64,000 nucleotides of DNA from Yoonia sp. F2084L (GTDB lineage Bacteria; Pseudomonadota; Alphaproteobacteria; Rhodobacterales; Rhodobacteraceae), in NCBI RefSeq assembly GCF_023015625.1, contig NZ_JALKAH010000002.1, positions 434,001 through 498,000 on the forward strand, written 5' to 3'. The notes beneath the pieces were generated by a model. The model searched no databases and had not been told where the DNA came from. It saw only the letters and a list, made by a program, of their open reading frames with translations. Numbering within the stretch: position 1 is the first letter of the stretch; each line of letters starts with the position of its first letter. The position numbers and the translations under genes were made by a program. This document shows, one piece after another, positions 1-64,000 of the stretch.

Positions 1-379
1 CGTCCTCACCCAGATCACCGACCATTTTCGCCAATGGCTCGGCCATCGCATCAATCGCCGTCGCTTGCATTTCGCGCCCTGCATCCGTCAGAAAGACAAC
101 CTTGCTGCGTCCGTCCGTTTCGTGGGGTGCCATGCGGATCAGGCCCCGCTTTTCCAACACGGCAAGCGTGTGGGTCATTGTTGTCTTGGGCACCTGAAAC
201 GCATTGGCGATGGCAAGGGGTGTTTTGCCATCGCCCAGTCTGACAAGGTGATTGAGCACCGAAAAATGCGAGATATGCAGTCCATCAGGCAAACGGGCCT
301 GAAACACCGCACTGCTGAGCTGGTTGATAATGCCAACTTCGTTAAAGAGTTGAAACAACGCGCGATGATCGTCGCCCAT
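1..379 (-). CDS. MarR-family transcriptional regulator (3' end beyond window)
   Basis: The first ~126 residues of a MarR-type winged-helix regulator; the gene runs off the left edge. The protein starts MGDDHRALFQLFNEV. Residues ~55-75 form the recognition helix (core NAFQVPKTTMTHTLAVL), followed by the wing with the family-typical DGRSK turn. Its start lies 8 bases beyond the stop of the nitroreductase-like gene at 388-1527, so the two share a leftward operon. The 40-base palindrome at 1541-1580 in front of that operon is a plausible binding site, which would make the regulator autoregulatory (inference). The ligand is unknown; MarR proteins usually sense phenolics, oxidants or small lipophilic compounds. 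Confidence 0.85.
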   Translation of the reverse strand, partial: MGDDHRALFQLFNEVGIINQLSSAVFQARLPDGLHISHFSVLNHLVRLGDGKTPLAIANAFQVPKTTMTHTLAVLEKRGLIRMAPHETDGRSKVVFLTDAGREMQATAIDAMAEPLAKMVGDLGED

Positions 380-387
380 AATATCCC

Positions 388-1527
388 TTACACAAGTTTC
401 GCCTCCAGCGGCCAACGCGGGCTGCGTCCGACTTCAATACCATAGCCTAACCGGCACAGCATTTGCACGGTCTCGCCTTCTGTCGCAAGCATCTGGTGCA
501 CTTTGGCATAGTGATCTGCCATTTCAGGGTATTCCTGTAAGGCCTGACTAAGCGGTTGCATACTGACCCCTTGGGACGTAGCCGCAAGGTTCAGGCGCAC
601 CCAGTCACGGCCCGCGTTGATTTGATCCACGCGTGTATTGCCTGCGGTGGCCTGCCACAAATGACCCATGGCCGTGTCGGTATTTTCAAGAACTGCCACT
701 TTACCCTGCGCAAACATCGTAGACGACGTATCCAGCGTGCCTTCGCGGGTCATCAGGCCAAAGGCACCGAGCGTTTCAAACATCGGTCCGGAAAAGTCGA
801 TCCCGTCGGGGTTCGCCTCAACCTCGGCCTTGCCGATCCGGAAGAGATCAACGCTTTCCTTGAACGTATGCGGCGTGTCGATCTCTATGACCAAGGCCTC
901 ATTGGTTAAGGTCCGCAGCGCTGCAATGCTTTGGGCTGAGGCATCACCGGCAACACGGCTGCCATGGACCGCTGCACTGGCGATGGCGGCAATGGTTTCA
1001 GGTGCAACGGTGCGTGTCGTGTCAAAAGGTTCTTTGTTGGATCGTCGCTGCATCACGTGTTGGAACAGGGGGTCCTTTGCCTGATTTGGGTCCTGTCGGA
1101 AGGTGGCGATTGCAACCGGCCGATCATCCAGCCCGGACAGGTCGGAACCTTGCGGAAAAAGCTCCAGATCGACGGCATAGCCATCTTCGGCGGCCGCCAT
1201 GACCATCAATTCAAGAAAGCAGCCCAGCCCGATTGTGATCTGGCGGTTCAGCGGATCGGTGTGCGGCAACAACCGTTCGGTATCTACGGTCAAAATCACC
1301 TGATCCGGCGTCGACAAATCCACCATCCAAGGTTGGCGGTTGTGGGGGTTTGGGGCAAGGATTGCATAAGACAGTGCCCGTTTGCGCGGTTCACTGTAGA
1401 TCACGCCTGCCTGATCCCAAGGTGCGATCGCGGCGGATGGTGTGCGGCTGGCAATTGTGCCGACTGTCGCAGTTGCGGCAACGATGATGCCACCACCAGA
1501 CAGGGCAAGGAACTTACGTCTATTCAT
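388..1527 (-). CDS. Tat-exported Acg-family nitroreductase-like flavoprotein
   Basis: 379 residues. The N terminus carries a twin-arginine signal (NRRKFLAL, residues 2-9, then a Gly/Ala-rich hydrophobic stretch), predicting export of a folded, cofactor-loaded protein. Residues 60-67 read NPHNRQPW, the hallmark near the start of the FMN-binding Acg/nitroreductase family, and the length fits that group. Family knowledge suggests an FMN-dependent oxidoreductase fold, but several Acg members have no known reaction, so no substrate is claimed. It is followed after 8 bases by a MarR gene and preceded by a strong palindromic operator, so it is probably induced by the MarR ligand. The Tat signal on a nitroreductase-like protein is notable, because most nitroreductases are cytoplasmic. 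Confidence 0.8.
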   Translation of the reverse strand: MNRRKFLALSGGGIIVAATATVGTIASRTPSAAIAPWDQAGVIYSEPRKRALSYAILAPNPHNRQPWMVDLSTPDQVILTVDTERLLPHTDPLNRQITIGLGCFLELMVMAAAEDGYAVDLELFPQGSDLSGLDDRPVAIATFRQDPNQAKDPLFQHVMQRRSNKEPFDTTRTVAPETIAAIASAAVHGSRVAGDASAQSIAALRTLTNEALVIEIDTPHTFKESVDLFRIGKAEVEANPDGIDFSGPMFETLGAFGLMTREGTLDTSSTMFAQGKVAVLENTDTAMGHLWQATAGNTRVDQINAGRDWVRLNLAATSQGVSMQPLSQALQEYPEMADHYAKVHQMLATEGETVQMLCRLGYGIEVGRSPRWPLEAKLV

Positions 1528-1540
1528 CGGTCATCTCCAT

Positions 1541-1580
1541 ATAATTCGATATCGCACTATATAGTACGACATCGAATTAT
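1541..1580. promoter_or_regulatory. 40-base near-perfect palindromic operator
   Basis: An inverted repeat whose two 20-base arms pair at 18 of 20 positions. The outer arms ATAATTCGAT / ATCGAATTAT are perfect and the centre reads ACTATATAGT. It starts 14 bases upstream of the nitroreductase start codon and lies in the divergent gap facing the LysR gene. Size, symmetry and position fit a MarR dimer (or dimer pair) site that would block the leftward promoter. The mismatched pairs are 1551/1570 and 1555/1566. Control of the LysR gene from the same site is possible but not shown. Confidence 0.75.
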
Positions 1581-1685
1581 AATCAAGCCGTTGATTGTGG
1601 CTTTGTCGCGAGCCGTGTGTAAACGGCTGTTCTAACCCGCCTTTTGACCTTATCCATATGGAAAATGTCCGTCAGAAAGCCCCTT

Positions 1686-2582
1686 ATGCGCTTCAACCTT
1701 AAACAACTCGAAGCCTTTGTCTGGGTCGCCGATCTGCAAAGTTTTCGGCGCGCAGCAGAACGACTGAATACGACGCAGCCCAACATTTCGGCCCGCATTG
1801 CCGGACTTGAACAGGCGCTTGGTACAACATTGATGACACGCGATGCGGGGTCTGTGCGGCTGACGGGCAAAGGGCAAGACCTGCTGACACATGCGCGCCG
1901 GGTGCTAGACGCCACTGATGCTTTGGTCGCTGCGGCAGATCAGAAAAGCCTGATTGAGGGCACACTGCGCCTTGGCGTGACCGAGATGATCGTGCACACA
2001 TGGCTGCGCGCCTATTTGCGTCAGTTAAAGCAGGTCTATCCCCGGTTGTCGGTCGAACTCACGGTCGATTTTTCCGTCAATCTGGAAAAAGGTCTTGCTG
2101 AACGTAGCCTTGATCTGGCCTTGCAGAATGAGCCGTTTAGCCGCCTTGCGACGGGTCAGATTGAAATCGGCGCCTATGAATTGATCTGGGTCGCATCGCC
2201 TGATGTGGTGCCCGAAGACACACTCACGATTGAGGCGCTGGCCGCGCAGCCGATCCTGACCCACGCCCGCGACACCCGGCTTTATGAAGAGGTTGCGGCG
2301 TATTTTGCCGCGCGCCGCGATTTATCCCCATGCCTTGTGCCATCGACCAATCTTGCGGCCTGCCAAACCATGAGCGTCGATGGCATGGGCGTCGCTATCC
2401 TACCAGCGGCGATGGTCGCGCAAGACATCCAGACGGGTGCTTTGAAGCAGATTGACCATGCATGGACACCGGAACCCTTGCATTTTTTTGCGCGTTACGA
2501 TGCCGAGCGCGCGCCGCGGTTGGTAGCTGACGCTGCTGCAATTGCAGTGCAGGTTGCTCAAGACTTCGATCAGCAATCTTGA
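1686..2582 (+). CDS. LysR-family transcriptional regulator
   Basis: About 298 residues from the ATG at 1686, whose product starts MRFNLKQLEAFVWV, the usual LysR N terminus. In-frame ATGs at 1644 and 1665 would add 14 or 7 residues and are less likely. The helix-turn-helix covers residues ~18-40 (FRRAAERLNTTQPNISARI), followed by a periplasmic-binding-protein-like effector domain to the C terminus. It lies 79 bases upstream of, and in the same direction as, the hydantoinase operon at 2662-9236, and divergent from the nitroreductase operon. By position it is the best candidate regulator of the hydantoinase operon (inference); the inducer is unknown. Confidence 0.9.
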   Translation: MRFNLKQLEAFVWVADLQSFRRAAERLNTTQPNISARIAGLEQALGTTLMTRDAGSVRLTGKGQDLLTHARRVLDATDALVAAADQKSLIEGTLRLGVTEMIVHTWLRAYLRQLKQVYPRLSVELTVDFSVNLEKGLAERSLDLALQNEPFSRLATGQIEIGAYELIWVASPDVVPEDTLTIEALAAQPILTHARDTRLYEEVAAYFAARRDLSPCLVPSTNLAACQTMSVDGMGVAILPAAMVAQDIQTGALKQIDHAWTPEPLHFFARYDAERAPRLVADAAAIAVQVAQDFDQQS

Positions 2583-2661
2583 TCTTATAAATCGTATTAT
2601 TCAATTGGCGGTGATCATCCTCCTGTCCTAACCTTGTTCTCAAATGTCGAGGACGGGATAG

Positions 2662-4737
2662 ATGCAGCATCAGATACGCATGGGTGTCGATATCGGTGGC
2701 ACCTTTACGGATGTCGTGCTGGAGGTGGGTCAAGACCAGTACTCGACCAAAGTTCTGACCACCTATGCGGCCCCCGAAGATGCCATCATTGATGGGATGC
2801 ATCAGGTTTGCGCCAAGGCTGGGATCACGCCTGCGCGCATTGCCCAAATCATTCACGGCACCACGCTCGCTACCAACGCCTTGATTGAACGGCGCGGGGC
2901 AAAGACCGCGTTGATCACAACGATGGGCTTTCGCGATGTCATCGAAATGCGCACCGAAAGCCGGTTTGAGCAATATGATCTGAACCTGCAACTGCCAGAG
3001 CCGCTTTTGCCCCGTCAGCATCGGTTCACGCTGAAAGAACGCATGGATGTACAGGGCAATGTGCTCATCCCACTGGCGCGTGCTGAAGTTGAAGCACTTG
3101 CTGATCAGATGAAATCATACGGTTTTGAAAGCATCGCAATTGGCCTGATTCACGCCTATCTGAACGACAGCCATGAACAGATGATCCGCGATGTGTTTGC
3201 GCAGAAGCTACCGGATGTGATGATTTCGCTCTCTTCCGAAGTTTCGCCGCAAATGCGCGAATACGAGCGGTTCAATACGACCGTTGCGAACGCTTACATC
3301 AAGCCTTTGATGAAATCCTACTTGGGGCGTCTTGAGGGCCGTTTGGCGGATGAGGGTGCTGCCTGCCCGATCTTCCTGATGCATTCAGGCGGTGGCATTA
3401 TCAGCCTAAAAAGTGCGGCCGATTTTCCGATCCGCTTGGTCGAATCTGGCCCTGCGGGGGGCGCTGTCTTTGCTGCCAATATCGCGGCGCGCTATGGGCT
3501 GAATAAAGTGCTGTCCTTCGATATGGGCGGTACAACAGCCAAGATTTGCCTGATTAAGAACCAAACCCCAAAAACAGCGCGTGTGTTTGAGGTCGCCCGC
3601 ACCTATCGCTTCAAAAAAGGGTCCGGCATGCCCATTTCGATCCCCGTAATCGACATGGTCGAAATAGGGGCAGGCGGCGGCAGCCTTGCCCATGTGGATG
3701 GCATGCGCCAAATCCGCGTCGGGCCGGAAAGCGCGGGGTCAGAGCCCGGGCCCGCCTGCTACGGACGCGGTGGCGAACGCCCTGCGGTCACCGATGCGGA
3801 CCTGACATTGGGTAAGCTTGACCCTGACAATTTCGCCGGTGGCTCCATTAAGCTCGACGGCGATGCGTCCACTAAAGCGCTCAGCACCTTGGGTGCACCC
3901 TTGGACATGGACGCGCAGACAGCTGCCTTTGGCCTGGCCGAGGTCGTCGATGAAAACATGGCGAATGCCGCTCGCGTGCATGCGGTTGAGAATGGCGAGG
4001 ACCTTTCCGACTATACCATGATCGCATTTGGTGGTGCCGCCCCGCTGCACGCGGGGCGCTTGTGTGAAAAGCTGGGCGTGGATCGTTTGCTGGTGCCAAC
4101 AGGGGCAGGTGTTGGCTCTGCCATTGGCTTTCTGCGCGCGCCATTCAGCTTTGAAGCGACCCGCAGTGTTTACATGAAACTATCCGATTTTGCGCCAGAC
4201 ATCGTGAAGACTTTGCTGAGTGAATTGGAAACCGAAGCGACCGGATTTGTGCGCACCTGTGACGCCACAGCCCCGATCAACGCGGAATACAAGGTCTATA
4301 TGCGCTACACCGGGCAGGGCTGGGAAATTCCGATCTCGCTGACCGCCGATCAAGCGGCCAACCCCGATGCAGCGACGTTCCAAACCTTGTTCGAGGCCGA
4401 CTATACGACACTCTTTGGCCGCACTGTTGCTGGCATGGATATCGAAATCACGGTTTGGGCGGTCAACGCCACGACAGAGGCGGCCTTGGCCGAACCGCTT
4501 TCTCACACACCGAAAGGGCAGGCGGGGGCGATATCCTCCACCCGCGCATTGTTCGATCCGGCCGCGGGGACAGCAAGCGACGCGGCGGTCGTGTTGCGCA
4601 GCACGCTCAACCCCGGCGACACGGTCGCAGGCCCCGCGTTGATCACCGAGGATGAAACCACAATCGTCATTCCCAACAGCCGCACAGCCATCGCACGCCC
4701 CGACGGCACCATCGACATCACGGAGAAACGGACATGA
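2662..4737 (+). CDS. hyuA: Hydantoinase/oxoprolinase family subunit A
   Basis: 691 residues. The N-terminal phosphate-binding motif VDIGGTFTDVV (residues ~9-19), the HGTTLATNALIERRGA block (~72-87) and the second ASKHA-type phosphate loop FDMGGTTAKI (~287-296) mark the ATP-binding A subunit of the hydantoinase / 5-oxoprolinase / acetone-carboxylase superfamily. Members couple ATP hydrolysis to opening of a cyclic amide or to carboxylation, together with a B subunit. The stop overlaps the start of hyuB by 4 bases (4734-4737), implying a coupled A/B complex. It is the first gene of a five-gene operon. The real substrate cannot be read from sequence; the name HyuA is at family level only. Confidence 0.9.
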   Translation: MQHQIRMGVDIGGTFTDVVLEVGQDQYSTKVLTTYAAPEDAIIDGMHQVCAKAGITPARIAQIIHGTTLATNALIERRGAKTALITTMGFRDVIEMRTESRFEQYDLNLQLPEPLLPRQHRFTLKERMDVQGNVLIPLARAEVEALADQMKSYGFESIAIGLIHAYLNDSHEQMIRDVFAQKLPDVMISLSSEVSPQMREYERFNTTVANAYIKPLMKSYLGRLEGRLADEGAACPIFLMHSGGGIISLKSAADFPIRLVESGPAGGAVFAANIAARYGLNKVLSFDMGGTTAKICLIKNQTPKTARVFEVARTYRFKKGSGMPISIPVIDMVEIGAGGGSLAHVDGMRQIRVGPESAGSEPGPACYGRGGERPAVTDADLTLGKLDPDNFAGGSIKLDGDASTKALSTLGAPLDMDAQTAAFGLAEVVDENMANAARVHAVENGEDLSDYTMIAFGGAAPLHAGRLCEKLGVDRLLVPTGAGVGSAIGFLRAPFSFEATRSVYMKLSDFAPDIVKTLLSELETEATGFVRTCDATAPINAEYKVYMRYTGQGWEIPISLTADQAANPDAATFQTLFEADYTTLFGRTVAGMDIEITVWAVNATTEAALAEPLSHTPKGQAGAISSTRALFDPAAGTASDAAVVLRSTLNPGDTVAGPALITEDETTIVIPNSRTAIARPDGTIDITEKRT

Positions 4738-6419
4738 GCAATGTTGCCTACCAAGTGATGTGGAACCGCCTGATCTCGGTCGTGGAAGAACAGGCGCAGG
4801 CGCTAGTGAGGACGGCTTTCTCCACTTCCGTGCGTGAAGCAGGTGACCTGTCTGCCGGTGTCTACAATGCCGAAGGGCTGATGCTGGCGCAGGCCGTCAC
4901 CGGCACCCCCGGCCATGTGAATGCGATGGCCGACGCTGTTGCCCATTTCATCCGTCGCATCGGGCGTCAGAACATCAACGAAGGTGACGTCTACATCACC
5001 AATGATCCATGGGAAGGCACCGGGCATCTGCATGACGTCACCGTGGTCAGCCCTTCTTTTCATAAGGGCCAGCACGTGGGCTTTTTCGCCTGTACGGCAC
5101 ATGTCGTCGATATTGGCGGGCGCGGTTTTGGTGCAGATGCGGCGAGCGTCTATGAAGAAGGCCTCTATATTCCGATCATGAAGTTTGCGGATCGTGGCAC
5201 CGTCGATGAAACGCTCATCCGCATCGTCCGTGGCAACGTGCGCGAACCGGATCAACTGGTTGGTGATATGTACGCGCTGGCGACCTGTAATGAGATTGGG
5301 CATCGCCGCTTGGTCGAGATGATGGATGAGTTCGACCTCGTTGATCTGGAAGGCATCGGCGACTTCATCCTCGAAAACTCGCGCCGGGCGACATTGGAGC
5401 GGATTGCAGCCCTGCCACGCGAGAGCGCGACGGGCGAGATGCGGATTGACGGCTTTGCCACGCCGATTGATCTGAAGGTAAAGCTGACCATCTCAGAAGA
5501 CCGGATGCATTGCGATTTCACTGGCACCTCTGGATTGGACAAGAAGGGCATCAACGTGCCGCTGGTTTATACCAAGGCCTACGCCTGCTATGCGCTCAAA
5601 TGTGCGGTAGCCCCGGAAATCCCGAACAATGCCGCATCGCTGGCCCCATTCACGATCTCGGCCCCGGAAAACAGCATCGTCAACGCCGTCCACCCGGCCC
5701 CCGTCGCCTTGCGCCACGTGATCGGGCATATGATCCCCGATACGGTCTATGACGCGCTGGACAAGATATTGCCTGCGACCGTGCCTGCCGAAGGGGCTGG
5801 GTGCCTGTGCAATTTCCAGGTTTCACTGCGCCCCGCGCCGGGCAAATCGGGGCGACGGTCCGAGGTGCTGACCTTCAATTCTGGCGGCGCGGGTGCGCGC
5901 CCGACGGTGGATGGCTTGAACGCGACGGCCTTTCCTTCTGGCGTCATGACCATGCCGATTGAGGCGACGGAACACACCGGACCCGTGATCATCTGGCGTA
6001 AGGAGCTGCGCCCCGACAGCGGTGGCGCGGGTGAGTACCGTGGCGGTTTGGGCCAATATATGGAGGTGGGTGCCACCGCAGGGCACGAGTTTGACTTCTC
6101 CGCCATGTTCGACCGCGTCGATCATCCCGCGCGCGGACGCCAAGGCGGGCAGGACGGTGCGCCCACAACCATCGCACAGGATGACGGCACGCGCATGCAA
6201 GGCAAAGGCAAGCAGGATGTGCCAGAGGGCCGGCGCGTGATGCTCGCGTTTCCCGGCGGTGCAGGATACGGCGATGCGTCGCAACGGGACCCTGCATTGG
6301 TCAAACGCGATCTTGCGCGCGGCTATATTTCCGCCGAAGCTGCCCGCGAGGATTATGGGATGAGCGCGGCTGCGGTGGACGCTGTTCTGGCCGCCACAGC
6401 GAAGGGAGAAACCGCATGA
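4734..6419 (+). CDS. hyuB: Hydantoinase/oxoprolinase family subunit B
   Basis: 561 residues, typical length for the HyuB / hydantoinase B domain family. Diagnostic blocks are the N-terminal region ending STSVREAGDLSAGV (~residues 25-40), GTPGHVNAM (~61), GDVYITNDPWEGTGHLHDVT (~84-103) and the downstream TAHVVDIGGRGFG. It overlaps hyuA and the FAD oxidoreductase gene by 4 bases each. The A and B subunits are expected to act together on one cytoplasmic substrate; with no carboxylase gamma subunit nearby, an amide-opening role is more likely than acetone carboxylation (inference). Confidence 0.9.
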   Translation: MSNVAYQVMWNRLISVVEEQAQALVRTAFSTSVREAGDLSAGVYNAEGLMLAQAVTGTPGHVNAMADAVAHFIRRIGRQNINEGDVYITNDPWEGTGHLHDVTVVSPSFHKGQHVGFFACTAHVVDIGGRGFGADAASVYEEGLYIPIMKFADRGTVDETLIRIVRGNVREPDQLVGDMYALATCNEIGHRRLVEMMDEFDLVDLEGIGDFILENSRRATLERIAALPRESATGEMRIDGFATPIDLKVKLTISEDRMHCDFTGTSGLDKKGINVPLVYTKAYACYALKCAVAPEIPNNAASLAPFTISAPENSIVNAVHPAPVALRHVIGHMIPDTVYDALDKILPATVPAEGAGCLCNFQVSLRPAPGKSGRRSEVLTFNSGGAGARPTVDGLNATAFPSGVMTMPIEATEHTGPVIIWRKELRPDSGGAGEYRGGLGQYMEVGATAGHEFDFSAMFDRVDHPARGRQGGQDGAPTTIAQDDGTRMQGKGKQDVPEGRRVMLAFPGGAGYGDASQRDPALVKRDLARGYISAEAAREDYGMSAAAVDAVLAATAKGETA

Positions 6420-7621
6420 CGCAGGCGCCCGCCAAGACCAGCTATGACGTCGTGATCGTGGGCGGAGCGATGTATGGGTCGTCTGTCGCATGGTTCCTGA
6501 CGGACAACCCGGATTTTGATGGTTCGATCCTTGTGGTGGAACGTGACCCGACTTATGAGTTCACGTCTACTTCGCACACCAATTCCTGCATGCGTCAGCA
6601 ATTCAGCGCGGCAATCAACGTGCGCGTGTCACAATTCGCCGCTGATTTCGTGAAGAACTTCCGCGACTATATGGGCGGTGACCCACGCGTGCCGGACGTC
6701 GTATTGCAAAGCTATGGCTACATGTATCTGGCCGACAACGAAGACTTCGCCGCGACCTTGCGCGAAAGCCAGAAATTGCAGGCCGCCTGCGGTGCTGGAA
6801 CCAAACACATGACACGCGATGAGATTGCTGCCGATTATCCATTCTATAACCTCGATGATATTGTCGCGGCGAACCACAATCTGGTGGATGAAGGTTACTT
6901 TGATGGCAACACGCTGTTTGATTGGTGGAAAAGGTCCGCCAAGGAGCGTGGTGTAGAATACCTTACCAATGAGGTTATCGCCATGAACCGCAACGCTGCG
7001 GGCACCAAAGTTGAAAGCGTTATCCTGAAGTCCGGCGAAGTGATCAGCTGCGGTGCGGTGGTCAACGCATCAGGCCCACGCGCCGTGCTGACATCCCGCA
7101 TGGCGGGTATCGAAATCCCGGTGGAGCCGCGCAAGCGCTATACCTTCATCTTTGAGGCGGAAAAGCCGCTTGATCGCGATCTGCCACTGACGATTGACCC
7201 CTCCGGCGTGCACATGCGCACCGATGGCACCTATTATTTGGCGGGTTGCCCCCCGGATGAGGACCCGGCGGTCGACTATGATGACTTCATGCAGGATCAC
7301 AGGATCTGGGAAGATAAGGTCTGGCCGATCCTCGCAAGCCGCATTCCGCAGTTCGAGGCGATCAAGCTGCGCAATTCATGGGCGGGGCATTACGCCTACA
7401 ACACCTTCGACCAGAACGCGATTTTGGGGCCGCATACCGAAGTTGAAAACTTCATCTTCGTGAATGGTTTCTCGGGTCACGGTTTCCAACAATCGCCTGC
7501 CATGGGGCGCGGGACGGCGGAACTGATTGCTTACGGTGAATATCGCGCGCTCGACCTCAGCCCGTTCAACTATGACCGGATCGATAAGGGCGAGAAATTT
7601 GTTGAAAAGGCCGTGATATGA
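6416..7621 (+). CDS. FAD-dependent oxidoreductase (DAO/DadA type)
   Basis: 401 residues. A Rossmann dinucleotide fold opens the protein (VVIVGGAMYGSSVAWFL, ~residues 12-28) and a C-terminal FAD-contact region is visible (FVNGFSGHGFQQSPAMGRG, ~residues 357-375), as in the D-amino-acid oxidase / FOXRED1-like DAO family. Members oxidise C-N bonds of amino acids, sarcosine-type N-alkyl compounds or related acids. Third gene of the hydantoinase operon, overlapping both neighbours by 4 bases. A sensible role is oxidation of the amino-acid-like product released by HyuAB, or of an N-substituted precursor (inference). No signal peptide is seen, so a cytoplasmic or membrane-peripheral enzyme. Confidence 0.85.
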   Translation: MTQAPAKTSYDVVIVGGAMYGSSVAWFLTDNPDFDGSILVVERDPTYEFTSTSHTNSCMRQQFSAAINVRVSQFAADFVKNFRDYMGGDPRVPDVVLQSYGYMYLADNEDFAATLRESQKLQAACGAGTKHMTRDEIAADYPFYNLDDIVAANHNLVDEGYFDGNTLFDWWKRSAKERGVEYLTNEVIAMNRNAAGTKVESVILKSGEVISCGAVVNASGPRAVLTSRMAGIEIPVEPRKRYTFIFEAEKPLDRDLPLTIDPSGVHMRTDGTYYLAGCPPDEDPAVDYDDFMQDHRIWEDKVWPILASRIPQFEAIKLRNSWAGHYAYNTFDQNAILGPHTEVENFIFVNGFSGHGFQQSPAMGRGTAELIAYGEYRALDLSPFNYDRIDKGEKFVEKAVI

Positions 7622-8403
7622 AGATGACTCCCAACGCGTTCCTTGCCGCTGTCCGCGAGGGTCGCCAGCAAATCGGCCTTTGGGTCAGCATGTCGAGCAA
7701 CTACGCCGCCGAGGTTGTGGCTGGTGCAGGCTACGACTGGCTGCTGGTCGATATGGAACATGCGCCCAGCGATATGGGCACGGTTTTAGGGCAGCTACAG
7801 GCGATTGCGCCGCATGGGTCGACCGCCATCGTGCGCCCGCCATGGAATGACACAGTTATGGTCAAGCGGTTGCTGGACTTGGGCGCGCCGGGGCTGTTGT
7901 TCCCGATGGTGCAATCTGTGGCCGAGGCGCAGGCGGCAGTTGCCGCATGTTGCTATCCGCCAAATGGTGTGCGTGGCGTTGCTGGATCCATCCGCGCCAA
8001 CAACTTTGGCCGGATCACGGATTACTATGCCAAGGCTGATGATCAAACGGCGGTGATCTTGCAGGTCGAAACCCGGTCAGCTGTCGCACAGTCCTTGCAG
8101 ATTGGCCAAGTGGATGGCGTTGATGGCGTGTTCTTCGGCCCCGCCGATATCGCCGCGGATATGGGACTGTTGGGCAAGCATATGTCAGATGAGGTCTGGA
8201 ACCTGATCTTGCCTGCCGCGCGCAAGCTGATGGATGCGGGTATTGCGGTTGGTACTTTGGTCACTGATCCTGCATTCGCGCAAAAGCTGCTTGCCGAGGG
8301 CTTCACATTTGTGGCCTGCGGCACGGATACGAATTTACTGGCCAAAGGGGCCGATGCCCTGCTTGCGCAAATGCGCGTGGCCACCGGAAAGGAAAATACA
8401 TGA
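7618..8403 (+). CDS. HpcH/HpaI-family aldolase
   Basis: 261 residues, the usual size for class II pyruvate-type aldolases of the HpcH/HpaI family. Visible motifs are LLVDMEHAPSD (~41-51, with the catalytic His after Glu), the metal-ligand stretch QVETRSAV (~149-156) and GPADIAADMG (~173-182). These enzymes split 2-keto-3-deoxy acids or 4-hydroxy-2-oxo acids into pyruvate plus an aldehyde using a divalent metal. An ATGA overlap couples it to the FAD oxidoreductase. It probably performs the C-C cleavage step that feeds this pathway into central metabolism (inference). Confidence 0.9.
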   Translation: MKMTPNAFLAAVREGRQQIGLWVSMSSNYAAEVVAGAGYDWLLVDMEHAPSDMGTVLGQLQAIAPHGSTAIVRPPWNDTVMVKRLLDLGAPGLLFPMVQSVAEAQAAVAACCYPPNGVRGVAGSIRANNFGRITDYYAKADDQTAVILQVETRSAVAQSLQIGQVDGVDGVFFGPADIAADMGLLGKHMSDEVWNLILPAARKLMDAGIAVGTLVTDPAFAQKLLAEGFTFVACGTDTNLLAKGADALLAQMRVATGKENT

Positions 8404-9236
8404 AGAAACTTGTTTTGACAGGGGCTGCGGGCGCCCTTGGGTCCCGCCTGCGCGGGCCTTTGAAAAAGATGTGCGATGAACTGGTTTCGACCGATATTGC
8501 AGACGACATTGGGGAATTGCAGAAAGGTGAGACCTATGTGCAGGCTGATCTGTCAAACCTTGATGCGATGCTAAAGATCATCGACGGGGCCGATATGGTG
8601 GTCCACTTCGGCGCAATCGCGGATGAGGCCGCTTGGGATGATATCCTGCAATCCAACATCATCGGGGCCTATAATGTCTGGGAGGCGGCCTATCGCGGCG
8701 GCGTCAAACGCGTTGTCTATGCCAGCTCTGTTCACGCCGTGGGTATGCACAAGAAAACCGACACGATCGGGCTGGATGCCCCGCATCGCCCGGATACCTA
8801 CTATGGGCTTGCCAAATGCTTCAGCGAAGACCTTGCCAGCCTCTATTGGGACAAGCGCGGGATCGAGGCGGTGTGCCTGCGCATCTTCTCTTGTGCGCCA
8901 GCGACCAACGCGCGCAGCATCGGGACGTGGTTGTCCTATGACGATCTGATCCATCTGGTTGAACGGTCTGTGGACAGCCCCGTTGTGGGCTTTTCGATTG
9001 TCTATGGTATTTCCAACAATGACCGCGCTGTCGTAGATAATGCCAAGGCAGGCCATCTGGGTTACCGGCCGAAAGATAATGCAGAGGTCTTTGCCAAAGA
9101 GGTGTTCGCGGGCACGCCACCTTTGGATAACAAGGACCTCGCCAATCTGTGCATTGGTGGGCCATTCGCGACTGTTGAACTTGGCAATTCAGGTGTCGCA
9201 GGCATCGCAAAGATGAACGCGGACAGCGACGACTAG
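8400..9236 (+). CDS. NAD-dependent epimerase/dehydratase-family protein, uronate-dehydrogenase-like
   Basis: 278 residues of the short-chain extended dehydrogenase type. The glycine motif TGAAGALGSRL starts at residue 7, and the catalytic YxxxK is seen as YYGLAK (~residue 133), preceded by YASSVHAVG. The overall pattern (VVHFGAIADEAAWDDILQSN and YGLAKCFSE) resembles hexuronate dehydrogenases that oxidise uronic acids to aldarolactones, but other NAD(P) sugar dehydrogenases are not excluded. Last gene of the five-gene operon, overlapping the aldolase gene by 4 bases. Its TAG is interlocked with the stop of the convergent membrane-protein gene in one CTAG. Confidence 0.8.
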   Translation: MKKLVLTGAAGALGSRLRGPLKKMCDELVSTDIADDIGELQKGETYVQADLSNLDAMLKIIDGADMVVHFGAIADEAAWDDILQSNIIGAYNVWEAAYRGGVKRVVYASSVHAVGMHKKTDTIGLDAPHRPDTYYGLAKCFSEDLASLYWDKRGIEAVCLRIFSCAPATNARSIGTWLSYDDLIHLVERSVDSPVVGFSIVYGISNNDRAVVDNAKAGHLGYRPKDNAEVFAKEVFAGTPPLDNKDLANLCIGGPFATVELGNSGVAGIAKMNADSDD

Positions 9237-9664
9237 GCCGACCGCTTGCCGCCTTGGGCGACCCACATGCCCGCCAGGATCAAACCGACACCCAAGGTGC
9301 GCGCCCACAGGTCACCGGGCGCGCCCATGATGATATCAAGGACAACCCCCGAAATCATTTGTCCGGCGATGATCAGCAAGGCGGTTTGCGCGGCACCGAT
9401 ACGCGCAATCAGCCAACTGCCTGCCGCGATAAAGATCACGCCGACCGGGCCACCCAGATAGGCCCACCAAGGCGACGCAGTGGGTTCACCAGCAAAAAGA
9501 CCGCCAACCAAAAGCGCAACCGCAGTGATAAAAACCAGCCCGACGATATGGTTCCAGAACGAGGACTCCATCGCAGAGGTGGACAGCGCCAACCGTCCGT
9601 TAATCTGGCGGCTGAGCGACACCAGTACACCGGCAAGGATCGCAAGAGTGGCAAACCAGATCAT
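9233..9664 (-). CDS. DMT-type membrane protein, YdcZ/DUF606 family (second of pair)
   Basis: 143 residues, nearly all hydrophobic, with about five predicted membrane segments. The pattern LSRQINGRLA near the N terminus, then WNHIVGLVF and YLGGPVGVIFIA, fits the small YdcZ (DUF606) branch of the drug/metabolite transporter superfamily, which often comes as paired half-size genes. Its start overlaps the stop of the partner gene by 4 bases (9661-9664), suggesting a heterodimer. The substrate is unknown. It converges on the hydantoinase operon; use by that pathway is possible, but it is transcribed from the other strand. Confidence 0.8.
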   Translation of the reverse strand: MIWFATLAILAGVLVSLSRQINGRLALSTSAMESSFWNHIVGLVFITAVALLVGGLFAGEPTASPWWAYLGGPVGVIFIAAGSWLIARIGAAQTALLIIAGQMISGVVLDIIMGAPGDLWARTLGVGLILAGMWVAQGGKRSA

Positions 9665-10128
9665 GTGCCACTTCCGAAGAAAATCAGGATCAGGCTGCCC
9701 GAGATGATCAGAAACAGCGCGATGTAGTCGCGCGGGGTCGGGGTGCGCTGCGGCAGTCCAAACAGGCCACGGATGTCTGCAAATAGGCTAAATACCATCT
9801 GTCCCGCGAGCCCCAGTGCAATGGTGCCAGACAAGGCCAAAGCGCTGTTCAGCGCGGCGGATGTCAGCATAACGGTAATCGCGCCTGACACGCCCCCAAG
9901 ATAGACCCACAGCGGTGGGCGCGCGGCCTCTGCGCGTTTGGGCTTGAGGATCAACAGGAATAGCAATGCCGCAAGCGTCCCGGTCAGATGCGGCACCCAT
10001 GACGCAAAGAAAAGCGAGCCGTAAGCAGCCAATGTTCCGTTGAAAAGCACCATCAACGACAAAAGCCCGCCTGTCCCAAAGGCGGCGGCAAAGTATAAAA
10101 GGTGATTGGTGCGATGCGGCTGCGACAT
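9661..10128 (-). CDS. DMT-type membrane protein, YdcZ/DUF606 family (first of pair)
   Basis: 155 residues with about five hydrophobic segments. It shares the YdcZ-family layout with the next gene downstream: a first helix followed by FNGTLA, a HLTGTLAALLFL helix and a VYLGGVSGA turn. The two are likely diverged duplicates forming one membrane complex. Start at 10128; the 12-base gap to the upstream small gene (10141-10575) suggests one leftward operon of three genes. No substrate can be assigned. Confidence 0.8.
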   Translation of the reverse strand: MSQPHRTNHLLYFAAAFGTGGLLSLMVLFNGTLAAYGSLFFASWVPHLTGTLAALLFLLILKPKRAEAARPPLWVYLGGVSGAITVMLTSAALNSALALSGTIALGLAGQMVFSLFADIRGLFGLPQRTPTPRDYIALFLIISGSLILIFFGSGT

Positions 10129-10140
10129 AGCCGCTGGTGT

Positions 10141-10575
10141 CTAACTTTTCGAGGCGGAACGCAATTGTTGTTGATGCTTGATAGCGCCGAAATGCACCTT
10201 TGGCAGGTTCGGGCGCGACGACTTGATATCGCGCAACTGCCCCACCAGCCTGCGATTTTGCGGCGAAAGCCAAAGTGACGCATAGCGTGACATCCAGCCG
10301 GGCAGCACGTCGACTGCATGGGCATGCAACACCATTTTCCGCTCGTGCGGGGTCAGCGCCTCGAACGGGAGCGCAGAATGCTGCTTGCGCATCAGGTCAA
10401 CGCAAAGCGCCATGAGCTGCGGTGCGTCGCCCGAAACGGGTGGAGCAGTAAAGAAGGAACCGTAGCTTTCAGGCAAACGCAGACGCAACGCCGCAAGGCG
10501 CTGCATCACGACGCGATGTCCGATTAGCCATACGGTTGCCACACTGGTTAACAAAACGAAGAAAGAAACTGGCAC
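10141..10575 (-). CDS. Hypothetical protein with N-terminal membrane anchor
   Basis: 144 residues. One hydrophobic segment (~4-20, PVSFFVLLTSVATVWLIG) anchors the protein, followed by a basic, mostly helical tail (RVVMQRLAALRLRLP, LTPHERKMVLHAHAVDVLPG). I do not recognise the family. It heads a leftward group with the two YdcZ-type genes and is divergent from rpsD. Confidence 0.65.
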   Translation of the reverse strand: MPVSFFVLLTSVATVWLIGHRVVMQRLAALRLRLPESYGSFFTAPPVSGDAPQLMALCVDLMRKQHSALPFEALTPHERKMVLHAHAVDVLPGWMSRYASLWLSPQNRRLVGQLRDIKSSRPNLPKVHFGAIKHQQQLRSASKS

Positions 10576-10695
10576 GCTGGATCCTTTTTACCACCCCAAG
10601 GAACCGATATTGAATCCATTTGTCGACAATTGGCCGTAATCTGTACATTCGTAAGTCACGTGGATTACACTGAATGAACAGCGCCACCTTCGTCG

Positions 10696-10723
10696 TTGAC
10701 ACCACCAGAATCCCCTCTATAAG
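10696..10723 (+). promoter_or_regulatory. Sigma-70-type promoter of rpsD
   Basis: TTGACA at 10696-10701 and TATAAG at 10718-10723, separated by 16 bases: a consensus -35 and a near-consensus -10. Transcription from about 10730 would give a leader of roughly 110 bases before the rpsD ATG at 10842. Confidence 0.75.
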
Positions 10724-10729
10724 CCGCCC

Positions 10730-10841
10730 ATTCATTGGTGTTGGTGGCCCGCGCAAGCGGAACCCTGTCGCCCCGGCCAAATCCGGGGAAAGGACAACGC
10801 CCTTCACGCCCTTCGGGGTTCTTTTAGAAGGAGATCAGCGT
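10730..10841 (+). other. rpsD 5' leader with hairpins
   Basis: Untranslated leader between the promoter and the start codon. It holds a perfect 6-bp stem CCCCGG (10771-10776) / CCGGGG (10783-10788) with a six-base loop, and a second small CCC-TTC-GGG hairpin near 10808-10818, just before the Shine-Dalgarno AGAAGGAG (10826-10833). Ribosomal protein S4 represses its own mRNA in some bacteria; whether this leader serves that purpose is inference. Confidence 0.4.
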
Positions 10842-11462
10842 ATGACTAAACGTACCGCTGCCAAGTACAAAATTGACCGCCGGATGGGCGAAAACATCTG
10901 GGGTCGTCCAAAATCCCCCGTCAACCGTCGTGAATATGGCCCCGGCCAGCACGGTCAGCGCCGCAAGGGCAAACTGTCCGACTTCGGCACACAGCTGCGC
11001 GCAAAGCAAAAGCTGAAAGGGTACTATGGCGATCTGACAGAAAAGCAGTTCCGCCGCATCTATGGCGAAGCCGAGCGTGTCAAAGGCGATACAGGTGAAA
11101 ACCTGATCGGTCTGCTGGAGCGCCGTCTGGACGCTGTTGTCTACCGTGCCAAGTTCGTGCCAACCGTCTTTGCCGCACGCCAGTTCGTGAACCACGGCCA
11201 CGTCACAGTGAACGGCAAGCGCGTGAACATTCCGTCCTACCGCGTGAAAGAAGGCGACGTGATCGAAGTACGTCAGAAGTCCAAGCAGCTTGAGCTGGTC
11301 TTGGTCGCATCCCAGCTGCCAGAGCGTGATGTGCCTGACTACATGGACGTCGACCACAACAAGATGACAGCGACGTTCACACGCACACCTGCTCTGGGCG
11401 ATGTACCTTACCCGGTGACGATGGAACCAAACCTCGTCGTCGAATTCTACGCGAAGAACTAA
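10842..11462 (+). CDS. rpsD: 30S ribosomal protein S4
   Basis: 206 residues, the normal length for S4, a primary 16S rRNA-binding and assembly protein. Start chosen at 10842 ([20 protein letters not shown]), 8 bases after the strong Shine-Dalgarno AGAAGGAG; an in-frame extension upstream to 10674 is not protein-like. The family N-terminal region ([17 protein letters not shown]) and the S4 RNA-binding domain (~residues 96-160, [15 protein letters not shown] then [18 protein letters not shown]) are clear. Single-gene unit with its own promoter (10696-10723) and terminator (11485-11514). Confidence 0.98.
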
Positions 11463-11484
11463 TCTTCGCCTGATCTGAATTTTG

Positions 11485-11514
11485 AAAGCCGCTCCTATCC
11501 GGGGCGGCTTTTTT
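11485..11514 (+). terminator. Rho-independent terminator after rpsD
   Basis: Stem AAAGCCGCTCC / GGGGCGGCTTT (11 pairs including one G-T) with loop TATCC, followed by a run of six T. It starts 22 bases after the rpsD stop. The T run touches the last base of the convergent AraC gene. Confidence 0.9.
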
Positions 11515-12263
11515 CATTCCAGATTGCGGAAAGCTGTCGGGGTCTGCCCGGTAAAATCCAGAAATGCGCTGTTGAATGCACTGGACGAGCTATAGCCAAC
11601 GTCCAATGCGATCTGCGTGATTTGGCGATCTGGATCGGCCAAAGCCTCGACCGCGCGAATAATGCGGAGCCTGCGCACACAATCACGCCATGGCATGCCC
11701 AGTTCGTCTTGGAAGCGGCGCGCAAGGGTCCGTTCGGTCATGCCGACCTTTGCGGCAATCTCTCCAAAGCCCATAGGGCGCGCCAATTGCGTTTCGGTGA
11801 TCTTCAATGCCGCAAAGACGGGTTCAGATTGGGCAACAGGCATCCACATGTCGTTGGGGGCACCAGCCGCCTTGGACACCAGCATGTAAAGCGTATCAAA
11901 AAGCTGTTTGCCCTCGGCAGGCAGCGTTTCCAACTCTGGTGCATAGTCTCGACAGGCCAAGACCAACTCGCGTGCCAGCGGGGACATGTCCAATACCCGT
12001 AAGGGCGCTTTGGGTGCGTCGTACACGTCTGGTGAAAACAGTGCTGAACAACAGGTGATGGTCGTCGCAATTGAAAGCGTAATGGGCGCACCCGCTGCGA
12101 TGAGCGCCGCCCGGGCAGGCGCTACGGTCCAGGATCGCCCCTCCGCTTGCAATCGCATCGTCCCCTTGGCGGCATAAAGCAGATAGTGCCGGTCGAATTG
12201 GACCGACTTGTCTTCCTCGGGCGGGAAGTCGCGATAAACGCAATAGGCGGGCAGGGATGACAT
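11514..12263 (-). CDS. AraC-family transcriptional regulator
   Basis: 249 residues. An N-terminal cupin-like sensor domain (~1-90) is followed by the C-terminal double helix-turn-helix (~150-249): the first HTH is around GFGEIAAKVGMTERTLARRF and the second around ITQIALDVGYSSSSAFNSAF, ending TGQTPTAFR as in typical AraC proteins. It is the last gene of a leftward group after the ABM gene (9-base gap) and the methyltransferase gene. It may regulate that group; the inducer is unknown. Confidence 0.9.
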   Translation of the reverse strand: MSSLPAYCVYRDFPPEEDKSVQFDRHYLLYAAKGTMRLQAEGRSWTVAPARAALIAAGAPITLSIATTITCCSALFSPDVYDAPKAPLRVLDMSPLARELVLACRDYAPELETLPAEGKQLFDTLYMLVSKAAGAPNDMWMPVAQSEPVFAALKITETQLARPMGFGEIAAKVGMTERTLARRFQDELGMPWRDCVRRLRIIRAVEALADPDRQITQIALDVGYSSSSAFNSAFLDFTGQTPTAFRNLE

Positions 12264-12272
12264 GGCGACAGG

Positions 12273-12566
12273 TTAGCCGATGGCCGAGGCTTCATAAACC
12301 ACCGTGCTGGGTGCACCCGTCATCATCGGGCGCAAGACCCCTCCGACCTGTGCAAAAAGCGGGCCAGTGCGATAGGCGTCAAGACTGGCCAGATCGTCCC
12401 ACTGGTGGAGCAGGGTGACGGCATCATCAGCCACCGGATCAACCAGCACCCGGCATCCCCGATTGCCGGGCAAGCCCTGCATGACGGGTGCCTCTTTTGT
12501 CAGGCAATCGACGGCTGCGGTGCGATCTTTTGGGGCGACGCTGAAATTGACTTCGACATAGATCAT
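12273..12566 (-). CDS. Putative quinol monooxygenase (ABM domain)
   Basis: 97 residues starting MIYVEVNFSVAPKDRTA, the length and pattern of one antibiotic-biosynthesis-monooxygenase (ABM) ferredoxin-like domain, as in YgiN-type quinol monooxygenases. The later block LLHQWDDLASLDAYRTGPLF is characteristic. Start chosen at 12566 because the coding pattern begins there and the ATG overlaps the methyltransferase stop by 4 bases (12563-12566); a longer frame reaching 12818 only shadows that gene. These enzymes form dimers without a cofactor; substrate unknown. Confidence 0.8.
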   Translation of the reverse strand: MIYVEVNFSVAPKDRTAAVDCLTKEAPVMQGLPGNRGCRVLVDPVADDAVTLLHQWDDLASLDAYRTGPLFAQVGGVLRPMMTGAPSTVVYEASAIG

Positions 12567-13192
12567 TGGGGTGTCTTTCGCTGGTGGGTGACAAGATAGG
12601 CGTGGCTTGATCGGCTGGGTGGGCCCGCAAGAAAGGGGGCATCCCATTCGCATGACAGACCGGTTTGGGCGAAGTACTCCAACATGCGCGTCGGACGGAT
12701 CATCCGGTGCCGCCACCGCACCCAGATGATCCAATTGCACCAATGCGGTTTGCTGACGATCAGCAACAGCTTTCCATCTGGCGCAAGCTGGGTTCCCAGC
12801 AGCGCAAGTGCGGCGCACGGATCAGAGAAATGTTCGATGACGTGGGCGCAAAGGATAATATCATGGGGGTGTTTGACAGCATCCTCTAGTCCCGCAACCA
12901 CAGGTTTCAGGTCCGGTGCGATATGCGTCAGTGACCGCGTTGCCGTCGCCACCATTTGCTCTGCCGGGTCAAGCAGCGTGAGGCATTTGGGCGGTCCTGC
13001 AACCTCAATCAAGGCGCGGCTGAAGTCACCGGTTCCACAGCCTACATCAATGGCATGGGCATGTTGGGTCCGCAGCCCGCAGGCGGCGATCATCCAGCGA
13101 TAGGCCGCGGCATAACCAAGTCCCTCGATCTTGGTGCGCCATTGGCTTGCGGCAATGTCATAGGACTGGGTGAGGTGGTCTTGGGATGTCAT
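12563..13192 (-). CDS. SAM-dependent class I methyltransferase
   Basis: 209 residues. Motif I AIDVGCGTGDFSRAL (~residues 47-61) is the SAM-binding loop; LLDPAEQMV supplies the acidic residue of motif II, and ILCAHVIEHFSDP (~113-125) resembles the post-motif of UbiG/MenG-like enzymes. The substrate cannot be inferred. First gene of a leftward trio with the ABM monooxygenase and the AraC regulator, divergent from hisC across a 149-base gap. A hydroxylation plus O-methylation pair acting on a small aromatic is plausible (inference). Confidence 0.85.
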   Translation of the reverse strand: MTSQDHLTQSYDIAASQWRTKIEGLGYAAAYRWMIAACGLRTQHAHAIDVGCGTGDFSRALIEVAGPPKCLTLLDPAEQMVATATRSLTHIAPDLKPVVAGLEDAVKHPHDIILCAHVIEHFSDPCAALALLGTQLAPDGKLLLIVSKPHWCNWIIWVRWRHRMIRPTRMLEYFAQTGLSCEWDAPFLAGPPSRSSHAYLVTHQRKTPQ

Positions 13193-13341
13193 GTGTCTGA
13201 TCTAGCAATCGGCAGGGTGGCGCGCTTTCGCGGGATTGCCAAAAACGCGCTGTGGTCAGACAAATCGCCCCAGCCCACCTTGGCACTGGCCTTGCACCGG
13301 GCGGGGCGATAGAACGGGCGAAACGACACGGGAACGTAACT

Positions 13342-14427
13342 ATGGCTGACGGCATTCAACCTCAACCGGGCATTTTGGATATCGCGTTGTACCAAGGTGG
13401 GGCGTCCCATTTGGATGGGGTCAGCAATGTGCTCAAGCTGTCCTCAAACGAAAACCCTCTCGGCCCAAGCGACGCCGCGAAAGAGGCCGTTGTGCGCGCC
13501 ACTCACGACCTGCACCGCTATCCGTCCACCGATCATGCCGCCCTACGCGCCGCGATTGCGGACGTTTGGAATGTAGATGCCTCCCGCGTGTTTTGCGGCG
13601 TCGGGTCAGGGGATGTGCTAAAACTGCTGGCCGAGGCCTATGCAGGACCAGGCGATGAAGTGGTATTCACCGAACACGGGTTTTCGATGTACCCGATCTA
13701 CGCACACGCTTGTGGCGCGACCCCGGTTGTGGTCCCCGAGAATGAGCGCGTGGTGGATGTGGATGCGATCCTTGCGGCCTGCACAGGCAAAACCAAACTG
13801 GTGTTCATTGCTAACCCTGCAAACCCGACAGGCACAATGATCGGCAGTGCAGAAGTCGCGCGTCTGGCCGAAGGGCTGCCGCCACAAACGCTTTTGGTGC
13901 TGGATGGCGCCTATGCTGAGTTTGTCGATGGTTTTGATGCGGGCAAAGCCTTGGTCGAGGCCCGCGACAATGTGATCATGTCGCGCACATTTTCAAAAAT
14001 CTACGGGCTGGGTGGAATGCGCGTCGGCTGGGGTTACGGGCCGCAGAACGTGATTGATGTGCTCAACCGTATCAGAGGGCCATTCAACCTGTCCGCTGCC
14101 GCGCTGGCGGCCGCCGAAGCAGCTGTGCGCGATACTGAACATACCGAGAAATGCCGCGTTGAGAATGCGAAGTGGCGCGATTGGTTAGCCAATGCGCTGG
14201 CGGAATTGGGTGTGCCGTCGGACACCTCGACCGCCAACTTCATCCTTGCCCGCTTCACCGATGAGGCCGAGGCCAACGCATGTGATGATCACCTGCGCAG
14301 CGCAGGCATCATCGTGCGGCGCGTTGCGGGTTACGGCCTGCCGCACTGCCTGCGGATCACCGTGGGTGACGAAAGCGCATGCCGCCGCGTCGCCCATGCT
14401 GTGGCGCAGTTCAAAGGGGCCGCTTGA
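13342..14427 (+). CDS. hisC: Histidinol-phosphate aminotransferase
   Basis: 361 residues from the ATG at 13342 ([20 protein letters not shown]); upstream in-frame codons to 13252 are not conserved-looking. PLP-dependent fold type [11 protein letters not shown] near the N terminus, NPANPTGT (~155), DGAYAEF (~185) and the PLP lysine in [17 protein letters not shown] (K219). It catalyses histidinol phosphate / imidazole acetol phosphate transamination, and in alphaproteobacteria often also acts in Phe/Tyr synthesis. The next gene, a prephenate/arogenate dehydrogenase, overlaps by 1 base, supporting an aromatic amino acid role. Confidence 0.95.
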
Positions 14428-15350
14428 TGGCGCAGATTTACGAACGGGTAGCGCTGATCGGGCTGGGTCTGATTGCGTCGTCGATGTGTCACGCCATGCG
14501 GCGCGCTGGGCTTGCGGGTGAAATCGTCGGTTATGCACGATCTGCGGAAACCCGCGATATCGCCCGCGAGATAGGCCTGTGTGATCGCGTTTGTGATACT
14601 GCGGCGGAGGCGGTCAAAGATGCTAATTTGGTCGTCCTGTGTGTGCCCGTCGGTGCGATGGAGGCTGTGGCCAAAGAAATCGGTCCCGCCCTTAAACCCG
14701 GCACGACCGTTAGCGACGTTGGTTCGGTCAAGCGCACAGTGGTTGATGCCGTTGGGCCTTACATTCCTGAAGGCGTGCATTTTATACCAGCGCACCCGCT
14801 GGCAGGCACGGAACACTCTGGTCCGCGATCCGGGTTTGCCGAGCTTTTTGACAACCGTTACACGATCATCGTTCCGGTTGAAGGCAGCGATCCGCAGGCG
14901 GTTGACCGGCTGACCAGCCTCTGGACCGGGATCGGTGCTTTGACAGAAACGATGGATGCCGATCACCATGACCTTGTGCTGGCCGTCACCAGCCACACAC
15001 CGCACCTGATCGCCTACACGATGGTGGGTGTTGCAGATGATCTGCGCCGTGTAACTGATAGCGAAGTGATCAAGTATTCTGCCGCAGGTTTTCGCGATTT
15101 CACCCGCATTGCGGCCTCTGATCCAGTGATGTGGCGGGACGTATTCCTGAATAACAAGGAAGCGACGCTGGAAATCCTCGGGCGCTTCACCGAAGAGCTT
15201 TTCGCCCTGCAACGCGCCATCCGGCAAGGTGACGGCGACCATCTGCATGACTACTTTACGCGGACGCGGTCCATCCGGCGTGGGATTATTGAAGCAGGAC
15301 AAGATACCGACGCGCCTGATTTTGGCCGCGTGAAGGCCCGCAAAAAGTGA
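14427..15350 (+). CDS. tyrC: Prephenate/arogenate dehydrogenase
   Basis: 307 residues. The NAD(P) site VALIGLGLIASSMCHAM (~8-24) opens the protein, followed by SDVGSVKRTVVDAV (~96-109) and HPLAGTEHSGPRSGF (~123-137), which are diagnostic for the TyrA/TyrC dehydrogenases of tyrosine synthesis. Start at 14427, where the ATG shares one base with the hisC TGA. Specificity (prephenate or cyclohexadienyl) cannot be told by eye. No chorismate mutase or ACT domain is fused. Part of the hisC-tyrC-extensin-like operon. Confidence 0.92.
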   Translation: MAQIYERVALIGLGLIASSMCHAMRRAGLAGEIVGYARSAETRDIAREIGLCDRVCDTAAEAVKDANLVVLCVPVGAMEAVAKEIGPALKPGTTVSDVGSVKRTVVDAVGPYIPEGVHFIPAHPLAGTEHSGPRSGFAELFDNRYTIIVPVEGSDPQAVDRLTSLWTGIGALTETMDADHHDLVLAVTSHTPHLIAYTMVGVADDLRRVTDSEVIKYSAAGFRDFTRIAASDPVMWRDVFLNNKEATLEILGRFTEELFALQRAIRQGDGDHLHDYFTRTRSIRRGIIEAGQDTDAPDFGRVKARKK

Positions 15351-16231
15351 TGCGCTGGGCGGCAGTAGGCGTCGCCTTAATAGCGGCTGGCCCGGTGCTG
15401 GCGCAGGATATCGTCCGCCCCATCGCCCGGCCTGTGCCACCTGTCGCTGTTGCAATAGATGTACTGACGCCCGATGAAGACACGATACGCCCCATCGCGC
15501 GGGGATCATTGGCTGCATCAGATCTGCGTCCTGTTGCGCGCCCGTTTGAGCGGCCTGATCTGGCGTTTGGCGCGCAAACGCGCCCGCTGTTTCGGGCTGA
15601 GATCGGGTTGTTTGCCTTCAGTCCCAATGCCATCGCGACGTCGCCGCGTCCATCGGTGCGGCCAGCCTCTATTGAAACCGCCGCAGAGGCCCGCCGTGTC
15701 GCACGTTTGCGCGGGCAGGTCTGCGGTGATCCTGCAATACAAGGCACAACGATTGGCCGCATCAACGGTGCAGGTGCCTGCGGTGTTGAAGGCGCCGTAA
15801 AGTTAAGGTCCGTCGCTGGCGTCACCCTCAGTCCGCGGGCCACAATTGATTGTCCGACGGCCCGCGCGCTGAAAACATGGGTGGAACGTGGGGTCCTGCC
15901 TGCCGTTGGGGCCGAAGGCGGCGGGGCTTCATCTTTGCGTGTCGTGTCGCATTACGCCTGCCGGACCCGCAACAATCAGCCCGGCGCGCGACTGTCTGAG
16001 CATGCATTCGGGCGGGCTATCGACATTGCGGGGATAAGGTTGCGCGATGGCACCGAAATGACATTACTCACCGATTGGGATTCTGCCGAAGATGGCGCGC
16101 AGTTGCGGCAGATGTGGCGCGCGGCCTGCGGTCCGTTCGGCACTGTTCTAGGGCCAGAGGCCAACCGCTTTCACCGCGATCACTTCCATTTTGACACAGC
16201 ACGCTATCGCAGCGGATCATTCTGTCGCTAA
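15350..16231 (+). CDS. Secreted extensin-like C-terminal domain protein (VanY/M15-like fold)
   Basis: 293 residues from the ATG at 15350, which overlaps the tyrC stop by one base; a GTG at 15347 is an alternative. A signal peptide is evident (VGVALIAAGPVLAQ). The middle contains repeated short RPIARP/RPVARP segments (~24-63), probably disordered and periplasmic. The C-terminal ~170 residues are the extensin-like domain, with putative zinc ligands in SEHAFGRAIDI and HRDHFHFD, resembling M15 D,D-carboxypeptidases. A role in cell-wall peptide processing is likely but unproven. Convergent with the FAD monooxygenase, sharing CTAA. Confidence 0.85.
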   Translation: MRWAAVGVALIAAGPVLAQDIVRPIARPVPPVAVAIDVLTPDEDTIRPIARGSLAASDLRPVARPFERPDLAFGAQTRPLFRAEIGLFAFSPNAIATSPRPSVRPASIETAAEARRVARLRGQVCGDPAIQGTTIGRINGAGACGVEGAVKLRSVAGVTLSPRATIDCPTARALKTWVERGVLPAVGAEGGGASSLRVVSHYACRTRNNQPGARLSEHAFGRAIDIAGIRLRDGTEMTLLTDWDSAEDGAQLRQMWRAACGPFGTVLGPEANRFHRDHFHFDTARYRSGSFCR

Positions 16232-17409
16232 ACGCGGCCCAAGCCACGCAAAGGCGGCAGCATGTTGCCACAGACAATCGCCGTCAGGGCGCTGGGGCCG
16301 GGTGGCACTTGCGACAATGGATAAAGCAATCGGTCCCGCAACACAGGTAACCAGCGACTGTCCGACTGATATTGTGGGGTGAAGGCCGCACTCATCGCCT
16401 GGTACGCCATCACATGCCAGCGCCGTGCTTTGGTATAAAGCGCCAAAGCGGCATCTCCGCTTGCCACATCCAGCGCACGGGTCAGGGCCAGCGCATCCAG
16501 CAGTGCCATATTCGCCCCTTGGCCCAATTGCGGGCTGGCTTTGTGCGCGGCATCGCCAATATGCACCAGACCTGATGACCACGGTTTGCGTAAAGTCCCA
16601 TGTGCATAGCGTGCCATTGTCATCTGTTCGGGGCCTTCAACCTGTGCCGCGAACGGGGCAAATGCAGGCCAAAGTGCTGTGGCCTCAGCGCGCCATGCGG
16701 CAACACCGGTCTTGACCCACGCATCATGACTGTCGCGGGGCAAGGACCAGAAGATCGCAGCCTTGGGTGTATCATCACCCGGCAGTTTGCCAATCGGTAA
16801 GGCACCGATCATCCTGTCAGCACGGCGGTAACACTGGCTTAGGTTGGTCATCGGCAGATCGGTATCGGGCCAATCAACCGTTCCCCAGATCGCGCCATAA
16901 GGCAGCGGCGTCGATTTAAGCGGTGAGAGGGGTGATCCCGCACCGGCACTGTCCACGATCAGATCAAAGGGCCCATGCGCCTTGCCATCGGCCAAATGGA
17001 TCATGCCCGAGCGGGCATCGGTCACGCGGGCTTTGGTATGAGTGGTGATGTCGCGTTGTTGCACTGCCTGATAAATCGCCTCGAACAGGCTGGCGCGGTG
17101 AATGGCGAGGCCGAACTGGCCACCCGCGCGTTTGTCGTACCAGACATTCAGAACATTGCGCCCGTTATCGGCCTCATGCCCCAACATACGTTGAATGGGA
17201 TTGCCCAGAGTACGGGCTGTCTCACCGGCACCGATATGATCCAGAACGGCTTGGCCGATGGGTTGTATAACAAGCCCTGATCCCACAGGTTGCGGGGTGT
17301 CGAATTGGTCAAAAACGCTCACACGGTGACCGCGATCTGCCAATAGCGCAGCAGCGGTCAAACCACCGACCCCGGCCCCCACAATTGCAATTGAACAGAG
17401 TTTTGTCAT
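16228..17409 (-). CDS. FAD-dependent monooxygenase (salicylate/3-hydroxybenzoate hydroxylase type)
   Basis: 393 residues of the group A flavoprotein monooxygenase family. N-terminal GxGxxG is seen in IVGAGVGGLTAAALLADRG (~8-26), and the FAD ribityl-contact motif in VHIGDAAHKASPQLGQGANM (~283-302). The family hydroxylates aromatics using NAD(P)H and O2, or acts in ubiquinone synthesis. Nothing nearby fixes the substrate. It is divergent from the cNMP/thioredoxin-reductase-like gene; the 126-base gap carries inverted repeats. Its TAG is interlocked with the extensin-like gene stop. Confidence 0.88.
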   Translation of the reverse strand: MTKLCSIAIVGAGVGGLTAAALLADRGHRVSVFDQFDTPQPVGSGLVIQPIGQAVLDHIGAGETARTLGNPIQRMLGHEADNGRNVLNVWYDKRAGGQFGLAIHRASLFEAIYQAVQQRDITTHTKARVTDARSGMIHLADGKAHGPFDLIVDSAGAGSPLSPLKSTPLPYGAIWGTVDWPDTDLPMTNLSQCYRRADRMIGALPIGKLPGDDTPKAAIFWSLPRDSHDAWVKTGVAAWRAEATALWPAFAPFAAQVEGPEQMTMARYAHGTLRKPWSSGLVHIGDAAHKASPQLGQGANMALLDALALTRALDVASGDAALALYTKARRWHVMAYQAMSAAFTPQYQSDSRWLPVLRDRLLYPLSQVPPGPSALTAIVCGNMLPPLRGLGRV

Positions 17410-17451
17410 AAGGGCGTTGTGGCCATGAAATGCGATCGGCGCAATGCGCAG

Positions 17452-17489
17452 TTTTGGCCAAAATCACCATTTGGATTTTTCAGTGGTGA
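17452..17489. promoter_or_regulatory. Inverted repeats in a divergent promoter region
   Basis: A perfect 12-base palindrome TTTTGGCCAAAA (17452-17463) lies next to TCACCA (17464-17469) and TGGTGA (17484-17489), an inverted repeat with a 14-base spacer. Both lie between the FAD monooxygenase (leftward) and the cNMP-fusion gene (rightward), so one regulator could serve both genes (inference). Confidence 0.4.
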
Positions 17490-17535
17490 CAGTCGTTTCG
17501 TGCTCTAACTTATTGTTCACCACAAGGAGACACCG

Positions 17536-19158
17536 ATGGAAGCGCTTGCCCAAGACCTTGCCACGATGGTGCGAACACCGCTGCATGATAGCCATGTGGA
17601 AGAGATGCGCAAAATCGGAACCGTCCGCACTTTCGATGAAGGTGCCACGCTGGTCGATGCAGGCAGCGACCTGAATGCGTTTCACTATGTGATTGACGGT
17701 GCCGTTGTTGCAATTGATCCACGGACTGGGGGGCAGTACGGGGAAGGCCATCTTGGGCCAACGCAGTTCTTTGGCGAAATCAGTTTTTTGTCAGGTGGCA
17801 GCGCCATGATGGGTGCGCGCTGTCTGGAGCGGTCGACCATTCTGACGGTCGATCGCGCCGATATGCTGGCGCTGATGAGCCGTATTCCGGAAATGTCGGA
17901 TATCATCATCACGGTTTTCGCTGCGCGCCGCAGGCGTCTGCTGGAAAGCGGCGAGGCAAGTCTGACACTGATCGGCGCCGAAGAAGACCGTACTATCCGC
18001 CAGATCGCCGCCTTTGCCGGGCGCAACCGCATTCCTTTCCGCAGTCTCACGCTGGGCGAGCATGAGGCCGAAGCGGTGGCGCATTCGTGCAATATTGGGG
18101 CGGCGAAGCCTGCGGTTATTTTCGGCAAGCATTTGGTTGTGGATGACCCAACGCCTGCCAAAATCGCGGCCATTCTTGGTTTGGATATGGCGGTGCATGA
18201 AGATCGCATATTTGATGTGTTGATCGTTGGCGGCGGACCCGCTGGTGTAGCCGCCGGGGTCTATGCCGGGGCCGAAGGGCTCAAGGCGTTGGTGGTTGAA
18301 GACCTGACCATCGGCGGACAGGCGGGCACCTCATCACGGATTGAGAACTATATGGGCTTTCCGACGGGTATCTCCGGGGCGGACCTTGTCTGGCGCGGCG
18401 AAGTGCAGGCGATGAAGTTTGGCACACAATTTGCCGTACCGCGCCGGGTTTCCAGCCTGTCCCGACGCGATGACGGTGTGTTTTGCGCGATCATGGACGA
18501 CGGGACCGAGGTGTGTGCCAAGGCCGTGGTCGTCGCAACGGGCGTACAATATCGGCGTTTGCCGATCCCACGATTGGAAGACTTTGAAGGCATCGGTATC
18601 TATTACGCCGCCACTGACGTCGAAGCGCGCTATTGCCGCGAAACCGAAGCAATTGTTGTCGGCGGCGGTAACTCTGCGGGGCAGGCCGCGATGTATCTGT
18701 CGCGCACAGCAAGCCATGTGCATGTGCTGGTGCGTGGGCCCAGTTTGGCGGCCTCAATGTCCGACTATTTGTTGTCCAGACTGGAAGCGGACCCTGCCAT
18801 CACGATCCACTATCAATCCGAAATTACCAACCTGCACGGCGATCGGCATTTAGAGCAGGTGACAGTACGTCACAAAGCAGATGGCAGCGAACGCACCATC
18901 GACGCGCGTGCGGCCTTCATCATGGTGGGTGCGGCCCCTAACACAGGCTGGCTGTCCGGCTTGGTTGATCTGGATGACAAAGGGTTCGTCCTGACGGGCC
19001 CGGATGTGGGCATGGCAACACCTTACGAGACATCCCATCCCGGCATCTTCGCCGTGGGCGATGTGCGGGCCGGGTCCGTGAAACGCGTAGCCTCTGCTGT
19101 TGGTGAAGGGTCGGTGACGATTTCCAAGGTTTGGGACTTTGTGCGCGGGTCTGAGTAA
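17536..19158 (+). CDS. Cyclic-nucleotide-domain / thioredoxin-reductase-like fusion without redox CxxC
   Basis: 540 residues in three parts. Residues ~1-130 match a cNMP-binding (CAP effector) domain, with the phosphate cassette-like GPTQFFGEISFLSGGSAMMGA. Residues ~150-215 look like a thioredoxin/glutaredoxin-like fold lacking cysteines. Residues ~225-535 are a thioredoxin-reductase-type FAD/NAD(P)H domain with VLIVGGGPAGVAAGVYAG, IVVGGGNSAGQAAMYLS and GIFAVGDVRAGSVKRVA. Where classical TrxB has CATC, this protein reads YYAATDVEA (~357), so it cannot form the usual disulfide. Start ATG follows AAGGAG. Such fusions exist in other bacteria; the reaction is unknown. Confidence 0.88.
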   Translation: MEALAQDLATMVRTPLHDSHVEEMRKIGTVRTFDEGATLVDAGSDLNAFHYVIDGAVVAIDPRTGGQYGEGHLGPTQFFGEISFLSGGSAMMGARCLERSTILTVDRADMLALMSRIPEMSDIIITVFAARRRRLLESGEASLTLIGAEEDRTIRQIAAFAGRNRIPFRSLTLGEHEAEAVAHSCNIGAAKPAVIFGKHLVVDDPTPAKIAAILGLDMAVHEDRIFDVLIVGGGPAGVAAGVYAGAEGLKALVVEDLTIGGQAGTSSRIENYMGFPTGISGADLVWRGEVQAMKFGTQFAVPRRVSSLSRRDDGVFCAIMDDGTEVCAKAVVVATGVQYRRLPIPRLEDFEGIGIYYAATDVEARYCRETEAIVVGGGNSAGQAAMYLSRTASHVHVLVRGPSLAASMSDYLLSRLEADPAITIHYQSEITNLHGDRHLEQVTVRHKADGSERTIDARAAFIMVGAAPNTGWLSGLVDLDDKGFVLTGPDVGMATPYETSHPGIFAVGDVRAGSVKRVASAVGEGSVTISKVWDFVRGSE

Positions 19159-19342
19159 GCGCAAACTGGTGCCTTTACCCTTTTGCAGCCGCGCCCTATA
19201 AGCCACTCCATGTTGCGGCAGATGATCATAAGCATTATTTGCCCGGCGGTTTGAAACAGCTCAAGCCTGCCGGGAAAAGGTGTCTGCGTATGCGCACCGA
19301 TCCTTCGCGAATTCCCAAATGACTGCTTAAAGGACGCCACCC

Positions 19343-22240
19343 ATGTGCGCCGAAACGACTGACTACAAATCCACCTTGAACCTTCCCCGCACTGACTTTC
19401 CGATGCGTGCCGGATTGCCCAAGCGCGAGCCTGAATGGCTGGAGCGGTGGGAAAAAATCGGGGTCTACGACCGCCTGCGCGACAAGGCCAAAGGCCGCAA
19501 GCCATTCACCTTGCATGACGGTCCGCCATATGCGAACGGCCATCTGCACATCGGCCATGCGCTGAACAAGATCCTGAAAGATATGGTCGTACGCAGCCAG
19601 CAGATGATGGGCCGCGATGCCCGGTATGTGCCCGGCTGGGACTGCCACGGTCTGCCGATCGAATGGAAGATCGAAGAGAAATACCGCGCCAAGGGCCGGG
19701 ACAAGGACGATGTGAACGTCGTCGACTTCCGGCAGGAATGCCGCAAGTTCGCCGAGGGCTGGGTTGATATCCAGCGCGAGGAATTCAAGCGTCTGGGCAT
19801 CACCGGTAACTGGGCTGACCCGTATCTGACAATGAATTTCCACTCAGAGCGCGTGATTGCTGAGGAATTCCAGAAGTTCCTGATGAACGGCACGCTGTAT
19901 CAAGGGTCCAAGCCGGTGATGTGGTCGCCGGTTGAAAAGACCGCACTGGCCGAGGCTGAGGTCGAGTATCACGACCGGCAGACCGATGCGATCTGGGTGA
20001 AGTTCCCTTGTGTCAAAGGCCCCGAAGGCTTTGAGCGCGCCAAGGTGATGATCTGGACGACGACACCATGGACTATCCCGCAGAACCGCGCGATCTGTTT
20101 TGGTCCGTCGATCAGCTATGGCCTTTATGAGGTTATCGCCCGTCCAGAGGAATGCTGGGCCACCATCGGCGAACGTCTGGTCATGGCAGATAATCTGGCC
20201 GACGATACCTTTGCGGCCGCCCGTTTGGACGGTGATATGTACCGCCGCCTGCGCGATGTGACGCCTGACGAATTGGCGCAACTGACCTGTGCACACCCGC
20301 TGCGTGGCGCGACAGGTGCAAACGGCGAATGGGACTTCGATGTGCCACTGCTGCCCGGTGATCACGTGACTGATGATGCCGGTACGGGCTTTGTGCATAC
20401 GGCCCCCAGCCATGGTGACGATGACTATGCAATCGGGGTCAAGCATGGCCTGCCGATGACCTATAACATCCTTGATGACAGCTCCTACCGCGATGATCTG
20501 CCGTTCTTTGCCGGTGAATGCATCCTGAAACCCAACGGGAAACCCGGTGGGGCGAATAAGGTTGTGATCGAGAAACTGGTCGAGGTCGGCGCGCTTTTGG
20601 CCCGCAAGCGCATCACGATCTCTGACGCGCATAGCTGGCGGTCCAAAGCGCCCGTCATCCGCCTGAACCGCCCACAGTGGTTTGCCGCTATCGACAAGGC
20701 TGTCGACGACGGGCAAGACACCTACGGCACAACCATTCGCGAACGCGCGCTGCGCTCAATCGACGAGTTGGTGACGTGGACCCCGCAGACAGGTCGCAAC
20801 CGCCTATACTCCATGATCGAGGCGCGGCCTGACTGGGTGTTGTCGCGCCAGCGTGCTTGGGGTGTGCCTTTAACGTGTTTCGTGAAGAAAGATGCGCAGC
20901 CCACCGACCCCGATTACCTGTTGCGCAATGAGGCCGTGAACGCCCGCGTGCTGCAAGCGTTCGAGGAAGAGGGCGCTGACGCATGGTACAAGGAAGGCGC
21001 GAAAGAGCGATTCCTGGGCAATGAAGTCAATCACGAAGACTATACCCAAGTCTTCGATATTCTCGACGTCTGGTTCGACAGTGGTTCAACCCACGCCTTC
21101 GTACTGCGCGACCGCGAAGACGGGTCCGAAGATGGGATGGCTGACCTCTACCTCGAAGGCACTGATCAGCACCGTGGCTGGTTCCATTCGTCGATGTTGC
21201 AGGCCTGCGGGACCATGGGACATGCGCCCTATCGTGGGGTTCTGACGCATGGGTTCACGCTGGATCAGAAGGGTATGAAGATGTCCAAATCCATCGGGAA
21301 CACCATCGCGCCCGAACAGGTGGTCAATCAATATGGCGCGGATATCCTGCGGCTTTGGGTGGCTCAGTCGGACTATACGGCTGACCTGCGGATCGGGGAT
21401 GAGATCCTCAAAGGGGTCGCCGACAGCTATCGCCGCCTGCGGAACACTGTGCGCTTTATGCTGGGATCGCTGTCAGATTTCAGCGAAGCGGATCGTATCA
21501 CGCCAAGCGAAATGCCGGAACTGGAACGCTGGGTGCTACACCGTTTGGCCGAGTTGGATGAGCAGGTGCGGGCAGGCTATGCGAAATATGACTTCCAAGG
21601 CGTCTTTCAGGCGGTCTTTACTTTTGCCACGGTTGAACTGTCGGCCTTCTACTTCGATATCCGCAAAGACGCGCTGTACTGCGATGGCGACACGACCCGG
21701 CGTCGCGCCGCGCGTACGGTTCTGGACATTCTGTTCCACCGCCTGACGAAATGGTTAGCGCCAATGCTGACCTTCACGATGGAAGAGGTCTGGTTGGAGC
21801 GCTTTGGCGCGGACGACAGCTCAATCCACCTTGAGGATTTTGCGGAAACCCCTACCGAGTGGCGCGACGATGCGTTGGCCGCGAAATGGACGGAAGTGCG
21901 TAAAGTGCGCCGGGTCGTGACCGGCGCGCTTGAGGTCGAGCGCACGGCCAAAGTCATCGGCGCGTCGCTCGAAGCGGCACCAACCGTCTATGTTGGTGTG
22001 GAGACAGCCAAGTTGTTGGAGACGGTCAGCTTTGACGATCTCTGCATCACCTCTGGCATCGTCGTGTCGACCGATGTGGCCCCGGAAGGCGCGTTCCGTC
22101 TGGATGAAGTGGCGGACGTCGCGGTGATATTTGCCAAGGCCGAAGGCGAGAAATGCCAGCGTTGCTGGAAGATTCTGCCGGATGTCGGCACGCACGCACA
22201 TGCGGGTGTTTGCGGACGCTGCAACGAAGCGCTTGGCTAA
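19343..22240 (+). CDS. ileS: Isoleucyl-tRNA synthetase
   Basis: 965 residues, class I synthetase charging tRNA-Ile. The HIGH signature is at 69-72 (in PPYANGHLHIGHALNKILKD), WSPVEKTALAEAEVEY begins the editing region, and the KMSKS loop is GMKMSKSIGN (~643-652). The C terminus has a zinc-type cysteine set (CQRCW ... CGRCN). Bacterial-type IleRS of normal length. Upstream there are 184 bases without a gene; I see no T-box. The stop overlaps the start of the thioesterase gene by one base. Confidence 0.98.
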   Translation: MCAETTDYKSTLNLPRTDFPMRAGLPKREPEWLERWEKIGVYDRLRDKAKGRKPFTLHDGPPYANGHLHIGHALNKILKDMVVRSQQMMGRDARYVPGWDCHGLPIEWKIEEKYRAKGRDKDDVNVVDFRQECRKFAEGWVDIQREEFKRLGITGNWADPYLTMNFHSERVIAEEFQKFLMNGTLYQGSKPVMWSPVEKTALAEAEVEYHDRQTDAIWVKFPCVKGPEGFERAKVMIWTTTPWTIPQNRAICFGPSISYGLYEVIARPEECWATIGERLVMADNLADDTFAAARLDGDMYRRLRDVTPDELAQLTCAHPLRGATGANGEWDFDVPLLPGDHVTDDAGTGFVHTAPSHGDDDYAIGVKHGLPMTYNILDDSSYRDDLPFFAGECILKPNGKPGGANKVVIEKLVEVGALLARKRITISDAHSWRSKAPVIRLNRPQWFAAIDKAVDDGQDTYGTTIRERALRSIDELVTWTPQTGRNRLYSMIEARPDWVLSRQRAWGVPLTCFVKKDAQPTDPDYLLRNEAVNARVLQAFEEEGADAWYKEGAKERFLGNEVNHEDYTQVFDILDVWFDSGSTHAFVLRDREDGSEDGMADLYLEGTDQHRGWFHSSMLQACGTMGHAPYRGVLTHGFTLDQKGMKMSKSIGNTIAPEQVVNQYGADILRLWVAQSDYTADLRIGDEILKGVADSYRRLRNTVRFMLGSLSDFSEADRITPSEMPELERWVLHRLAELDEQVRAGYAKYDFQGVFQAVFTFATVELSAFYFDIRKDALYCDGDTTRRRAARTVLDILFHRLTKWLAPMLTFTMEEVWLERFGADDSSIHLEDFAETPTEWRDDALAAKWTEVRKVRRVVTGALEVERTAKVIGASLEAAPTVYVGVETAKLLETVSFDDLCITSGIVVSTDVAPEGAFRLDEVADVAVIFAKAEGEKCQRCWKILPDVGTHAHAGVCGRCNEALG

Positions 22241-22677
22241 TGGAATACGGTGATCCCCAATCTGTTGCACGCATGCGGGCGGATTTTGACCGTCAGGGTG
22301 CAATGCAAACGATGGGGATCACTGTTGCGGATGTGGCACCGGGGCGTGTTGTTTTGGAGATGCCGTTCAATCCCGACTTCACACAGCATCATGGGTTCAT
22401 CCATGCGGCGGCGATTACAGCGGGCATGGACAGCGCCTGCGGTTTTGCGGCGCTCACGCTGATGGATGCGGAAAGCGAAGTGCTAACGGTCGAGTTCAAA
22501 TGCAGCTTCATGGCACCCGCGCGTGGGCAGTCGTTTCGGTTCGAAGGCGACGTGCTGAAATCCGGGCGCACCCTGACCTTTACCGAAGGACGGGCGATAG
22601 CAATTGACGGGACGCAGGAAACTACGGTCGCGACCATCACCGCAACAATGATGGCTGTGCGCGGGCTGAAGACGTGA
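22240..22677 (+). CDS. PaaI-family (hotdog) thioesterase
   Basis: 145 residues from the ATG at 22240, which shares one base with the ileS stop. Hotdog-fold pattern: MPFNPDFTQHHGFIHAAAIT (~44-63) carries the QHHGFIHAA active-site helix start, then VLTVEFKCSFMAPARG (~83-98). PaaI-type enzymes hydrolyse acyl-CoA thioesters; the substrate is unknown. It overlaps the ogt-like gene by 4 bases (GTGA at 22674-22677). Confidence 0.85.
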   Translation: MEYGDPQSVARMRADFDRQGAMQTMGITVADVAPGRVVLEMPFNPDFTQHHGFIHAAAITAGMDSACGFAALTLMDAESEVLTVEFKCSFMAPARGQSFRFEGDVLKSGRTLTFTEGRAIAIDGTQETTVATITATMMAVRGLKT

Positions 22678-23123
22678 TTTGCCCAAACTCTCCGGTCGGT
22701 GCTTTGGGCGCTGATGCGGCTGATGGTGCAGTCACAGCCCTACATTGGGGGCGAGATGGGACGCTGACCGATGGGCCGTTGTATCAAAAGATGGCAGATG
22801 AACTGGCCGCCTATTTCGCCGGCGATTTGCAGCAATTCGAAACGCCGGTCGCACCGCGCGGGAACGCGTTTCAACAAAGGTTCTACGCGGCACTCTGCGC
22901 TATTCCTTACGGTGAAACGCGGACCTACGGCGATTTGGCGAAGGAATTGGACGTTTCGGCGCAAGCGATCGGTCAGGCTTGCGGGGCTAACCCCATTGCA
23001 ATCCTCATACCGTGCCACCGTGTTCTGGCGGCGAATGGTTTAGGCGGCTATTCCGGGGCAGGCGGGATCGAAGCGAAGGTTGCGCTGCTAAAGCTTGAAG
23101 GCGCGGCCGGGCTGCTGATCTAA
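22674..23123 (+). CDS. ogt: Methylated-DNA--[protein]-cysteine S-methyltransferase
   Basis: 149 residues. The active-site motif IPCHRV (C114) and the flanking GANPIAILIPCHRVLAANG and YSGAGGIEAK segments identify the O6-alkylguanine repair suicide enzyme, without a fused Ada regulatory domain. The GTG start at 22674 overlaps the thioesterase stop (GTGA). It ends convergent with pcs, stops interlocked in CTAA (23120-23123). Confidence 0.93.
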   Translation: MICPNSPVGALGADAADGAVTALHWGRDGTLTDGPLYQKMADELAAYFAGDLQQFETPVAPRGNAFQQRFYAALCAIPYGETRTYGDLAKELDVSAQAIGQACGANPIAILIPCHRVLAANGLGGYSGAGGIEAKVALLKLEGAAGLLI

Positions 23124-23818
23124 GCCGTCTTGCGTTCTGGAATAATCTGCTGCGCCACACCTGCAAAGAGCAGATAGACCGACGTGATAATCAAACCCCA
23201 ATGCGCCCAGCTGTTGGGGTAGAAATCGACCCAAGCGGCCCAGCCAGCAAAGAATGTCCAGCCCAACGCCATCGGCAACGTGACCATGCGCCAGCGTTCG
23301 GTCCGCACCGGGTGGACGAATTTCAGCGGAACGAACATGGTGATGGCAAGGCTGCCCACAAGAACCAGCGAGACCCAGAAGTTTGGCTGTAAGGCAAAGA
23401 TCACCAAGACCAGCATGTTCCAGCACCCCGGAAACCCTGAAAAGGAGTTATCCTTTGTTTTCATGCGTGTATCTGCAAAATACATGGCCGATGCAAAGGT
23501 GATGATGATGATCGCAAACCACCCCGTCCAACCCGGCAGCAGGCCAGACTTGAACAGCGCATAAGCGGGCACAAAGACATAGGTCAGATAGTCGATAATC
23601 AGATCCAGCAAGACACCATCAAAGGCCGGCGCATTGGTCTTCACATCGTATTTGCGCGCCAAAGGTCCATCAATGCCATCGACGAAAAAAGCGACCACGA
23701 GCCAAAGAAACATCAGGCTCCACTCTTCCTCAACCGCAGCAAGCATCGCCAGCATGGCAAAAACAGCGCCGGTCGCGGTGAGCAGGTGAACAAGAAGGGC
23801 TTTGGCGCGAAGTGTCAT
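23120..23818 (-). CDS. pcs: Phosphatidylcholine synthase (CDP-alcohol phosphatidyltransferase family)
   Basis: 232 residues from the ATG at 23818 (a GTG one codon earlier is possible). Multiple membrane helices. The CDP-alcohol phosphotransferase motif is present in the Pcs form: DGIDGPLAR (47-55) then FDGVLLDLIIDYLTY (67-81), with conserved Asp at 47, 50, 68, 72 and 76. Pcs condenses CDP-diacylglycerol with choline in one step at the inner membrane, a route typical of host-associated and marine alphaproteobacteria. It lies 42 bases downstream of xerC on the same strand but is probably an independent function. Confidence 0.9.
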   Translation of the reverse strand: MTLRAKALLVHLLTATGAVFAMLAMLAAVEEEWSLMFLWLVVAFFVDGIDGPLARKYDVKTNAPAFDGVLLDLIIDYLTYVFVPAYALFKSGLLPGWTGWFAIIIITFASAMYFADTRMKTKDNSFSGFPGCWNMLVLVIFALQPNFWVSLVLVGSLAITMFVPLKFVHPVRTERWRMVTLPMALGWTFFAGWAAWVDFYPNSWAHWGLIITSVYLLFAGVAQQIIPERKTA

Positions 23819-23860
23819 CACAGTGTCATGGTCGAAAAACCTATCAGGGGCAACCGATTG

Positions 23861-24775
23861 TCAGGCTTTTGGATGCGCCTTTTCATAGACGGACATCAGG
23901 TGTGCTGCATCGACCGCAGTATAGGCTTGGGTGGTGGATAGGGACGCATGACCCAAAAGTTCTTGGATCGTGCGCAGATCACCGCCAGCGGCCAATAGAT
24001 GCGTAGCAAAGGAATGGCGCATCGCATGCGGCGTTGCGGTGGCGGGCAGGCCCAGTTGAAGGCGCGCCTGTTCCATCACTTTCTGGATTGCGCGCGGCGA
24101 CAGGACCCCACCACGGACGGCACGAAAGATCGGCGCATCCGCGGCAACCCCATAAGGGCAAAGATCAACATAGGCATCAACAGCATCACGCGCGGCATCA
24201 AGCACCGGCACGATACGTTCCTTGCCGCCTTTGCCGATGATACGCAGGACCTCTGGCAGCGGCACGTCTGATCCGGTCAGCCCCAAGGCCTCGGATATCC
24301 GCAAGCCACAACCGTAAAGCAGGGTCACGACCGCCATGTCGCGGGCGGCGACCCAAGGTTCGCTTGCCTGCAACTCGACGGTGTCGATCATCGCCGACGC
24401 GGCATCGACTTCTAGCGGACGGGGCAGCTTGCGTTGAAACTTTGGCGCTCGGGTGGACAGGACGGCGGTCGGTTCAAACCCTTCACGCTCTGCCAACCAG
24501 CGATAGAAGGATTTTACGGCTGACAAGGATCGCGCCAAAGACCGGGCCCCCACACCGCGCCCGCGTTCATGCGCCATCCAGGCGCGCATGTCGCGCACGG
24601 TGACGCGGGCAATCGGGGCAAGCCCCTGACTGTCGCCGTTGTACTGGGTCATGAAAGCCAGAAAGCCCAACACATCCGTTTGATAGGCTTTCAGCGTATT
24701 CTCTGCCGCACCCGCAAGGGCGCGTTGGCCTGCCAGCCAAGCGCCCAACGCGTCTGACAGGGCAGGGGCGATCAT
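23861..24775 (-). CDS. xerC: Tyrosine recombinase XerC
   Basis: 304 residues from the ATG at 24775 (MIAPALSDALGAWLAGQRAL). N-terminal SAM-like core-binding domain (~8-95), then the catalytic domain with R159 (CGLRISEALGL), a lysine in GKGGKER (182-185), H250-x-x-R253 (HAMRHSFATHL), H276 and the nucleophile Y285 (LGHASLSTTQAYT). With XerD it resolves chromosome dimers at dif. The upstream DUF484 gene, one base away, is the standard partner in proteobacteria. No phage genes are near, so this is the housekeeping enzyme rather than an integrase. Confidence 0.95.
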   Translation of the reverse strand: MIAPALSDALGAWLAGQRALAGAAENTLKAYQTDVLGFLAFMTQYNGDSQGLAPIARVTVRDMRAWMAHERGRGVGARSLARSLSAVKSFYRWLAEREGFEPTAVLSTRAPKFQRKLPRPLEVDAASAMIDTVELQASEPWVAARDMAVVTLLYGCGLRISEALGLTGSDVPLPEVLRIIGKGGKERIVPVLDAARDAVDAYVDLCPYGVAADAPIFRAVRGGVLSPRAIQKVMEQARLQLGLPATATPHAMRHSFATHLLAAGGDLRTIQELLGHASLSTTQAYTAVDAAHLMSVYEKAHPKA

Positions 24776-24776
24776 G

Positions 24777-25469
24777 TTATGCCAACCAGCGGCGCACGAC
24801 CCGTTCGAACACGCCAGCAAAGAAGGTCAGCAAATCGGTGCCTTGTTGCGGTGTGAACAGTTGCGGGTCTTCGCTGCCCATGACCAACATCGCGGGCAGT
24901 TGATCTGGGCCGAGGTCTATCTTCAAGCAAGCCTCAGATTTAATATATTCGGCGCGCGCGCCGTAAAGGCTGCCGCCCACTTTATGAAATTCGCGCAGAG
25001 TGATCTGACGGGCGGGCATATTGCGACCCAGCGTGATGTACCCTTCAACATAGTTTTCGGGCATGATTGCGACGGTCGCACCGGCGTTGCTTTGGGCTTC
25101 GGGCAGGTTGCTTTCCAGCACCAGCCGGATCGCATCAACGCGCAGGATATCAGCCACTTCGCCGCTCAGATCCGCCAGAAACTGTTCAAATGTTGTGGCA
25201 TCCATCATCCGCAAAATGGCGCGATGCACCTGATTGGTGCCTGCCAGATTATCATAGGCAGCAGCAATAACGTTGCGGTGGGTATCCTCAAGCCGGTCAA
25301 AACGGGCCTCAAGCCGCTCCATCGCGACCGAGCGCAGATCAACGACATTGCCGTTTTGACCATCATTGCTGCCCACAAGGGCGCGCATGACGTCTGGGTC
25401 TTCCAATAGGACATCGGGGTTTGCGATGATCTTCTCACGAAGATCATCGGCCATAACTGTTTGATTCAT
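24777..25469 (-). CDS. DUF484 family protein
   Basis: 230 residues. It starts with an acidic/helical N terminus (LREKIIANPDVLLEDPDVMRA) followed by a GAF-like region, as in DUF484 proteins that occur directly upstream of xerC. It is separated from xerC by one base. The function of the family is not established; conserved linkage suggests a link to chromosome recombination or cell division. Preceded by a 189-base gap without a gene. Confidence 0.88.
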   Translation of the reverse strand: MNQTVMADDLREKIIANPDVLLEDPDVMRALVGSNDGQNGNVVDLRSVAMERLEARFDRLEDTHRNVIAAAYDNLAGTNQVHRAILRMMDATTFEQFLADLSGEVADILRVDAIRLVLESNLPEAQSNAGATVAIMPENYVEGYITLGRNMPARQITLREFHKVGGSLYGARAEYIKSEACLKIDLGPDQLPAMLVMGSEDPQLFTPQQGTDLLTFFAGVFERVVRRWLA

Positions 25470-25658
25470 GTGCCTGCTCTTTAGTTTGTTTTTTTAGCAA
25501 GCTAGCAGAGGGTTACGTGCGTTTCTTCAACTTTTTTCAGTCACGCCAAAGGTGGTGGCATTTGGGTGTCACCCAAGTCTATGCGCAAGAAGCGGGTCGC
25601 CCAACGACTCGGACCCGACCATGCTGGGGTAAGCTTCGCCAATAGAAAGCCCGTCAGA

Positions 25659-26255
25659 ATGCTAGAAACAGCCATAGCGCTTGTCGTTTTTCTTTTTCCG
25701 CTGGCCTACAGTCCGGGGCCCGGAAACCTGTTCTTTGCGGCCAACGGCGCCCGATTCGGATTTCGTGCGACGGTGCCTGCAAATTTGGGCTATCACATTT
25801 CGACGTGGATCGTAACGCTGGCCATTGGGTTGGGTTTCATCGCGTTACTCAACAAGTTTCCGCAGCTTTTTGTCATACTGAAGGTGGCAGGGTCGCTTTA
25901 CGTACTTTGGTTGGCTTGGAAAATGATCCGCTCAAGCACGTTGCAAGGGTCACACAACGCGAAGCCTGCGAATTTCGTTGATGGTGCGCTGCTATTGCTT
26001 CTAAATCCGAAGGCCTACGTGATCATGGCCTTGATGTTCACGCAGTTCTTGGATCAGTCGCAACCCGGTCAGTTTTTCACGGTGGTCATGATTTCGACAG
26101 TGTTCACTGTTAACAACATGCTGGCGTTTTCGCTGTGGACACTGATGGGTGATGCGTTGGCATCTGGCTTTCGCAGTGAAGACAGCGCGCAGAAACTGAA
26201 CGCTGTCTTTGGGATTATACTGGCAGCTGTCGCTGTTTGGATGCTGCTTTCCTAG
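25659..26255 (+). CDS. LysE/RhtB-family amino acid exporter
   Basis: 198 residues from the ATG at 25659 ([20 protein letters not shown]); the in-frame extension to 25566 is charged and not family-like. Six hydrophobic segments and the family signature [19 protein letters not shown] (~18-36). Members export basic amino acids, homoserine, threonine or similar compounds by proton exchange. Single gene; its stop interlocks with the convergent transaldolase stop (CTAG, 26252-26255). Confidence 0.88.
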
Positions 26256-26905
26256 ACGATCTTGATACCCGCCTTCTCAGCATCCGCCATAAACGCGGCC
26301 AGTCCCTTATCCGTCAGCACATGGTTCGCCATCGCTTTGATCACATTCGGCGGCGCTGTGCAGACGTCGGCGCCGATTTTCGCACAATCGCTCATGTGGT
26401 TGGCGGTGCGGATGGATGCGGCAAGGATGTTCGTCTCAAACCCGTAGTTGTCATAGATCGTGCGGATATCTTCGATCAGTTCCAGCCCGTCCATGTTCAG
26501 ATCATCCAGACGCCCGATGAAGGGGCTGATGAAGGTTGCCCCGGCCTTGGCCGCCAGCAAGGCTTGGTTGGCAGAAAAGCACAGCGTCACGTTCACCATG
26601 ATGCCGTCGTCTGTCAGTGTCTTACAGGTCTTGAGGCCCGCCCATGTCAGCGGCACTTTCACCGCGATGTTGTCAGCGATCTTTGCCAGCTTGCGGCCTT
26701 CGGCCAGCATATCGTCAGCTTCCAGTGCGACCACTTCGGCGGATACGGGGCCAGAGACGATGGAACAGATCTCTTTGGTGACTTCCAGAATATCGCGCCC
26801 GGATTTGGCGATCAGGGACGGGTTCGTCGTGACCCCATCGACCATGCCAAGGTCATTGAGTTCTTTGATCTGGTCGATCTCTGCTGTGTCTACGAAAAAC
26901 TTCAT
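26252..26905 (-). CDS. tal: Transaldolase (small TalC/FSA-type)
   Basis: 217 residues, the compact fructose-6-phosphate-aldolase-like transaldolase subfamily. Family blocks: [28 protein letters not shown] (23-34), the Schiff-base lysine in AVKVPLT (K83), and [11 protein letters not shown]. It interconverts sugar phosphates in the non-oxidative pentose phosphate path, or acts as an aldolase; the two are hard to separate by eye. GGAG lies 7 bases before the ATG. Confidence 0.93.
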
Positions 26906-26988
26906 CTTTTCACTCCGCGCATGGGTTGGTGTTTGTTGCGTCAGCGTTTACCTGATTGGGGAACGGGCGGAAACCCACAAAGGCGGAT

Positions 26989-29181
26989 ATGACAGATAGC
27001 TTTTTCCATGAAGGCGATTTGGTGGGGGTTTTGACGACCCAACCACTGGATCGGCTGTTGGACTACAAGGCGCCGGAGGGCGGCTGTCATCTGGGTGCCT
27101 TTGTTGAGGCCCCACTTGGCCCGCGCAAAGTGCTGGGCGTGGTCTGGGGACCGGGCAAGGGCGACTATGACCGTGCCAAGATACGGTCAGTTATCCGCGT
27201 GCTGGATGTGGCGCCGATGCGCGATGAGATGCGCAGCTTTCTGACCCGTGCCGCCGAATACACGCTGACCCCGATGCCAGCGATGTTGCGGCTTGGGACC
27301 CGTGCGCCCGGTTTGGGTGATGCGCAATCAATGCGCAAGGTTTACCGCTTGGGTGACAAAACCCCTGATCGCATGACCGGTGCGCGCGAGAAGGTGTTGG
27401 GCGTGTTGCGGGATTACGGTGGTCTCTCCTTCACCTTGAGCGAAGTCGCTGAAATGGCGGGCGTGGGGACTTCTGTGGTCAAAGGCATGGTCAAATTGGG
27501 TGCAGTGTCCGAAGAAGAAGCGCCGCGCGATACGCCCTATCCGCGGCTTGATCCCGATTATGGCGGAAAAGAACTGAGCGTCGATCAAGCTGCGGGAGCA
27601 GAGGCTTTGCGAAGTGCGCTGCGCAGCGATGGCTATGGGACGACCCTGCTCAAAGGGGTCACTGGGTCAGGCAAGACGGAAGTCTACCTCGAAGCGGTCG
27701 CCGAGTGCCTGCGCATGGGAAGGCAGGCTTTGGTCCTTTTGCCAGAGATCGCGCTGTCGGGTGAATTCATCAACCGGGTCGAAGCCCGCTTTGGGATGAA
27801 GCCCGCCGAGTGGCACTCGGGTGTCACAATGACCGAGCGCCGCCGCTGTTGGCGCATGGTTGGGCAGGGGGATGCGCAGTTGGTTGTCGGTGCGCGTTCC
27901 GCGCTGTTTTTGCCGTATCAGGACCTTGGCCTGATCGTTGTCGATGAAGAACACGACACCTCCTACAAACAAGAGGATGGTGTGCTTTATAATGCACGCG
28001 ACATGGCCGTGTTGCGTGCGGCGATCAATGGGGCGCAGGTGGTCTTGGCGTCTGCAACGCCAAGTTTGGAAAGCTGGGCGAATGTCGAAGCAGGCAAATA
28101 CACCCGGCTTGAACTGACGTCCCGGTTTGGCGCTGCTGTCATGCCGACGATGGCAGCCATTGATATGCGTGTGGAAGATTTGCCGAGCGGGCGGTGGGTT
28201 TCACCCACCTTACGCGGGGCAATGCAGCAGCGATTGGAAAAAGGCGAGCAATCGCTGATTTTCCTTAACCGCCGTGGCTATGCGCCGATCACGCTGTGCC
28301 GGGCCTGTGGGCATCAGATCGGCTGCGACCATTGCGATGCGCGGATGGTGGAACACCGGTTCCTCAAACGGCTCATGTGCCACCAATGTGGCGAGACGAA
28401 ACCGATGCCCACAGTCTGCCCCAGTTGCGAAGCTGAGGATCGGTTGAGTGCCGTCGGCCCCGGCGTGGAACGCATGGGCGAAGAGGTCGCAGAGCTGTTT
28501 CCTGAGGCGCGGATCGCGGTGCTATCATCGGACCTCTATGGCTCCGCCCGCGCGATGAAAGCGCATATCGAAGAGATTGCCGAAGGTGGCACGGACATCA
28601 TCATTGGTACACAGTTGGTCGCGAAGGGACATAACTTTCCATTGCTAACCTTGGTCGGTGTGATTGATGCGGACCTTGGTTTGCAAGGCTCTGACCTGCG
28701 CGCGGCCGAACGGACCTTTCAATTGATGCGGCAAGTGGCGGGCCGGGCGGGGCGGGCGGAAACACCCGGTGAGGCGCTGTTGCAGACCTACCAGCCAGAG
28801 CATGGTGTGATCCGCGCCATTCTGGCGGGAGACGAGGAAAGCTTTTGGAAAGCCGAAGCCGAAGAACGCAAAGCCGCAGGTGTGCCGCCCTACGGGCGCA
28901 TGGCAGGAATTATTCTGAGCAGTCCAAACGTGCAGGAGGTCTTTGATCTGGGATCAGAGATGGCAAGGATGGATGGGCCGTTGCGCCAGATCGGCGCGCA
29001 GGTGTTTGGGCCCGCACCCGCACCTATCGCGCGGGTGCGCGGGCGGCATCGGGTCAGGTTGCTGGTGAAGGCGGAAAAGACAGCGCCACTACAGCAGGCG
29101 CTGGCCAAATGGACAGGGCAGTTTCGATTGCCGACGAACCTGCGCATGGCGATCGACATCGACCCGCAGAGTTTTTATTAG
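26989..29181 (+). CDS. priA: Primosomal protein N' (replication restart helicase)
   Basis: 730 residues from the ATG at 26989 (MTDSFFHEGDLVGVLTTQPL), preceded by AAGGCGG. N-terminal DNA-binding domain, Walker A in GVTGSGKTEVYLE, the DEEH box in IVVDEEHDTSYKQ, and zinc-binding cysteines in CRACGHQIGCDHC and CHQCG...CPSC between helicase motifs; motif VI is near RQVAGRAGRAE. It reloads the replisome at stalled forks. Single gene; the gap after it carries a short repeat (29191-29220). Confidence 0.97.
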   Translation: MTDSFFHEGDLVGVLTTQPLDRLLDYKAPEGGCHLGAFVEAPLGPRKVLGVVWGPGKGDYDRAKIRSVIRVLDVAPMRDEMRSFLTRAAEYTLTPMPAMLRLGTRAPGLGDAQSMRKVYRLGDKTPDRMTGAREKVLGVLRDYGGLSFTLSEVAEMAGVGTSVVKGMVKLGAVSEEEAPRDTPYPRLDPDYGGKELSVDQAAGAEALRSALRSDGYGTTLLKGVTGSGKTEVYLEAVAECLRMGRQALVLLPEIALSGEFINRVEARFGMKPAEWHSGVTMTERRRCWRMVGQGDAQLVVGARSALFLPYQDLGLIVVDEEHDTSYKQEDGVLYNARDMAVLRAAINGAQVVLASATPSLESWANVEAGKYTRLELTSRFGAAVMPTMAAIDMRVEDLPSGRWVSPTLRGAMQQRLEKGEQSLIFLNRRGYAPITLCRACGHQIGCDHCDARMVEHRFLKRLMCHQCGETKPMPTVCPSCEAEDRLSAVGPGVERMGEEVAELFPEARIAVLSSDLYGSARAMKAHIEEIAEGGTDIIIGTQLVAKGHNFPLLTLVGVIDADLGLQGSDLRAAERTFQLMRQVAGRAGRAETPGEALLQTYQPEHGVIRAILAGDEESFWKAEAEERKAAGVPPYGRMAGIILSSPNVQEVFDLGSEMARMDGPLRQIGAQVFGPAPAPIARVRGRHRVRLLVKAEKTAPLQQALAKWTGQFRLPTNLRMAIDIDPQSFY

Positions 29182-29190
29182 CGCATCGGA

Positions 29191-29220
29191 GCCTCTGGCG
29201 GGAGGTTGCGGGGCAAGATG
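29191..29220. repeat. Intergenic 30-base repeat, copy 1 (CTC-x-GGCGGGAG ... GGGCAAGATG)
   Basis: A 30-base unit of which 24 bases match a unit at 40240-40269. Core CTC(T/C)GGCGGGAG can form a 4-bp hairpin, followed by GGGCAAGATG. It lies between the convergent priA and tdk genes. From memory, related sequences are common after genes in Rhodobacteraceae genomes; this is not checked here. Confidence 0.5.
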
Positions 29221-29228
29221 GTAGTGCT

Positions 29229-29828
29229 TTAGTTGCGATTGGGGTCTGCGTACTCGCCCATTTCCTCGCGCCAGTGGCGGCGGCATAGCGATACATAGCG
29301 CTCATTTCCGCCAACGACGATCTGATCGCCTGCGGCCAGCACATTGCCGTCTTCGTCTTTGCGCACAACCATCGTGGCCTTTTTGCCGCAATGGCAGATT
29401 GTCCGGACTTCACGCATTTCGTCGGCCAAGGCGAGCAGTGATGCAGAGGCCGGGAACAACCGTCCGCGGAAATCAACGCGCAGGCCGTAGGTCATTACCG
29501 GAACATTCAGATCATCAACCACGCAGGCCAGTTGCCAGACGTGTTCGGCTGTCATGAAGTGGGCTTCATCAAGGAAAACGCAAGCGCATGGTCCGGCCTT
29601 TAGCCGGGCTGAGATCATCGCAAACAGGTCATCGTCAGCGCCAAATGTATCGGCATCAGCGCCAATCCCGATCCGGCTGCCAATGCGGCCGACACCCGCG
29701 CGATCATCAAAGCGCGCGATCATCAAATAGGTTTGCATCCCCCGCTCAATGTAATTGTGCGACGCCTGCAAGAGCACGGTCGATTTGCCCGCGTTCATGG
29801 TGGAATAGTTAAAATACAGTTTTGCCAT
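29229..29828 (-). CDS. tdk: Thymidine kinase
   Basis: 199 residues of the type II (TK1-like) family. The P-loop is at MNAGKST (11-17), the catalytic Glu region is CVFLDEAHFM (~90), and C-terminal zinc cysteines are visible (ICHCGKKA and LCRRHW). It phosphorylates thymidine to dTMP in the salvage pathway. Single gene, convergent with priA. Confidence 0.95.
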   Translation of the reverse strand: MAKLYFNYSTMNAGKSTVLLQASHNYIERGMQTYLMIARFDDRAGVGRIGSRIGIGADADTFGADDDLFAMISARLKAGPCACVFLDEAHFMTAEHVWQLACVVDDLNVPVMTYGLRVDFRGRLFPASASLLALADEMREVRTICHCGKKATMVVRKDEDGNVLAAGDQIVVGGNERYVSLCRRHWREEMGEYADPNRN

Positions 29829-30094
29829 AAAGGGTGATTAGCGTTGGCTTTGCTTGTTTGGCAAGCCCGTTGCGCAATGCAAATCGGCATCGTTGTCACA
29901 TCAGTGTGTAACCTCTGCACAAGAGGCGGATCGCGATCCAAACACATCGTACCACTCAGCACGACAACTCGTGAACGCGCCTCCGGAACGCGAGGCTGAA
30001 TAATTTATACCGCAGAAGGCATTGCCATTTTATGGGAATAAGGGAATGATTTTCCCCTGCCGTAAGGGCAGCAGGATGAAGATGGAGCACACGT

Positions 30095-30547
30095 ATGGCG
30101 GGTTATGGCGGGTATTTGAAAAAGCACACAGAAGCTTTGGTCAAAGACGTGGGTATAGAAGCCGCTTGTGAGTTGACGGGCAAATCCAAGGCAACACTCG
30201 GTCGGTACTACTCAGATAGTGATGAGCATACAGACCGTTTCATGCCGGTCGATGCGGTTGCAGCCCTAGAGGCTGCGGCGTCTTATCCGCATGTCACATC
30301 GGCCTTGGCCGAACTGAAGGGTGTGACGATGTCGTATGATACCGCCCGCGCCAATAGCCAGGGTGAGATCAATACCGATGTCATCAAACTTAGTCAGCGG
30401 TTCGCCATGTTGATGGCCGAGTACAACCAGTCCATCGCCGACGGTGTGATCACGATCAATGAGGCCAAACGGATGCTGCGCGAAACGACGTCGCTGCAAC
30501 AAGTGCTGATCGACATGAAACTGCACCTCGATGAGACCGCTGAATGA
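30095..30547 (+). CDS. Hypothetical HTH-type DNA-binding protein
   Basis: 150 residues. The segment [20 protein letters not shown] (~20-39) looks like a helix-turn-helix, followed by a coiled or helical second half ([19 protein letters not shown] and [18 protein letters not shown]). I do not recognise a named family; the layout recalls small phage CII-like regulators, but no phage genes are nearby. It overlaps arsH by 4 bases (ATGA, 30544-30547), so the two are co-transcribed, and it is a candidate regulator of arsH. The 266 bases upstream (29829-30094) hold no gene I can support, only two weak 5-bp hairpins. Confidence 0.65.
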
Positions 30548-31257
30548 CAATCGACACGACCGACATGCCAAATCTGGTGCCTGCCGCGCTGCAGCCGCTG
30601 GACATCGCGGGGCTGGCGGGGCCGGATGCGCCGCAACACGCACCGCGCATTCTGCTGCTCTATGGGTCGTTGCGCAAAACCAGCTATTCGCGCCTTTGCG
30701 CGGAAGAGGGCGCGCGGGTGTTGCGTGCGCTTGGGTGCGAGACGAAGTTCTTCAATCCCTCCGGTCTGCCACTACCCGATGATGCGGATGCCGATCATCC
30801 CAAGGTGGCCGAACTGCGCGATCTGGCGCTTTGGTCCGAAGGCATGGTCTGGTCCAGTCCTGAGCGGCACGGTGCCATGACGGGGATCATGAAGACGCAG
30901 ATTGACTGGCTGCCGCTGTCGCCCATCGGGGGCATTCGGCCCACACAAGGCAAGACGCTTGCAGTGATGCAGGTGAGCGGTGGGTCGCAATCCTTCAACA
31001 CAGTCAATCAGTTACGGATATTGGGGCGCTGGATGCGACTGATCACGATTCCGAACCAATCGTCGGTTCCGATGGCATGGAAAGAATTTGAGAACGGGCG
31101 GATGAAACCCTCATCCCTCTACAACCGGATCGTCGATGTGATGGAAGAATTGGCGCGCTTCACGATCATGACGCGTCGGCGCAGTGCGATGTTGACGGAC
31201 CGCTATTCAGAGCGGGTCGAGACGCTGGACGACGTGCACAAACGGGTCAGTTGCTAG
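30544..31257 (+). CDS. arsH: ArsH-type NADPH-dependent FMN reductase
   Basis: 237 residues, the usual length for ArsH. The flavodoxin-like fold opens with [20 protein letters not shown] (~35-54), followed by [20 protein letters not shown] (~103-122) and [16 protein letters not shown] (~155-170), all typical of ArsH. ArsH oxidises trivalent organoarsenicals and reduces quinones or azo dyes. No arsR, arsB/acr3 or arsC is in the window, which is unusual. Its TAG is interlocked with the stop of a tiny lipoprotein gene on the other strand. Confidence 0.9.
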
Positions 31258-31328
31258 ACCAGCGGCACGAAGGGCACTCCACAGGCGGCAAGTGTCAAAA
31301 GCAATACTGCTGCAATGGTGATCTTCAT
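31254..31328 (-). CDS. Tiny predicted lipoprotein (24 residues)
   Basis: A 25-codon frame below usual gene-size cutoffs. It has a lysine-containing start, a hydrophobic stretch and a clear lipobox LAAC at residues 13-16, leaving an eight-residue mature tail after the cysteine (GVPFVPLV). It starts 13 bases after the FabH-like gene stop on the same strand, with a purine-rich TTGAAAGAT before the ATG, and its TAG is interlocked with the arsH stop as CTAG. This resembles entericidin-like micro-lipoproteins only in design. Function unknown. Confidence 0.6.
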
Positions 31329-31341
31329 ATCTTTCAAGCCC

Positions 31342-32460
31342 TTACGCGCGTTCAACAATCACTGATCCGACAGAGTAACCGGCCCCGAACGAACAGATCA
31401 ATCCTTTGTCGCCGGGTGCCATATCATCGGAATTCTGCGAAAACGCAATGATCGACCCGGCGGATGAGGTATTGGCGTAGTCCTGCAAAATGTTGGGCTG
31501 CTCGCCGGGTTCTGGGGTGCGCCCGAGGACCTTTTTGCCGATGTAGTCGTTCATCGTCTTGTTGGCCTGATGCAGCCAAAGGCGGCGCAGGTCGGCGGCG
31601 GCAATGTTTTCCTCGGCCATGTGATCAGCGATATGCTTGCTGACCAGCGGAAGGACCTCTTTGAAAACCTTGCGGCCATTTTGCATGAACTGCATATCCC
31701 GGCGGTCGTCCATCTGGTCGTGGGTGCGGCGTAAGTAGCCGTTGTTATTGCGGATATTGTTGCTGAATTGCGTGGCACAGCGGGTAGAGCGCACTTTGAA
31801 GTGCGAGCCCTGCAAATCCTCATCCCGTTCCAACAAGGTCGCCGTCGCCACATCGCCAAAGATGAAATGACAGTCGCGGTCGCGCCATTCCAGATGGGCG
31901 GAACAAATCTCGGGGTTGATGACCAGCGCGCGGCGGATGGAGCCTGCGCGGATCATGTCGGCGGCGGTCTGGATGCCGAAAGTCGCACTGGAACAGGCGA
32001 CGTTCATATCGAAGGCAAAGCCGCCAGCGCCCAGAAGCTGTTGAATTTCCACGCCAATCGCGGGGTAGGCGCGCTCCATGTTAGAGGCGGCACAGATCAC
32101 CAGATCAATGTCAGCGGCTTTCACGCCTGCGGCTGACAGCGCCTTTTGCGCGGCGTCCACACCGATTTCAGCCATGTAACCCGGTTGATCATCGCTGCGT
32201 GGTGCGAGCCGTGGAAACAGGCGTGACGGGTCCAGAATGCCCTCTTTGTCCAGGACATAGCGTTGCTCGATGCCCGAGGCTGCCATGATGAATTCGCTTG
32301 AGGAATGGGATTTCGCCTCAACCCTGCCAGCGGCAATCGCGGCGGCATTTTCGGCGTTCCAAAGGTCAGCATAGCTGTTGAATGCGGCGACCAATTCGTC
32401 ATTGGTGATCACCTCTGAGGGCGTGAAAACCCCGGTTCCTGTAATGGCGACGCTGTGCAT
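31342..32460 (-). CDS. Beta-ketoacyl-ACP synthase III family protein (FabH-like, long form)
   Basis: 372 residues, about 50 longer than classical FabH. The thiolase-fold catalytic triad is intact: Cys156 (NVACSSATFG), His297 (LWLHQANKTMN) and Asn330 (YANTSSAGS). An extra segment near residues 25-60 (ADLWNAENAAAIAAGRVEAK) separates it from the housekeeping type. It probably condenses an acyl-CoA or acyl-ACP with malonyl-ACP; starter specificity is not readable. Followed by the micro-lipoprotein gene; divergent from the BrnA-like gene across 198 bases with GTACAG repeats. Confidence 0.85.
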   Translation of the reverse strand: MHSVAITGTGVFTPSEVITNDELVAAFNSYADLWNAENAAAIAAGRVEAKSHSSSEFIMAASGIEQRYVLDKEGILDPSRLFPRLAPRSDDQPGYMAEIGVDAAQKALSAAGVKAADIDLVICAASNMERAYPAIGVEIQQLLGAGGFAFDMNVACSSATFGIQTAADMIRAGSIRRALVINPEICSAHLEWRDRDCHFIFGDVATATLLERDEDLQGSHFKVRSTRCATQFSNNIRNNNGYLRRTHDQMDDRRDMQFMQNGRKVFKEVLPLVSKHIADHMAEENIAAADLRRLWLHQANKTMNDYIGKKVLGRTPEPGEQPNILQDYANTSSAGSIIAFSQNSDDMAPGDKGLICSFGAGYSVGSVIVERA

Positions 32461-32570
32461 TCATACCCCCCGATTTGCCCAAAGCACCCTATGGCGCAAG
32501 GGGTAGGCGTGTCTACAGCCCAAGCGTGCAGGGACGGGTGACGTTGGGGTAACTTCGCCGTATGTTTGCC

Positions 32571-32596
32571 GTACAGATGATGTACAGACCCTGTAC
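32571..32596. promoter_or_regulatory. GTACAG / CTGTAC operator-like repeats
   Basis: Three half-sites: GTACAG at 32571-32576 and again at 32582-32587 (11 bases apart, one helical turn), then CTGTAC at 32591-32596, giving a perfect inverted repeat with a 3-base spacer. Located between the FabH-like gene (leftward) and the BrnA-like gene (rightward). Looks like a dimeric repressor site; ownership is inference. Confidence 0.5.
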
Positions 32597-32658
32597 GTAC
32601 GCTGTGTCATCGCCACATTTACCTTTGCCCGTCAGATTAGCGGGAAAGGAGACCGGCA

Positions 32659-33096
32659 ATGAGCAATCCCAAAGACATGACCAAGACGCAACGCATCCAT
32701 TGGCACTATGCGACAGATGCGCTGCGGATGGTGGAATATGACCTGCATTCGGTGGCGATGAAGCTGCGCTGCCTGCCGCGCGAATGGGACGAGATCTGGG
32801 AGGACAAAGACCGGCGCGATCCCAAAAAGGTGCCGGTGACGATCCGGCTGGATGCGGATGTCGTGAAATTCTTCAAGGCGATGGGGGAAGGGTACCAACC
32901 CCGGATGAACCGGGTGTTGCGGACGTTCATGCACTACCGGCTGGCGGGGATCATCGAGGGGCCGGACACGACGGATTACGTGCTGCATCCAGAGCGGTTG
33001 GATCAGACACGGGTGGAGCGGCCCGGCTGGGGGAGTTTGCAGAAGATGGAGGCGGACATAGATGAGCGGATGGCGCGGCATTTGAAGGGGGAGTGA
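32659..33096 (+). CDS. BrnA-like antitoxin-type protein, no toxin gene adjacent
   Basis: 145 residues. The middle stretch VPVTIRLDADVVKFFKAMGE followed by GYQPRMNRVLRTFM (~58-92) matches the ribbon-helix-helix C-terminal pattern of BrnA/DUF4415 antitoxins, where it binds DNA and dimerises. Unlike short BrnA proteins it has a ~55-residue N-terminal extension and a ~50-residue tail. No BrnT-like RNase gene lies on either side, so it is probably a stand-alone regulator. The GTACAG repeats at 32571-32596 upstream could be its own operator. RBS AAAGGAG at 32645-32651. Confidence 0.7.
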   Translation: MSNPKDMTKTQRIHWHYATDALRMVEYDLHSVAMKLRCLPREWDEIWEDKDRRDPKKVPVTIRLDADVVKFFKAMGEGYQPRMNRVLRTFMHYRLAGIIEGPDTTDYVLHPERLDQTRVERPGWGSLQKMEADIDERMARHLKGE

Positions 33097-33217
33097 GGGT
33101 GGTAGCATGAATATCACGCCCACGGTCAAATTACCTACTCTCAAACTCAATTAGCTATGCTTAAAAAGAGAATTCTATCATACTTTTCGCAACCACAGGG
33201 TTAACGGTGCTGATTGT

Positions 33218-33742
33218 ATGGTAATTTCTAACGCAGATATCGAGGCTACGACCCGCTACATTGCCGATCAGACCAAAGAGCCTGAAGGTCGGCAACCAGA
33301 CTGGATGAAGACAGATAGAGGTGACTTTCAAGCTGTTTGGCTGATCGTAGAAACCGATGGCAGAATTAGAGGCCAGTTAAGATTTCGAGTTCATCCTCAC
33401 GCCCTAGAGTTCCCATCAATCAGTCTAATATTTCGTGGCAATAATGTTATGCGCATAGACTTGGTTCCACCAGACGAGTGTGAACCCAACCCCATTCAAG
33501 CCGCCCGACTGGGACTGCCAGCAACGGTCTGTGGACCGCATGTGCATAGATGGGAGGATAATCGCTCACTGGTTAAGTCTAGCGGAGTATGGGAGCTTCC
33601 TGTACGAGCGCCAGTAACCAGTCCAATTCGATCCATCGAACAGATGTTTCTTTGGTTTTGCGGAGAAGTAGGAATACAGTTGAGACCAGAACACCGGAGG
33701 TTCGTTGAACCGCCCAAGGATCTATTGAGTGGAATCGAATGA
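33218..33742 (+). CDS. Hypothetical protein, first gene of a low-G+C two-gene cassette
   Basis: 174 residues; I do not recognise a named family. Visible traits: a beta-rich middle (QAVWLIVETDGRIRGQLRFR), a His-containing block CGPHVHRWEDNR (~106-117), and an amphipathic end (IRSIEQMFLWFCGEVGIQL). It overlaps the next gene by 4 bases (ATGA, 33739-33742). Base use is unlike its neighbours: lines 33181-33240 and 33361-33420 have 24 and 27 G+C of 60, against 38 of 60 at 33001-33060. This points to recent acquisition. The pair could be a toxin-antitoxin or defence module, but nothing here proves it. Confidence 0.65.
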   Translation: MVISNADIEATTRYIADQTKEPEGRQPDWMKTDRGDFQAVWLIVETDGRIRGQLRFRVHPHALEFPSISLIFRGNNVMRIDLVPPDECEPNPIQAARLGLPATVCGPHVHRWEDNRSLVKSSGVWELPVRAPVTSPIRSIEQMFLWFCGEVGIQLRPEHRRFVEPPKDLLSGIE

Positions 33743-34470
33743 AATGTGATCTTATTATCAAGGCTTTGCATTTGGCAGATGAGTGCCAAGAGACGAGCCG
33801 GGGTTCAAAAGTGAGGACCCATTGCCTGTACCCTTCTTTCGAGGCGGTGTTTGTCTATGTTCAATCTCATCCTCACGGTTTCATGGTAACCGACGCCGGC
33901 GATGCGCTCAATCGCGCTTGGCTACACGGTAGAGATGAATCCTTTGGAAAAAGGCACCTTAAGCAATCTGCAAGACATTTTGGATGCGAGTTCAAGCACG
34001 GCCAGCTATCAATCTTGGCACCATCGGATGAGTGGCTTGCGCAAGCCATTGCTGCTGTCGCAAACGCTGCTGCCGAAGGTGTGAACGCCTCCATTCGCCA
34101 TACTGGTCAGTCAAATGAGCGCAAGCTGATTTCCAGAGTTTATGACGTGGTGAAGGGTAGTCCCTATGGCTTTGATGCTACGTTAGACTATTCTGCTGTT
34201 GGCAAGAGTGGAAAAACACATCACTACGACATGCTTCTTTCTCATAATAACGATCAAATCCTAATAAATGTCGTGGTGCCGCACGCTAATTCGATAGCTG
34301 CAAAGTATCTTGCTTTGTCTGATGCAACGGATGTTCGGTCTCGCCTTAAGTACGCTGTTTACGACAAAGAACTCACTAGAGAGGACAAGGTTTTGCTCTC
34401 AAATGTTGCTGACGTCTTGCCGTACAAAGCAATTGTGGAAACGTCAGGGAAAGCTTTGTTGGTTCACTAA
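33739..34470 (+). CDS. DUF1828/DUF1829-like protein, second gene of a low-G+C cassette
   Basis: 243 residues. The N-terminal half (SFEAVFVYVQSHPHGFMVTD then AGDAL, ~33-57, and FGCEFKHGQLSIL, ~81-93) follows the DUF1828 pattern. The C-terminal half (VGKSGKTHHYDMLLSHNNDQ, ~153-172, then ILINVVVPHANS) follows the DUF1829 pattern. Function of both domains is unknown; the recall of these families is by eye. A+T-rich like its partner (34201-34260 has 23 G+C of 60). It ends 2 bases before the convergent carB stop, so no terminator separates them. Confidence 0.65.
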   Translation: MKCDLIIKALHLADECQETSRGSKVRTHCLYPSFEAVFVYVQSHPHGFMVTDAGDALNRAWLHGRDESFGKRHLKQSARHFGCEFKHGQLSILAPSDEWLAQAIAAVANAAAEGVNASIRHTGQSNERKLISRVYDVVKGSPYGFDATLDYSAVGKSGKTHHYDMLLSHNNDQILINVVVPHANSIAAKYLALSDATDVRSRLKYAVYDKELTREDKVLLSNVADVLPYKAIVETSGKALLVH

Positions 34471-34472
34471 CA

Positions 34473-37400
34473 TCACCCCTGCAACGACCTCACCCCAACA
34501 TCCCCCTCAACCCGCGCTTGCATCGCCAGCACCGCCGCATGTGATGCTGCCGCTGTCGTGAAATACGGGATTTTGTCGTAGAGTGCGACGGCGCGGATGT
34601 CGCGGCTGTCTTCGACCGCTTGTGACCCTTCCGTCGTGTTGAAGACCAGTGCGATGTGTCCGTCTTTCAGCCGGTCTACGATGGTCAGCCCGCCTTCGTA
34701 GACCTTGTTGACCACTTCGCAGGCGATCTCGTTCTCGCTCAGCCAGGCCGCGGTGCCCCGAGTTGCGACGATGTCGAACCCCAGTTTCAGCAGCATTTGC
34801 CCCGCTTCCAGCATGGCGGCTGTTTTGTCGGCGTCCTTGATCGAAATAAAGACGGTGCCCGCCTCTGGCAAGTCGGTGCCTGCGCCCATTTGCGCCTTGA
34901 GGAACGCGCGCGGGAAGGACCGGTCCCAGCCCATGACCTCTCCGGTCGATCGCATTTCCGGCCCGAGGATCGTATCGACGCCGGGGAAGCGGGCAAAAGG
35001 CAGGACGGCCTCTTTCACGCTGAACCACGGGGTGTGCGGGTCGGCCAATGTGAAGGCGTCGCCCAAGGGCAGCACGTCCATCGGGTTTTCGGTTTCGGGG
35101 TAGGGTTCGCGCAGGGGGAAGTTCGACAGCGGCTCGCCCGCCATCAGCCGGGCCGCGATAGAGGCGATCGCTGAATCGGTCGCTTTGGCCACGAAAGGCA
35201 CGGTGCGCGACGCGCGGGGGTTCACCTCGATCAAATAGACGGTTTCGTCTTTCACCGCGAACTGGATGTTCATCAGGCCCACGACGTTCAGCGCTTTGGC
35301 CAGCTTTTCCGTTTGCTCGCGAATTTCCGCGATCATGGCGTCGGAAAGCGAGTAGGGGGGCAATGAGCAGGCGCTGTCGCCCGAATGCACGCCCGCTTCT
35401 TCGATGTGCTGCATGATGCCGGCGACATGGGTGGCGTTGCCGTCTGACAGGCAATCCACGTCAACTTCGACCGCGCCTGACAGGTAGCTGTCAAGCAGGA
35501 CGGGGCTTTTGCCGGAAACGACAACCGCCTCCGAGATATAGCGCCGCAACTGATCCATATCGCGCACGATTTCCATCGCGCGCCCGCCCAGAACGAATGA
35601 CGGGCGGATGACGAGGGGGAAGCCGATGCCTTCGGCAATATCCAGTGCCTCTTGGTCGGTGGAGGCGATGCCATTGACCGGTTGGCGCAGCCCAAGGTCT
35701 TGGACAAGCTTCTGAAAACGCTCACGATCTTCGGCCAGATCAATAGCGTCGGGTGTGGTGCCAAGGATCGGGATGCCTTCGTCATGCAACGCATTGGCGA
35801 GTTTCAGCGGGGTTTGCCCGCCGAATTGCACGATGACACCGTGAAGCGTGCCGTTGTCCTGTTCAACCCGCAGGATTTCCATAACGTGCTCAAACGTCAG
35901 CGGTTCGAAATAGAGGCGGTCAGAGGTGTCGTAGTCGGTGGAAACCGTTTCGGGGTTGCAGTTGATCATGATGGTTTCGTAGCCCTGATCGGTCAGGGCG
36001 AAACAGGCGTGACAGCAGCAATAATCAAACTCGATTCCCTGCCCAATCCGGTTCGGGCCACCGCCAAGGATCACCACCTTCTTGCGATCCGAAGGCCGTG
36101 CTTCGCATTCCGCATCGCCCATCACGGGGGTTTCGTAGGTGGAATACATGTAGGGTGTTTGCGCCTCGAACTCTGCCGCGCAGGTGTCGATCCGTTTGAA
36201 AACAGCGTTGACGCCAAGATTGCGGCGGGCGCGGCGCACCTGATCTTCGGTCCGTCCGGTGAGGGTTGCGAGCCGCGCATCGGTGAAACCATACATCTTG
36301 ACCTTGCGCAGGTCATCTTCGGTGACGGGCAGACCGTTTGATTTGATCTCGGCCTCCATGTCGATGATCTCGCGGATACGGGCAAGGAACCATGGGTCGA
36401 ATTTGGTGACGGCAAAGATGTCGTCGTCAGATAAACCGTGCCGCATGGCTTGCGCGATGACGCGGATACGGTCTGGCGTTTGCTTGGCGAGTGCCTTGGT
36501 AATGGCGGCGGCGTCGGGTGCGCCGGGTATGTTGATGTCGTCGAACCCGGTCAGGCCGGTTTCCATGGACGCCAGCGCCTTTTGCATGGACTCGTGGAAG
36601 GTGCGGCCAATGGCCATGGCCTCGCCCACGGATTTCATTGCTGTGGTCAGATGCGGTTCAGAGCCTGCGAATTTCTCGAATGCGAAGCGTGGAATTTTGG
36701 TGACCACATAGTCGATTGTCGGCTCGAACGACGCGGGCGTGACGCCGGTGATGTCATTGTCCAACTCGTCCAGCGTGTAACCCACGGCCAGTTTTGCCGC
36801 GATTTTTGCGATGGGGAAACCTGTGGCCTTTGACGCCAGCGCAGAGGAGCGTGATACACGCGGGTTCATTTCGATCACCACCATGCGCCCGTCATCGGGG
36901 TTCACGGCCCATTGCACGTTGGATCCGCCGGTTTCGACCCCGATTTCGCGCAGCACGTTGATGCTGTGCGTCCGCATGATCTGGTATTCCTTGTCGGTCA
37001 GGGTCAGGGCAGGGGCGACGGTGATCGAATCGCCGGTATGCACACCCATGGGGTCGACGTTTTCGATGGCGCAGACGATGATGGCGTTATCGGCGCGGTC
37101 GCGCACGACCTCCATCTCGAACTCTTTCCAGCCAAGCAGGGATTCGTCGACAAGGATTTGCCCAACCGGAGATGCCTCCATCCCCGTCCGGCAATAGTAT
37201 TCGTAGTCTTCGCGGTTGTAGGCGACGCCGCCGCCTGTGCCGCCAAGCGTAAAGGCGGGGCGGATGATGGCGGGCAGGCCGACATATTCGATGGCGTCGA
37301 TGGCCAGTTGCAGGCCCGCCTTGATGTCGCGTTTGCCCTCTACTTCAGGGGCGGTGATGATGGTCGCCTTGGGGTTTTCGATCCCTAAACGGTCCATCGC

Positions 37401-37802
37401 TTCGCGGAACAGTTTGCGATCTTCTGCCATTTCAATGGCTTCGCGCTTGGCCCCGATCATTTCGACGTTGAATTTTTCCAGAACACCCATGTCGGCCAGC
37501 GCAAGCGAGGTGTTCAGCCCGGTCTGCCCGCCCATGGTGGGCAGCAACGCGTCAGGGCGCTCTTTTTCGATGATCTTGGCGACGACTTCAGGGGTGATCG
37601 GTTCAATATAGGTGGCGTCTGCCAGCCCCGGATCTGTCATGATTGTCGCGGGGTTAGAGTTGACGAGGATGACGCGATACCCTTCTTCGCGCAGCGCTTT
37701 GCAGGCTTGAGCGCCGGAGTAGTCGAACTCGCAGGCTTGGCCAATAATAATGGGGCCCGCGCCGATAATCATGATCGACTGGATGTCGGTACGTTTTGGC
37801 AT
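34473..37802 (-). CDS. carB: Carbamoyl-phosphate synthase large subunit
   Basis: 1109 residues, slightly longer than the ~1075 typical of other bacteria. Two homologous ATP-grasp halves: the first with [20 protein letters not shown] (10-29) and [10 protein letters not shown], the second with [20 protein letters not shown] (~580) and [13 protein letters not shown]-terminal MGS-like allosteric domain starts around [10 protein letters not shown]. It makes carbamoyl phosphate from glutamine-derived ammonia, bicarbonate and 2 ATP for arginine and pyrimidines, with CarA (not in the window). Confidence 0.98.
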
Positions 37803-37905
37803 GGCAGGCCCCCAGAATATGCAAATTGTCGTGGGTTATAGGGATGGGACGGTCAGGTGCAAGGGGGGATGTACGTTGTGGAGGAAATCATCGGAAAGGC
37901 CCCAT

Positions 37906-37919
37906 TTGATCTGTGTCAA
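37906..37919. promoter_or_regulatory. FnrL/FNR-type box upstream of bchE
   Basis: TTGAT-CTGT-GTCAA matches the FNR/FnrL consensus TTGAT-N4-ATCAA at 9 of 10 fixed positions. It lies 55 bases before the bchE ATG and overlaps the first PpsR palindrome by 6 bases. Expected role: activation under low oxygen (inference from Rhodobacter). Confidence 0.6.
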
Positions 37920-37931
37920 TAAAAATAGACA
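37914..37931. promoter_or_regulatory. PpsR/CrtJ palindrome 1 upstream of bchE
   Basis: TGTC-N10-GACA, an exact match to the TGT-N12-ACA site bound by the photosynthesis repressor PpsR/CrtJ. Paired with a second site 8 bases downstream, the classical tandem spacing for cooperative binding. Confidence 0.8.
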
Positions 37932-37939
37932 GTCAAATA

Positions 37940-37957
37940 TGTAAATTAAAGTGGACA
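37940..37957. promoter_or_regulatory. PpsR/CrtJ palindrome 2 upstream of bchE
   Basis: A second TGT-N12-ACA site, separated by 8 bases (37932-37939) from the first. It ends 16 bases before the bchE start codon, so a bound tetramer would cover the promoter and translation-start region. Confidence 0.8.
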
Positions 37958-37973
37958 TATAAGGGAGTCAGCC

Positions 37974-39638
37974 ATGCGCATTCTGTTTGTTCACCCAAAT
38001 TACCGCTCTGGTGGGGCGGAGATTGCAGGCAGCTGGCCCCCGGCCTGGGTTGCCTATCTGACGGGGTCGCTGCGTCGTGTCGGGTTTGACGATATCCACT
38101 TTATCGACGCGATGACGAATGATCTATCCGACGCGGTGCTGGCTGAAAAGATCAGCGCGCTGCAACCCGATGTAGTGGGTGTGACAGCGATTACGCCGTC
38201 GATCTACAAAGCTGAGGAAGTCTTGCGGATCGCCCAAGAGCGCGTGCCTGATGCCTTGCGCATGATGGGCGGGGTCCATGCGACGTTCATGTATAAGCAG
38301 GTGCTGTCAGAGGCACCGTGGATTGATGTGATCGTACGCGGTGAAGGCGAAGAGATTTTGACCGAGTTGATGTGTGCGGTTCGCGATGGCCGCTGGCCTG
38401 CGGAGAAACGCAAAATCAAGGGCCTCGCCTTCATTGATGAAGGCGAGATTGTTGCGACACCTGCGGCAAGCACAGTGAAAGACCTTGATGGCATTGACCC
38501 CGATTGGACGATTTTGGAATGGGAGAAGTATATTTATATCCCGCTGAATACCCGTGTGGCGATACCGAATATGGCGCGCGGCTGTCCCTTTACCTGTTCG
38601 TTCTGTAGCCAGTGGAAATTCTGGCGCGACTACCGTGTGCGCGACCCCAGGAAGGTTGTCGATGAGATTGAGCGTTTGGTGAATGAGCAGGATGTTGGCT
38701 TCTTTATTCTGGCCGATGAGGAACCGACGATTAACCGCAAGAAGTTCATCCAATTCTGCGAAGAGCTGATCGCCCGTGGCCTGCCGGACCGCGTGAAATG
38801 GGGGATCAACACGCGGGTGACGGATATCTACCGCGACCGCGAATTGCTGAAGTTTTACCGCGAGGCTGGGCTGGTGCATGTGAGCCTTGGTACTGAGGCG
38901 GCAGCGCAGATGAAGCTGGACCAGTTCAACAAAGAGACCAAGGTTGAAGAGAATAAAGAGGCCATTCGCCTGCTGCGCGAGGCCGATATTCTGGTAGAGG
39001 CGCAGTTTATTGTGGGGCTCGATAACGAAACCCCCGAGACCTTGAACGAGACCTATAAGATGGCGTGGGATTGGCAGCCTGATCTGGCGAATTGGGCGAT
39101 GTATACGCCTTGGCCGTTCACGCCGCTGTTTCAGGAGCTCAAGGATAAGGTCGAGGTGTTCGACTTTAGCCGCTATAATTTCGTGACCCCAATCATGAAG
39201 CCAAAGGCGATGGAGCGGGGCGAGTTGCTGGACGGTGTGATGAACAACTACCGTCGCTTTTACATGAAGAAAGCGTTGTTTCACTATCCGTGGCGGGGCA
39301 CCGGGTTTCGGCGACGGTATCTGCTGGGCTGCCTCAAGGCCTTTATGAAAGCGGGCTTTGCACGGACATTCTATGATCTGGGCAAGGTGGGCTATACCGG
39401 GCCCCAGTCGAAGAATAACCTTGATTTCCAGTTTGATGAGAGCCGCACCATCGCCGAAGCGCAGATGGAAGACTGGGAAGCCAGCGCCGATAAGGCCGCA
39501 AAAGCGGCCGAGCGTCGCGCGGCTGTCAGGGCGCAAGGTAAGGCGCGCGCGGCTGAACGGACGGCGAGTTTCAAGATGCCGAATGGGGCGCAGGTGAAGG
39601 CCTGCGGTGGCGGCTCTGAGCAAATGGAGGATGCTTGA
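37974..39638 (+). CDS. bchE: Anaerobic Mg-protoporphyrin IX monomethyl ester cyclase
   Basis: 554 residues. N-terminal cobalamin-binding domain (~1-140; [20 protein letters not shown] and [19 protein letters not shown]), then a radical SAM domain with the 4Fe-4S motif CxxxCxxC at C204, C208 and C211 ([16 protein letters not shown]), and a C-terminal region ending in an Ala/Lys/Arg-rich helix (~500-540). BchE builds the fifth ring of bacteriochlorophyll without oxygen. RBS AAGGGAG at 37961-37967. bchJ follows with an overlap. The upstream FnrL box and two PpsR palindromes support a photosynthesis gene regulated by oxygen and light. No other photosynthesis gene lies in the window. Confidence 0.95.
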
Positions 39639-40230
39639 GGATGCAAATCGCGGAACCGGACTGATTGGCCCGAACGCGATTTTGCAATTGCTGCCAGTGT
39701 TGGAACGGGCGGGGGGCGCTCAATTTCGCGATCAGGTCATGGCTGCGGCGGGTGTCTTTGAAGCACCCGGTGATGATGCGATGATGTCCGAGGCACCTGC
39801 GGCCCGGATGCATCAGGCCTTGCGTGTGATTGAGCCTGAGATGGCACCATCGCTGGCTTGGGCAGCGGGGGAACGGACGGCGCGGTATATTCTGGCGCAT
39901 CGTATTCCGAAGGCGGCGCAGGTGGTGTTGCGGATTTTGCCTGCGACACTGGCCGCGCCGATCCTTTCGAAAGCAATAGCCAAACATGCCTGGACCTTTG
40001 CGGGGTCGGGCGCCTTTGAGGTGACGGGGCCTTTGACGTTTGAGATCAAGGACAACCCCATCGTGCGGGGTGAGGTCAGTGAAACGCCGCTATGTCATTG
40101 GCATTGTGCTGTGTTTGAGACGCTGTTTCGCACGCTCGTTGATCCAGCACTACGCTGCGAGGAAGAGGCCTGTTGCGCGATGGGCGCGCCGGCCTGCCGG
40201 TTTGTGCTGACGCGCCGTTCAAAATTCTAG
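39631..40230 (+). CDS. bchJ: Bacteriochlorophyll synthesis protein BchJ (V4R domain)
   Basis: 199 residues from the ATG at 39631 ([20 protein letters not shown]), overlapping bchE by 8 bases; a GTG at 39607 in the same frame is an alternative. The C-terminal half carries the V4R (4-vinyl reductase) small-molecule-binding domain with conserved cysteines ([20 protein letters not shown]). BchJ was first named an 8-vinyl reductase but is now thought to assist porphyrin channelling. The bchE-bchJ order matches Rhodobacter photosynthesis clusters. The stop codon sits inside a perfect 16-base palindrome. Confidence 0.92.
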
Positions 40231-40236
40231 AATTTT
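40221..40236. repeat. Perfect 16-base palindrome over the bchJ stop codon
   Basis: AAAATTCTAGAATTTT is fully self-complementary and contains the bchJ TAG. It could form a hairpin at the mRNA 3' end just before the repeat at 40240-40269. Confidence 0.6.
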
Positions 40237-40239
40237 GAT

Positions 40240-40269
40240 GGCTCCGGCGGGAGTTTTTCGGGCAAGATG
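40240..40269 (+). terminator. Short hairpin plus T-run after bchJ; copy 2 of the 30-base repeat
   Basis: CTCC-GGCG-GGAG followed by TTTTT and then CGGGCAAGATG. It acts as a plausible intrinsic terminator for bchEJ and shares 24 of 30 bases with 29191-29220. The stem is short, so efficiency is uncertain. Confidence 0.5.
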
Positions 40270-40339
40270 ATGAGGAATGGTTGACTTCATGCAGGCAAAC
40301 AGGTGTATCGGGCCGACAATCGCCTGAAGGACCTGACCC

Positions 40340-42193
40340 ATGCACGCCTACCGCAGCCATACCTGTGCCGAATTGACCGCCGCCGATGTGGGGCAAACAG
40401 TACGCTTGTCGGGTTGGGTGAACCGGGTGCGCGATCATGGGGGCATCCTCTTTATCGACCTGCGCGATCACTATGGCATCACACAAGTGCTCTGTGATCC
40501 TGACTCGGCGGCCTTTGCCGATGTTGAAAAGGTCCGGTCGGAATGGTGTATCCGCATTGATGGTGAGGTGAAGGCGCGTGACCCCGAACTGGTGAATGCC
40601 AAACTGCCCACTGGCGAGGTTGAGGTGTTCGTGCGCGCGATTGAAGTGCTGGGTGCGTCCAAAGAATTGCCGCTGATGGTGTTTGGTGATCAGGAATATC
40701 CTGAAGAAACACGTCTGAAGTATCGCTATCTGGACCTGCGCCGCGAGGCGATGCAGGACAATATGAAGCTGCGTTCCGACGTTGTGGCTTCCATGCGCCG
40801 CCGCATGTGGGACAGCGGGTTCCGTGAATTCCAGACGCCGATTATTACCGCGTCGTCACCAGAAGGTGCGCGCGATTTTCTGGTGCCATCACGTTTGCAT
40901 CCCGGCAAGTTCTACGCCCTGCCGCAGGCCCCGCAGCAATTCAAGCAGCTGATCATGGTGTCGGGCTATGACAAGTATTTCCAGATTGCCCCCTGTTTCC
41001 GCGACGAAGACCCGCGCGCGGATCGGTCGCCCACGGATTTCTATCAGCTGGATCTGGAGATGTCCTTTGTCGAACAGCAGGATGTTTTTGATACGATCCA
41101 GCCAGTGATCACGGGGATTTTTGAGGAATTCGGTGGCGGTCGCAAGGTGGACCAGACGTGGGAGCAGATCAGCTATCGCGATGCTGCGTTGTGGTATGGC
41201 AGTGATAAGCCTGACCTGCGCAACCCGATCAAGATGCAGGTTGTGTCAGAGCATTTTGCAGGGTCGGGCTTTGCGATTTTTGCGAAGTTGCTGGAGCAAG
41301 AGGGCACCGAAGTGCGGGCTGTTCCGGCCCCAACCGGCGGGTCACGCAAGTTCTGTGACCGCATGAATGCCTTTGCCCAGAAAGAAGGGTTGCCCGGCAT
41401 GGGCTATATCTTCTGGCGCGAAAAGACGGCTGATGCCGTAGCCCAAGAGCTGGGCATTTCAGTGAAAGAGGCGCAGGCCAAGCTGAAATCAGGCGAAGTT
41501 GAAGGCGGCATGGAAGCCGCTGGTCCATTGGCCAAAAACATCGGTCCAGAGCGGACCGAAGCGATCCGCCAGCAGTTGGGTCTAGGCTTAGGTGATGCGG
41601 CGTTCTTCCTTGGTGGTAGGCCGAAGGCATTTGAAGGCGTTGCAGGCAAGGCCCGCAATGTCATTGGGGAAGAGCTGGGTCTGACCGATCTCAACCGCTT
41701 TGCCTTTGCATGGATCGTGGATTTCCCGATTTACGAGCAGGACGAAGAGACCGGCAGGATCGACTTTGAACACAACCCGTTTTCGATGCCGCAAGGCGGG
41801 ATGGAGGCGCTGCAAGGCGATCCATTGGATGTGCTGGGTTATCAGTATGATCTGGCCTGTAACGGGTACGAGCTGGTATCTGGTGCGATCCGTAACCACC
41901 GCCCCGAGATCATGTTCAAGGCGTTTGAATTGGCCGGTTATGGCAAGGACGAGGTTGAAAAGCGCTTTGGCGGAATGGTCAATGCCTTCCAGTATGGCGC
42001 ACCACCCCACGGTGGTTGTGCTGCGGGGATAGACCGGATTGTGATGCTGCTGGCGAATGCGTCAAACATCCGCGAGGTCATCATGTTCCCGATGAACCAA
42101 CGCGCCGAAGACCTGATGATGGACGCACCCAGCGAACCGCAGAACGAGCAATTGCGCGAATTGCGCCTGCGCGTGCTGCCGTCTGAAAGCTAG
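40340..42193 (+). CDS. aspS: Aspartyl-tRNA synthetase
   Basis: 617 residues, bacterial-type class IIb enzyme. N-terminal OB-fold anticodon domain ([20 protein letters not shown], ~21-40), class II motif 2 in [20 protein letters not shown] (~218-237), the bacterial GAD insert (~290-420), and motif 3 in [16 protein letters not shown] (~555-570). Whether it also charges tRNA-Asn depends on presence of AsnRS or GatCAB, which lie outside this window. Its stop interlocks with the convergent response-regulator stop (CTAG). Confidence 0.97.
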
Positions 42194-42906
42194 ATCGGCC
42201 CGCCTGCTGCAATCCGGGATTCCACGATCTGCGAAAGTGCAGCGACCCCTTGGTCGGGGTTGCTGCCAGCATCACGCAATTGCACAAGGTTCGATACAGC
42301 CGCGTCCAGATCGTGATCTTGCGCGCTACGCGCCACACCGCTCAGGAATTGTGTGACGTAATCCAGTGTCCCGTCTTCATCCTTGTCCTTCAAAATCTGG
42401 GCGACATGGCTGAGGTCATCGCGAAAGGCGATTGGGTCGGGCAGGATCGTTTCATTCGACATTAACCGTGGGCTTGGCGGTTGCCGTTCTGCTGGCAAAT
42501 GTTCCAAGATCGCAGATTGAAACGCGAACAGGTTTTTGACAGGTTTGGCAAGGAAACCATCGGCACCCGCATCTATCACCTCATCATGGGCACCATCATC
42601 GCCGCTGACCCCCAGAATAACGTCAATGCGGGGTGTTGCTTTTGCTGATGTGCGTATCAGTTCAAGACCGGATCCATCCGGCAGTCCCACATCAACCAAA
42701 AGTACCGTGGGTTGGTAAATCGCCAAATGGCGCCGCGCGTTTTCAAGGCTATCGGCCCGCCTGATCCGCGCGCCCGAACGCAAGCACAACAGGCGCACGG
42801 CCTCGCTTGCAAAGCGGCTGTCTTCGACCATCAGCACGGTCAGGCCCAAAAGCGGGCGGCGTGCGGTTGGCGCACGGGTGAACATCAGGTCGTCAAGCGT
42901 TTCCAT
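42190..42906 (-). CDS. Response regulator receiver-domain protein
   Basis: 238 residues. Residues ~20-135 form a REC domain: acidic pair E28-D29 (VLMVEDSRF), phosphoacceptor D72 ([12 protein letters not shown]) and the conserved lysine in FLAKPVKN (~119-126). The C-terminal ~100 residues are helical ([20 protein letters not shown] and [15 protein letters not shown]), with no DNA-binding or enzymatic motif that I recognise. No histidine kinase is adjacent, so it is an orphan, perhaps a phosphorelay or protein-protein switch. Confidence 0.85.
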
Positions 42907-43031
42907 CGTGATTCTTCCCTTCGTTGCAGCTGGCTCTATTCAAAGCAGCACAAGGTAAAGAGGGTCTTAACTCCATCATCCGTTGCGCCGGGCCAGAGCA
43001 CGCGCCATAAAGCCAAAAAAGGAGACGTTTC

Positions 43032-43436
43032 ATGATTGGTCGCTTGAACCACGTTGCCATTGCCGTCCCAGATCTTGAGGCCGCGAGCGCGCAATATCGC
43101 ACCATGCTGGGCGCTGATGTGGGTGCGCCACAGGATGAACCGGATCACGGCGTGACGGTTGTCTTTATCAATCTGCCCAACACCATGATTGAATTGCTTT
43201 ATCCGCTGGGCGAAAGCTCACCCATTCAGGGTTTTCTGGATAAAAACCCCTCTGGTGGCATTCATCATGTCTGTTACGAGGTTGATGATATTCTGGCCGC
43301 CCGTGATCACCTGCTTGCCGAAGGTGCGCGCGTCCTGGGCGGAGGCGAGCCAAAGATCGGCGCACATGGCAAGCCGGTGCTTTTCCTGCATCCCAAGGAT
43401 TTCAACGGGTGTCTGGTCGAACTTGAACAGGTCTAG
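43032..43436 (+). CDS. mce: Methylmalonyl-CoA epimerase
   Basis: 134 residues, a vicinal-oxygen-chelate fold protein starting MIGRLNHVAIAVPDLEAA with the metal-binding His at position 7, and further metal-site regions in GIHHVCYEVDD (~75-85) and CLVELEQV at the C terminus. It interconverts (R)- and (S)-methylmalonyl-CoA in propionate and branched-chain degradation. Followed after 65 bases by the DUF1467 gene, a frequent alphaproteobacterial neighbour. Confidence 0.93.
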   Translation: MIGRLNHVAIAVPDLEAASAQYRTMLGADVGAPQDEPDHGVTVVFINLPNTMIELLYPLGESSPIQGFLDKNPSGGIHHVCYEVDDILAARDHLLAEGARVLGGGEPKIGAHGKPVLFLHPKDFNGCLVELEQV

Positions 43437-43501
43437 CCTCTTGCCCTGACGCCCGATCGGCGTACTTACTCACAGTAACCCCTCATGTAAGGATTGCCGC
43501 T

Positions 43502-43789
43502 TTGGGTCCCGTCTCTGGTCTTGTACTTTTCGCTGTCATCTGGACGCTTGTGTTCTTCGTCGTTCTGCCGCTGCGTTTGCAAACGCAAGGCGAGGCGGGC
43601 GAGATTGTGCCCGGAACTCACGCCTCATCTCCTGCGAATTTTGATATCAAGCGCAAGGCAAAGGTTACCACGCTTTGGGCGCTGCCGATCTGGGCGGTGA
43701 TTGCGGGCACGATCCTGTCAGGTGCCGTCACCGTGCGCGACATTGACTGGTTTGACCGGATGTCAACGCCTGAGGTCAGTCGCGACTAA
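43502..43789 (+). CDS. DUF1467 family membrane protein
   Basis: 95 residues with two membrane segments (LVLFAVIWTLVFFVVLPLRL, ~7-26, and TTLWALPIWAVIAGTILSGA, ~56-75) joined by the family loop QGEAGEIVPGTHASSP. Translation must start at TTG 43502, 8 bases after TAAGGA (43488-43493); no in-frame ATG covers the first helix. Function unknown; commonly next to mce. It overlaps the convergent EI24 gene by 14 bases. Confidence 0.85.
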   Translation: MGPVSGLVLFAVIWTLVFFVVLPLRLQTQGEAGEIVPGTHASSPANFDIKRKAKVTTLWALPIWAVIAGTILSGAVTVRDIDWFDRMSTPEVSRD

Positions 43790-44465
43790 CAGCGTGATAA
43801 AGGTGCGTGAAGGTTGCCGCACCCAAAATCGGGATCACCAGATTGATCAGAGGAAACGTCAGTGGCACAGCCATCAGACAGCCTGCCAGCCAGATCGTTG
43901 CGCTGTGTTGCTTGCGCAAGGCCTTGGCCTTGACCCGTCCGATCCGGCGCATCGCGGCCAGTTGAAAGTATTCCCGCCCCAGTAAGTACCCGTTGAGCGC
44001 GTAAAAGATGAAAATCGCGGCAAATGGGAAGATCACGTAGAGGATCAGGGCAAAGATGTTGGCCGCAATCAGCACGCCGAGGAAGTTCACCGTGTCGCGC
44101 AGCCCGTCCCAGAAACTGATGCGGGGGACCTCCGGCAGGCCAGTGAAGTGTTTGTCTTCGACCGCTTGGGCGACCTCATCAAGGAAAAGTGATGTGATCG
44201 CCGATGCCACCGGCACCATCAGGAAAATCGACATCACGAGCACCAGCCCCAGTGATCCCCAGCCCAGCAGATCGCCGAGCCATGTCACTTCGCCCACTCC
44301 GGGCATGACGATGGGGTCTGCGGTCAGCCATTCGATCAGCATGAGCAAAAGCGCATAGATTGCGACAAGTAGCGCGATGGTCAGGCCAATGCCGCGCCAA
44401 AGTACACTACGAAAGCGCGGATCGGGCAATTGCGACAGCGCTTTGAAGAAGGAGGCAAGGATCAT
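43776..44465 (-). CDS. EI24/CysZ-like membrane protein
   Basis: 229 residues with about four to five membrane helices and the family segment SLFLDEVAQAVEDKHFTGLP (~92-111), followed by NGYLLGREYFQLAAMRR (~159-175). EI24-domain proteins include the sulfate permease CysZ; members in alphaproteobacteria have no proven function. It overlaps the nitroreductase gene by 4 bases (44462-44465). Confidence 0.85.
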   Translation of the reverse strand: MILASFFKALSQLPDPRFRSVLWRGIGLTIALLVAIYALLLMLIEWLTADPIVMPGVGEVTWLGDLLGWGSLGLVLVMSIFLMVPVASAITSLFLDEVAQAVEDKHFTGLPEVPRISFWDGLRDTVNFLGVLIAANIFALILYVIFPFAAIFIFYALNGYLLGREYFQLAAMRRIGRVKAKALRKQHSATIWLAGCLMAVPLTFPLINLVIPILGAATFTHLYHAVSRD

Positions 44466-45040
44466 GCGTCAACCCATGTGGTGATTGCCGCCAGATCAGG
44501 GCGGGGGCGTTCGGGTGGCGTGCTGGTTTCGGTGCCAAGGTGGATGAAGCCTGCGACGGTTTCATGCGTGGCAAGGCCTAGCCCTTCGCGCACGAACGTC
44601 GGGTCATGGCTGGCCCAACCGGAAAGCCAATTGGCTCCCCATCCGGCGGCAAGCCCTGCATTGACCAGCGCCAGACAAACAGCCCCGGCAGAATACACTT
44701 GTTCGATATGCGGTATCTTTTCGGAGGGCTTTGGACTGCTAATCACCGCAACAGCCAAATCGGCATTGCCGAACTGATCCTGTGCTTTGGTGATCTTGTC
44801 AGGATCAATTCCAAGGGCTGCACCACGCGCAGGCACCATTGCAGCAAGCCGGGCCAGGGCAGGTTTGGTCAACACAATAAACCGCCATGGTTCCAGCTTG
44901 CCATGATCGGGGGTGCGGGCGGCGGCGGTCAGTAGCTTTTCGATCGTTGCCCGATCCGGTACGGGTGTCGTCAGCGTTTTTGCAGGGCGCGACCGGCGGG
45001 TCAGCAGAAAATCAAGAGCGGCAGGATTGGGCGTTGGCAT
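44462..45040 (-). CDS. Nitroreductase family protein (YdjA-like)
   Basis: 192 residues from the ATG at 45040 (MPTPNPAALDFLLTRRSRPA); the 30-residue in-frame extension to 45130 is not family-like. FMN-contact residues are in the RRSRPAKTL segment (~15-23) and ARTPDHGKLEPWRFIVL (~46-62), the PDHGKLEPWRF box being typical of small YdjA-type nitroreductases. GWGANWLSGW marks the dimer core. Coupled to the EI24 gene by a 4-base overlap. Confidence 0.88.
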   Translation of the reverse strand: MPTPNPAALDFLLTRRSRPAKTLTTPVPDRATIEKLLTAAARTPDHGKLEPWRFIVLTKPALARLAAMVPARGAALGIDPDKITKAQDQFGNADLAVAVISSPKPSEKIPHIEQVYSAGAVCLALVNAGLAAGWGANWLSGWASHDPTFVREGLGLATHETVAGFIHLGTETSTPPERPRPDLAAITTWVDA

Positions 45041-45104
45041 GGGGCGTCCTTTTTCGTTTCGCATCAGATATGTATCTGTGCGAGTGGCCGCAACAGGCAG
45101 ATGG

Positions 45105-45764
45105 TCAAATGTCGGGTGTTGAAGCCCCATTGGGCAGACCGGGATCTGTGTCGATCAGACTTTGTCGTGTGGCGATACTGGTCCACCAGTCATAGAGCGC
45201 ATTATGCTGTTCCAGCGCACTGTAACCTTCAGGGGCCATGGCGAAATAGGCCAGCACGGGTGCCAAGTGACAGTCAGCCAAGGTGATGCTGCCCGGGTTC
45301 AGCACGTCACCTTGGCCCGCGATCTTGTTCAATGCACCAAGCACCGGCTCTGCCGCTGTTATCCCTTCGGTGATCAGGTCTTCGTCGCAAGCCAATCCCT
45401 CGGCAGGGCGAAAGACCCGGTGGGCAAAGACCTGTCGGATCATCGGGACGTAGCCATAGTTGTCGATAATCGCGATCACCTGCATGAGACGCGCCTGCGC
45501 AATGGCAGATTTCGGCGTCAGCGCAGGCCCGTCAAACGCAGCATCGACATATCGCGTAATTGCTGCGGTCTCGTAGATATCGGTAGCGCCATGGCTCAGA
45601 ACCGGAACCCGACCAAAGGGGTGGCGCTTTTGATAGTCTGAGGGAAGCGGCGGGGTAAAGGGATCCACTTCTTCAATGTCGTATCCCACGCCTTTCTCAC
45701 GCAAAACCATGGCGGCAATGCGCGTGTAGACGCTGTAGCGAAAGCCGCGCAAAATCACGGACAC
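45105..45764 (-). CDS. Glutathione S-transferase family protein
   Basis: 219 residues. N-terminal thioredoxin-like domain with an SVYTRIAAMVL helix start (~11-21) and the conserved cis-Pro region FGRVPVLSHG followed by ETAAITRYVD (~50-74); C-terminal helical domain with LADCHLAPVLAYF (~162-174). Starts at GTG 45764, overlapping the HDAC-like stop by one base (TAGTG). Substrate unknown. Confidence 0.88.
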   Translation of the reverse strand: MSVILRGFRYSVYTRIAAMVLREKGVGYDIEEVDPFTPPLPSDYQKRHPFGRVPVLSHGATDIYETAAITRYVDAAFDGPALTPKSAIAQARLMQVIAIIDNYGYVPMIRQVFAHRVFRPAEGLACDEDLITEGITAAEPVLGALNKIAGQGDVLNPGSITLADCHLAPVLAYFAMAPEGYSALEQHNALYDWWTSIATRQSLIDTDPGLPNGASTPDI

Positions 45765-46861
45765 TAAATTACCGCTTCCATCTCGGCCAACCAGCCATCA
45801 AGAAAAGCATCGAACCGCGCATCCGGTTGACGCAGCGGAAACACTTCGGCGAACGGGTCGGGGGCTGTGATTGCGCTGCCGGACATCTCTTGCAGCACGT
45901 TATGCCCGCAGAACGGCACATAGGTTTCTGAATAGCCGCCTTCATGCACCATCAACAGCTTGCCGCCGCAGACATCCTGCGCCAGTGCCATGACTTGCCG
46001 GGTCATCAGCGTAAACGTCTCAGCCATTGCCAGCATACGGCCCAAAGGATCGTTGGCCGCCGCATCAAACCCGCAGGCGATGATCAGCACGTCAGGCGCA
46101 AAATCGCGGATGGCGGGCAGGGCGAGCCGGTCCATGGCGGCCAGATACCCGGTATGCCCGGTTCCGGGGGGCAGCGGGATGTTGAGGTTGAAGCCCTCAC
46201 CATTACCCGTCCCGCGATCTGCAAAAGCGCCGGTATCCATCGGATAGTTGCGGTCCTGATGCAGCGACACCGTCAGCACATCGGCGCGATCATAGAACAC
46301 CGCCTCAGTGCCGTTGCCGTGATGGACATCCCAGTCGAGCACGGCAAAACGCTGGGCCAAGCCTGCGGCCTTGGCGGCCTCAATCGCGATGCCGATATTA
46401 TTGAGCAGGCAAAACCCGTTGGGGTAATCAGGCAGGCAGTGATGCCCCGGCGGGCGGGACAGGGCATAGGCGTTGCTCACGTCACCGCGCAGCACCGCCG
46501 CAAGAGCCGCCTTGGCCAGTCCGGCGGATTGTGCTGCCAGTTCATAGCCGCCGGGCCCAAAGGGTGTTCGGCGGCCCAGTTCGCCGCCGCCTGCGTCAGA
46601 CAGCGCCTTGAACTGATCAAGATAGGTTGCGGGGTGGACGCGCAGCAAATCCTCGCGCGTGGCTGGGGCAGCGCCCAGCATCGACAATTCAGCGGCCAGC
46701 CCGGTTACCTCGATCAGGTTCTTTAGCCGCCGCTTGGTTTCAGGGTTTTCGGGCAGGCCGCCGTCCAGTGGCTGTACCAACCCGCCCACCGGCAACATCC
46801 CTGCGTAGTTCCCGCCTCCGTGCCAAAAACACTTTTCGTCCCAGAAAAAGCCTGTCGTCAT
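45764..46861 (-). CDS. Histone-deacetylase-family hydrolase (acetylpolyamine amidohydrolase-like)
   Basis: 365 residues. Zinc-dependent deacetylase signatures are intact: RPPGHH (136-141) with the two catalytic His, LDWDVHHGNG (175-184) with the metal Asp178 and His180, and CGFDAAANDPLG (263-274) with the second metal Asp266. Class II-type members act on acetylated polyamines or other acyl-amides in bacteria. It is in a run with the GST and alpha/beta hydrolase genes (overlaps of 1 and 4 bases), which suggests a small detoxification or amide-degradation operon (inference). Confidence 0.9.
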   Translation of the reverse strand: MTTGFFWDEKCFWHGGGNYAGMLPVGGLVQPLDGGLPENPETKRRLKNLIEVTGLAAELSMLGAAPATREDLLRVHPATYLDQFKALSDAGGGELGRRTPFGPGGYELAAQSAGLAKAALAAVLRGDVSNAYALSRPPGHHCLPDYPNGFCLLNNIGIAIEAAKAAGLAQRFAVLDWDVHHGNGTEAVFYDRADVLTVSLHQDRNYPMDTGAFADRGTGNGEGFNLNIPLPPGTGHTGYLAAMDRLALPAIRDFAPDVLIIACGFDAAANDPLGRMLAMAETFTLMTRQVMALAQDVCGGKLLMVHEGGYSETYVPFCGHNVLQEMSGSAITAPDPFAEVFPLRQPDARFDAFLDGWLAEMEAVI

Positions 46862-47697
46862 TGTTTATCCTGTTCGTGATCGGAGTGAAGGAAGGTCTGA
46901 ACGGCCTCCAGTACCTGCGCGGGGCCTTCGAGTTGCGGCAAATGCCCAAGACCGGACAGGGTGGTGAACCCGGCGTGCGGGATCATATCATGCAGTGTCT
47001 GGCCACGGGCGAGGGGGATCCACGGGTCATCGGCCCCCCAGATGATCTGGGTCGGGCAGCGGATATCGCTAAACAGTGGCTCAATCTCGGCGGTAAACCG
47101 TTCATCAGCCTGAGCAAACTGACGGTAGAACGATCCCGCTTCGGCCTCGGTCAGCCAAGGGGCGATCAATGCGTCCAAATCCGAAGCCGCAATATCATGG
47201 GCAAGTGCGCCTTTGATGTAGGCGGTCACCAGCCCTTTGTGGATATGCGGCGGAAGCCCCATGAAAGCATCCACATGCCGTCCGACATGATCAAAGAAAT
47301 CGGACCCCCAGGGCCGAACCGCCACCACATTCATCAAAAGCAGACGCGCATAGTCGCAGCCATGCAGCAGATGGGCGCGCAGGGTGACGGCGCCGCCAAA
47401 GTCGTGCGCCAGAACCGCCGGTCGCTCCAACCCCCAATGGGCCAGCATCTCGGCAAAGACAGCCCCCTGCACATCCAACCCCGTTGGTTGGTCCGGGTCC
47501 ATACCCGAACGGCCATAGCCGGGCATGTCATACCAATGAACCGTACGGGTCTGCGCCAGTGTTGGGATCAGCCGGTGCCAGCTGAAGGATGACCACGGCC
47601 ACCCATGTGCAAGCACCAGCGGCGGGCCCGTGCCTGCCGACCCGGCGGCAACAGGCCCAGCGCTTGTCATGACGGCATCAGGAAGCGACCATGCCAT
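46858..47697 (-). CDS. Alpha/beta hydrolase (haloalkane dehalogenase / epoxide hydrolase type)
   Basis: 279 residues. Oxyanion-hole HGWP motif at 31-34, and a nucleophile elbow reading HDFGGAV (98-104) with Asp99 instead of Ser, as in epoxide hydrolases, haloalkane and haloacetate dehalogenases. The acid (~WGADDPW) and the His in LSGLGHLPQLEGP (~256) complete the triad. Overlaps the HDAC-like gene by 4 bases, and starts 2 bases after the small upstream gene. Substrate not predictable. Confidence 0.88.
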   Translation of the reverse strand: MAWSLPDAVMTSAGPVAAGSAGTGPPLVLAHGWPWSSFSWHRLIPTLAQTRTVHWYDMPGYGRSGMDPDQPTGLDVQGAVFAEMLAHWGLERPAVLAHDFGGAVTLRAHLLHGCDYARLLLMNVVAVRPWGSDFFDHVGRHVDAFMGLPPHIHKGLVTAYIKGALAHDIAASDLDALIAPWLTEAEAGSFYRQFAQADERFTAEIEPLFSDIRCPTQIIWGADDPWIPLARGQTLHDMIPHAGFTTLSGLGHLPQLEGPAQVLEAVQTFLHSDHEQDKQ

Positions 47698-47699
47698 GC

Positions 47700-47933
47700 C
47701 TAACCCTTGCGCAATTGGTAGATGCCTTCAGGCAGATCCAAGGCCGCCTCTAAGTCCCGCAACTGAGTGAGCGACAGCGTGATGCGCACCACTTCATCGC
47801 TGCGCGGATCAACTTGTGTGATCGTGATGCAATCATCAAAGGCATTGATGATCACATCCTCCTTTAGCGGGGCTTTGCCTTCGTCGACAAGGGTAACGAC
47901 GGTGGCGTCATAGTCGTGTTCGATTGTAAACAT
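47700..47933 (-). CDS. Small hypothetical protein
   Basis: 77 residues, acidic, with no membrane segment: a beta-rich first half (FTIEHDYDATVVTLVDEG, VIINAFDDCITITQVD) and a helical end (LTQLRDLEAALDLPEGIYQL). I do not recognise a named family. It heads the leftward group ending near 43776 and starts only 2 bases upstream of the alpha/beta hydrolase gene, so the two are co-transcribed. Confidence 0.7.
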   Translation of the reverse strand: MFTIEHDYDATVVTLVDEGKAPLKEDVIINAFDDCITITQVDPRSDEVVRITLSLTQLRDLEAALDLPEGIYQLRKG

Positions 47934-48037
47934 GGATATAGCCTAGCCCTCGATATGGTGCGGCGCAATCGACACTGGTTGTCAGTACAAGAGATGCTAA
48001 GCTATCCTCCAACAACTGAGATTTCGCGGAGGCTTTT

Positions 48038-48748
48038 ATGCGTCTATTGCCGATTGTTTTGATGCTGGGCTTGGGGGCCTGCACGCCGGTTGCGGTGCAA
48101 AACGTGCCAAGCACCCCTGCCGTTCAAGCTAACCCAACGCCGCCGCAACTGTCGCAGCGGCAGGCAGTGAATAATTTCGAGTTCGTCGTGCGCCGGGTCG
48201 AGCCTGTGGCCGAACAATTCTGTCGCGCGCGGACCCGCGGCGTGAACTGCGATTTTCGGATCGTGGTCGACGACCGACCCGGTCAAGGCGTGAATGCGTT
48301 TCAAACGCTGGATCGCAGCGGGCGGCCCATCATTGGCTTTACGGTGCCGCTGATCGCCGAGGCGCGCAACCGCGATGAACTGGCCTTTGTCATGGCCCAT
48401 GAGGCGGCACATCACATCGAAGGGCATATTGCGCAACAGAGGCAGAATGCGGCCTTGGGGGGCATGTTGATCGGCACTCTGGCGGGGGCGCTGGGAGCCA
48501 CGGATGCAAGCGCGATCGAGAGCGCACAAAGGATCGGCGCTACGGTCGGTGCGCGGACGTATTCCAAGGACTTTGAACTGGAAGCGGATGCGCTGGGCAC
48601 GCAGATTGCGGCGGCGGCTGGGTTTGACCCGCTCAACGGCGCGCAGTTCTTTTTCCGTATCCCTGATCCGGGTGACAAGTTTTTGGGAACACACCCGCCG
48701 AACGCGGACCGGTTGAGGACAGTGCAGCGGGTTGCGGCCGGTCTTTAG
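48038..48748 (+). CDS. M48-family metalloprotease lipoprotein
   Basis: 236 residues. Lipobox LGAC with Cys15 predicts an outer-membrane or periplasm-facing lipoprotein. The zinc motif is HEAAH (121-125, in VMAHEAAHHIEGHIAQQ), with the third ligand in FELEADALG (~187). Similar to YcaL/LoiP-type proteases that act on outer-membrane proteins. RBS GGAGG at 48028-48032. Its TAG is interlocked with the stop of the next, convergent gene (TTAG). Confidence 0.9.
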   Translation: MRLLPIVLMLGLGACTPVAVQNVPSTPAVQANPTPPQLSQRQAVNNFEFVVRRVEPVAEQFCRARTRGVNCDFRIVVDDRPGQGVNAFQTLDRSGRPIIGFTVPLIAEARNRDELAFVMAHEAAHHIEGHIAQQRQNAALGGMLIGTLAGALGATDASAIESAQRIGATVGARTYSKDFELEADALGTQIAAAAGFDPLNGAQFFFRIPDPGDKFLGTHPPNADRLRTVQRVAAGL

Positions 48749-49038
48749 TACTGCAACTGCGACTTGGCTGCATGCCGTTCGCGCAGGCGTATCAAGATCC
48801 CAACGCCGGAAATGCAGATAAAGAAAATCTGGATCATCGCGGAAGCGAGGTTGAACGCGTTGGTCAGGCCGATCAGCACCATGCAGGCGGCGGCACCATT
48901 GACGACAAAGTACGAAATGCTTTCCGATTTGACGCGCTGAAACGTCAGCATGGTGTAGTTCAGGACATAAAGCCCAAAGCCGGCGATCCCGATGGCGTCA
49001 AAAAACGTTGGACCATAAAAAACAATAAAACTGGTCAT
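48745..49038 (-). CDS. Small membrane protein (CBU_0592-like)
   Basis: 97 residues with three hydrophobic segments (IGIAGFGLYVLNYTML, VVNGAAACMVLIGLTNAF and IQIFFICISGVGILI). The layout matches small cyclic-transporter-like CBU_0592 domain proteins; function unknown. It occupies a single-gene unit between two + strand genes and is convergent with the M48 protease. Confidence 0.7.
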   Translation of the reverse strand: MTSFIVFYGPTFFDAIGIAGFGLYVLNYTMLTFQRVKSESISYFVVNGAAACMVLIGLTNAFNLASAMIQIFFICISGVGILIRLRERHAAKSQLQY

Positions 49039-49187
49039 CGGGACCGCCTAAATTCTGAAATAACTCTTTAACCCAAGGCGAAAATTGCCTCGCAGGGCGC
49101 AACATCGCGCCTTAAGATAACCTTAGGTGAGGTATGCACCTATTGTCAGGTCAGGCATTCCTTACCCTAGGGAAAGGACGTGCTCTT

Positions 49188-49541
49188 ATGATTACGGGAT
49201 CCTGCCACTGCGAAGCAGTGCACTATGAATACAATCACACACCGCGTTGGACCACTTCGTGTAACTGCTCGATCTGCCGCAGGCTGGGGGCATTGTGGAT
49301 TTATGCCAAGGTGCCCCTGATCAAGGTGACTGGTCCGACAATCAGCTATGCCTGGGGTGAAAAGTCTTTGGCGTTTCACAGTTGTAATATCTGCGGCTGC
49401 ACGCCTCATTGGGAAAATCTGAAACCGACAGAGCCGGATGCCCGGATGGCCGTCAATTTGCGGTTGGCTGATCCTGAGGTCATCACGACCGTGCGTGTAC
49501 GCCATTTCGACGGCGCAGATACATGGGCGTTTCTGGACTAG
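49188..49541 (+). CDS. GFA/CENP-V-domain zinc protein
   Basis: 117 residues from the ATG at 49188 (MITGSCHCEAVHYEYN). Zinc cysteines: CHC (6-8), CNCSIC (~25-30) and CNICGC (~69-74), the pattern of glutathione-dependent formaldehyde-activating (GFA) domain proteins. Most short members have no proven GSH/formaldehyde activity. Preceded by GGGAAAGGA. Stop interlocked with the convergent HlyIII gene (CTAG). Confidence 0.88.
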   Translation: MITGSCHCEAVHYEYNHTPRWTTSCNCSICRRLGALWIYAKVPLIKVTGPTISYAWGEKSLAFHSCNICGCTPHWENLKPTEPDARMAVNLRLADPEVITTVRVRHFDGADTWAFLD

Positions 49542-50176
49542 ATCATTGCTGCCGTTGCAATCGCGATAGCGGCAAAGAAACAGGCAGAGGCCGTCACGAC
49601 AAATCCGTGCCAAATGGCAATGGAAAACTTCATCGTTTCACTGGCGTAGAAAGGCACCCCCGCCGTATAAAGCAGGCCACCCACCGCCATCAGCACCATT
49701 GCCGAAACAGGCACAATCGGCCAAAGCGACCAGATCAGCGCAAGGCTGAGCCAGCCCATGATCAGGTAAAGCGCCGGCCCAAACCGCCCCGGTGTGCGCC
49801 AGAAAAATATCTTGAGCACCATGCCAATGACCGCCAATCCCCAAACGACCGCGAGCACAGCATAGGCAAACCAAGTGCCGATCATGACGACCAGCGGTGT
49901 GTAGGTGCCTGCGATCTTAAGGTAGATTGCTGCGTGATCAAAGCGGCGCAGCAGCGGTCTGATGCCCTCCCAAGGGGTCATGTGATAAAAGGCTGATGCA
50001 ACAAAGGTCGCAATCAACGTGGCCCCGTAGACTGAAATCGCCGCGATCTGGGCGGCACTTGCGGCCTCGGCAGTCCAGACGATCAGTACGATTGCCCCCG
50101 ATATCGCCCCCAACACGCCCACGGCATGCATGGTCCCATCGGCAATGCGTTCAGAGCGGGCATAGGTCGGATACAT
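49538..50176 (-). CDS. Hemolysin III / PAQR-family membrane protein
   Basis: 212 residues with seven membrane segments. PAQR/HlyIII signatures: ERIADGTMHAVGVL (~9-22), FVASAFYHMTPW (~58-69), RFDHAAIYLKIAGTYTPLVV (~78-97) and the C-terminal WHGFVVTASACFF with the last metal-site His. Related to YqfA/TrhA, involved in membrane homeostasis, not to a true haemolysin. Confidence 0.92.
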   Translation of the reverse strand: MYPTYARSERIADGTMHAVGVLGAISGAIVLIVWTAEAASAAQIAAISVYGATLIATFVASAFYHMTPWEGIRPLLRRFDHAAIYLKIAGTYTPLVVMIGTWFAYAVLAVVWGLAVIGMVLKIFFWRTPGRFGPALYLIMGWLSLALIWSLWPIVPVSAMVLMAVGGLLYTAGVPFYASETMKFSIAIWHGFVVTASACFFAAIAIATAAMI

Positions 50177-50310
50177 GCGTTTTCCTCATTGGGATGTGTA
50201 AAGGGTAGCCAGAACACAGGGTTCGTCAAATGTTTCGTTAGGTCAGTGTCAGGCTTGGCAGGACACGACAGATCGCCCAAAGTCAGGCCGGAACCAAAGG
50301 GATAACAGTG

Positions 50311-50670
50311 ATGTGGCAGCAAATTCTGCGGGTGAGGCAAAGGGCGATCTGGTCATGGGACGGTTTTGCACATGTCTACAAAACCGAAGGGTCGTTGATG
50401 CAATGGTTGGTCGCGAATGCCGTCTTTGCGATCTTGGCCTTTGCCTTGCCGCTCAGCGCGGGTGAGCGTGGGATGCTTTTGATGGGTGGCATCATCGTGC
50501 TGGCCGCAGAATGCATGAACACCGCGATTGAGCGGGTGGTCGATGATATCAGCACCGAAAAACGCGATGCAGCCAAACACGCCAAAGACTGCGGATCAGC
50601 CGCCGTGGCCGTAACCGCCGTTGGGGTTGGGGTGGCGTGGGTTTGTGTGCTTGTTGGGTTGGTGTGGTGA
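50311..50670 (+). CDS. dgkA: Diacylglycerol kinase
   Basis: 119 residues from the ATG at 50311 (AAAGGGATA about 8 bases upstream; the GTG one codon earlier is less likely). Three membrane helices, with the DgkA signature AAECMNTAIERVVDD (~68-82) and the surface helix YKTEGSLMQWLVAN (~22-35). It phosphorylates diacylglycerol to phosphatidic acid at the inner membrane for lipid recycling. Confidence 0.93.
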   Translation: MWQQILRVRQRAIWSWDGFAHVYKTEGSLMQWLVANAVFAILAFALPLSAGERGMLLMGGIIVLAAECMNTAIERVVDDISTEKRDAAKHAKDCGSAAVAVTAVGVGVAWVCVLVGLVW

Positions 50671-50734
50671 TAGAAGCAGCGCAAAGCTGCGTGCTTTGGT
50701 GACATTGGGGCTTTGAGGATAATACTGTTGCGCT

Positions 50735-50968
50735 TTAAACGCCTGAACTGATCATGTCTCGGATCTTTACGGCTTTCTCAAAGTGATTCAACTCGTGGGT
50801 TTTAATCCACCATTCTGCCGCTTCCATCAGCAACTGAGGATTGTCATTTTTATTGGCAAAAAAGGCGTAAAAAGAAAGACCAACCGTTTCGCCCTTTTTT
50901 GCAATCTTGTCATTGCAGATCGCAATTGCCTTGGTTCTCAAAGTAGGTCTCATGCTGACTCCATCCAT
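50735..50968 (-). CDS. DUF6500-like small protein
   Basis: 77 residues (72 if the internal ATG at 50953, which has GGAG 5 bases before it, is used). Recognisable stretch: KAIAICNDKIAKKGETVGLS (~13-32) and AAEWWIKTHELNHFEKAVKI (~49-68), which I recall as a DUF6500-type protein; the assignment is by eye. More A+T-rich than its neighbours. Function unknown. Confidence 0.65.
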   Translation of the reverse strand: MDGVSMRPTLRTKAIAICNDKIAKKGETVGLSFYAFFANKNDNPQLLMEAAEWWIKTHELNHFEKAVKIRDMISSGV

Positions 50969-51060
50969 TCCGCCTCGGTAGGTCTATTAGAACGTATAAA
51001 GAACAAATGGCCGCAGCAACTAACGATGATTGGCAAATCAGGGATTAAAGCAGACATCCA

Positions 51061-51092
51061 CCCCCCCCCCAACCGCATTTTCACACCCCCCC
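51061..51092. repeat. Two poly-C tracts (C10 and C7)
   Basis: Ten consecutive C at 51061-51070 and seven at 51086-51092 within the leader of the secreted TPR gene at 51149. Such tracts are prone to slippage and to sequencing error, and could shift promoter spacing. Confidence 0.7.
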
Positions 51093-51148
51093 ACTTTCCT
51101 CCACGCCCACGAAAGCTATCTATCAATCAACCAACGATGGAGACACCG

Positions 51149-51679
51149 ATGCGCCTGACCACTTTGACCCTTGCTTTGTTCCCAATGGCCGCCTTTGCCG
51201 CAGGTGGTGGGGGCGACACTGCTCCGAAGCCGTCCGAAACCACGACGACTTGTGCCGAAGGTCTGGTCTGGGATCTTGCGACGGAAAGTTGCATGGATCC
51301 TGCCGAGAGCACAAATGACGATACCGCACGGCTGAATGACGTGCGCGAGTTGGCTTATGCCGGGTACTATCAGGCCGCACTTGATGTGCTTGACACGCTA
51401 GAGAACCCGCAAGCGCCGCTTGCCTTGACCTACTACGGTTTTGCGCATCGCAAGGCGGGCCGTGTCGCACTTGGTATGCAGTACTATAACGCCGCGTTAG
51501 AGGCTGACCCGGACAATCTGCTGGCCCGATCCTATATGGGGCAGGGGTATGTCGCATCAGGCGATATGGTGCTGGCGCAGGCGCAGTTGACTGAAATCCG
51601 CATGCGTGGCGGGCGTGACACTTGGGCTGAGGCGTCGCTGGTGCAGGCGATCAATACTGGCGTGGGGTCCTCTTACTGA
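51149..51679 (+). CDS. Secreted TPR-like protein with CxxGxxWD N-terminal motif
   Basis: 176 residues from the ATG at 51149, with GGAGA 5 bases upstream. Signal peptide MRLTTLTLALFPMAAFAAG. After a Gly/Thr-rich linker comes CAEGLVWDLATESC (~34-47), a two-cysteine block also found in the small secreted protein at 54389-54622. Residues ~60-165 are TPR-like helical repeats (QAALDVLDTLENPQAPLALT then YYGFAHRKAGRVALGMQYYN, and LLARSYMGQGYVASGDMVLA). Periplasmic; partner unknown. Confidence 0.75.
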   Translation: MRLTTLTLALFPMAAFAAGGGGDTAPKPSETTTTCAEGLVWDLATESCMDPAESTNDDTARLNDVRELAYAGYYQAALDVLDTLENPQAPLALTYYGFAHRKAGRVALGMQYYNAALEADPDNLLARSYMGQGYVASGDMVLAQAQLTEIRMRGGRDTWAEASLVQAINTGVGSSY

Positions 51680-51751
51680 CTTGATCTAGCGCAAAGCGCA
51701 CGGTGCGGGTGGGATGCTATGCAATGACCATCCGCAACCGGAGGATCAAAG

Positions 51752-52006
51752 ATGCAAACCTTGGGTGACCCCCGCGAACACTTCTGGCGCGTCATTAAGA
51801 TGGCCAAAGCCTGCGAGGTCGATTTATCGACCGCACTGGATGATGGACAGATCAACGTGGCCGACTGGGCCGACATGATCACTGGTTGCCGCGGCTGCAC
51901 GGAAGTTGACAGATGCGATCGGTTGATGCGACAGGAAGAGCATGTTGCACGGGCGCCAGAGTACTGCGTGAACCGCGAGACTTTTGCAGAATTGCGTCAG
52001 GCCTAA
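51752..52006 (+). CDS. DUF6455-like small cysteine-rich protein
   Basis: 84 residues. Cysteines in CRGC (~46-49), C55 and C72 (GCRGCTEVDRCDRLM and APEYCVNRETFAEL) match the pattern of the small DUF6455 family in Rhodobacterales, possibly metal-binding. Strong RBS CCGGAGGA about 6 bases before the ATG. It ends 36 bases from the convergent MFS gene. Function unknown. Confidence 0.75.
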   Translation: MQTLGDPREHFWRVIKMAKACEVDLSTALDDGQINVADWADMITGCRGCTEVDRCDRLMRQEEHVARAPEYCVNRETFAELRQA

Positions 52007-52042
52007 GAGCGCAGTCTACTAACCGCTTTATCTATGAAGCGT

Positions 52043-53275
52043 CTATGGTGTGTTCGTATCGTTCACATTCCGCGCTGTCATGTAGACCAGCCCTGAAACC
52101 AGTATCAAAGCACCCATCGCACCGAATGCCATGCGATATTGATCCGTGACGGTGAACTCCCAGCGGGCCGTTGCATCCAGGATCTCGCCGAAAGCCAGTT
52201 GCATCAGGGGTATGGCGGCCACTGACACCAGCGACAACAGCGTAGATGCGCGCCCCAGCAGATCATCTGGCACGCTTCTGCGCATATGCGCGCCAAGCGG
52301 GATGTAGAATTGTTGGCAAAAGACCATGATCACCAGCAAGGCTATGGCCAGACCTGCGGGTGGTTCGTCAATCGCGGCCAGTGCGAACAGGCTGAGTGCC
52401 GAGACGCTGAATGCAACACCGATCAACGCCCGACGCGAGGCCGCATTGCGGTCAAGAAGCCCGAAAACATAGCCCGCCACTATCGTTGCGGAGAAAAGCA
52501 ACAAAAGCACCGCACCTGACTGTTCTGCCGTCAGGCCCGTCACGTCCTGAAGGAACGGTCCGCCCCAAAGGCCCGTGATCGTTGTAATCGGCGCAAATGT
52601 GACGGTGCCCAGCACCAGAATCTTCAGAAATTCAGGCTGTCGCAGAAGGGTCAGGTATCCACCGCGCGCTTCTGTAGTCGTCGTATCCGCTGGCGTAGCA
52701 GGTCCGGGCGTGATCGCGCGAAAAACACCCCCGGCCAGAAGCATCGTCAGAACCGCAACGGTTCCAAACACGGCCCCCCACGGTAACCGCTCTAACGCGA
52801 CAGCGAGGGGGTAGGTGCCCAGAAGCCCGCCGATCCCGCCCAAAGTCACCACAAGGCCGCTGATGTAGCCAAAATCTTTGGTTATGAAGTTTCGCGCAAT
52901 GATCACATGGGTGGCGGCTCCCATCGCGGCGAGGCCGATGCCGATCAGGACACGCGACACCACTGCAACATCAAAGCTGTCAGCAATCGCAAAGCCTCCG
53001 GTGCCCAAGGCGATGATCAGGATACAGACACTCAGAACAATCCGTGGACCAATACGGTCAAGGGCAACACCGAAGGGGACCTGCGACACGATGGTCGCAA
53101 AGAACATCGCCGAGACAAGCCCACCAACCGTCGCCGCAGAAAGCGCGAAACGGTCCATCAGGATCGGGGTAAAAACACCGCCAGACGCGCGATGGAATTG
53201 CCCAAGCGCAAAGATCGCCACACAGACGAAAAGCACAGTGATCTGTTGTCGGGTGAATGACTGCTTCGTGGTCAT
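52043..53275 (-). CDS. MFS transporter
   Basis: 410 residues from the ATG at 53275 (MTTKQSFTRQQITVLFVCVA); a start 12 codons earlier at 53311 is possible. Twelve hydrophobic segments with an A-type loop motif in GVALDRIGPRIVL (between helices 2 and 3) and its repeat FGLLDRNAASRRALI in the second half. Major facilitator superfamily exporter or sugar/nitrate-like carrier; substrate not readable. Confidence 0.85.
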   Translation of the reverse strand: MTTKQSFTRQQITVLFVCVAIFALGQFHRASGGVFTPILMDRFALSAATVGGLVSAMFFATIVSQVPFGVALDRIGPRIVLSVCILIIALGTGGFAIADSFDVAVVSRVLIGIGLAAMGAATHVIIARNFITKDFGYISGLVVTLGGIGGLLGTYPLAVALERLPWGAVFGTVAVLTMLLAGGVFRAITPGPATPADTTTTEARGGYLTLLRQPEFLKILVLGTVTFAPITTITGLWGGPFLQDVTGLTAEQSGAVLLLLFSATIVAGYVFGLLDRNAASRRALIGVAFSVSALSLFALAAIDEPPAGLAIALLVIMVFCQQFYIPLGAHMRRSVPDDLLGRASTLLSLVSVAAIPLMQLAFGEILDATARWEFTVTDQYRMAFGAMGALILVSGLVYMTARNVNDTNTP

Positions 53276-53342
53276 GGGACGGGTTAAACCCCAAGCGCGG
53301 TCAGTCAGCAAGACGCGTAGCTGTCAGGCCACCATGTCGGGC

Positions 53343-53365
53343 GGGCGCCGCATACGACGGCGCCC
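53343..53365. repeat. 8-bp perfect hairpin between ppk2 and the MFS gene
   Basis: GGGCGCCG / CGGCGCCC with loop CATACGA, 6 bases beyond the ppk2 stop. A strong stem but no T-run on either side, so a Rho-assisted 3' end or mRNA stabiliser rather than a classic terminator. Confidence 0.55.
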
Positions 53366-53371
53366 GTGTTG

Positions 53372-54241
53372 CTACGCTTTCGTCCGCCGCGTTTCTGGAT
53401 GCAACGCTGTGCCCAGAATGTGGTCGGCCCGGTGGATGACCTTTTTGGCACTGCCGACAATCTCGGGCTGTGGCGGTGCCGCGACCGTAAGATCTTTGCC
53501 GGGATAGTCCAATGTCGACAGGAAATGGCGCATGCAATTGAGGCGCGCACGCTTCTTGTCGTTGGATTTGACGACCGTCCAGGGCGCGTCGGCAGTGTCA
53601 GTATAAAAGAACATCGCTTCCTTGGCTTCGGTGTAGTCGTCCCATTTATCAAGGCTGGCCTTGTCTATAGGCGACAGCTTCCATTGCTTCAGCGGGTCTG
53701 TTGCACGCGATTCAAAGCGGAGCTTCTGCTCGTCCTGCGTGACCGAGAACCAATACTTGTAAAGGCGAATGCCCGAGCGGGTCAGCATCCGCTCCAGCTC
53801 AGGCGTCTGGCGCATGAATTCGAGGTATTCTTCAGGTTCGCAAAAGCCCATGACCCGTTCAACACCGGCACGGTTGTACCAGCTGCGGTCATAAAGAACC
53901 ATCTCGCCCGATGTGGGTAAGTGGTTGACGTAGCGCTGAAAATACCACTGACCGCGTTCTTCGTCCGTGGGTTTGTTCAGGGCAACGACACGGGCCGCCC
54001 GCGGGTTGAGGTGTTCGGTAAAGCGCTTGATAGTGCCGCCCTTGCCAGCCGCATCACGACCTTCGAACAGTAGAATAAAACGCTGACCGGTCTCCTGCGC
54101 CCAAAGTTGGACCTTGAGCAGTTCGGCCTGCAACTCGGCCTTTTCGGCCTCGTAGGGACGGCGGGCGAGCTTGGGCAGCGACGCGGGTTTGCGCCGCGTG
54201 CGACGGGGCTTTGGTTTGGTGTCTACAGCGGTGTCTTTCAT
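53372..54241 (-). CDS. ppk2: Polyphosphate kinase 2
   Basis: 289 residues from the ATG at 54241, with AGGAG in front; 9 codons longer if 54268 is used. Single-domain class I PPK2: Walker A FEGRDAAGKGG (~59-69), the lid module around NPRAARVVALNKPTDEERGQ (~78-97) and Walker B VLYDRSWYNR (~110-119). It uses polyphosphate to phosphorylate nucleoside diphosphates. The N terminus is rich in Lys/Arg (TKPKPRRTRRKP). Confidence 0.94.
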   Translation of the reverse strand: MKDTAVDTKPKPRRTRRKPASLPKLARRPYEAEKAELQAELLKVQLWAQETGQRFILLFEGRDAAGKGGTIKRFTEHLNPRAARVVALNKPTDEERGQWYFQRYVNHLPTSGEMVLYDRSWYNRAGVERVMGFCEPEEYLEFMRQTPELERMLTRSGIRLYKYWFSVTQDEQKLRFESRATDPLKQWKLSPIDKASLDKWDDYTEAKEAMFFYTDTADAPWTVVKSNDKKRARLNCMRHFLSTLDYPGKDLTVAAPPQPEIVGSAKKVIHRADHILGTALHPETRRTKA

Positions 54242-54388
54242 GTCCCTCTCCTTTATAGCTTGGGACAAGCTTACCGGTGTTTGCAGCGGCTAGCCTTGAT
54301 GTGGGTCAAGGGCTGCGACAGCGCGACAGTTGAAAAATTGGCCCATTGGGCTAGTTTTGTTGTCAGGAAAGCACCGCAGGAGGACATC

Positions 54389-54622
54389 ATGCGTCTCACA
54401 GTACTCGCCTTTACCTTGCTGCCGATGGCGGCAACGGCCCAGAACACCACATTGCCCGCACCAACCGAACCGCTGGCCCAATCACAAAGCTGCCCTGTCG
54501 GCATGGCATGGGATGCCGGGTTGAACGCCTGCGCGCAGGTCACTGAAACCGCATCGCCCATGAAGGGATTGGGCGAACACGGCGGCTGCAACTATGGTGC
54601 CGCCCGCGAGGTCACGTCCTGA
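54389..54622 (+). CDS. Small secreted protein with CxxGxxWD motif
   Basis: 77 residues starting at the ATG 54389, with GGAGGA 5 bases upstream. Signal peptide MRLTVLAFTLLPMAATAQN, nearly the same design as the TPR protein at 51149 (MRLTTLTLALFPMAAFA). The mature part has CPVGMAWDAGLNAC (~35-48), aligning with CAEGLVWDLATESC there. No TPR follows, so it looks like a truncated relative or a separate short family. Its TGA is in the same frame as the following YigZ-like gene. Confidence 0.7.
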   Translation: MRLTVLAFTLLPMAATAQNTTLPAPTEPLAQSQSCPVGMAWDAGLNACAQVTETASPMKGLGEHGGCNYGAAREVTS

Positions 54623-54700
54623 TCCGAGGACCAGCGCCTGAAGGTTATTGAAAACGCACTAAGCGACCGCGGCTCAAAATACGCGGTCAGCGGCGGGCCC

Positions 54701-54985
54701 GTGACGTCAGCAGAGGACGCGCGGGCCTTTGTCAAAGAGTTGTGCCGCCGCAAGAAGTTTGCGAAAGCGACGCATAACACATGGGCGGTTTTGCTGCCCG
54801 ACGGCCCCCTGAAAAATGACGACGGTGAAAGCGGCGCAGGCATGGTCATCCTGCGGATGCTGGAGCGCGAAGGGCTGGAAGGCCACATCATCGTGGTGAC
54901 ACGGTGGTTCGGCGGGGTGAAGCTGGGCGGGGATCGGTTTCGCAGGGTGCAGGATGCGGTGCGGGTTTATTTGGAGGTGGTGTAG
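54701..54985 (+). CDS. YigZ/IMPACT-family protein, start uncertain
   Basis: 94 residues from the GTG at 54701. Family blocks: KFAKATHNTWAVLL, NDDGESGAGMVILRML and IIVVTRWFGGVKLGGDRF, the last being the IMPACT/YigZ signature. Protein-like sequence continues upstream in the same frame (LKVIENALSDRGSKYAVSGG directly before the GTG), as expected for the family N terminus, but no ATG/GTG/TTG exists there before the TGA at 54620. A CTG at 54638, 7 bases after GAGGA (54626-54630), is a possible real start. Function of the family: possibly translation regulation or nucleotide/RNA binding. Confidence 0.8.
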   Translation: MTSAEDARAFVKELCRRKKFAKATHNTWAVLLPDGPLKNDDGESGAGMVILRMLEREGLEGHIIVVTRWFGGVKLGGDRFRRVQDAVRVYLEVV

Positions 54986-54986
54986 G

Positions 54987-55001
54987 GTGGGTGAAACCCA
55001 C
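54987..55001. repeat. GTGGGT-GAA-ACCCAC palindrome
   Basis: A perfect 6-bp stem with a 3-base loop directly after the YigZ-like stop. Resembles dispersed TAGGGTGGGT...ACCCAC elements known from many genomes; only one copy is seen here. Confidence 0.5.
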
Positions 55002-55130
55002 GCGAGCTACCGAAGCCAAGGAAAGCAACGGTAGGGCTGCGGCCGACCTGGAGGGCGCTGTGTCAGGGGAGTGTGAGGCGGGGCAAGTGCCACGCATCCG
55101 ACGCTGCTTTATGTGAATGACTTTGCAAAA

Positions 55131-55175
55131 GCGGCCTCCGGGGGGAGGTCGGCCGCTGCCCGGCGTGGGCCGGGC
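55131..55175. repeat. Two adjacent G+C-rich hairpins
   Basis: Hairpin 1: GCGGCC (55131-55136) pairs with GGCCGC (55151-55156), with an inner TCC/GGA stem. Hairpin 2: GCCCGGC (55158-55164) pairs perfectly with GCCGGGC (55169-55175) around GTGG. They separate the YigZ-like gene from the convergent DUF3800 gene; no T-run follows. The rest of 54986-55206 holds no gene that I can support. Confidence 0.5.
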
Positions 55176-55206
55176 GGCATTCTTACCTGAAAATTCCAGC
55201 AAGCAG

Positions 55207-56007
55207 CTAGTCATACTTTTGCTGGATGTCGAGGCCGTTTGATCTCAAGAAATCAATCGCGTTCGTGTACTTAACCTTAAATGGTGGAACTCGGATATCT
55301 AGCGGGCTAAACGAAATGGAAATCCTCGGTATGCCTGCTCCGGCTCGATCAGAAGGAAATAGTGGCCGCAATGATTTAAGAATTTTGCCGGCACTTACGT
55401 GATGTTTTGCTTCATTTCTGCAGTGACTATTAAGGGCAAACCGGTAAGAACCGAGTATAATGTCGATCAAACTCGGCATATGAGATTGCCCTATCGCAGA
55501 GTAGTGTAATCCGACAACTCTATCCAACCGAAACTGCTCAGAATGAGGCAGTCCAGTTAGGCCGATAGAGAATTTTTCAGTAAGATGCCCGTCGATCTTG
55601 TTACCAAGGTCATTGAAGCGATCAAGAAGGACCATGCCGCAGGTATCCGCAGCCTTCAACAAATAGGAGAAGTTCAGACAAATCTCATTAATGCCATTGC
55701 GGCGACCAAGATCAGCGTCCGTAACAAGATCATGAAGAACGTGGTAAACTAGAAATTGGCAAGCGTGATCGCATGCTGCCTCTATTAATTCGGACTTTAG
55801 TCCTATGAATTCCTGATGTAACAGGTGTTTTGGTCCGGGATTGAACTTGAGCTTCTCTGAACGATCTATTTTGTACTTTTCCCGGATTAGCCAAATTTTG
55901 TCGTTTAAGCTCTGAAACTTATCATCGTCGACTGTTAGACCGCCATATATAAGGAAGTCGCCGTCTCTTGTTTCCATGTTGGTTTCGTCACAGTAGATAA
56001 ATTTCAA
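55207..56007 (-). CDS. DUF3800 domain protein
   Basis: 266 residues. The N terminus KFIYCDETN (2-10) followed by FLIYGGLTVDDDKF is the DUF3800 opening, in which the first acidic residues belong to an RNase-H-like fold; later acidic positions are LLDRFNDLGNKIDGHL (~147-162) and SLIDIILGSYRFAL (~196-209). Nuclease activity is suspected for the family but not shown. Low G+C (26 of 60 at 55261-55320, 27 of 60 at 55681-55740) compared with rimO next to it: probably acquired. Such genes often sit in mobile or defence loci, though no partner is visible here. Confidence 0.8.
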   Translation of the reverse strand: MKFIYCDETNMETRDGDFLIYGGLTVDDDKFQSLNDKIWLIREKYKIDRSEKLKFNPGPKHLLHQEFIGLKSELIEAACDHACQFLVYHVLHDLVTDADLGRRNGINEICLNFSYLLKAADTCGMVLLDRFNDLGNKIDGHLTEKFSIGLTGLPHSEQFRLDRVVGLHYSAIGQSHMPSLIDIILGSYRFALNSHCRNEAKHHVSAGKILKSLRPLFPSDRAGAGIPRISISFSPLDIRVPPFKVKYTNAIDFLRSNGLDIQQKYD

Positions 56008-56015
56008 TTGTTTTC

Positions 56016-57413
56016 CTAGCCGGTAAGCAGTCTACCCCACAAATCATACTCTCCGGCCTCTTCAACCTCAACCTGTATATTGACCCCCACGGTCAACCCC
56101 TCAACCCCCTCATCGATAAACAAATTCCCGTCAATCTCCGGCGCGTCCGCCCACGTCCGGCAGGTTGCAATCCCATCTTCATCGATGTCGTCCACGATCA
56201 CCTCAAGCGTGCGTCCCACCTTCGCCTCTAGCTTGGCCGCCGAAATCGCCTGCGCTTTCGCCATGAACCTGTCCCAGCGGTCTTGTTTGACCTCAGATGC
56301 CACATGGTCAGGCAGGGCGTTGCTGCGCGCCCCGGCGACGTTTTCGTATTGAAAGCAGCCAACCCGGTCCAATTGCGCTTCGTCCAGCCAGTCCAGCAGG
56401 TGTTGGAACTCGGCCTCCGTTTCGCCCGGGTAGCCGACGATGAAGGTCGAGCGCAGGGTGATATCGGGGCATTGCGCGCGCCATGCCGCGATCTCGTCCA
56501 GCGTTTTTGCCCCCGCCGCAGGCCGTGCCATGCGCCGCAGCACGTCGGGGTGGCTGTGTTGGAACGGGATATCGAGGTAGGGCAGCACGCCGTTGGACGG
56601 GTCCGCCATGATGGGGATCAGGTCGCGCACATGGGGGTAGGGGTAGACGTAGTGCAGGCGCACCCAAGCGCCAAGTTGCCCCAGCTCGCGCGTCAGATCG
56701 GTGATATGGCTGCGCACCTCGCCGTCTTTCCACGGGTTCACGTCGTATTTGCGGTCAAGCCCGTAGGCAGAGGTGTCCTGGCTGATCACCAAGAGTTCTT
56801 TCACGCCCGCCTCCACCAGCTTTTCCGCCTCGCGCAGCACCGCGTGGGCTGGGCGGGATGCGAGCCGCCCGCGCATGTCGGGGATGATGCAGAACTTGCA
56901 CTTGTGGTTACAGCCTTCGGAGATTTTCAGATAGCTGTAGTGGCGCGGTGTAAGGCTGACGCCGCTGGCGGGTAGCAGGTCGATGAATGGGTCAGGGGCG
57001 GGCGGCACGTTGGCGTGCACGGCATCCAGCACCTGTTCGTATTGATGCGGGCCAGTAACGGCGAGAATTTGTGGGTGATGTTCGCGGATGTAGTCCGGTT
57101 CCGCCCCCAGACAGCCCGTCACGATGACCTTGCCATTTTCGCGCAACGCCTCGCCAATGGCATCGAGGCTTTCGGCCTTTGCGCTGTCCAGAAACCCACA
57201 GGTGTTCACGATGACAGCCTCGGCCCCCGCATAGTCGGGGCTGATCGCGTAACCTTCGGCCCGCAACCGCGTGAGGATGCGTTCACTGTCTACAAGCGCT
57301 TTGGGGCAGCCTAGGCTGACCATGCCAATGGTGGGCTGGCCGGCGCGCGGCGCATCTGTGATTTTCGCAGCAGGCGCGAGGTCTGGGCGAAGGCTTGGTG
57401 GGTTTTGTGTCAT
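56016..57413 (-). CDS. rimO: Ribosomal protein S12 methylthiotransferase RimO
   Basis: 465 residues. N-terminal MTTase domain with three cluster cysteines C36, C72 and C101 ([32 protein letters not shown]), a radical SAM domain with CxxxCxxC at C168, C172 and C175 ([18 protein letters not shown]), and a C-terminal TRAM domain (~395-465). It methylthiolates the conserved aspartate of ribosomal protein S12. An N-terminal ~25-residue Pro/Ala-rich extension precedes the domain. Single-gene unit. Confidence 0.97.
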
Positions 57414-57600
57414 ATGCGGCGTATAGCGTGAGGTGAGCCCATTGAAAATGGCCGTTCACGCACATGAATCAGGCAATAAGAAGATGGTATAACTGCCGTT
57501 TGGTACGGCATTGTTCCGCAATGATGCGAAATAGCGGACCATGGTGCAATTTGTTTCCCATTTTGGGACATCGCTGATCACAATTGAGACCCATGCAGCG

Positions 57601-57616
57601 TTAACACTTGATTAAC
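57601..57616. promoter_or_regulatory. Consensus CtrA box upstream of the VPLPA-CTERM gene
   Basis: TTAA-CACTTGA-TTAAC is an exact match to the CtrA recognition sequence TTAA-N7-TTAAC, 71 bases before the start codon of the surface-protein gene. The rest of 57414-57686 holds no gene I can support. Confidence 0.65.
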
Positions 57617-57686
57617 ACTTTGACGCGCGTATCGTGACGTTATTGAAAGCGATCTTTTTGTGTTTTTAACCGTATGTGGGGTTCAT

Positions 57687-58346
57687 ATGAGAACAATTTT
57701 ATTGGCTGCAGTTGCAGCAACACTTGGCTTCTCCGGGGCCGCAAACGCAGCTACACTGACCTTTGATGAGTTCACGCATGGCGAAAATGTCACCAGCATC
57801 AATCTGGGCGGTGGCGTCACGGCAAGCGTCACCGCGAACGGCAACTCTTCCAGCGCGCCGGACGAGGCTTGGGTGTTCAACACCGGGCTGACCGGGACGC
57901 AGGATCCAGATCTTGAAGGGCCGTTCACGATGGACGGCAATGTCTACGACATCAACGTCGGCAATGCGCTGATCATTCAAGAGCATGACAACGCGCCCGA
58001 CGACGATGGCAACGGGGGGTGGATCACATTCACCTTCTCACAAGCCATCAACTTCCTTGGATTTGATTTTCTCGATGATGAGATGGTCTTTGTCAGTGAT
58101 GATAACGGTAATGGCGTGTCGGTCGGTCAGCCTAGAGGCCGTGCTTTCGACAACTACATCACTAACTCCGGTTTGTTGAACTGGCAGAACGTGACCGCGC
58201 TGACATTCGACTTTGGCAGCAATTCCGGCGCGATTGATAACCTAGAGTATGAGATTGCAGCTGTGCCACTGCCTGCATCGGCACTCCTGCTCTTGGCGGG
58301 TCTGGGTGCTTTGGGCTTTGCGTCACGGCGGCAGCAAGCCGTCTGA
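57687..58346 (+). CDS. VPLPA-CTERM sorting-domain surface protein
   Basis: 219 residues from the ATG at 57687. N-terminal signal peptide (MRTILLAAVAATLGFSGAAN) and a C-terminal tripartite tag: VPLPA (~193-197), a hydrophobic helix (SALLLLAGLGALGFA) and RRQQ at the end, the Rhodobacterales version of PEP-CTERM that is processed by an exosortase. The mature domain is acidic and beta-rich (GGWITFTFSQAINFLGFDFL, FDFGSNSGAIDNLEYE), similar to secreted carbohydrate- or Ca-binding modules. Target of export to the surface or matrix. The exosortase is not in this window. Confidence 0.8.
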   Translation: MRTILLAAVAATLGFSGAANAATLTFDEFTHGENVTSINLGGGVTASVTANGNSSSAPDEAWVFNTGLTGTQDPDLEGPFTMDGNVYDINVGNALIIQEHDNAPDDDGNGGWITFTFSQAINFLGFDFLDDEMVFVSDDNGNGVSVGQPRGRAFDNYITNSGLLNWQNVTALTFDFGSNSGAIDNLEYEIAAVPLPASALLLLAGLGALGFASRRQQAV

Positions 58347-58411
58347 GCCTCTTGGCGTGATGACTGGTCTGGTTTTGTTGACGAGACAAGAAAACCGACT
58401 TGAAACGTAGG

Positions 58412-58427
58412 GTAACTAATGGTTAAC
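58412..58427. promoter_or_regulatory. CtrA-like box upstream of the triple-barrel OMP gene
   Basis: GTAA-CTAATGG-TTAAC differs from TTAA-N7-TTAAC at one base. It lies 61 bases before the ATG at 58489, a position compatible with control of that promoter. Confidence 0.45.
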
Positions 58428-58443
58428 GTATGCCTCGGGGGCG

Positions 58444-58475
58444 CAATTAGGCGTTCTGGGTAATTGCCTATTTTT
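58444..58475 (+). other. Leader hairpin with T-run before the OMP gene
   Basis: TAGGC (58448-58452) can pair with GCCTA (58466-58470), followed by TTTTT (58471-58475) and directly by the ribosome binding site. CAATT (58444-58448) and AATTG (58462-58466) offer a competing stem. It looks like a weak attenuator or RBS-proximal structure. Confidence 0.35.
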
Positions 58476-58488
58476 AATGAGGATTATT

Positions 58489-60420
58489 ATGAAACGGATA
58501 CTGTTTTCCGCGAGCAGTGTGTTGGCGATGTCAGTCAGCACTGCATATGCCCAAGACACGGGCCACGATTGGAACGGTTGGTACGCTGGTGTACAACTCG
58601 GTTCCACTCAGCACAAAACAACTTATGAAGACGTCGATTATGACTGGTTCGGCAGCACGATTGACCTGCGGTCATTGGGCGGTTCAGTTGGTGTAACTGG
58701 CGGCTACAACATTGTTAGCGACAACGTTTTGTTAGGTATAGCCGCTGACCTGAGCTACCTGACCAACTCAGAAGAATACATCTATTCAAGCGATGTGCAG
58801 ATTCAGAATGATGTTGACCTTTTGGCAAGCTTGCGTGGCCGCGTTGGTCATGCTGTTGGTGACACGGTTGTCTATACAACCGCCGGTCTGGCCTATGCCA
58901 ACTTTGAACGGTCGTGGACTGAATTTAACGATGTGGATGATACATGGCCCGATCTGGGTGATGGAAAGCTTGGTGTCGCACTTGGATTCGGTCTTGAGCA
59001 AGCCATCAACGAACGTCTTTCGGTCGCAGGCGCATTCCAGACCAACATCTTTGGTGAAAATTCCAGCACCAATCCGAATGATTTCACCCTGCGCATCAAT
59101 GACCGCATCCACACGCTCAGCTTGGCTGTGAACTACAAACTTGGCGATGTTGCGGGCAATGGCGCGGCAACAGCGGCGAATGGTACGCCGGCTGATTTCT
59201 CGGGCGCCTATGTCGGAGGACAGCTTGGTGGGGCCTTTGCCGACATTTCAACGACAGATGTTAACTTTGAGGAATTTGGTAGTACCTATGATGTCGGAAA
59301 TTCAGGCGCGCTTGCAGGTATCTCAGGCGGCTACAACTGGCAAATGGGCGCAACAGTTCTTGGTGTCGAAGCCAAAGTGAACGCTGGCGATCTGAGCGAA
59401 AGCTATGATTTTAGTCAGGGTTTAGGTGATGTTGTCACCTCAATGGATCAAATTGTCAGCTTGCGTGGTCGTGCCGGTGTCGCCGCAGGTGATACGTTGC
59501 TTTACGTCCTTGGCGGCGTGTCAACGGCTGATGTCGAAAACAACTATGAATTCTTCGATGGGGACACCAGCGATACCTATACCGGGATCACAGTCGGTGC
59601 AGGCGTCGAACAGTTCATCAACAGCAATCTGTCGTGGACAACCGAAGCATCCTACACCTTGTTTGATGGCAAAGAAGACGCAATCGACGACAATGAAGTG
59701 TACAAGGGCACGGCTGACCTTTTGGCGGTATCGGCTGGTGTGAATTATTACATCGGTGCAAGCGATCGCTCTCAGGGTTCAGGTGCACTAGCCGCGTCGC
59801 ATGATTGGTCTGGTCCCTACGCCGGTATCGACCTTGGTGCCATGGCCAATGAAGCCAGCATCACCGACGTTGACTATGATGAATTCGGTGGCACTTTCGA
59901 CACCGTTTCATTGGGTGCTGGTCTTGGTGGTCACGCTGGTTACAACTGGCAGAATGGCAGCTTTGTCTACGGTGTTGTTGCTGATGTTGCGGCGTACTCG
60001 AACGATGAGTCGATCACCTCGGATGGCTACCGCACGATTGCTTCCAGCATCAGCGCGATGGGCACGCTACGTGGCCGCGCTGGTATCGCAACCGGTGACA
60101 GCTTGCTCTATGCAACTGCCGGTTTGGGCGCTGTCCAGTCTGACCTGGTTCACAACGAGCCGGATGCGGACGACCCAGACAGCTTTGACCTGAGCGACAC
60201 GCGCCTTGGCGCCGTGGTTGGTTTGGGTGTTGAGCATGCGTTGTCTGACAGCATCAGCTTCAAGGTTGAAACCCTGTACTTTACTTCGAACGATGATGAG
60301 TACACGCAGGATCCGACGCAGGAATGTGACGGTCCGGATGGGTTCGATGGCGAGGACTGTGCGATGATCGGTGTCGATTCAAACATCACGATCAAAGCTG
60401 GCGTGTCGTTCTCGTTCTAA
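58489..60420 (+). CDS. Outer membrane protein of three tandem Omp25-like beta-barrel repeats
   Basis: 643 residues from the ATG at 58489 (GAGGA 5 bases upstream), with signal peptide ending SVSTAYAQ. Three homologous units (~25-215, ~228-420, ~435-643) each start with a (D/S)(W/F)(N/S)G-Y-G block (HDWNGWYAGVQLGS, ADFSGAYVGGQLGG, HDWSGPYAGIDLGA). Each then has an acidic D-V-(D/N)-(Y/F)-(D/E)-x-FG-(S/G)-T-x-D stretch, GGYN or AGYNW, and (S/T)LRGR(V/A)G with GD-LLY. Units of this kind normally form one eight-stranded barrel per polypeptide. The final residue is Phe (VSFSF), the usual OMP assembly signal. Terminator at 60442-60473. Confidence 0.88.
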   Translation: MKRILFSASSVLAMSVSTAYAQDTGHDWNGWYAGVQLGSTQHKTTYEDVDYDWFGSTIDLRSLGGSVGVTGGYNIVSDNVLLGIAADLSYLTNSEEYIYSSDVQIQNDVDLLASLRGRVGHAVGDTVVYTTAGLAYANFERSWTEFNDVDDTWPDLGDGKLGVALGFGLEQAINERLSVAGAFQTNIFGENSSTNPNDFTLRINDRIHTLSLAVNYKLGDVAGNGAATAANGTPADFSGAYVGGQLGGAFADISTTDVNFEEFGSTYDVGNSGALAGISGGYNWQMGATVLGVEAKVNAGDLSESYDFSQGLGDVVTSMDQIVSLRGRAGVAAGDTLLYVLGGVSTADVENNYEFFDGDTSDTYTGITVGAGVEQFINSNLSWTTEASYTLFDGKEDAIDDNEVYKGTADLLAVSAGVNYYIGASDRSQGSGALAASHDWSGPYAGIDLGAMANEASITDVDYDEFGGTFDTVSLGAGLGGHAGYNWQNGSFVYGVVADVAAYSNDESITSDGYRTIASSISAMGTLRGRAGIATGDSLLYATAGLGAVQSDLVHNEPDADDPDSFDLSDTRLGAVVGLGVEHALSDSISFKVETLYFTSNDDEYTQDPTQECDGPDGFDGEDCAMIGVDSNITIKAGVSFSF

Positions 60421-60441
60421 GATACGCCTTTGAAAAGAATT

Positions 60442-60473
60442 GGCCCGCCCCGTTATTCTGGGCGGGCCTTTTT
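60442..60473 (+). terminator. Strong Rho-independent terminator after the OMP gene
   Basis: Perfect 9-bp stem GGCCCGCCC / GGGCGGGCC with a nine-base loop, followed by TTTTT. Starts 22 bases after the stop at 60420; it also lies beyond the end of gcrA on the opposite strand. Confidence 0.93.
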
Positions 60474-60517
60474 GTGTTCGCTGCGCAACGGCATGCGCAG
60501 ACATCGATCGTTGTTTG

Positions 60518-61108
60518 TTACCGCCGCCTGTCACGCCGTGACGACATTGGCTGGAAGGCCACGCCGACATGGGCCTCGCAGTATGGCTTGCCTTGCTGCA
60601 CGGCCAGACCGCAGAACCAGAAATCCTCGGTCGCGGGGTCGCCAACAGGCCATTTGCAGGTCTTCTCGGTCAGTTCCATCAGGCTGATGCGCTTGGCCGT
60701 CTTTTCGACCTCACTGACCTTGGCCAGCGCCTCTGGGCTGATCTCATTCGCCGAAGGCTGTGGTGGCAATGGCTGACCGGCAGGAATAATCGCACGGCGC
60801 GCGGCTGAGATCGGGATCCCGTTCTCATCCAGCTCCGGCTCTTCTTTGGGCGGCATCGACGCTGGGGCCGCCTTTGGCTTGGGTGCCGGTTTAGCTGCTG
60901 GTTTCGCGGCCGCTGCAGGTTTTTCCTTTGGTGCGGCTTTGGATGCAGATCCGCCAGAGCCTGCCCGGTTCGATAGCCCCAAACGGTGTACCTTGCCGAT
61001 GACGGCATTGCGGGTCACACCGCCGAGTTCCTTGGCGATCTGGCTTGCGGATTGGCCTTCGCCCCACATTTTCTTGAGCGTCTCAACGCGCTCGTCTGTC
61101 CAGGACAT
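60518..61108 (-). CDS. gcrA: GcrA cell cycle regulator
   Basis: 196 residues. The N-terminal DNA-binding head (MSWTDERVETLKKMWGEGQS) and VTRNAVIGKVHRLGLSNR are the GcrA hallmark. A long Ala/Lys/Pro linker (~50-90, AAPKEKPAAAAKPAAKP) leads to the C-terminal sigma-70-interacting domain with LTEKTCKWPVGDP, FWFCGL and KPYCEAH. GcrA acts with CcrM methylation of GANTC in alphaproteobacteria. RBS AAGGA before the ATG at 61108. Length is typical for Rhodobacterales. Confidence 0.95.
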   Translation of the reverse strand: MSWTDERVETLKKMWGEGQSASQIAKELGGVTRNAVIGKVHRLGLSNRAGSGGSASKAAPKEKPAAAAKPAAKPAPKPKAAPASMPPKEEPELDENGIPISAARRAIIPAGQPLPPQPSANEISPEALAKVSEVEKTAKRISLMELTEKTCKWPVGDPATEDFWFCGLAVQQGKPYCEAHVGVAFQPMSSRRDRRR

Positions 61109-61184
61109 ATGAATTCCTTTGGTTTTCCGGCGGGATCTTACGTTACGAAGATCGGGCCCTTCATGATCAAGTCTTCAGCATACT

Positions 61185-61257
61185 AATCATTGCAGCAGGT
61201 GATGTGAACCCGGGCAAGGCGGTTTTCGCCAAGTTCTGGCAATCTGCTGCAATGATT
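61185..61257. repeat. 14-bp perfect inverted repeat (73-base element)
   Basis: AATCATTGCAGCAG (61185-61198) and its exact complement CTGCTGCAATGATT (61244-61257) flank 45 bases that contain a further small hairpin (GGCG-GTTTT-CGCC). It lies between the SH3-protein stop (61263) and gcrA start (61108), both leftward. No T-run follows on the leftward strand, so it is not an ordinary terminator. Confidence 0.7.
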
Positions 61258-61262
61258 GTCGC

Positions 61263-61874
61263 CTAGTTCAGGCTGCAACATCCCGTACTTGGCCGCTGAT
61301 TGTCGACATAGTGCAGCCCGTAAATGCGATCACTCATCCCGTCAGAGCAGCGGCCGGGCAGGATGTGGGCCGTGACATCCTCGCCTTGCGACTGCCAGAC
61401 GAACCGGTATCCGAATTCAGCAACCGAGACATTCTCGGGAGCGGGCGACATTGATGTGATGGAATGGCGCATGATGCTTCCGGGCGTTGCATAGTCCAGC
61501 ACGGCACCACCACCAAATGTTATGGACCAAAAGGGTTCAGTTCCAAAACACCTCAGACCCTCGGGAAGGCCCAGCGACATAACGCGCTGGTCCTGCCGAT
61601 TGAGAAAGCGAAAGGCGGCCCAGCCCGCATTTTCGCTCGCATTGACAAGCGCCCAGCCGCCTTGGCGGCTAAGTGTGATGACCTCGATATCGCGTGCGTC
61701 ATGTGCCAACGCACCAATCACAGCGGCATCGCCATCTGGTGCGGCCCGGATGTTCAGGGTGTCATTTTCCGCGACGCCGGTGACAGCATATAGAGCAGGA
61801 AAAAACGGATCAATTTCATCCGCTGTTGCCGATGCGGTCCAACAGGCCAATACGATGCTCAATAAGATGCGCAT
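61263..61874 (-). CDS. Secreted SH3-domain protein
   Basis: 203 residues. Signal peptide (RILLSIVLACWTASATAD). Residues ~30-92 match a bacterial SH3 domain (DTLNIRAAPDGDAAVIGALA, GGWALVNASENAGWAAFRFL). The second half (~105-203; LRCFGTEPFWSITFGGG) matches the COG3650-like domain with a C-terminal CC pair. Periplasmic or cell-wall associated, function unknown. Divergent from the ABC permease gene. Confidence 0.8.
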   Translation of the reverse strand: MRILLSIVLACWTASATADEIDPFFPALYAVTGVAENDTLNIRAAPDGDAAVIGALAHDARDIEVITLSRQGGWALVNASENAGWAAFRFLNRQDQRVMSLGLPEGLRCFGTEPFWSITFGGGAVLDYATPGSIMRHSITSMSPAPENVSVAEFGYRFVWQSQGEDVTAHILPGRCSDGMSDRIYGLHYVDNQRPSTGCCSLN

Positions 61875-61981
61875 GATTTGCTCCTTTTGCGTCAGACCCT
61901 ATCACAATGACGATCTTCTACCACAGGGCTGGCCATCGCAGCACAATCCGCTATGTCGGCAGTCGCATAAGGATGACCGTG

Positions 61982-62785
61982 ATGATTGAAAATAGCGAAA
62001 TGGGCGTGCGCCGCTTTGGCAGGGTGAACTGGCTGGGGACATGGACGCTGACGCGCCGGGAAATCCGGCGCTTCATGAACGTTTGGTCACAGACTGTGAT
62101 GGCACCGCTGATTAATGCAGGGCTATTTTTGCTAATCTTCACGATCGCCATTGGGTCCCAACGGGGCGAGGTGATGGGTGTACCCTTCATGGTGTTTCTG
62201 GCGCCGGGCATTCTGACCATGACGGTGATCCAGAACGCTTTTGCCAATACATCCTCCAGCCTTGCGTCGGCCAAGGTGCAGGGCAATATCGTTGATACAC
62301 TCATGCCGCCACTGTCTGCGGCGGAACTGGTGGCGGGCTATATCGGTGGGGCCGTTGCGCGCGGGGCCTTGGTGGCCATTGTGATCGCGCTTGGATCAGC
62401 GCTGTTTCTTGGCGTTGGCATGCAGGCACCGGTGTGGGTTATTGTCTTTGTTCTGCTGGGGTCGATCCTGATGGGTGGGCTGGGCATGATCGCTGGGATC
62501 TATGCCAATAAGTTCGATCAGCTTTCAGCGATCTCAAACTTTCTGATCACCCCGTTGGCTTTTCTGTCGGGTACGTTTTATTCCATCGAAGCCCTTCCGC
62601 CACTGATGCAGACCCTCAGCCACGCCAACCCGTTCTTTTACATCATCGACGGGGTTCGGTTTGGGATGATCGGGGTCAGCGACAGCAGCCCCTGGGTGGG
62701 TTTGCTGGTGGTGAGTGCAGCCTGCATCGTCGTACTGGGCGTGTGCCTGCGCTGGATGCAGACGGGCTATCGGTTGAAGGCTTAG
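61982..62785 (+). CDS. ABC-2-type transporter permease
   Basis: 267 residues from the ATG at 61982, 10 bases after AAGGA (61967-61971); earlier in-frame ATGs at 61973 and 61907 are less likely. Six hydrophobic segments of the ABC-2 family (VMAPLINAGLFLLIFTIAIG; FMVFLAPGILTMTVIQNAF; ISNFLITPLAFLSGTFYSIE), similar to YadH/NodJ-type exporters of polysaccharide or drug substrates. The ATPase partner gene is not adjacent, so it must lie elsewhere. Convergent with the next gene (TTAG interlock). Confidence 0.85.
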   Translation: MIENSEMGVRRFGRVNWLGTWTLTRREIRRFMNVWSQTVMAPLINAGLFLLIFTIAIGSQRGEVMGVPFMVFLAPGILTMTVIQNAFANTSSSLASAKVQGNIVDTLMPPLSAAELVAGYIGGAVARGALVAIVIALGSALFLGVGMQAPVWVIVFVLLGSILMGGLGMIAGIYANKFDQLSAISNFLITPLAFLSGTFYSIEALPPLMQTLSHANPFFYIIDGVRFGMIGVSDSSPWVGLLVVSAACIVVLGVCLRWMQTGYRLKA

Positions 62786-63195
62786 GTCACGTCACGCACA
62801 GGAATACCCCGTTCGGCCATCACCGCAATCAGTGTGTCAATGTCTGGCAAATCGCCTGAGAAAATCGCCTCTTCATCACCGTTTCGGTAGACAATCCAGA
62901 CTTCGGTTTCAAAGCGCACGTCGCTGACACGCAGGTGTGCGATGTCATCCAGGGAAATCGGACGCGGATGACGCCAGGCCGAAAGCACCAGATAATCGGC
63001 GTCGATCCGTATGCCGGAAGGCGGCTTGCGCATGAAGAACCAAGTCACTGTCACAGCGGCCAAGATGCCTGTGAAAAGCAGCAGGTTTTCCACCTCATAG
63101 CGAACAATAGCAACGACCAAGACGACCAAACCGATCAATGCCAGCCAGATGACACCCTTGCCGGGTGCGCGACGATACTCGTAAACCTCACTCAT
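62782..63195 (-). CDS. Two-helix membrane protein with PH-like tail
   Basis: 137 residues. Two membrane segments (VIWLALIGLVVLVVAIVRYE, ~15-34; LLLFTGILAAVTVTWFFM, ~38-55), then a ~75-residue soluble beta-rich tail (IRIDADYLVLSAWRHPRPIS, VRFETEVWIVYRNGDEEAIF) resembling a bacterial PH-like domain. No named family recognised. Stop interlocked with the permease stop. Confidence 0.7.
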   Translation of the reverse strand: MSEVYEYRRAPGKGVIWLALIGLVVLVVAIVRYEVENLLLFTGILAAVTVTWFFMRKPPSGIRIDADYLVLSAWRHPRPISLDDIAHLRVSDVRFETEVWIVYRNGDEEAIFSGDLPDIDTLIAVMAERGIPVRDVT

Positions 63196-63265
63196 GGTTT
63201 TGCGCGTAACTTAGAAACATGGCCGGATTTTGACCATGATTAATGGGTGATGAACCGCTGCAGAA

Positions 63266-64000
63266 CTATTTGCGTAAATGCCGTTCGCGCCACGCCAAGA
63301 TACTGGCACCGCTCAGAATAATCATGGCACCAATAATGCTGATCTCGTCGGGCCAAACGTCAAAAATGATCAGGTCATAGAGCGTCGCGAAGATCAGAGT
63401 CACATAACTGAACGGTGTGATAAAGCTCGCGTCGGCCCGCGCCATCGCGTTGACGAAACAGGCCTGCGCCGAGGCCATCAGAACGCCTAGTGCGGCCAGC
63501 GCCCCCCATTGCGACAGCGTTGGCATGACCCAAACCGGCAAAACCGCCAATGTTGCGATGCACAGGCCAATCGTGTTGTTGATCAGCAGGATTTGCAGCG
63601 GCGCTTCGCGATTGGCAAGCTTTTTGATGAAGATCAGCTCCATCCCCATGACGACAGCCGCCCCCAGCGCCAAAAGACCCGCCAGTTGAAAGCTCTCCGG
63701 GCCGGGACGCAACAGGATGAGCGCGCCCAGCAGTGCCGTAAAGGCGGCAAACCAACGCCAAGGCCCCACTTTTTCACCCAGCAGCGGGATTGCCAGAAGC
63801 ATCCCGAACACCGGGTTAAGGAAGCTGATCGCGGTTGCGTCCGACAGCGGGATGAAGGCCACCGCAGCAAACATCAGCGTTACACCACCCCAGCCAAACA
63901 GCGTGCGCCCGATATGCAGCCCAAAATGCGGGCGCGATATCTTGGGGCGCAAAACCGCGGCGACCGATGCAATCGCCAGAAAGGCAAACAAGAACCGCCC
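63266..64000 (-). CDS. EamA/DMT-family transporter (5' end beyond window)
   Basis: The visible ~242 residues contain at least eight membrane segments and the EamA repeats (LMFAAVAFIPLSDATAISFL with NPVFGMLLAIPLLGEKVG, and FVNAMARADASFITPFSYVT). The PLLGEKVGPWRWFA end of the first repeat is typical. The frame stays open to the right edge, so the N terminus, including the first helices, is missing. Substrate unknown. Confidence 0.85.
   Translation of the reverse strand, partial: GRFLFAFLAIASVAAVLRPKISRPHFGLHIGRTLFGWGGVTLMFAAVAFIPLSDATAISFLNPVFGMLLAIPLLGEKVGPWRWFAAFTALLGALILLRPGPESFQLAGLLALGAAVVMGMELIFIKKLANREAPLQILLINNTIGLCIATLAVLPVWVMPTLSQWGALAALGVLMASAQACFVNAMARADASFITPFSYVTLIFATLYDLIIFDVWPDEISIIGAMIILSGASILAWRERHLRK

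Follow-up and report, generated by a model that had tools for sequence, protein, structure and literature searches.

A detached bchEJ operon with an interlocked FnrL/PpsR-type promoter in Yoonia sp. F2084L

In the marine purple-type bacterium Yoonia sp. F2084L, a bchE-bchJ pair standing apart from the photosynthesis cluster is preceded by an FnrL-type box that overlaps the first of two PpsR-type palindromes. From these sites and their geometry, we infer that bchEJ belongs to the photosynthesis regulon as a detached operon, whose predicted start, FnrL and PpsR binding, mutual exclusion and expression would together amount to an interlocked AND-NOT control (probability roughly 0.7). The window, meaning the whole 64,000-nucleotide stretch that was analysed, corresponds to C5:434001-498000 of a genome assembly of 12 contigs totalling 3.88 Mb. 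Among the matches listed, the closest BchE relatives come from an uncultured member of the Rhodobacteraceae, Loktanella and Yoonia.

The bchEJ promoter and its setting

The features of the locus are given below, with offsets such as box+37 counted from the first base of the FnrL-type box.

34473..37802, minus strand: carB, the divergent left neighbour (NF003671, 1712.9 bits)
37906..37919, plus strand: FnrL-type box TTGATCTGTGTCAA, conserved, its centre putatively at -41.5 from the predicted start
37914..37931, plus strand: PpsR palindrome P1, TGTCAATAAAAATAGACA, of the form TGT-N12-ACA, putatively at -40 to -23
37940..37957, plus strand: PpsR palindrome P2, TGTAAATTAAAGTGGACA, of the form TGT-N12-ACA, putatively at -14 to +4
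37942..37947, plus strand: putative -10 hexamer TAAATT, with a conserved A at box+37 and T at box+41
37954, plus strand: putative transcription start, set by the -10 register, giving a 20-nt leader
37974..39638, plus strand: bchE (TIGR02026, 836.7 bits against a cut-off of 481.35; PF02310, PF04055)
39631..40230, plus strand: bchJ (TIGR02019, 189.2 bits against a cut-off of 74.3; V4R domain)
40340..42193, plus strand: aspS, the right neighbour (NF001750, 790.8 bits)

A preliminary description of this DNA had placed the box and both palindromes where we find them, with P1 and P2 separated by 8 bp and the box overlapping P1, and had named carB and aspS as the flanking genes, which the profile matches and coordinates confirm. 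P1 shares 6 bp (37914-37919) with the right end of the box, and P2 in the window spans both the putative -10 and the putative start. The end that had been given for the unit, 40269, has to be corrected, the bchJ stop being at 40230. By its TIGR02026 score and domain set, the bchE product is predicted to be the oxygen-independent cyclase; the B12-binding and radical SAM domains were both matched, and the translation contains the CxxxCxxC motif as CPFTCSFC. The bchJ ATG at 39631 creates an 8-nt overlap with bchE, and both open reading frames are intact. A terminator scan identified no intrinsic terminator in the bchJ-aspS interval, so transcription may read through from bchEJ into aspS. A sigma-70 scan returned no two-hexamer sigma-70-like promoter 5' of bchE.

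Taken by itself, a box or a lone palindrome is unremarkable in the window, where we counted 2 FnrL-like boxes against 0.56 expected (13 of 100 shuffles reach 2) and 10 single TGT-N12-ACA palindromes against 11.4 expected. The tandem of palindromes with an 8-bp gap would hardly arise by chance, with one occurrence against 0.01 expected. A chance origin is removed by the conservation of the sites across bchE promoters, which is described in the next section.

The preliminary description made its reading depend on photosynthesis and regulator genes elsewhere in the genome, and profile matches find them: pufLM, ppsR, fnrL, acsF, bch and crt genes, puhA and puc are all present. Its statement that photosynthesis genes are absent near bchEJ is borne out for pufLM and acsF, whose matches, like that of ppsR, lie on contigs other than that of the window. 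Contig C6 carries pufLM at 103-105 kb with pufX adjoining (PF11511), and bchC, X, Y, Z, P and G by profile matches, while C8 carries bchI, D, H (read in part), M, L, B and N, hemA and puhA. bchF was also found, acsF scored 540.5 bits, and the puc operon is represented by an LHC protein and PUCC. The crtA match comes from a 45-residue piece, and crtE was assigned by position and by prenyl-synthase matches under their cut-offs. Photosynthesis genes occupy at least four places, namely bchEJ on C5, two stretches of C6, and C8. On C8, ppsR lies at 513725-515047 (420.3 bits against a cut-off of 275.4), and between bchF and ppsR sits a B12-binding gene that we call ppaA-like on the basis of its position and domain. 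The fnrL gene (L108:952-1671, on C5 near 272.8 kb; NF045989, 387.6 bits against a cut-off of 300) encodes a protein with N-terminal cysteines, CADCPIRYNAVCSKC, which are presumably the Fe-S ligands.

Specificity and conservation of the promoter sites

Tandem PpsR-type sites were searched across the whole genome as two TGT-N12-ACA palindromes with a 7-8 bp gap, with the reversed pattern as the control. Seven were found, and none with the control. Six of the seven lie at photosynthesis operons (bchE, crtE, bchC, bchG, puc and crtA), which bears out by sequence the earlier placement of the bchE promoter in the PpsR set; the seventh is internal to a 356-codon open frame. At bchG, the site runs into the opening codons of the longest frame, 5' of the start of the HMM match, and the puc site lies ~280 bp ahead of the scanned LHC frame. 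The interlocked element, defined as an FnrL box plus a palindrome that begins at +8, was sought among the nine TTGAYNNNTGTCAA places in the genome. By the strict pattern it occurs at two of the nine, bchE and the bchF-ppaA interval (C8:512711-512736, contained in L101 and L090), and there is no third in this genome. The bchF-ppaA element has TGC in place of TGT at +33, and its -10 register is poor. In the best 80 of 578 confirmed bchE loci (1.52 Mb), no interlocked element was seen outside the bchE promoter.

These 80 loci and the window make up a comparison set of 81 promoters, which is biased toward close kin. For both motifs, the counts use strict patterns that we chose ourselves; the box rule, TTGAY-N4-RTCAA, fixes box positions 1-4 and 11-14, restricts 5 and 10, and leaves 6-9 free, and these free positions are conserved too. 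The box was found in 80 of the 81 promoters (the exception under the strict rule being L080), P1 at box+8 in 38, P2 at +33/34 in 57, either palindrome in 74, and both in 21. When the 81 promoters were dinucleotide-shuffled 100 times, boxes turned up in 0.07 promoters per shuffled set on average, and PpsR sites at the fixed offsets in none. A further set of 60 upstream stretches was reduced by 18 that were identical over 150 bp to earlier ones, which gave 36 family and 6 more distant promoters; five family genomes with BchE (G500, G529, G563, G564 and G671) were left out of it. The further family promoters have the box in 33 of 36, P1 in 18, P2 in 22, either in 32, and both in 8. Two of the six more distant promoters have a box, each with a PpsR site at the fixed offsets as well, and four lack the box.

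By position, 19 loci of the comparison set have carB and/or aspS nearby, 31 are in the photosynthesis cluster, and 31 are elsewhere; neighbour clusters built from longest ORFs, which include many antisense frames, served only to class some short contigs as cluster-linked. The carB-aspS class has the box in 19/19 promoters, P1 in 16 and P2 in 8, the cluster-linked class in 31/31, 6 and 28, and the remaining class in 30/31, 16 and 21, respectively. P1 and P2 seem to substitute for each other, as if one operator must stay: 36 of the 42 boxed promoters without P1 have P2, and 17 of the 23 promoters without P2 have P1. P1 needs 17 changes on the BchE tree and P2 needs 12. A link between detachment and P1 (32 of 49 detached loci against 6 of 31 cluster-linked ones, Fisher p 7.6e-5) was dropped, as no more than 2 independent pairs are available on well-supported branches of the tree; the excess of P1 in detached loci may reflect shared ancestry.

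Aligned on the box, the 80 boxed promoters have A at +37 in 78 cases and T at +41 in 60. Because A+37 also belongs to the PpsR half-site, the argument for a -10 is drawn from the 23 + 11 promoters without a full P2, with A at +37 in 23/23 and T at +41 in 18/23 of the first set, and 10/11 for each base in the further set. Where TGT at +33 is absent, the counts are 14/15 for A and 8/15 for T in the first set, and 6/7 for both in the second. The window keeps the register (TAAATT) despite the one-base shift of its P2. Read as A-11 and T-7, these bases would set +1 at box+48, which would centre the box at -41.5. We take a box centred at -41.5 to be in the class II FNR activator position. The bchE promoter, which lacks a good -35, is likely a class II FnrL promoter, and other Crp/Fnr proteins could occupy the box.

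Proposed control and alternative readings

At low oxygen, FnrL would bind at -41.5 and bring in RNA polymerase. In oxygen or light, PpsR would occupy P1 and P2, 8 bp apart, masking the -10, the start and the right-hand half of the FnrL box. The FnrL activator and the PpsR repressor would exclude one another at bchE, on the same stretch of DNA. The promoter would then act as an AND-NOT gate, in which the oxygen-independent cyclase is made only with FnrL active and PpsR released, and acsF would cover the oxic state. Bacteriochlorophyll synthesis at low oxygen, as the preliminary description foresaw, is a fair prediction for this organism. The proposal offers a precise, testable model for how roseobacters gate the oxygen-independent bacteriochlorophyll branch.

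Passages of the literature on Rhodobacter cover parts of this arrangement. In R. sphaeroides, FnrL was located at bchEJGP by ChIP (PMC4263372), a bchE box is listed (PMC2908626), changing the T of TCAA at -57 caused a ~90% loss of FnrL-induced activity (PMC4263372), and PpsR was detected at bchEJ by ChIP-seq with the motif TGTCAACTGAAATGGACACA (PMC4344238). One of our loci, L116, has the box TTGACATGCATCAA, as listed for R. sphaeroides (PMC2908626), the T at -57, and the PpsR ChIP-seq motif at box+33, which is its P2. The R. sphaeroides bchEJGP operon resembles ours in having its FnrL box equally far from the start codon and a PpsR palindrome at box+33. It differs in continuing into bchGP within the cluster, whereas here bchEJ stands alone, and its box, TTGACatgcATCAA, is without TGT at +8, whereas here P1 overlaps the box. 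In R. capsulatus, CrtJ was found at bchE by ChIP-seq (PMC5362033). The CrtJ tandem of R. capsulatus bchC likewise consists of two TGT-N12-ACA with an 8-bp gap, but the passage in PMC6199135 mentions no FnrL overlap there, and it places the CrtJ sites of bchEJGP and other promoters 45 to 500 bp apart. R. capsulatus bchF-aerR is similar to our bchF-ppaA interval in having an FnrL ChIP peak and sites at an antirepressor gene (PMC4634722), although its sites, ATGACATGGGTCAA and ATGCTCGAGTTCAA, do not match the interlocked pattern. The effect of FnrL on bchE varies among Rhodobacter species and kinds of data (PMC4634722, PMC4263372).

A position of bchEJ outside the cluster has already been published for aerobic phototrophs and roseobacters of the Rhodobacterales, including D. 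shibae (Dshi_2636/2637) and R. litoralis (PMC6052148, PMC12654162), though the promoter and a carB-aspS site are absent from the passages describing these two. Dispersed photosynthesis genes were noted in Loktanella vestfoldensis SKA53 (PMC3176799). Aerobic phototrophs are thought to have little need of the oxygen-independent branch (PMC12654162), and a D. shibae bchE::Tn mutant accumulates MPE and still makes bacteriochlorophyll (PMC10890935). A limited literature search returned no description of an interlocked FnrL/PpsR element. As far as searched, the element and its bchF-ppaA copy appear to be new, as do its fixed geometry with a putative class II start and the way P1 and P2 exchange.

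Simpler accounts of the promoter would do without one of the two regulators or one of the two operators. If PpsR alone governed bchEJ, the box would be a PpsR half-site region (TGTCAA) completed by chance; the 6 bp in common with P1, the unexceptional number of single boxes in the window, and the reported control of the D. shibae cluster by light rather than oxygen (PMC10890935) fit this account. We find it quite improbable, however, since 80 of 81 promoters retain the box and 38 retain P1 (window plus the best 80 of 578), TTGAY as the left half of the box falls outside P1 yet is found in the 42 boxed promoters without P1, and FnrL action in R. sphaeroides requires the site (PMC4263372). One could also hold that FnrL alone acts at the box, that P1 is a chance extension of it, and that P2 is the sole PpsR operator, as in Rhodobacter. 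Only 6 of the 31 cluster-linked promoters (best 80 of 578) have P1, the R. sphaeroides PpsR ChIP motif is P2, and the preference of FnrL alone could maintain TGT at box+8. This account is unlikely all the same: TGT stands at +8 in 59 of 80 boxes, 38 of those have ACA 12 bp on where ~1 in 64 would be random, P1-less promoters mostly keep P2 (36/42) and P2-less ones mostly keep P1 (17/23), and the strict pattern finds one other interlocked element in the same genome, at bchF-ppaA, but not a third.

The operon could also be an unused leftover under loss, with its promoter a relic, which we consider very improbable. We searched 295 family genomes, taking a match of at least 640 bits as BchE (our own cut). 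pufLM was found in 122, and 62 of these have no BchE match of at least 640 bits, with some of the genomes incomplete. One of these 62, G623, retains the promoter element (L176:1028-1348) before a BchE fragment whose match is confined to residues 1-83, and the surrounding 2.1 kb yields nothing more of BchE; this is either bchE under loss or an assembly break. Against the leftover account, all 60 of the 295 genomes with BchE of at least 640 bits have pufLM, the two frames here are intact and overlapping and the promoter sites intact, and the D. shibae bchE mutant accumulates MPE (PMC10890935).

History of bchEJ and occurrence of the element

The preliminary description called bchEJ a relocated satellite of the photosynthesis regulon. 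Its separation from the cluster stands, but the implied direction of the move may be wrong, given the detachment known in roseobacters, the 18 of 80 relatives (best 80 of 578) with bchEJ near carB and/or aspS, and a BchE divergence that tracks AspS more than PufM. In those 18 relatives, carB is at most 3.8 kb and aspS at most 2.7 kb away. Culturable relatives sharing the layout seen here include Yoonia litorea (L009) and Loktanella sp. PT4BL (L016). Mapped onto the BchE tree, a carB-aspS location requires 7 changes and a location in the cluster 3; a single carB-aspS insertion followed by simple descent was dropped because the carB label needs those 7 changes.

Pairwise distances were correlated in 15 carB-aspS genomes, with RpoB taken by alignment to the RpoB of the window's genome and the AspS of L032 cut at 530 residues; L014 (outside the search), L066 (no pufLM found), and L012 and L051 (partial RpoB) were omitted from the 19. 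The correlations were 0.859 for AspS-BchE, 0.691 for RpoB-AspS, 0.621 for RpoB-BchE, 0.414 for RpoB-PufM, 0.220 for AspS-PufM and 0.163 for BchE-PufM. A 16-genome run without RpoB gave 0.883 for AspS-BchE, 0.316 for AspS-PufM and 0.265 for BchE-PufM. In AU tests, the data of each protein rejected all foreign trees, with p values for the BchE data of 0.0115 for the AspS tree, 0.0006 for the RpoB tree and 4e-8 for the PufM tree. The correlations and the AU ranking therefore place the history of bchEJ closer to its chromosomal neighbour than to the reaction centre. Clean vertical inheritance of bchEJ was dropped, as the proteins' data reject each other's trees, including AspS against RpoB. bchEJ has shared more history with its AspS neighbour than with PufM, and this history is not cleanly vertical.

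A joint proposal, which we put forward only tentatively and hold to be possible rather than probable, is that an exclusive FnrL/PpsR oxygen/light switch is reserved, in this genome, for bchE and ppaA, and that bchEJ remained anchored while the reaction-centre cluster was exchanged. If the exclusive switch is real, FnrL would turn on bchE and also disarm its repressor via the antirepressor-like ppaA, and in the course of evolution the activator site would keep its place, with the repressor site switching between two positions. If the anchored reading is right, bchEJ would have been inherited with its neighbourhood and would record older phototrophy where the cluster was replaced. An operon that stays while the cluster moves would be a tool for asking whether ancestors were phototrophic before they held the present cluster, a question posed in PMC6052148.

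Across the family genomes, the interlocked pattern occurred 62 times in 54 genomes, and the reversed control 0 times. Promoters of bchE account for 33 occurrences in 32 genomes, with 29 elsewhere; the pattern is enriched at bchE and not exclusive to it. It is carried somewhere by 22 of the 235 genomes without BchE of at least 640 bits. Nine more family genomes have only TIGR02026 matches of 490-530 bits. Matches in this range (e.g., G557:C1:3988410-3989738 and G529:C393:2785-4119) occur in some cases in genomes that have BchE as well and in others in genomes without pufLM, and may represent a different radical SAM enzyme.

Eleven of the 29 occurrences away from bchE were inspected, and seven of these were assigned to a gene; one of the seven is the L176 element before the broken bchE of G623. 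In L173 and L174 the element lies at the crtF end, which in the window's genome is followed by bchC; in L175 it lies ahead of crtE. These three are ~7-9 kb from puf, in pufLM genomes without bchE. Three others (L170-L172) are near a polyphosphate kinase 2 gene, where a TTGAYNNGTGTCAARAAACYGNCACA-like element accompanies a gene 83-86% identical to the polyphosphate kinase 2 gene of the window. The second FnrL-like box of the window, TTGATGTGGGTCAA at 54296-54309, precedes 53372-54268 (minus strand) and lies 27 bp from the longest polyphosphate kinase 2 frame (TIGR03707, 379.7 bits).
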